The translations under genes were made by a program, and so were the position numbers. This document shows positions 1 to 21,795 of a stretch of DNA of 21,795 bases, piece by piece. The DNA is taken from IMG/VR virus record IMGVR_UViG_3300025127_000331, positions 1 to 21,795 of that record; one strand, 5' to 3'. This DNA is from a virus. The notes under the pieces are model-generated. The model was not told the origin of the DNA, did no database searches, and was given only the letters and a program-made list of their open reading frames with translations. The first letter of the stretch is position 1. Each line of letters opens with the position of its first letter.

Positions 1-204
1 TAATGGGATGTTGCACCGCAAGACTTATGACTTGTGGTAATCGTAATATTATAATGGGATGTTGTGCTGGTCATAATCTCACCACTGGTAATGAAAATAT
101 TTTAATTGGATGTGGAGTTGCAGCACCAATAACAGATGGAAGTTCACAGTTCGCAATTGGTAACCAAACAGATTATTGGATCACAGGAACATCTAATTAT
201 AACA
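1..204 (+). repeat. 51-base tandem repeat, 17-residue Cys-rich fibre units
   Basis: The word taatgggatgttg occurs at 1 and again exactly 51 bases later at 52. Degenerate copies follow at 103 (taattggatgtgg) and 154 (caattggtaa). In protein this is a 17-residue period: GNRNIIMGCCAGHNLTT, then GNENILIGCGVAAPITD, then GSSQFAIGNQTDYWITG. It resembles the IGxxAGxNxTTGxxN repeats of trimeric adhesin heads and marine phage fibres, but with Cys at several turns. The array probably continues upstream of the window. Confidence 0.75.
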
Positions 205-3200
205 TTGGTATAGGAACTACAAATCCATCTGCAAAATTAGAAGTAAGAGATTCTTCTGGTTCAGGCATTATTTCAAGATCAACTACTACACAAACAACAG
301 ATACTAATAAAGCAATTAGAGTAAGAAATAATAGTGATACCAACACTTTTAGTGTTAGTTACAAAGGTGAAGGATATTTTGCTGGTGATGTTGGTATCGG
401 AACTAATAATCCAGATGAAAAACTTCATGTATATAATGGTTCAGGTAATGTATCATCTTTCATTGAATCTATTGGTGGTGATGCAGTACTTGACATGTCA
501 CCTTCTGGAGATGGAAATTACAGTGGAATAATCTTCAGAAGAGAAAGAGCAGGTGGACAAACTGGAAGTATCGGTGGAGCCATCTTCATGCCATCAAACA
601 CATCGAATAACGAAGCGTTCTTGTATATACAAGCACAATCTGCTACAGCTCCTGGCCAGACTGGTGCATTAGCTGATAATAATGGTGTTCGTTTGAAATT
701 ACATGGTGATGATGGTATATTTTCTATTGAAAATGGATCTAGTGAAAGTCTTCGCATCGACGCAAATCGTCATGTTACACCAGGCGCAAGTGAGTCTCAA
801 GATCTTGGAGCTGCTGATAAGAGATGGAATACATTTTATGTTAAAAATATCAATGCAAGTGGTGGTAATATAGTTGTTGATACATATGAAACAAATACAT
901 TAAAAGTAAATGGAATTTCTACATTTGTGGGTAATGCAGAATTCCAAGGTAATGTTTCAATTGCTGGAACTTTGACATATGAAGATGTAACAAATATTGA
1001 TTCAATCGGTATTATAACTGCAAGATCAGGAATTCATGTATTAAATGGTGGGGTTGGTATTAGCACCACAAGTCCTACCACAAAACTTGATATAATTACA
1101 GAAGATCATGGTGGAACATTTGTTAAATTTATATCTCATACATCATCTTTCGCAACAGGTAGAGATCTTAGAATAATTGGTCCCGAACAGGGTGATGCTA
1201 ATACTCCATTTAAGATACAGACACACAATGCCTTATCATTTGAAATTGATTCTACTGATGTTTTGAATCTTAGTTCAAATTATAAAGTTGGTATCGGTAA
1301 AACTAATCCATCAGAATTGCTTGACGTTGCAGGTCATATAAAACTTGATAGTGGTCCAGTATTAGAAAATGCATCTACGATTAGTGATAGTTTAAAAATA
1401 ACAACGTCTACTGGATATGTTGAAGTTGGTTCACAAAATGCATCTTATGCTCATTTTTATACAGATAGAAATAGATTTTATTTTAATAGACAAATAATTG
1501 TAGATACTGGTGTTATTGCATCTTTTAATGAAGATTTGATATTCAGGACTGATCAAACTGAAGAAAGAATAAGAATCAAAAATGACGATGGTCATGTTGG
1601 TATTGGAACCACTGATCCTAGTGATTTATTACATCTTTATTCATCTTCCCCAGACATAAGACTTCAAGATAGTGATGGAACTAGTCAGTTTTCACGGCTA
1701 GCACAAATAGGATCTGGTTTAAGACTTCAGTTAAGAGATGGTAGTAATGATGGTCATTTTACCATACAAGGATATGGAGGAGGATCAACAACAGATTTTG
1801 TCAAGTTTAATTCAAATGGCCGTGTTGGTATCGGAACTGACGATGTATCTCAACGACTCACTGTACAAGATAGTATTCAACTTCGAAGTGCTTCAGCAAA
1901 TACTGTCTTATTCTTCCAAAGAACTGACACTAATAGTAATGCTTGGATTGGAATTCCACATTGGAATGACGATGCTCTTTACATCTATGGTCCTACATCA
2001 AATGGTAATGTTATATCTGCTGAATATTCTCAAGGAGATTGGGTTTTCTACTCAGGTGGTAATCAAAGTCTAAGGATTAAAGATGGTGGGTCTGTAAACA
2101 TCGGTGGTGGTTATAATCAGACAACCGATAAGTTTCAAGTCACTGGCAATGCAAAAATAAATGGAAATCTAACGGTCACTGGTGTTTTATCTTATGATGA
2201 TGTGACAAATATTGATGCGATTGGTATCATAACTGCTAGAGCAGGTGTTAATATAACTGGTGGTGGATTAAATGTCGTTGGAGTTGCTACTTTCGCAAAT
2301 GATGTTATAATACCTGATTATATTAAACATGCTGGTGACTTAACAACAAAATTTGGATTTCCTGGTGCTGGTACATTTGCAATCGATACAGCAGGAACAG
2401 AAAGACTTCGCATCGAATCTGGTGGTGATGTCGGTGTCGGAACTGATAATGCTCTTGCACGACTCGACGTTTGTAAAGGCACATCCGCAACTGATGTGGA
2501 TATATTTTCTGTTAGAAGTAAAACTGGAGCATTTAATATTCAGTGTTCTGACACAGATGCATCAAATCCTGAATGGAGATTAAGAACATATTCTAATGAA
2601 GACATAGTATTTTCACCAGGTGGAACAGGTTCTTCCGCAGAAAAAGTTCGCATCAAATCAGATGGTAAAGTTGGTATCGGAATTAGTCATCCAGATAGTG
2701 CTCTTGATGTTGTATCATCATCAACTGATGGAACCAGTGCTCATATAGGTGGTGCATACAATGATGACGGTCAAATTGCAGTCAGAAGAATAGAATTTGG
2801 AACTGTAAATTATCGAAATTCGATTCAATCACAACAGGGATCAGGTGGAGATAATTTTTCTAGTGATGTTGACCTTCTTTTAAATCCATCAGATGGTAGA
2901 GTTGGTATCGGAACTGATAATCCTGATGCAAAACTTCATGTTATAGGTCAAGTTAAAATTGATCGACCTGGTTATGCAAGAGTTTTATATGCCCGTAATG
3001 ATGCAAACTTATGGTCTGTTGGATTAAGAGATACTGATGATTTCTGGTTCTTTAGAGAAAGTGGTTCTGCAAATGCTATTTTCCCACATGGTAAAGTTGG
3101 TATCGGAGATACTAATCCACAAGATATGCTATCAATGAGATCAGGTGCCAATGAAACTTCATTAAGACTTGTTGATCCATCTGCCTCTACTTATGGAGCA

Positions 3201-6200
3201 CATTTCAGTTTCTATGATAGTGAAAATCAAGTTCGAATTGGTGGAATTTTTAATAATGATAAGAGAGCAGCAATCATAATTCACAGAGATACTGCAAGTA
3301 GTGCACTCGTGATTAATAGTAGTGGTGATACCACATTGGGTGGAAACCTTCTAAGAGCTGGAACTGGTCAAGACATTGGAACAAATTCAAATCGTTGGGA
3401 TAAGGTGTATGCAAATGAGTTTATTGGTGAGATTAATACAGTTCAAGAGAATATAATCACAGGCAATTTATTAGTAACTGGAATAAGCACGTTTGTTGGT
3501 GTTGCAACATTTAGTAGTATTGGAATTGGAACGATTCCAACTAACTTTATTGGTAATCAATTAGTTGTTGGAGATGGAAATGGAAGTCGTGGTATGACCA
3601 TTTTCAGTGATGGCACAACAGGAAGAATTTTATTTGCAGATGGACATATTGGTGATGATAGAAAAAGGGGTGAAATAAAATATGATCACTCTAACAATAG
3701 TATGCAGTTCCTTTGTAATACTGAAGAAAAAGTTCGTTTTAGAAATGATGGCAGAGTCGGCATTGGAACTAATGATCCACAAGAAACATTACACATAACT
3801 TCTGATGGCAATCCTAGAATTTTACTTGAAGATACAGATGCATCAAACCAAGTTGGAGTAAGATTTAAAACTACCACTCAAAATTGGATTGCTGGATTGC
3901 ATGGCGGTGTTTCGAGATTTAAAATATCAAATGCAGCTGCGTTTGGATCTAGTGATTATTTTGTAATGGATACTTCTGGTAGAATTGGTGTCGGGATTGA
4001 TCCAGTAGAAAAATTCCATGTATATGGTGCAGGAAATGTAACATCTTTTGTTGAAGCTAGTGCTGGTGATGCAGTACTTGATCTATCAAATACTGGAAAT
4101 GGTAATTTTAGTGGAGTAAACTTTACAAGAGAAAGAAGTAGTGGATCAGTTATTGGTGGATCCATCTTCATGCCATCGAACACAGCAAATAATGAAGCAT
4201 TCTTGTATATACAAGCACAATCTGCTTCAGCAAATGCTGGTCAGACTGGTACATTAGCTGATAATAATGGTGTTCGTTTAAAACTACATGGTGATGATGG
4301 TATATTTTCTATTGAAACTGGATCTGAAGAAAGACTTCGCATCGCATCTGATGGTAATGTCGGTATTGGAACTCAAAGTGCAACATCATTATTAACTCTT
4401 GCAAAAAGTGCGAATCCTACTCTTGAATTTAAAGATTATACAAATAATGCAAGGGCATTAATTACTGGTAGTGCTGGTGGGCAACTTGTATTTACAACAG
4501 ATGTTGGTAATGTTAATGCTAATAGTGACTTTATTTTCAGAGCAGATAGTAATACAAATGAAATAGTTCGTTTCAAAGATACAGGTGAAGTTGGTATCGG
4601 AACTGATAATCCAACAAATAAATTTGAAGTATTCGGAACTGATGCTGCAGTAACTTTATTGAATTATGGTCAATCAAGTGGTGGTCTTGCTGCTTGGACA
4701 AGTGGGAGACTCGCGTTTGTTTCAGGACATCAGAATGATGATTTAGTATTTGGTTATTCTAATAGCACACTGCAAGTTGGTAACTTTGTTGAAAGAATGA
4801 GAATTGATAATGGAACTGGTAATGTTAATATTGGTGGTAATTATACTCAAACAACTGATAAATTCCAAGTCACTGGTAACGCAAAGATTAATGGAAATTT
4901 GACAGTCACAGGAGTTCTTACTTATGATGATGTAACGAATATAGATGCTGTGGGTGTTATTACTGCAAGAGCTGGTATTAATATTACTGGTGGTGGATTA
5001 AATGTTGTAGGAGTCGCTACCTTCGCAGATGATGTTATAATTAATGCTGATGAACTTTTTGTTGCTGATTCTATTAAACACATTGATGATACTAATACAT
5101 CAATTAGTTTTCCTAGTAATGATACTATCAGTTTTAGAACTTCTGGAACTGAAAGACTTCGCATCGACAGTAATGGTAAAGTTGGTATCGGAACTGATTT
5201 AACTACCACTCCATCATCAGTTTTAACCGTAGCACCTCATAACTCAACTCAAGGTCGTAATATTTCAATTTACACAAGTGGTGCTGTTGGTAACAAAGCA
5301 GGTTTATTTTTTAATCAGAGTCCAGGAGCTGGAAACCTAGCAGAAATTCAGGCAGAATATAAAGGAACAAATGAGGGTGAATTAGTTTTAAGCACTTCGA
5401 TGCAGAAAAGAATTACTATCCAGAAAGATGGTAAAGTTGGTATCGGAATCACAGATCCTGCATCAGGTCTTGACATAAAACATAATGATGGTATTTTTAT
5501 TAAAACCTCTTCAAATGCACCTTATCCAAATGGTGCAAGAATACAATTCACAGATCAAACAAGTGCCTCACAAGTTGGATTCATACGTTATAAACATCCA
5601 GATGGGAGAGTTGCCCCAAGCACAAATGATGGTTTTGAAATTGGAGGAAGTGAAACTCTAACCGCAATTCATTTAATGGGAAGAGCACTTGTGCAGGAGA
5701 GACTTGGAGTAGGTAATACTAATCCAGCATATACTGTTGATTTAGGTGAATCATCATCAACAATTCGACTTGTAAGTGAAAATAATGGAACAGCAATACG
5801 TGTGGGTGCTGGTGGTGATAGTAATGATATTACTTTAATTAGAGTTGATGGTGGAACTACAAATCATGATGGTGAAACTAATAATTCAGCTCAAGGATTC
5901 TCATTGAAATATATGGGATCACGAAGTAATAATAATAACAGTTTTTCACTCTTTGCAGATAATCAATCAGGAACTCAATTTGAGGCAATTACTGTTCTTC
6001 AGGATGGAAAAGTTGGAATTAAAGATTCAACACCCTCATATGAATTAGAAGTTAATGGAACTGTTGCAGCAACTAATTTTGATTCATTATCAGATCGTAG
6101 ATACAAAACAAATATTCAAGTTATTGATAATCCAATTGATAAGGTAATGAAAATTGATGGTGTATCATTTGATTGGAAGGAGACAAATCAACCATCACTT

Positions 6201-6359
6201 GGTGTGATTGCAGATAATATTCAAGAAGTATTACCTGAGATTGTGAGTGGTGAAGACACTAAATCAGTTAATTATAATGGACTCATTGGATTATTAATTG
6301 AAGTTGTAAAAGATCAACAGAAACAAATTGATGAATTGAGAGGTCTTATTGATAAATAA
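1..6359 (+). CDS. Giant tail-fibre/virion adhesin with C-terminal S74 chaperone (5' partial)
   Basis: The reading frame is open at the window edge (first full codon at 3). The first ATG lies inside a 51-base tandem repeat, in the same place as an internal Met of the next copy, so the real start is upstream. Numbering from base 3, 2118 residues are visible. Residues 1-70 are 17-residue Cys-containing repeats of the GNxNIxxGCCAG type. Residues about 68-1900 hold more than a dozen VGIGTxNPxxKLxV units alternating with ERLRIxSNG units, typical of phage fibres built from beta-strand modules. Residues 2030-2118 are a peptidase S74 (endosialidase-type) intramolecular chaperone: SDRRYK supplies Ser2030 and Lys2035 of the Ser-Lys dyad, and a predicted coiled-coil tail (KDQQKQIDELRGLIDK) follows. 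In known S74 proteins the domain assists trimer folding and then cuts itself off just before the Ser, which here would release about 89 residues. The exact place in the virion (long tail fibre, whisker or other) cannot be told. Confidence 0.93.
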   Translation, partial: MGCCTARLMTCGNRNIIMGCCAGHNLTTGNENILIGCGVAAPITDGSSQFAIGNQTDYWITGTSNYNIGIGTTNPSAKLEVRDSSGSGIISRSTTTQTTDTNKAIRVRNNSDTNTFSVSYKGEGYFAGDVGIGTNNPDEKLHVYNGSGNVSSFIESIGGDAVLDMSPSGDGNYSGIIFRRERAGGQTGSIGGAIFMPSNTSNNEAFLYIQAQSATAPGQTGALADNNGVRLKLHGDDGIFSIENGSSESLRIDANRHVTPGASESQDLGAADKRWNTFYVKNINASGGNIVVDTYETNTLKVNGISTFVGNAEFQGNVSIAGTLTYEDVTNIDSIGIITARSGIHVLNGGVGISTTSPTTKLDIITEDHGGTFVKFISHTSSFATGRDLRIIGPEQGDANTPFKIQTHNALSFEIDSTDVLNLSSNYKVGIGKTNPSELLDVAGHIKLDSGPVLENASTISDSLKITTSTGYVEVGSQNASYAHFYTDRNRFYFNRQIIVDTGVIASFNEDLIFRTDQTEERIRIKNDDGHVGIGTTDPSDLLHLYSSSPDIRLQDSDGTSQFSRLAQIGSGLRLQLRDGSNDGHFTIQGYGGGSTTDFVKFNSNGRVGIGTDDVSQRLTVQDSIQLRSASANTVLFFQRTDTNSNAWIGIPHWNDDALYIYGPTSNGNVISAEYSQGDWVFYSGGNQSLRIKDGGSVNIGGGYNQTTDKFQVTGNAKINGNLTVTGVLSYDDVTNIDAIGIITARAGVNITGGGLNVVGVATFANDVIIPDYIKHAGDLTTKFGFPGAGTFAIDTAGTERLRIESGGDVGVGTDNALARLDVCKGTSATDVDIFSVRSKTGAFNIQCSDTDASNPEWRLRTYSNEDIVFSPGGTGSSAEKVRIKSDGKVGIGISHPDSALDVVSSSTDGTSAHIGGAYNDDGQIAVRRIEFGTVNYRNSIQSQQGSGGDNFSSDVDLLLNPSDGRVGIGTDNPDAKLHVIGQVKIDRPGYARVLYARNDANLWSVGLRDTDDFWFFRESGSANAIFPHGKVGIGDTNPQDMLSMRSGANETSLRLVDPSASTYGAHFSFYDSENQVRIGGIFNNDKRAAIIIHRDTASSALVINSSGDTTLGGNLLRAGTGQDIGTNSNRWDKVYANEFIGEINTVQENIITGNLLVTGISTFVGVATFSSIGIGTIPTNFIGNQLVVGDGNGSRGMTIFSDGTTGRILFADGHIGDDRKRGEIKYDHSNNSMQFLCNTEEKVRFRNDGRVGIGTNDPQETLHITSDGNPRILLEDTDASNQVGVRFKTTTQNWIAGLHGGVSRFKISNAAAFGSSDYFVMDTSGRIGVGIDPVEKFHVYGAGNVTSFVEASAGDAVLDLSNTGNGNFSGVNFTRERSSGSVIGGSIFMPSNTANNEAFLYIQAQSASANAGQTGTLADNNGVRLKLHGDDGIFSIETGSEERLRIASDGNVGIGTQSATSLLTLAKSANPTLEFKDYTNNARALITGSAGGQLVFTTDVGNVNANSDFIFRADSNTNEIVRFKDTGEVGIGTDNPTNKFEVFGTDAAVTLLNYGQSSGGLAAWTSGRLAFVSGHQNDDLVFGYSNSTLQVGNFVERMRIDNGTGNVNIGGNYTQTTDKFQVTGNAKINGNLTVTGVLTYDDVTNIDAVGVITARAGINITGGGLNVVGVATFADDVIINADELFVADSIKHIDDTNTSISFPSNDTISFRTSGTERLRIDSNGKVGIGTDLTTTPSSVLTVAPHNSTQGRNISIYTSGAVGNKAGLFFNQSPGAGNLAEIQAEYKGTNEGELVLSTSMQKRITIQKDGKVGIGITDPASGLDIKHNDGIFIKTSSNAPYPNGARIQFTDQTSASQVGFIRYKHPDGRVAPSTNDGFEIGGSETLTAIHLMGRALVQERLGVGNTNPAYTVDLGESSSTIRLVSENNGTAIRVGAGGDSNDITLIRVDGGTTNHDGETNNSAQGFSLKYMGSRSNNNNSFSLFADNQSGTQFEAITVLQDGKVGIKDSTPSYELEVNGTVAATNFDSLSDRRYKTNIQVIDNPIDKVMKIDGVSFDWKETNQPSLGVIADNIQEVLPEIVSGEDTKSVNYNGLIGLLIEVVKDQQKQIDELRGLIDK
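414..760 (+). repeat. About 345-base internal duplication in fibre gene, copy 1
   Basis: This copy encodes EKLHVYNGSGNVSSF through GDDGIFSIENGSSESLRID. It matches 4005-4344 in the same gene along its whole length, including NNEAFLYIQAQSA and LADNNGVRLKLHGDDGIFSIE, with a few small indels. DNA similarity is strongest in the last third, around the stretch reading gctgataataatggtgttcg. Confidence 0.8.
2097..2312 (+). repeat. 216-base internal duplication in fibre gene, copy 1
   Basis: This encodes 72 residues from NIGGGYNQTTDKFQVTGNAK to VGVATFANDVII. By eye about 65 of 72 residues match the copy at 4827-5042 with no gap, while many third codon positions differ. A shorter related block (LTYEDVTNIDSIGIITARSG) lies near 970-1040. 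Confidence 0.88.
4005..4344 (+). repeat. About 340-base internal duplication in fibre gene, copy 2
   Basis: This copy encodes EKFHVYGAGNVTSF through GDDGIFSIETGSEERLRIA, matching 414-760. It keeps the same module order, with a VGIGT-type unit just before it. The divergence is mostly synonymous or conservative, so both copies seem to be under selection. Confidence 0.8.
4827..5042 (+). repeat. 216-base internal duplication in fibre gene, copy 2
   Basis: This encodes NIGGNYTQTTDKFQVTGNAK to VGVATFADDVII, aligned gap-free to 2097-2312. An ERLRIxSxGxVGxGT module follows both copies, so the duplicated unit may extend into more diverged flanks. Confidence 0.88.
6351..6358 (+). promoter_or_regulatory. 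Candidate T4-type late promoter, GATAAATA
   Basis: The word GATAAATA overlaps the stop codon of the upstream fibre gene (TAA at 6357-6359) and ends 35 bases before the next start. T4-like phages use TATAAATA (NATAAATA in cyanophages) as the late promoter recognised by the gp55 sigma factor. The spacing is nearly the same as for the two CATAAATA words near 15300 and 15970. Confidence 0.6.
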
Positions 6360-6393
6360 AAGAAATTACCCAGTGGAGACACGAAGACGGTAG

Positions 6394-9300
6394 ATGGCAA
6401 TTAAGATATCAGGCTCAACTATCATTGATGATAGTAGAGTCGTAGTAAATGCAGATAAAATAGGTATAGGAGCGGCAAGTCCTAATTTTGATTTAGAGAT
6501 TTTGTCAGGTACTGCCACAGGTATCGCAGTAAGTGCAACAAGCACTCAATCCACTGATACAAATTTAGCATTAAGAGTTTTTAATAATAGCGCAACAGAA
6601 AATTTTAAAGTTAGTTATAGAGGAAGAGTAGACGCAACAGAATATCATGGAGTATTTAAGGGAACCATAGACTCAGGTGTTATTATTGATACTGCAGCTA
6701 ATGCAAATAAGATACAAATTCACCATAATGGAACAAATGTTTTATACAATATTCCGTTCCTTACTGCATCACAGTCTGATGATTCATATCAAGATCTATA
6801 TTATGATAATTCAGACAGTCTTCAATATAATCCTAATACAGGAAGATTAAGAATAAATTCATCAGATGGATTAGATGCTCTTACAATAAGAACAAATGCT
6901 AATACAATCAGTCGTGGATTGGCTTTCCAGAATTCAGGAGATGCATACGTTGGTTATGTTGGAATGGTTGACGCTGGTAACAATACTGCAGACATGGTTT
7001 TTGGAGTTGATGACGCTACTAACTCTGATGTTGATCTTGTTGAAGAAAGAATGCGTATAACAAGAACTGGTAATGTTGGTATTAACAAAACTAATCCCAC
7101 TCATAAACTTGAAATTTTAAATGGATCGGATTCATCAAACATTTTAATGGTATTTGGTGCAGACACCACCACTGAATATGCATCAATGGGAGTGTCTGGG
7201 GGTAATGCTATAATAACTGGTGGTGGAGGTGGTAGCACAAGCACTGGTATAGTTTTCCAAACTTCTCTTAGTGGTACAGAGGGAGAAAAAGTTCGCATCG
7301 ACTCAAATGGTGACGTAGGTATAAGTGTAAACAACCCAACAGAAAAACTTCATGTAAGTGGTAATATCAGATTAACTGGAAATTTTTATCAGAGTGTGCC
7401 AACTGATTTTTGGAATCAAAATACTACATTCATTGAATTGAATGATATCGGTAACTTGACTCATATGGGTGGTTATGAGACTAACTTAACATCAAATGGT
7501 TATCGTGATACAAATGGACAGTGGGTAAGTTATGCAGCAAATAGTAACACTGGTGCAGCACAAATAGGATTAAAACCTCAAGGAACTATTGTATTCAGAA
7601 CCGACGCTTCTAAAGCAAATGGAACTGCACATAACCCAACAACAAGGCTATCAATTGAATCTGATGGTGAAGTGAGAATTGCAGATGGTGGAAAATTAAC
7701 GATTAATTCAAATCCAGCTGCAACTTATGGTGTATCAGAAGTACTCAGAGTTGATGATAGTAACAGCACTGGTGATAGGGCACTTCAAATTTTTGAATAC
7801 CAACATAGTGGTGCAAGATGGTTTTCATTTAATCAAAATTTACATGTAACAACAAACGGATCCGCATACACATATACACAAGGTAATTATGGTGGATCTA
7901 ATATGATCCAAATGGATTCTGGTACTTTGAGAATTTACGCTAATGCCCAAGTTACTGGTGGTTCACAAGATAATATTACACCATCTGAAAAACTTCGCAT
8001 CACATCAGCTGGATCTGTAAATATCGGTGGTGATTATTCACAGACAGGTAAAAAATTAAAAGTAACTGGTGATGCCGAAGTCGATGGAACACTCACTGCA
8101 ACTTCATTCTCTGGACCTTTGACTGGTTCTGCAAGTAAAATTAATGTAACTACCGAAACATCCGACACCACATGTTTCCCAGTCTTTGTGGAAACCCACA
8201 ATACCACTAGTCAAGATCCTCATACTTCAACCTCCCTTGAATACAACTCTTCATCTAAGATTTTAATATCACAAATTTTCCAAACAAGTAATGGTAATGC
8301 AACTAACGTAGCATCGAGAGACAAATATCGACTTTGGAATAGTAATGCGTATGCAATTGGTTTTGATAATGCTATGAGTTTTGGTGGTTTGAATAATTAT
8401 GCCACAACATTCCAGATGAATAATCAAAGTAATCGTGGTTGGGTATTTTTAGATAATGCACATACTGATGCTCAAGGTTCAATGGCTCTTACTACTGATG
8501 GTAAGATGACTGTTGCACATTCACTTCGGATTGGTTTTGGTGAAAGTGATACCACAACACCTGGTGCATCACATCTATTAGATGTTGGAGGTAATGTTCA
8601 AATTGGATCATTAAGCACAGCGGATGCTGAATTGGTAATCGGAAGAGACAATTCTGGAAATCGAAATGCATACATTGATTTTATTGGTGATGACACTTAT
8701 GATGATTATGGACTTCGAATTATTCGCAAAAATAGTGGATCTGACACAGATAGTGAAATTGCTCACAGAGGAACAGGTTCATTAATCATATCCACTTCAG
8801 AAGCAGCTTCAGTTAAGTTAGCAACTCAAGGCACTGAAAAACTTATTGTCGATTCAAATGGTTTAACTACACTTAAAAATTTCAATGGAACAGGTCTTAG
8901 ATTAGAAGGTTCTGGTAGTAATTATCAAGGAATACAGTTAAAAGTAACTGACGCTTCTGCATCACAAACAAGAAATGTATTTATTGATGCTGTAAATGAA
9001 ACTGGTGCTGCGGTTGCAAACCAAGTAGGTGCTGTGCAGGCTGATGGTGGTTCTGCTTGGATTTGGCAGACTCAAGCAACTGGTAACAGAACTGATCGAA
9101 GACAAGAAAGACTTCGCATTAATCCAGATGGAATGTTACTTCCTGGTGGCACCGCACAAGATATTGGTTCGACTAGTCAGAGGTGGCGTGTTGGTTATTT
9201 TAATACAGTAAATGCAACTACCATTACAGGAACATTAAGTGCTGGTGCTGACACTCAGGTTATATTTAATGATGGTGGCAGCGCTCTTGCTGGTGATTCA

Positions 9301-12300
9301 GGATTAACATATATTAAAGGATCGGATAAGTTAGTTGTTGCTGGTCAGGTAAACACTCCTACATTATTTTTGGACGAGTTAGCAAATTCAGTTGAAAAAA
9401 TTACAGGAACAGCTGGACACTTAGACTTATACGCTGATTCATCCATAAGATTATATGAAAGTGATAATGATAGATTAGGAATAACATTTGACGTTAATCA
9501 GACTTCAACTGATAGAGATGTCAGAATGTATTTCTTGGGTGATAGTGATACTTATTTACATAGTCCTGCGAATGATACTCTTGGATTCACTATCGGTGGA
9601 ACAGAAAGACTTAGACTTCAAACTGATGCATTAAATCTTAAAACAGATGTTCGATACGGATCTAATACCAGCCTTGTTCTCACTTCACATGTCTATGTAC
9701 GTGGAACTGGATACAATAATAATAACGGCAGGGTATGCACCATAAATGGTGTAGATCAAATAACTGGTGGTAATACTACTAATCGAGGACTACATCTTAT
9801 AACTTATGATGCCACTGATTCTTTAACACTAAAAACTGGAATAATAGCAGTTGGTATTGCTCGTTCAACTTATGATACACATATAAGTGGCACTAATTCA
9901 AACAATTTAGCAACTGCCATTGGTGATATGGATAGAACTACAATCGGAGTTTTATGTAGTTATGATGCATTTACTGATGGTCTTACTGATAATCTTCGCA
10001 CTGCAGCACAAAAAGTTGGATTATTTAAATTAGCAGGAATGGGTTCTGGCACTCAAACAAGACAACCATACGCTGCGATATTTAGAGGAACAAGTGATGA
10101 TACAAATGCAGAGGTTAATGATGCGATTGAAGTAATACAATCAGATGATGCAGATGCTCCTAGTGCGAATATTTCGACTTTTATAACATGTAGAGGGGAT
10201 GGTGAAAATGCTGCAATCACAGGAGCAAACTCAGTTAGTGCTCTTGTTGCTCCTGCAGCAGGTTACGAATCACCACTTCTACAAGGTAAGTCATCAACTA
10301 ATTCAGCATCAACACTCACAATAGGAGCAGGAGTTCATCTTCTACCATCTGGATCTGCTTCAAATAATAGTGATGCAAATGGTGTGGATCTTGGTGGAGG
10401 AAGTAATTATCTAAGACAAATTTATGTTCGACAATTAAATGCTGATTCTATTGTAGGTGCAGTAACAGGAGCAGCATCCTTAGTTACATTATCCGCAGCC
10501 AGTGCAAACTCATCTCATTTCTTAGCGATGTCAGAGTCTTCCTCTGGTAACGAAGAGATGAGAGTAGATTCATTATTAACATTTAATCCATCTACAAATA
10601 AGTTTGGTATTAATACTGGTACTCCAGAAGCAATATTGGATGTCGGTGGAGTAGTTGATGGTAATGTACAAGCAATCATGACCAGAGGTAATGATACAAA
10701 TTTTCAACTTCAATTTAGAAATGAGAGAAGTAGCAATAATGCTTATACGACTGCAGGAATGTTTGGTTTATTTCGGAATGATGTTGACATCGTGGGTATG
10801 CAGTTCGAAAGGGGATCTGGCACAGGTCCAGGTCAGTTATCAATCACAACTGCAGGATCTGAAAAATTACTCATTGAAAATGATGGTAATATAGTATCTA
10901 GAATTAATGCTGGTGTTGTTAGTTTAATAGACACTCGTAATGTATCTAACGCTGGTACAAAACTCGCATTCTTCGGTGCAAACCGATATGATACTAATGA
11001 AGAATTTGCGTCAATCAAAGGACAACTTGTATCTAATAATGGTGGTGCTGGAAATAAACAAGGTGGAAGGTTATTATTTACAACGGGAGTCAATTCTAAT
11101 GAGTTTGTGATTGATCAAAATGGTAATATCGGACTAAATGTTACTCCAGCTGCTTCAGGTGGAGCTGGAACATTATATGGCACGGTTGATCATTTTCTAG
11201 TGATAGGTGATAATGATACTGGTATTGCACAAGACGGTGATGGGCAGTTTGAAATATGGGCAAATAATCAAGAGATTGTTAATTTCAATAACACGCAAAT
11301 TACCCCAACTAAGAACATTATTCCTAGTAGTGATAGTTCATTAGATATTGGAAGTAATGGAGTTAGATTTGCAAATGGATATTTTGATAATATTATTGCA
11401 ACAAATATTACTGGAGATGTAACAGGTACAGCAAGTCAATTAGCCATGACAAATCAGAGTAGTGATACTACTTGTTTCCCTGTATTTGTTCGAGAATCAG
11501 GATCAGCTAATCTAACTCCACATAGCAATACAAGTTTAACATTCAACGCAAGCACAGCTGAATTGGGTGCATCAGTATTGAGAGCCACAGGTGGAACAGT
11601 TGTTAATACAACTGGTAGTGAGACTAGCCCAACAAATGTTGCCTTACTGATAGAAAATAATGATTACATTTACACAAATGATGGTACATCTAGTAAGAGA
11701 AGATTAATTGGAAAGTCAAAATCAGGATCAACTGAAATAATTGAGATTGGTCAGACTGGTACCGCATTAATAGATGAAATTAAGATGATACCAGGTAATG
11801 GTGGATTCTTTAGTGTAAACACTGGTAATACAGAGGATAGATTTGTAGTTGATTCATCTGGTAATGTCACGATTGGTGGTGCTGCAGGTACCGCTGAAGG
11901 AAGACTTGATGTTTTTCATAGTGCTTTAGGTAATACTGCTGGAAATGAAACTACAATGGCAGTATTTGGAACCGTGACTGGTAATGATACAAAATTATTA
12001 ATTCAAAATGTAAGAAACAGTAATGGAACTGATTGGACAACAACATCAACAAGAATACAAAGAAGAGTCGATGTAACCGATCATGCATATTTGGATTTTG
12101 GTGTTAATGGTGGAGATGGTGCATATATTTTAAGAACTAATTCTGATTTTATTCCATCTACAAACGGTTCAAAAGATCTTGGATCATCAAGTAATAGATG
12201 GGGAACAATATATGCAAATACAATTAATGGCACGATCACTGGTACGATAACGGATGCTTCGTCTGCAGATCAAATTAAAACTATTAATAGAAACGGTACA

Positions 12301-13473
12301 AATTCAACTCACTATCTTACATTTGTTGATTCAAATAATAGTGGTTCAACTTCAGAAAACCTTTATACAGATAATCATATTTATTATAACCCAAGCTCAA
12401 ATATTCTAAATGTTGGTTCAAGGGTAGTATCTGGTAATGGTAGTGGTTCTGTTGCCATGACCATCAACGATGGATACGGAAACGCAAATCTCGCTTTCAA
12501 CCATGAAGCTGGTATCCCAGATGTAAATGGATCCAGTGGTCGAATTGAGTGTAATGTGGATGGAACCACTGCACAAATGATGTTTGAATTATGGGATAGT
12601 GTAACAGCAGGAAGTGCAACTGGTGGAGCTGCTACTAATATAAAATTGAGATTGACAACTGGAGCTGTACAAGTCTATCAAGATCTCATGCCAGATACTG
12701 ATAGTTCAAAAGATATTGGAAGTAATACAGTTAGATTTGCAAATGGATACTTTGATAATATTTTTGCATCAAATATAAATGGAAGTGGAACTATTACAGA
12801 TGTTGCAGTAGATCAAACAGGTAGAACTTGCGGTGATATTTTAACAGTCACAGGAACAAATACAAAAACAATTAATATTCCAAGTGCTAGTAACGCTTAT
12901 GGAGCAAAATACATTGGATCTTCTGTTTCTGGAACATTTTGTGATGGTGACGTATGGTATGATACATCTTCGGGTAGTAGTGGTGATGCAGCATTTCCGT
13001 CTGGAACTCGTATGATTTTTCAGCAGACAAACGCACCGACTGGATGGACTAAAGACACATCCTCTGTAAATCAGAGAGCATTAAGAGTTGTATCAGGAAC
13101 TGCTGGATCTGGTGGAGAAGTTAACTTTACAACTGCATTCGCATCTAACAGGGCAACAAGTGGTGGTGCAGTTCAAAATCATACACTAACAACAGCACAA
13201 ATACCATCTCACTTCCACCAAATATTTAACTCAAATAGTAATGCAGGATCTCATCCTAACCAATCAAACATAAATGCTAACTCATATGTTGCAAGAGGAA
13301 CTGGTGCTGTGAATCATAATGAGGGTTATAATATGAGAAATGCTGGTAATAATGCAACCAATGGTAAAACATCAAATGTTGGTAGTGGTAGTGGTCACAA
13401 TCACGGATTCACTAATCCAACTGTAAACTTGGCAGTTCTTTATCTTGATGTTATAATATGTCAAAAGGATTAA
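6394..13473 (+). CDS. Giant tail-fibre protein with collar/HxH receptor-tip domain
   Basis: A complete 2359-residue protein beginning MAIKISGSTIIDDSR, a start style shared with the collagen-like gene at 13788. There is no strong ribosome binding site. The N-terminal 100 residues contain an IGIGAASPNFDLEI unit and a TxSTDTNxAxRVxNNS segment also found at residues about 95-115 of the upstream fibre protein. The body mixes ERLRI/VGI units with modules of the type TTCFPVF...LxYNxSxxxL and SxDIGSNxxRFANGYFDNI. The C-terminus (about 2200-2359) starts FPSGTRMIFQQTNAPTGW and contains SHFHQ (His2273, His2275) and GHNHG (His2335, His2337), ending NLAVLYLDVIICQKD. This resembles phage collar and T4 gp37-type receptor tips, in which HxH pairs hold iron in the trimer. 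No S74 domain is present. Likely role: a trimeric fibre with a host-recognition tip. Confidence 0.93.
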   Translation: MAIKISGSTIIDDSRVVVNADKIGIGAASPNFDLEILSGTATGIAVSATSTQSTDTNLALRVFNNSATENFKVSYRGRVDATEYHGVFKGTIDSGVIIDTAANANKIQIHHNGTNVLYNIPFLTASQSDDSYQDLYYDNSDSLQYNPNTGRLRINSSDGLDALTIRTNANTISRGLAFQNSGDAYVGYVGMVDAGNNTADMVFGVDDATNSDVDLVEERMRITRTGNVGINKTNPTHKLEILNGSDSSNILMVFGADTTTEYASMGVSGGNAIITGGGGGSTSTGIVFQTSLSGTEGEKVRIDSNGDVGISVNNPTEKLHVSGNIRLTGNFYQSVPTDFWNQNTTFIELNDIGNLTHMGGYETNLTSNGYRDTNGQWVSYAANSNTGAAQIGLKPQGTIVFRTDASKANGTAHNPTTRLSIESDGEVRIADGGKLTINSNPAATYGVSEVLRVDDSNSTGDRALQIFEYQHSGARWFSFNQNLHVTTNGSAYTYTQGNYGGSNMIQMDSGTLRIYANAQVTGGSQDNITPSEKLRITSAGSVNIGGDYSQTGKKLKVTGDAEVDGTLTATSFSGPLTGSASKINVTTETSDTTCFPVFVETHNTTSQDPHTSTSLEYNSSSKILISQIFQTSNGNATNVASRDKYRLWNSNAYAIGFDNAMSFGGLNNYATTFQMNNQSNRGWVFLDNAHTDAQGSMALTTDGKMTVAHSLRIGFGESDTTTPGASHLLDVGGNVQIGSLSTADAELVIGRDNSGNRNAYIDFIGDDTYDDYGLRIIRKNSGSDTDSEIAHRGTGSLIISTSEAASVKLATQGTEKLIVDSNGLTTLKNFNGTGLRLEGSGSNYQGIQLKVTDASASQTRNVFIDAVNETGAAVANQVGAVQADGGSAWIWQTQATGNRTDRRQERLRINPDGMLLPGGTAQDIGSTSQRWRVGYFNTVNATTITGTLSAGADTQVIFNDGGSALAGDSGLTYIKGSDKLVVAGQVNTPTLFLDELANSVEKITGTAGHLDLYADSSIRLYESDNDRLGITFDVNQTSTDRDVRMYFLGDSDTYLHSPANDTLGFTIGGTERLRLQTDALNLKTDVRYGSNTSLVLTSHVYVRGTGYNNNNGRVCTINGVDQITGGNTTNRGLHLITYDATDSLTLKTGIIAVGIARSTYDTHISGTNSNNLATAIGDMDRTTIGVLCSYDAFTDGLTDNLRTAAQKVGLFKLAGMGSGTQTRQPYAAIFRGTSDDTNAEVNDAIEVIQSDDADAPSANISTFITCRGDGENAAITGANSVSALVAPAAGYESPLLQGKSSTNSASTLTIGAGVHLLPSGSASNNSDANGVDLGGGSNYLRQIYVRQLNADSIVGAVTGAASLVTLSAASANSSHFLAMSESSSGNEEMRVDSLLTFNPSTNKFGINTGTPEAILDVGGVVDGNVQAIMTRGNDTNFQLQFRNERSSNNAYTTAGMFGLFRNDVDIVGMQFERGSGTGPGQLSITTAGSEKLLIENDGNIVSRINAGVVSLIDTRNVSNAGTKLAFFGANRYDTNEEFASIKGQLVSNNGGAGNKQGGRLLFTTGVNSNEFVIDQNGNIGLNVTPAASGGAGTLYGTVDHFLVIGDNDTGIAQDGDGQFEIWANNQEIVNFNNTQITPTKNIIPSSDSSLDIGSNGVRFANGYFDNIIATNITGDVTGTASQLAMTNQSSDTTCFPVFVRESGSANLTPHSNTSLTFNASTAELGASVLRATGGTVVNTTGSETSPTNVALLIENNDYIYTNDGTSSKRRLIGKSKSGSTEIIEIGQTGTALIDEIKMIPGNGGFFSVNTGNTEDRFVVDSSGNVTIGGAAGTAEGRLDVFHSALGNTAGNETTMAVFGTVTGNDTKLLIQNVRNSNGTDWTTTSTRIQRRVDVTDHAYLDFGVNGGDGAYILRTNSDFIPSTNGSKDLGSSSNRWGTIYANTINGTITGTITDASSADQIKTINRNGTNSTHYLTFVDSNNSGSTSENLYTDNHIYYNPSSNILNVGSRVVSGNGSGSVAMTINDGYGNANLAFNHEAGIPDVNGSSGRIECNVDGTTAQMMFELWDSVTAGSATGGAATNIKLRLTTGAVQVYQDLMPDTDSSKDIGSNTVRFANGYFDNIFASNINGSGTITDVAVDQTGRTCGDILTVTGTNTKTINIPSASNAYGAKYIGSSVSGTFCDGDVWYDTSSGSSGDAAFPSGTRMIFQQTNAPTGWTKDTSSVNQRALRVVSGTAGSGGEVNFTTAFASNRATSGGAVQNHTLTTAQIPSHFHQIFNSNSNAGSHPNQSNINANSYVARGTGAVNHNEGYNMRNAGNNATNGKTSNVGSGSGHNHGFTNPTVNLAVLYLDVIICQKD
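11332..11414 (+). repeat. 83-base internal duplication in second fibre gene, copy 1
   Basis: This encodes DSSLDIGSNGVRFANGYFDN and the following IIATNITG. It matches 12700-12782 gap-free with about 10 mismatches by eye. Related, more diverged DIGSxxxRW modules lie near 9160 and 12170 in this gene and near 800 and 3370 in the upstream fibre gene. Confidence 0.85.
12700..12782 (+). repeat. 83-base internal duplication in second fibre gene, copy 2
   Basis: This encodes DSSKDIGSNTVRFANGYFDN and the following IFASNING, aligned gap-free to 11332-11414. It is the last such module before the C-terminal tip domain. Confidence 0.85.
13464..13469 (+). promoter_or_regulatory. Ribosome binding site AAAGGA
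   Basis: A Shine-Dalgarno-like AAAGGA, 5 bases before the ATG at 13475, lies inside the last codons of the upstream fibre gene. It is the clearest ribosome binding site in the window and fixes the start of the 103-residue gene. Confidence 0.65.
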
Positions 13474-13474
13474 T

Positions 13475-13786
13475 ATGAAACTCGAACAAGGAAAATTTTG
13501 TCCCCTAATTGGTAAAGATTGTATTGGTTTACAGTGCTCATGGTTTACCCAAATTAGAGGAAACGATCCTCAAACTGGTAAAGATGTTGATGAATGGGGA
13601 TGTGCAGTTACTTGGATGCCGATATTGTTGATAGAAAATTCACAACAACAAAGACAAACTGGTGCTGCTGTGGAATCATTTCGGAATGAGACTGTTAAAA
13701 TAGGAGAAAAACTTAAAACTGCTCCAAATTTTAACCAAATGACTGGAGTAAAAACTCCTATAAATATTAAACAATTGGATTTATAA
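13475..13786 (+). CDS. Conserved small phage protein with four cysteines, function unknown
   Basis: 103 residues, beginning [17 protein letters not shown] recognise the pattern [22 protein letters not shown]...DEWxCAVxW...[22 protein letters not shown] as a small protein recurring in phages, with no function known to me. Four Cys (9, 16, 21, 43) in the N-terminal half suggest a metal-binding or iron-sulfur site. The C-terminal half is polar and probably helical. The start is supported by AAAGGA at 13464. It lies one base after the second giant gene and one base before the collagen-like gene, so all are probably co-transcribed and co-translated. Its last codons carry a TATAAATA word that may be the promoter for the next gene. 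It could be a virion or assembly accessory protein; that is inference from position. Confidence 0.9.
13759..13766 (+). promoter_or_regulatory. Candidate T4-type late promoter, TATAAATA
   Basis: An exact match to the T4 late promoter word TATAAATA, lying in the 3' end of the 103-residue gene (codons for PINI) and ending 21 bases before the ATG at 13788. Transcription starting about 6 bases downstream would leave a short leader before the collagen-like gene. Confidence 0.6.
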
Positions 13787-13787
13787 T

Positions 13788-14369
13788 ATGGCAATTAAAG
13801 TAAGATCTGGTGGACAGTGGATAGAGGTTGCTGGAGTAGGTCCACAAGGTGCTCAAGGTGCTCAAGGTGCTCAAGGTGCTCAAGGTGCTCAAGGTCCACA
13901 AGGTAATCAAGGTGCTCAAGGTCCACAAGGTAATCAAGGTCCACAAGGTACTCAAGGACCACCAGGACCACCAGGACCAACAGGTTCTTCAGATGTAAGA
14001 TCAATGAACGAGGCTTCTAGTGCTGGTCAATCAAACACTACTAGCAGTGCATACCAAAATAAAGTAACACTTTCAGTTAATACAATATCAACTTCAAGAG
14101 TTATAGTATATTATGGTTTTGAACATTCACATAGTGATGATGATAATAACCAAAGTGTTCAGACACAAATCGTTACCACTAATGGATCTTTTGTAGGTGG
14201 TAATCGATTATTTACGAATAGAAATAGTGCTTATGTTTCTGTACAGGAACAATTGCTTGATATAAGTAGTCATTCTGGTACTAGGACATATGCCATTCAA
14301 TTCAGAAGAACTAGTAATACTGGTAGAATTAGAAACGCTTATCTTTGTGCGATTGAAATGACTGTCTAA
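13788..14369 (+). CDS. Collagen-like phage fibre protein
   Basis: 193 residues. The N-terminal 17 ([17 protein letters not shown]) are a short cap or attachment segment. Residues 18-68 are 17 uninterrupted Gly-X-Y triplets: GPQ, five GAQ, then mixed [24 protein letters not shown]. Residues about 70-193 form a non-repetitive, beta-rich tail with an HSHSDDDNN loop and a close EMTV. Gly-X-Y runs in phage fibres form trimeric collagen triple helices joining globular heads; I infer a short trimeric fibre with the C-terminal domain as head. Gln fills most Y positions; only the two GPP triplets have Pro at Y, the classic hydroxylation position. The stop overlaps the next start (TAATG), and two 2OG-oxygenase genes follow within 1.6 kb. 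The partner it attaches to is not visible. The start is fixed by the abutting upstream stop and a weak TTGGA 10 bases upstream. Confidence 0.92.
13839..13982 (+). repeat. 9-base tandem repeats encoding Gly-X-Y triplets
   Basis: Sixteen 9-base units of the form ggtNNNcaa or ggaccacca. Units 2-6 (13848-13892) are five perfect copies of ggtgctcaa. The rest alternate ggtccacaa and ggtaatcaa and end in three ggacca-type units. Such an array is prone to in-frame gain or loss of triplets. Confidence 0.95.
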
Positions 14370-14938
14370 TGGAATTAAATCCTTTTAACACTGATATAAC
14401 TAATAAAATAAAAATTATTATTCAAGATATTATTCCAAAAATAAAAACAGATGATGAGTTTTGCATAGTCAATGAAAATAATAAAGATTGGCAATATAAT
14501 ACATCTAAAGAATATCTTGATGAAAATAAAAAATTTTTATTAAAAAACAAAGAACCATATACCAATGAATATCTTTTAAGTTTTTATGATGGAACTGGTA
14601 CTTTATTACAAGATCTATTATCTCTAATACAAGACCTTTATCCTAATAAAAAAACAGAAATTAGTGGACATTTTTATTATCCAAAAGAAGGATACATGGG
14701 TTGGCATACAAATTCGGGTAGTCATGGTAAAAGGTTGTATATTACTTATGCGTCTGAAGATAAAAAATCCTTTTTTAGATATTTAAAAGATGGACAAGTA
14801 ATTACTTGTTATGACAATAAAGGAATTACAATTCGTGAATTTGACATACCTGAACCACCAGATTATTTTTGGCATTGTGTAGGTAGTGAATGTGATAGAT
14901 ATAGCTTTGGATTTAAAATACAAAATATAGTTGAATGA
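14369..14938 (+). CDS. 2OG-Fe(II) oxygenase-like phage protein with HxN in place of HxD
   Basis: 189 residues, translationally coupled to the collagen-like gene through TAATG. The N-terminal half is Lys/Asn-rich with no recognisable domain. The C-terminal half has the order of a double-stranded beta-helix 2OG oxygenase: a strand GHFYYPKEGYMGWHTNS, then RLYITYASEDKKSFFRY, then FWHCVGSECDRYSFGFKI. Candidate metal ligands are His113, Asn115 and His169, with Arg177 for the 2-oxoglutarate carboxylate. The usual HxD is HTN here, so one acidic ligand is missing. I recall WHTNS proteins from marine phages with this pattern. Either it binds metal in a variant way or it is a non-catalytic relative. The target is unknown; position suggests the neighbouring collagen-like fibre or another virion protein. 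The fold is inferred from motif order alone. Confidence 0.85.
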   Translation: MELNPFNTDITNKIKIIIQDIIPKIKTDDEFCIVNENNKDWQYNTSKEYLDENKKFLLKNKEPYTNEYLLSFYDGTGTLLQDLLSLIQDLYPNKKTEISGHFYYPKEGYMGWHTNSGSHGKRLYITYASEDKKSFFRYLKDGQVITCYDNKGITIREFDIPEPPDYFWHCVGSECDRYSFGFKIQNIVE

Positions 14939-15289
14939 TTACCAAGGAATCTCTTTATACACATAATTTTCGACAGGTGGATTTAACTTATGATTTATAT
15001 ACTCTATGTTTGCATTTTTTACATCTTCGATATAGGTACTAATACCAACTCCTTGGCAATCTGACCAACTTAAAACTTTACTTTCAGTAAGGTTTGCGTA
15101 AGTCACGAATCCCACAGCAGATGTAACACCCACAGTGTTTAATATTATAGGCACTGAATCAGTCGTTAGTGTATTTACAGGATCAGAACTATCAGAGGAT
15201 GCTACTGAAACAGTTACACTAGATACAACATTGTTACTATCATTGCATATTTGGAGAGCTGTTATACTTACAGTATGTGAAATGCTCAT
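14939..15289 (-). CDS. Small conserved phage protein with LTE..VLxW / NPP..PW pattern, function unknown
   Basis: 116 residues on the minus strand, directly abutting the convergent oxygenase-like gene (stop codons at 14936-14938 and 14939-14941). It begins MSISHTVSITALQICNDSNN, has a Ser/Val/Thr-rich beta-like middle, then VGFVTYANLTESKVLSW and ends NPPVENYVYKEIPW. I recognise this layout (an SxTHxxxI start, a FxPYxxLTExxVLxWV segment, an NPPV...PW end) from small proteins widespread in marine phages, possibly the group catalogued as DUF7936; the function is unknown. The last two residues, Pro-Trp, are typical. A CATAAATA word on the minus strand 32 bases before the ATG is a good late promoter, so it seems to be expressed late as a single gene against the direction of its neighbours. 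An overlapping plus-strand frame at 15135-15317 lacks any such pattern. Confidence 0.85.
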   Translation of the reverse strand: MSISHTVSITALQICNDSNNVVSSVTVSVASSDSSDPVNTLTTDSVPIILNTVGVTSAVGFVTYANLTESKVLSWSDCQGVGISTYIEDVKNANIEYINHKLNPPVENYVYKEIPW

Positions 15290-15309
15290 TTTAATTTTTT
15301 TGTTTTTAC

Positions 15310-15336
15310 TTGACTAAGTGATATTTATGTTATAAT
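15310..15336 (+). promoter_or_regulatory. Possible sigma70-like promoter (TTGACT, 15-base gap, TATAAT)
   Basis: TTGACT at 15310-15315 and a perfect TATAAT at 15331-15336 are separated by 15 bases, slightly shorter than the usual 16-18. If real, it would start transcription near 15343, inside the annotated hydroxylase reading frame, and imply use of the downstream ATG at 15344 or 15359. In AT-rich DNA such matches arise by chance. Confidence 0.3.
15322..15329 (-). promoter_or_regulatory. Candidate late promoter CATAAATA for the minus-strand gene
   Basis: Read on the minus strand the word is CATAAATA, identical to the one at 15970-15977, ending 32 bases before the ATG at 15289. The matching spacing supports the minus-strand gene being real and late. 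Confidence 0.6.
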
Positions 15337-15955
15337 GAGAAAAATGTATTATAGAGACATGAATGATCTAATACAAGTTATAAAAATTCTTAATCAAAAT
15401 GAAGTTCAAGAATTGAATAGTTATATTGATACACTTAAATTTGAAAAAAACACTGTATTTGGTGAGAGTAAAACTGAAAATGCAAGATCTGATCCTAATG
15501 TAAGAACCAGTTCTGGAACTTGTCTTTCAGAGACACATGAACTAACAATAAATTTTCATAATAAAATAAATCAGAGTTTGGACGAATACAAGAGACGTTT
15601 AATTAATATTCATGAAAATTTTCAATACTATCCTGTGCCTGGTGGATATCATACTCATTCTTGGAGAGAGGGTATACAAGTTTTACAATATGAAAAAAAT
15701 CAAGAGTATAAGTTTCATCATGATACCGCTGATCATAAAGAAAGACGGGAATTTTATAGAACAATATCTGTGATCGTTTATTTGACAGATGACTTTAAAG
15801 GTGGTGGAACTTCATTTCCACACACTTCTTTTAAACCAAAATCTGGTTATGCTTTAATATTTCCCTCAAATTGGTGTTATCCTCACGCTGGTGAACCTGT
15901 AACTGAGGGAATTAAAAGGGTTGCTGTGACTTGGTATTATGTAGAGCTAAATTAA
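15335..15955 (+). CDS. Prolyl-4-hydroxylase-type 2OG-Fe(II) oxygenase
   Basis: 206 residues from the first ATG; 15344 and 15359 are other in-frame ATGs, and 15359 (MNDLIQVIKILNQNEV) would suit the family start and the possible promoter better. The family uses 2-oxoglutarate and O2 with Fe(II) to hydroxylate, classically, peptidyl proline. Visible core: YKFHHDTAD gives the HxD metal ligands His128 and Asp130; TISVIVYLTDDFKGGGTSFP is the conserved strand-loop with the GGG/TxFP turn; CYPHAGEPVTEGIKRVAVTWYY gives the distal metal ligand His184 and the 2-oxoglutarate-binding Lys194, ten residues later, as in prolyl 4-hydroxylases. All key residues are present, so it should be active. There is no signal peptide; it would act in the host cytoplasm. 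Neighbours are the collagen-like fibre (1 kb upstream) and giant fibre genes, so a virion protein is the likeliest substrate, by inference. Hydroxylation of a host protein is an alternative. Confidence 0.92.
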   Translation: MRKMYYRDMNDLIQVIKILNQNEVQELNSYIDTLKFEKNTVFGESKTENARSDPNVRTSSGTCLSETHELTINFHNKINQSLDEYKRRLINIHENFQYYPVPGGYHTHSWREGIQVLQYEKNQEYKFHHDTADHKERREFYRTISVIVYLTDDFKGGGTSFPHTSFKPKSGYALIFPSNWCYPHAGEPVTEGIKRVAVTWYYVELN

Positions 15956-15969
15956 GTCAAATTTGAATA

Positions 15970-15977
15970 CATAAATA
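15970..15977 (+). promoter_or_regulatory. Candidate late promoter CATAAATA
   Basis: The word CATAAATA in the 53-base gap between the hydroxylase and the 1920-residue protein ends 31 bases before the ATG at 16009. It is the best-placed late promoter in the window, since it lies fully in intergenic DNA. Confidence 0.65.
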
Positions 15978-16008
15978 GAACATAGAATCATAGTAGAATC
16001 ATTGTGTC

Positions 16009-19000
16009 ATGCCACTGAATAAGTTAGATAATTTCTTAAAAAACGTAGAAGGTCGTATTTTATACGTGAGTCCAAGTGATTTGGATGCCACTGATAGCAT
16101 ATCAAACTCAGGTAATTCTCAAACAGCACCATTTAAGACGGTGCAGAGAGCACTTATTGAAGCAGCCAGATTTTCATATCAAGTAGGTAATAATAATGAT
16201 ATAACAGAAAAAACGACCATACTTTTAATGCCAGGTGATCATCTTATTGACAACAGACCTGGTTTTGCGATCAAAGCAAGCAGTAATATAGCAAAAACTT
16301 TATCACCAGCAGGTGTTGAACAAAACGCATCACAAATTTTAAACCTTGACTTGGAGTCAAATTTTGATTTGACACAAGAAGATAATATACTTTATAAATT
16401 TAATAGTATTCATGGTGGAGTTATCGTTCCTCGTGGAACATCTATCGTGGGACTTGACTTAAGAAAAACGAAAATAAGACCAAAATATGTTCCAAACCCA
16501 ACCAATAATACACCAGAAACAGCAATATTTCGTATAACTGGTGCATGTTATTTTTGGCAGTTCTCAATTTTTGATGGAAAGGATACCGAGTTAGTATATA
16601 CAAATAATTCTAATTTTACTGGTGTTAATCTAAGCAATCCAACATTCTCTCATCACAAGTTAACTTGTTTTGAATACGCAGATGGTGTTAATGTTGATTC
16701 AAGAACTGGATTAACAGATTTAAATATGTATTATCATAAGTTGTCAATAGCTTATGGTACAGGATCATTTAATCGTGACATTACTGATAAGTTTCCAGCA
16801 AGCACTGAGGGATTTGCTTCTCGAAGACCTGAATTTGAAATTGTGGGTGCATTTGCTGCAGATCCAATTAGTATTGTCAAAGCAGAATCTGGTCAAGGAG
16901 GTGCTCCAAGCAATGTAGTGACTGTAACCACTCAAACAGAACATAATTTAGATGTTGGTACTCCGATAAAAATAAGAGGTGTTATTCCACAAGCATATAA
17001 CGTATCATCTAAAGTTACAAGTATAAGTAGCACAAATCCAAAAATATTTACATATTCGTTAGAATCTTTTGATGCTGAATTGGTGACACCCGCATCAAAT
17101 GTTACTGGCGCTACTGTTGTTGTGGAAACTGATACAGTTGGTGGTGCTTCACCATATATTTTCAATATATCGTTGAGATCAGTCTATGGTATGAATGGCA
17201 TGCATGCTGATGGAAGTAAAGCAACTGGTTTCCGATCAATGGTTGTTGCTCAGTTTACTGGTGTTTCACTACAAAAAGATGATAGATCCTTCGTTAAGTA
17301 CGATTCTTCAACAAGAACTTACAATGGATTAGATATTAATGAGGTAACTGGTCAAGAATTATCATCACAATCATCAGCTACTGATCCATCAAAAGTATTT
17401 CATTTAGATTCTAATGCAATATACAGAAGTGGATGGGAGACAAGACATGTAAAAATATCAAATGATTCAATACTACAAATTGTATCAGTGTTTGCCATTG
17501 GTTATAATACACATTTTGAGGCACAGTCAGGTGCTGACGCATCAATCACAAACTCTAACTCAAACTTTGGACAATTAGCACTTGTTTCTGATGGATTTAA
17601 AAAGAATGCTTTCCAAAAAGATGATCGAGCATTTATTACACATATAATTCCTCCAAGAGCAATTACGACAGCAGAGGAAGATATTGATTGGATTTCAATT
17701 GATATGGGTAAAACTGATTCAGTTAATAATAATGCTAGATTATATCTTTTTGGTTTCAGTTCTGAAGATGTCAAACCACCATCAATTACTCAAGGATTTA
17801 GAATTGGTGCAAAGACAGGTGAAGTTCTTAATGTTGATATAAATGGCACCAATCGAACAGCAAATATATTAATGGAACCAAGCAATCAAAATATAAGTAG
17901 TGTAAAGCAATATAATGTTGATGCAGTTGGTGGTAATAACAAAGAAAACACATTTCAATTAAGTGTAAATCATTATTTTTCCACAGGTGAAAAATTAATT
18001 ATCATCAGTGATGATGGAGATTTACCTGAAAACATTGAAGAGAAAACAACTTATTTTGCCATTGTTCCTGAAGGATCTAATACTGAATTTAAGTTAGCAT
18101 CTTCAAAAACAAACGCAGACAATGGTGAATCAATTACTTTAAGTGGGGGAACTAACCTTAAAGTATTAAGTCGTGTCACTGATAAAGAAAGTGGTGACAT
18201 AGGACATCCAGTACAATTTGATCCAGATCAAAATCAGTGGTATGTAAATACTCAATCTAATAGTTCCATATACACAGCATTAACTGGATTGACAGGAAGA
18301 TCTGAACCAACATTTGTTAAGAGAATATCTGATACAAGAAGTTTAGATGAGAAAATTTATAAGTTAAGATTATCAATTCCAAAAGAAATTGCTAACTCCA
18401 AAAATCCTGAAAATGGATTTATAATTCAAGAGTCATCAAATACAGGGGTCAGAACTGACGCAGACTTTATAAAAAAAGATCAGGGAATCACACAAAATTT
18501 AACAAGGGCAGATTTTGATTTTGATCGTAATTTAAGATTTATTAGTTCATGTACTTTTAATACTGCTACAAAAATTGTAACTATTAGAGCAGAAAAACCT
18601 CATAATTTATCAAAAGAGGATGAGGTTACAATAAAAAATGTTACTGATTCTTCAAATCCAGTAGGATCTGCGAGTAGTGGATTTAATGGACAGTATACTG
18701 TAACCGATATAATAAATGATTTAGAGTTTCAGTATTCTACAGGAACTGAAAGTATACCTACATTTGCAACTAACGACTTCAATACAAAAAATAGCACCTT
18801 ACCTAGATTTGAGAGAACTGATTTGAAGTCTAACGTATATCTTTTTAGAAATAATATTATATCTGAATTTATTGAGAGTACTCAGGACGGAACATACCAA
18901 GTCTTTGCTTTAAACTCAAGCAATTACATTCCAACAGAATATACAGGATTAAATTACAGTCAAAATGTCGTCGATCTATATCCACAATTAGATCGTGATA

Positions 19001-21771
19001 ATGTAAATGAAAATCCACAATCATCAAAATCGTTTGCAGTTAGATCTCCGTTAGGACAGGTAGTTACAAATGATCCACTCAAGAGTGTTACTAGAGAGAC
19101 AACTGATAAGTTAATACGTCAGATAGGAATTGGTAAATCCATTTTCCAATTTGCCGATAGTGGTACTACTGGTATAGTTTCATTCACTCAAAACCATAAT
19201 TTAGCAGGAATTGTCACAGCAACTGTTTCAGGTGGATCAGGATACACTAATGGAACTTATGAGAATGTCAAAGTGTTTACAAGTGCTGGCACTCAAAATA
19301 ATACAACTTGGAATGGAACTCTTGCAAAAGTAATAGTAAGTGGGAATTCTGTGACATCTTGTGAGGTAACAAACGCAGGATCTGGTATGTTAGGGCAGGT
19401 CGGACATTTTGATAAGAGTGTCATAGGAAATGGAAATAATGGTAGATTGGGAAGCAATAATGCTGGAGCAGCATTAACCACTGGTAATGTAGGTATATCA
19501 TCTGATTTAGTTATTCAATCATCTGGTATCGGCACAGTTGCAGATAGTTATTTTAGAATTACAGGAGTTGTCGATACAAAGAGAGTATCAATCGTAAAAT
19601 CAAATACAGATGTGAATCCAATACATGGACAATATGGTTTTATTGTTGCACCATCTTCTAAGATAACCTCTATTAGTGTTGTTTCATCTGGAATCGCAAT
19701 CACGACGGATCAACCTCATGGACTTGTTGCTGGAAACAAATTTCAATTAAACAAAGGTAACAATTCATCTGCTGGATCATTTATTGTAAAAGCAAAAACA
19801 AATGCAACATCCTTTGTCATTGATAATACTATTTCATTAGATGACACATTCAATAATGGATTTGTATTGAAACATGGTTTGTCTGCAAATGATGGAGCAT
19901 CTGGAAAAGGTAATGAAAACTTAGGAGTCAGAGGTGTTGAATTATTTGATATTGAACATGGCAAATTAGCATCAAGTATGGAGGGTCCCACAACAAGTGT
20001 TACCTTTGACTTTAGTGGCACAAGTGTTAATTCTGGAAATTTATTATCAAGATTCCCATTTGGATCATATATTCAAATAGATGAGGAGATTATGAGAGTA
20101 TCTTCAAATACTCTTGGATCAGCATCTAATAATCAGTTAACAGTTATTCGAGGTGTGCTTGGAACACTAGTTACAACTCACGTAAACGGATCACTCATTA
20201 AAAAAGTAAAACCATTCCCGATTCAATTTAATAGACCATCGATATTACGTGCGTCAGGTCATACATTTGAATATCTTGGTTATGGTCCAGGTAACTACTC
20301 AACTGCATTGCCACAAGTACAAATTAAAACAATATCAGAGAAGGAAGAATTTTTATCTCAATCTCAGGAAAGAGCTGGTGGTGCTGTAGTTTACACTGGT
20401 ATGAACAACAAGGGTGACTTTTATATTGGAAACCAGAAAAAGTCTGCACTTACTGGTGAAGAAACATCATTTGATACTCCAATACCATCAGTTGCAGGAG
20501 AAGATCCTGGTAGATTGAGTGTAGTATTTGATGAATCTACGATAAAAGATAGAATAGTTGTAGAGGGTGGTAAATCTAAAACAGTTTTGTCAGAGTTTGA
20601 TGGTCCTGTAACATTTAACAATGAAGTACAGTTTAAAGATGCTGTAAAGGTAAAAACAACAACGGATTCCACAAGTTCAACAACGGGAGCACTCGTCATA
20701 TCTGGTGGTGTTGGAATTGCAAAAACTGTTAATTTACCTGATGATACTGCAATAAAATTTGGTAACGGTGGAGATTTAGAAATATATCATAATTCGAGTA
20801 ATAATCATTCTTATATAAGGGAATCAGGATCTGGTGAGTTAAGAATTGGAACTAATCTTTTTAAAGTAAATAATAGTGGTGACACTCAGACTAAGATCAG
20901 TGCTGATTCAACTAATGTAATACTTTTTTCTTCTGATACTGAAAGATTTAAAACCACAAACACAGGAGCTGTCGTAACTGGAATTCTTACTGCAACATCA
21001 TTTAGTGGTGATGGATCAAGTTTAACAGGAATCACAACTAGTGGATTAGTTGATGCTAATGGTGTTACGAGAGTAGTTGCAACTACATCAGGTGCAATCA
21101 TAACTGGAATATTGACAGTTCCACAATTAGATGTTCAAACTCCATCATCATTTACTGGTATAACAACATTTAATGGAGGTGCTTTCTTCCCTGATAATGT
21201 TTCATTAGCATTTGGTGATAGTGATGATACAACAATCACTCATACAACTTCAAATGGAACACAAATCGATCATACTGGAGATGATGACTTAAGATTTAGA
21301 TTAGGTCAGAACCAAATTGTTTTTGAGAAGACAACTGGTCAAAACTTCATGGTGATGACTCATTCATCTGGAGATGTACAGATTGCACATAATGGAAGCA
21401 CTAAATTAAAAACTGTAAGCACAGGTGTGAGAATAGAAGGTTTGTTAGATGTCTCTGGTGACATCATGGCATTTAATACTTCAGACATAAAGTATAAAGA
21501 TAATTTAAATATAATTTCGTCACCTCTAGATAAAGTTGGTATGTTAACAGGTTACACTTATACTTGGAAAGAAAATGCACCAGAATGGTGTTTACCTGGT
21601 ACATTGGATACAGGTGTTATCGCACAAGATGTTGATAAATTGGGATTACCTGGTATTACAACCACAAGGGATGATGGTAATGTCGCTGTTTATTATCCTA
21701 AAATTATCCCAGTGTTGATAGAGGCAATCAAAGAATTGACTGCTAAAGTCAAAGCTCTTGAAAACAAATAA
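16009..21771 (+). CDS. Large virion structural protein with cyanophage-type N-terminus and C-terminal S74 chaperone
   Basis: A complete 1920-residue protein. Its start, MPLNKLDNFLKNVEGRILYVSPSDLDATDSI, followed by PFKTVQRALIEAARFSY and TTILLMPGDHLIDNRPG, is one I recognise from T4-like cyanophage virion proteins; the segment looks like the N-terminal turn of a pectate-lyase-like right-handed beta helix. The middle has several modules with an xHxL..G pattern (TEHNLDVGTPIKIRG near residue 310, KPHNLSKEDEVTIKN near 865, QPHGLVAGNKFQLNK near 1240). Residues about 1555-1824 switch to fibre modules (GGVGIAKTVNLPDDTAIKFG, GILTATSFSGDGSSLTGI). Residues 1825-1920 are an S74 intramolecular chaperone: SDIKYK gives Ser1825 and Lys1830, followed by a coiled-coil end LIEAIKELTAKVKALENK. 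Self-cleavage would release about 96 residues. It is probably a trimeric tail or baseplate appendage; whether the beta helix has enzymatic activity cannot be seen. Confidence 0.93.
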   Translation: MPLNKLDNFLKNVEGRILYVSPSDLDATDSISNSGNSQTAPFKTVQRALIEAARFSYQVGNNNDITEKTTILLMPGDHLIDNRPGFAIKASSNIAKTLSPAGVEQNASQILNLDLESNFDLTQEDNILYKFNSIHGGVIVPRGTSIVGLDLRKTKIRPKYVPNPTNNTPETAIFRITGACYFWQFSIFDGKDTELVYTNNSNFTGVNLSNPTFSHHKLTCFEYADGVNVDSRTGLTDLNMYYHKLSIAYGTGSFNRDITDKFPASTEGFASRRPEFEIVGAFAADPISIVKAESGQGGAPSNVVTVTTQTEHNLDVGTPIKIRGVIPQAYNVSSKVTSISSTNPKIFTYSLESFDAELVTPASNVTGATVVVETDTVGGASPYIFNISLRSVYGMNGMHADGSKATGFRSMVVAQFTGVSLQKDDRSFVKYDSSTRTYNGLDINEVTGQELSSQSSATDPSKVFHLDSNAIYRSGWETRHVKISNDSILQIVSVFAIGYNTHFEAQSGADASITNSNSNFGQLALVSDGFKKNAFQKDDRAFITHIIPPRAITTAEEDIDWISIDMGKTDSVNNNARLYLFGFSSEDVKPPSITQGFRIGAKTGEVLNVDINGTNRTANILMEPSNQNISSVKQYNVDAVGGNNKENTFQLSVNHYFSTGEKLIIISDDGDLPENIEEKTTYFAIVPEGSNTEFKLASSKTNADNGESITLSGGTNLKVLSRVTDKESGDIGHPVQFDPDQNQWYVNTQSNSSIYTALTGLTGRSEPTFVKRISDTRSLDEKIYKLRLSIPKEIANSKNPENGFIIQESSNTGVRTDADFIKKDQGITQNLTRADFDFDRNLRFISSCTFNTATKIVTIRAEKPHNLSKEDEVTIKNVTDSSNPVGSASSGFNGQYTVTDIINDLEFQYSTGTESIPTFATNDFNTKNSTLPRFERTDLKSNVYLFRNNIISEFIESTQDGTYQVFALNSSNYIPTEYTGLNYSQNVVDLYPQLDRDNVNENPQSSKSFAVRSPLGQVVTNDPLKSVTRETTDKLIRQIGIGKSIFQFADSGTTGIVSFTQNHNLAGIVTATVSGGSGYTNGTYENVKVFTSAGTQNNTTWNGTLAKVIVSGNSVTSCEVTNAGSGMLGQVGHFDKSVIGNGNNGRLGSNNAGAALTTGNVGISSDLVIQSSGIGTVADSYFRITGVVDTKRVSIVKSNTDVNPIHGQYGFIVAPSSKITSISVVSSGIAITTDQPHGLVAGNKFQLNKGNNSSAGSFIVKAKTNATSFVIDNTISLDDTFNNGFVLKHGLSANDGASGKGNENLGVRGVELFDIEHGKLASSMEGPTTSVTFDFSGTSVNSGNLLSRFPFGSYIQIDEEIMRVSSNTLGSASNNQLTVIRGVLGTLVTTHVNGSLIKKVKPFPIQFNRPSILRASGHTFEYLGYGPGNYSTALPQVQIKTISEKEEFLSQSQERAGGAVVYTGMNNKGDFYIGNQKKSALTGEETSFDTPIPSVAGEDPGRLSVVFDESTIKDRIVVEGGKSKTVLSEFDGPVTFNNEVQFKDAVKVKTTTDSTSSTTGALVISGGVGIAKTVNLPDDTAIKFGNGGDLEIYHNSSNNHSYIRESGSGELRIGTNLFKVNNSGDTQTKISADSTNVILFSSDTERFKTTNTGAVVTGILTATSFSGDGSSLTGITTSGLVDANGVTRVVATTSGAIITGILTVPQLDVQTPSSFTGITTFNGGAFFPDNVSLAFGDSDDTTITHTTSNGTQIDHTGDDDLRFRLGQNQIVFEKTTGQNFMVMTHSSGDVQIAHNGSTKLKTVSTGVRIEGLLDVSGDIMAFNTSDIKYKDNLNIISSPLDKVGMLTGYTYTWKENAPEWCLPGTLDTGVIAQDVDKLGLPGITTTRDDGNVAVYYPKIIPVLIEAIKELTAKVKALENK

Positions 21772-21774
21772 ATA
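21768..21774 (+). promoter_or_regulatory. Weak candidate late promoter ATAAATA
   Basis: ATAAATA overlaps the stop codon (21769-21771) of the 1920-residue gene, as at 6351. It ends only 14 bases before the next ATG, which would leave a leader of a few bases, so it is less convincing than the others. Confidence 0.35.
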
Positions 21775-21788
21775 ACTAAAAAAAAGTA

Positions 21789-21795
21789 ATGGCAA
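21789..21795 (+). CDS. Start of a further gene (3' partial)
   Basis: ATGGCAA at the window edge, 17 bases after the previous stop, on the same strand. Two other genes here (6394, 13788) start ATGGCAATTAA, so this is probably another virion gene beginning Met-Ala. Only two codons are visible and nothing can be said about the product. Confidence 0.4.

Follow-up and report, generated by a model that had tools for sequence, protein, structure and literature searches.

A gene of the prolyl 4-hydroxylase (P4H) type is linked specifically, and repeatedly across related phages, to proline-rich collagen-like tail adhesins that carry GPP triplets. This type of enzyme is the one that hardens animal collagen. 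The window, that is, the whole stretch of DNA analyzed here, is a fragment of 21,795 bases from IMG/VR belonging to a T4-like marine cyanophage; its blastn matches fall mainly in the Kyanoviridae, and the nearest isolate is P-SSM2 (best match). It contains an adhesin, P0001, and an enzyme of this type, P0003. The likely role of P0003, in our view, is that of a collagen prolyl 4-hydroxylase, encoded by the phage and acting on the Gly-X-Pro triplets of adjacent collagen tail adhesins.

The first-pass annotation had described a gene with 17 Gly-X-Y triplets, a second oxygenase-like gene overlapping it at TAATG and a complete P4H-type gene, and all of these were verified (Table 1). The P0001 stop codon overlaps the P0002 start codon by one base (TAATG, 14367-14371). 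P0002 and P0003 do not form one co-directional run, because the minus-strand gene P0004 separates them. Upstream of P0001, the octamer TATAAATA is a candidate late promoter, its position being suggestive. The total number of ATAAATA motifs across the window was not above chance, scans of the window for sigma-70-like promoters and terminators gave only chance-level hits, and no tRNA genes were found in it. The P0005 family was detected in 14 clusters of the survey described below, all collagen-bearing (8 enzyme-negative, 6 enzyme-positive and none without collagen).

Table 1. Position and assignment of the features in the collagen-P4H region of the window.
Feature	Coordinates	Strand	Basis or remark
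P0005, small Cys-containing protein	13475..13786	+	ORF directly upstream of collagen gene
TATAAATA octamer, T4-type late-promoter-like	13759..13766	+	22 bp before P0001; predicted from sequence
P0001, collagen-like tail adhesin	13788..14369	+	Pfam Collagen, PHROG tail fibre
Gly-X-Y run, 17 triplets	13839..13991	+	P0001 residues 18-68
GPPGPP cap, sole Y-position prolines, predicted hydroxylation sites	13956..13973	+	sequence; clamps kept in nearest relatives' adhesins
P0002, 2OG-oxygenase-fold protein, HxN...H...R	14369..14938	+	alignment, fold search
P0004, DUF7936 protein	14939..15289	-	Pfam DUF7936 5.1e-7, over cut-off
P0003, prolyl-4-hydroxylase-type 2OG-Fe(II) oxygenase	15335..15955	+	PF13640; 'PiuC' in P-SSM2
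Giant tail fibre with Peptidase_S74 chaperone domain	16009..21771	+	survey anchor; not favoured substrate

P0001 consists of an N-terminal peptide, a collagen stalk and a C-terminal globular domain. It matches Pfam Collagen (PF01391, E 3.7e-9, above cut-off) and a PHROG tail fibre family (1.7e-20), and its neighbours are tail fibres. Thus, it has the Gly-X-Y run flanked by non-collagen domains, within a tail-fibre cluster, that defines a collagen-like phage tail adhesin. The run is single and unbroken, with PAAAAAPNAPNPTPPPS at the X positions and 13 Gln followed by P, P, T and S at the Y positions. As the first-pass annotation had noticed, most Y residues are Gln and proline occurs at Y only in the two GPP triplets, which adjoin the C-terminal domain. 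The N-terminal peptide is common to the adhesins of the nearest relatives, which also contain GPPGPPG clamps, in agreement with the only Y-prolines of the window. The C-terminal domain shares 68% identity with the end of a different tail protein in one surveyed locus (L005), and it had no match among phage isolates. A similar architecture is found in the E. coli prophage protein EPclP, in which a Gly-X-Y stalk links a tail-anchoring part to globular domains, but EPclP has little Pro at Y (PMC3368898). Viruses and most bacteria were stated in the same work to be without collagen prolyl hydroxylases, and accordingly to have little Pro at Y (PMC3368898).

P0003 is complete and belongs to PF13640 (E 3.3e-16), as do all 50 members of its family. 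Its start is probably at 15359, because most relatives begin at Met9. The residues H128-x-D130, H184 and K194 are invariant in 50 relatives; the HxD...H triad and the basic 2OG-binding lysine of the P4H family are present, as is its 2OG-Fe(II) double-stranded beta-helix (DSBH) fold. A profile of the 50 phage relatives was compared with solved P4Hs and matched best that of B. anthracis (3.3e-16), followed by those of Chlamydomonas (1.6e-9), PBCV-1 (vCPH, 6e-9) and human (collagen P4H alpha-2, 2.2e-6). A PKHD-type hydroxylase came behind the P4Hs (8.5e-4); by sequence, P0003 is thus closer to P4Hs than to other 2OG oxygenases. In structural alignment, the AlphaFold model (pLDDT 91.2) reached Z 20.2 (2.2 A over 172 residues) against Chlamydomonas P4H in complex with (Ser-Pro)5, and Z 18.2 against PBCV-1 vCPH. 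By family and fold, P0003 is an enzyme of the prolyl 4-hydroxylase type with intact catalytic residues. That it is instead an iron-uptake enzyme of the PiuC/PKHD type, or a general metabolic gene, is very improbable. This reading would fit the 'PiuC' annotation in P-SSM2 and the structural similarity of the model to the PiuC entries 9ghl and 9qn4 (Z 16.8 and 16.4), but the profile is much nearer to P4Hs, P0003 scores 29 bits against the PKHD equivalog NF003974 (cut-off 143), and the gene location and the collagen link also argue against it. The P-SSM2 label is probably misleading, since both profile and model favour a P4H even though the PiuC structures share the fold.

A survey of gene co-occurrence, as the first-pass annotation had proposed, was carried out on 281 loci, grouped into 89 dereplicated clusters (95% fibre identity, with at least 4 kb of upstream DNA required). 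The N-terminal end of the giant fibre, conserved whether or not the enzyme is present, served as the anchor; loci found via the enzyme and isolates were added. The count of Gly-X-Y runs covered the 8 kb upstream of the giant fibre. A cluster was called enzyme-positive when it encoded an enzyme with 40% or more identity to P0003 (26 of 89), and collagen-bearing when it had a run of at least 6 Gly-X-Y triplets. At least two GPP triplets were present in 23/26 enzyme-positive and 0/63 enzyme-negative clusters (Fisher p 2e-18, 89 clusters), a comparison in which enzyme-positive loci were partly gathered through the enzyme and enzyme-negative ones through the fibre. Since many enzyme-negative clusters are without any adhesin genes in the interval, the fair comparison is within collagen-bearing clusters, where the proportions were 22/25 and 0/15 (p 2e-8). 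After dereplication at 80%, they were 5/6 and 0/26 (p 3e-5). Collagen and P4H-type genes are thus linked beyond chance across related phages.

In a tree of 174 fibres, enzyme presence provided 11 independent contrasts, with which GPP agreed in about 6 and disagreed in none (median p 0.03); the tree-aware significance of the GPP link is modest. The enzyme was also associated with collagen of any kind, but more weakly than with GPP and not significantly in the independent contrasts. Among adhesins sharing the FPNSP...WNGYAW N-terminal domain, Y-Pro was 29% with the enzyme versus 1.9% without it (p 1e-6), and GPP was found in 16/20 versus 0/10 loci. GC content was rejected as the source of the proline-rich stalks: fibre GC was 34.2 versus 34.1% in the two collagen groups, and in a GC-matched comparison at least 10% Y-Pro was reached in 17/21 with the enzyme and in 0/14 without. 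A chance neighbourhood or a sampling artefact with no functional link is hardly credible. In its favour, the window has only two Y-prolines, the region is hypervariable, and contigs from IMG/VR are fragments that are related to one another. Against it, the association is highly significant after dereplication and persists at 80% identity, among collagen-bearing loci, inside a single adhesin family and across the independent contrasts. For the phage group, this refutes the accidental pairing that the first-pass annotation had envisaged; for the single genome of the window, it does not.

The median share of proline at Y was 30% where the enzyme is present against 2% where it is absent; at X, it was 40% against 2.6%. 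Because X-Pro climbs together with Y-Pro, the association covers proline-rich collagen, X and Y being not fully separable. Stalks without the enzyme have mostly Glu/Asp at X and Lys at Y. Lys-at-Y collagen was not associated with the enzyme in the survey clusters (6/26 enzyme-positive versus 11/63 enzyme-negative), nor in the tree (contrasts 1.5 vs 1.4). These observations bear on the idea that P0003 hydroxylates other stalk residues (Lys, Asn/Asp or X-position Pro), the GPP link being indirect. We regard this as quite unlikely: X-Pro is likewise enriched, Lys-type stalks occur in a few enzyme-positive loci (L092, L247 and L280), and the mimivirus enzyme L230 hydroxylates lysine in collagen (PMC9614988), but Lys at Y shows no association and the closest solved relatives are prolyl hydroxylases.

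The correspondence is not perfect in the group. In three enzyme-positive clusters the collagen is of the Lys type and has fewer than two GPP triplets, and one enzyme-negative locus (L203) carries two. In addition, a divergent relative of the enzyme was detected in 7/15 collagen-bearing clusters without the close enzyme, each 0-280 bp from the collagen gene (p 0.03 versus loci without collagen, with a search model that itself included such sequences). At a guess, these relatives may be the counterpart for Lys-type stalks.

Outside the survey group, a PF13640 gene immediately follows a GPP collagen gene, or lies one gene further, in two loci (L326 and L339) whose neighbouring genes look unrelated to the group; these loci support the collagen-enzyme link. 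A scan of viral contigs for the Pro-rich stalk motif returned 41 loci with real runs, only 3 of which have a P4H-like gene in the locus. Among 29 tested viral contigs with GPP collagen, PF13640 was found in 4 and not in 25, absence being weak evidence in such fragments. A universal rule by which GPP collagen needs a P4H was rejected, and the enzyme is not a general requirement for Y-Pro, because GPP stalks are commonly found without a detected PF13640 gene in other viral contigs.

Another possibility is that P0003 targets a different protein, such as the giant fibre, host EF-Tu or a transcription factor, and merely travels with proline-rich adhesins in an exchangeable tail cassette. In most loci the P0003-type gene lies just before the giant fibre, whose Pro content is slightly higher in enzyme-positive loci (3.86 vs 3.50%, p 0.003), and EF-Tu is a precedent as P4H target (Pseudomonas P4H was solved with EF-Tu and B. 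anthracis P4H modifies it, according to the titles of entries 4iw3 and 5v7y). However, the giant fibre exists both with and without the enzyme. Moreover, the enzyme stays by the collagen gene when away from the fibre: in two loci (L047 and L247) it is 3.1 and 6.0 kb from the giant fibre, but 194 and 24 bp from the collagen gene. Homologous adhesins with Lys-type stalks are mostly without the enzyme, and the independent tree contrasts point the same way. We therefore consider a different target unlikely, and the giant fibre, suggested as a substrate in the first-pass annotation, is disfavoured.

P0002 had been proposed as a third member of a module of fibre and modifying enzymes. Sequence searches with it (Pfam, NCBIfam and PDB sequences) gave no significant match, and only one match was found among phage isolates; in P-SSM2 no homologue was detected. 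Its AlphaFold model, of moderate confidence (pLDDT 73.6), has the DSBH fold and resembles 2OG-oxygenases of the PHD2 type (best match VIA, Z 13.1). The metal motif is H113-x-N115...H169...R177, and HxN replaces the HxD/E of catalytic 2OG oxygenases in 11/11 aligned members, so that activity is uncertain. Of the clusters with a member of the family, 3 are enzyme-positive, 1 is collagen-bearing but enzyme-negative, and 2 have no collagen; in these few cases, no association with P0003 or collagen was found. With this scattered distribution and its Asn metal ligand, P0002 was rejected as a module member. The three-gene module thus shrinks to two partners, the collagen gene and P0003, because P0002 shows no such link.

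For the collagen prolyl 4-hydroxylase model, we infer the activity and substrate of P0003, the position and timing of hydroxylation and its stabilising effect. Late in infection, when both genes are presumably co-expressed, P0003, with Fe(II), 2-oxoglutarate and O2, would hydroxylate the Gly-X-Pro proline of nascent neighbouring collagen-like adhesins, before or during trimerisation of the three chains. Hydroxyproline would then stabilise the triple-helical stalk. In the window phage, whose stalk is mostly Gly-X-Gln, only the GPPGPP cap by the C-terminal head of P0001 would be modified, and it could act as a clamp nucleating or locking the trimer. The predicted site is the Y-position Pro of GPP clamps, the short-clamp option of the earlier reading. 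The number of modified prolines would rise to tens in relatives such as P-SSM2. In the P-SSM2 cluster (L001, PSSM2_028-033), collagen fibre, small genes, 'PiuC' (62% identical) and giant fibre follow one another as in the window, but its stalks are longer and Pro-rich, with up to 35 triplets per run and 22-25% Y-Pro in the two main stalk proteins.

Among eukaryotic viruses, PBCV-1 is already known to encode a prolyl hydroxylase of the collagen type and mimivirus a collagen lysyl hydroxylase (L230); a P4H is also known in B. anthracis. PBCV-1 vCPH (PDB 5c5t) is a virus-encoded, single-domain soluble P4H fold with the same Fe/2OG residues and 25% identity to P0003; it comes from a eukaryotic (algal) virus, whereas the phage gene sits in a tail-adhesin cluster and tracks collagen composition. 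The B. anthracis enzyme (PDB 3itq, 5hv0, 5v7y) is bacterial and the closest solved relative by sequence, and it hydroxylates collagen-like peptides with a preference for Y (PMC8968730). It is encoded by a bacterial chromosomal gene, whereas the phage enzymes form a family of their own, 32% identical to it over the aligned part. Mimivirus L230 is likewise a virus-encoded 2OG oxygenase modifying the virus's own collagen (PMC9614988), but it is a bifunctional lysyl hydroxylase/glucosyltransferase of a eukaryotic virus. In earlier comparative work, the 2OG oxygenases of cyanophages were assigned to 2-oxoglutarate metabolism or to DNA repair (PMC3037559). In 2022, viral P4HA genes (prolyl hydroxylases) were described as abundant in marine viromes, their role being called cryptic (PMC9301287), and Phold found EGLN-like folds to be widespread in marine phages (PMC12774648). 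The literature searched held no report of a phage P4H tied to the composition of its collagen fibres.

On balance, we lean towards a broader picture in which marine T4-like phages make animal-style hydroxyproline collagen with their own enzyme, while sister phages stabilise homologous stalks by Glu/Asp-Lys charge pairs, some with a divergent enzyme relative beside the collagen gene, and the group switches repeatedly between the two chemistries. The link between the enzyme and proline-rich adhesins provides a concrete, testable substrate for a large unexplained class of genes, and growable isolates are available (P-SSM2, S-CAM7 and ACG-2014f). If the model is true, phages would join the makers of hydroxyproline collagen, with a compact bacterial-type P4H that has a natural substrate.

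The small Cys-containing protein P0005, encoded just upstream of the collagen-like adhesin P0001, has relatives in 14 dereplicated clusters, all collagen-bearing (14/14), both with and without an enzyme of the prolyl-4-hydroxylase type (P0003). Possible roles are those of an adaptor or a chaperone for the adhesin. Within the window, the gene starts at 6394, 13788, 16009 and 15289 are each preceded, ~20-45 bp upstream and on the matching strand, by an ATAAATA core, a placement like that of T4 late promoters; the total number of such motifs in the window shows no excess over chance.

On a sister contig (L005), the P0001 head domain (68% identical) ends a different, non-collagen tail protein, and a gene after it shares 91% identity with that of the oxygenase-fold protein P0002. 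The head and P0002 thus look like an exchangeable unit.

Coordinates of the features.
Feature	Location	Remark
P0005	window 13475-13786
ATAAATA cores	window 6352-6358, 13760-13766, 15971-15977	+ strand
ATAAATA core	window 15322-15328	- strand
P0001-type head and P0002 relative	L005:4564-6172
Extra modifying enzymes	L068:6196-9349; L075:7121-9354; L071:5608-9603	in slot
PF13640 and GPP collagen	L326:7432-8303; L339:1-2912
Glycosyltransferase region, ACG-2014f	L003:6527-8204
Glycosyltransferase region, S-CAM7	L002:5726-8206
Divergent P0003 relative	L139:7680-8285	28% identical to P0003
Divergent P0003 relative	L198:1125-1748
Divergent P0003 relative	L205	~6 kb ahead of fibre
Divergent P0003 relatives	L168, L250, L216, L233

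Further modifying-enzyme genes are inserted between adhesin and enzyme or fibre; across three loci, this slot holds between them PF13759 and JmjC_2 oxygenases, a carbamoyltransferase and an FkbM methyltransferase. In ACG-2014f, a collagen gene is followed by a glycosyltransferase gene overlapping the P0003-type gene, and one likewise lies near in S-CAM7; glycosylation after hydroxylation is conceivable.

Two apparently unrelated phage contigs carry a gene of PF13640, the Pfam family that P0003 matches, immediately 3' of a Pro-rich (GPP) collagen gene (L326) or one gene beyond it (L339). Finally, divergent P0003 relatives lie 0-280 bp from Lys-type (Glu/Asp-X, Lys-Y) collagen genes at seven loci, and possibly represent a separate enzyme for Lys-type collagen chemistry.
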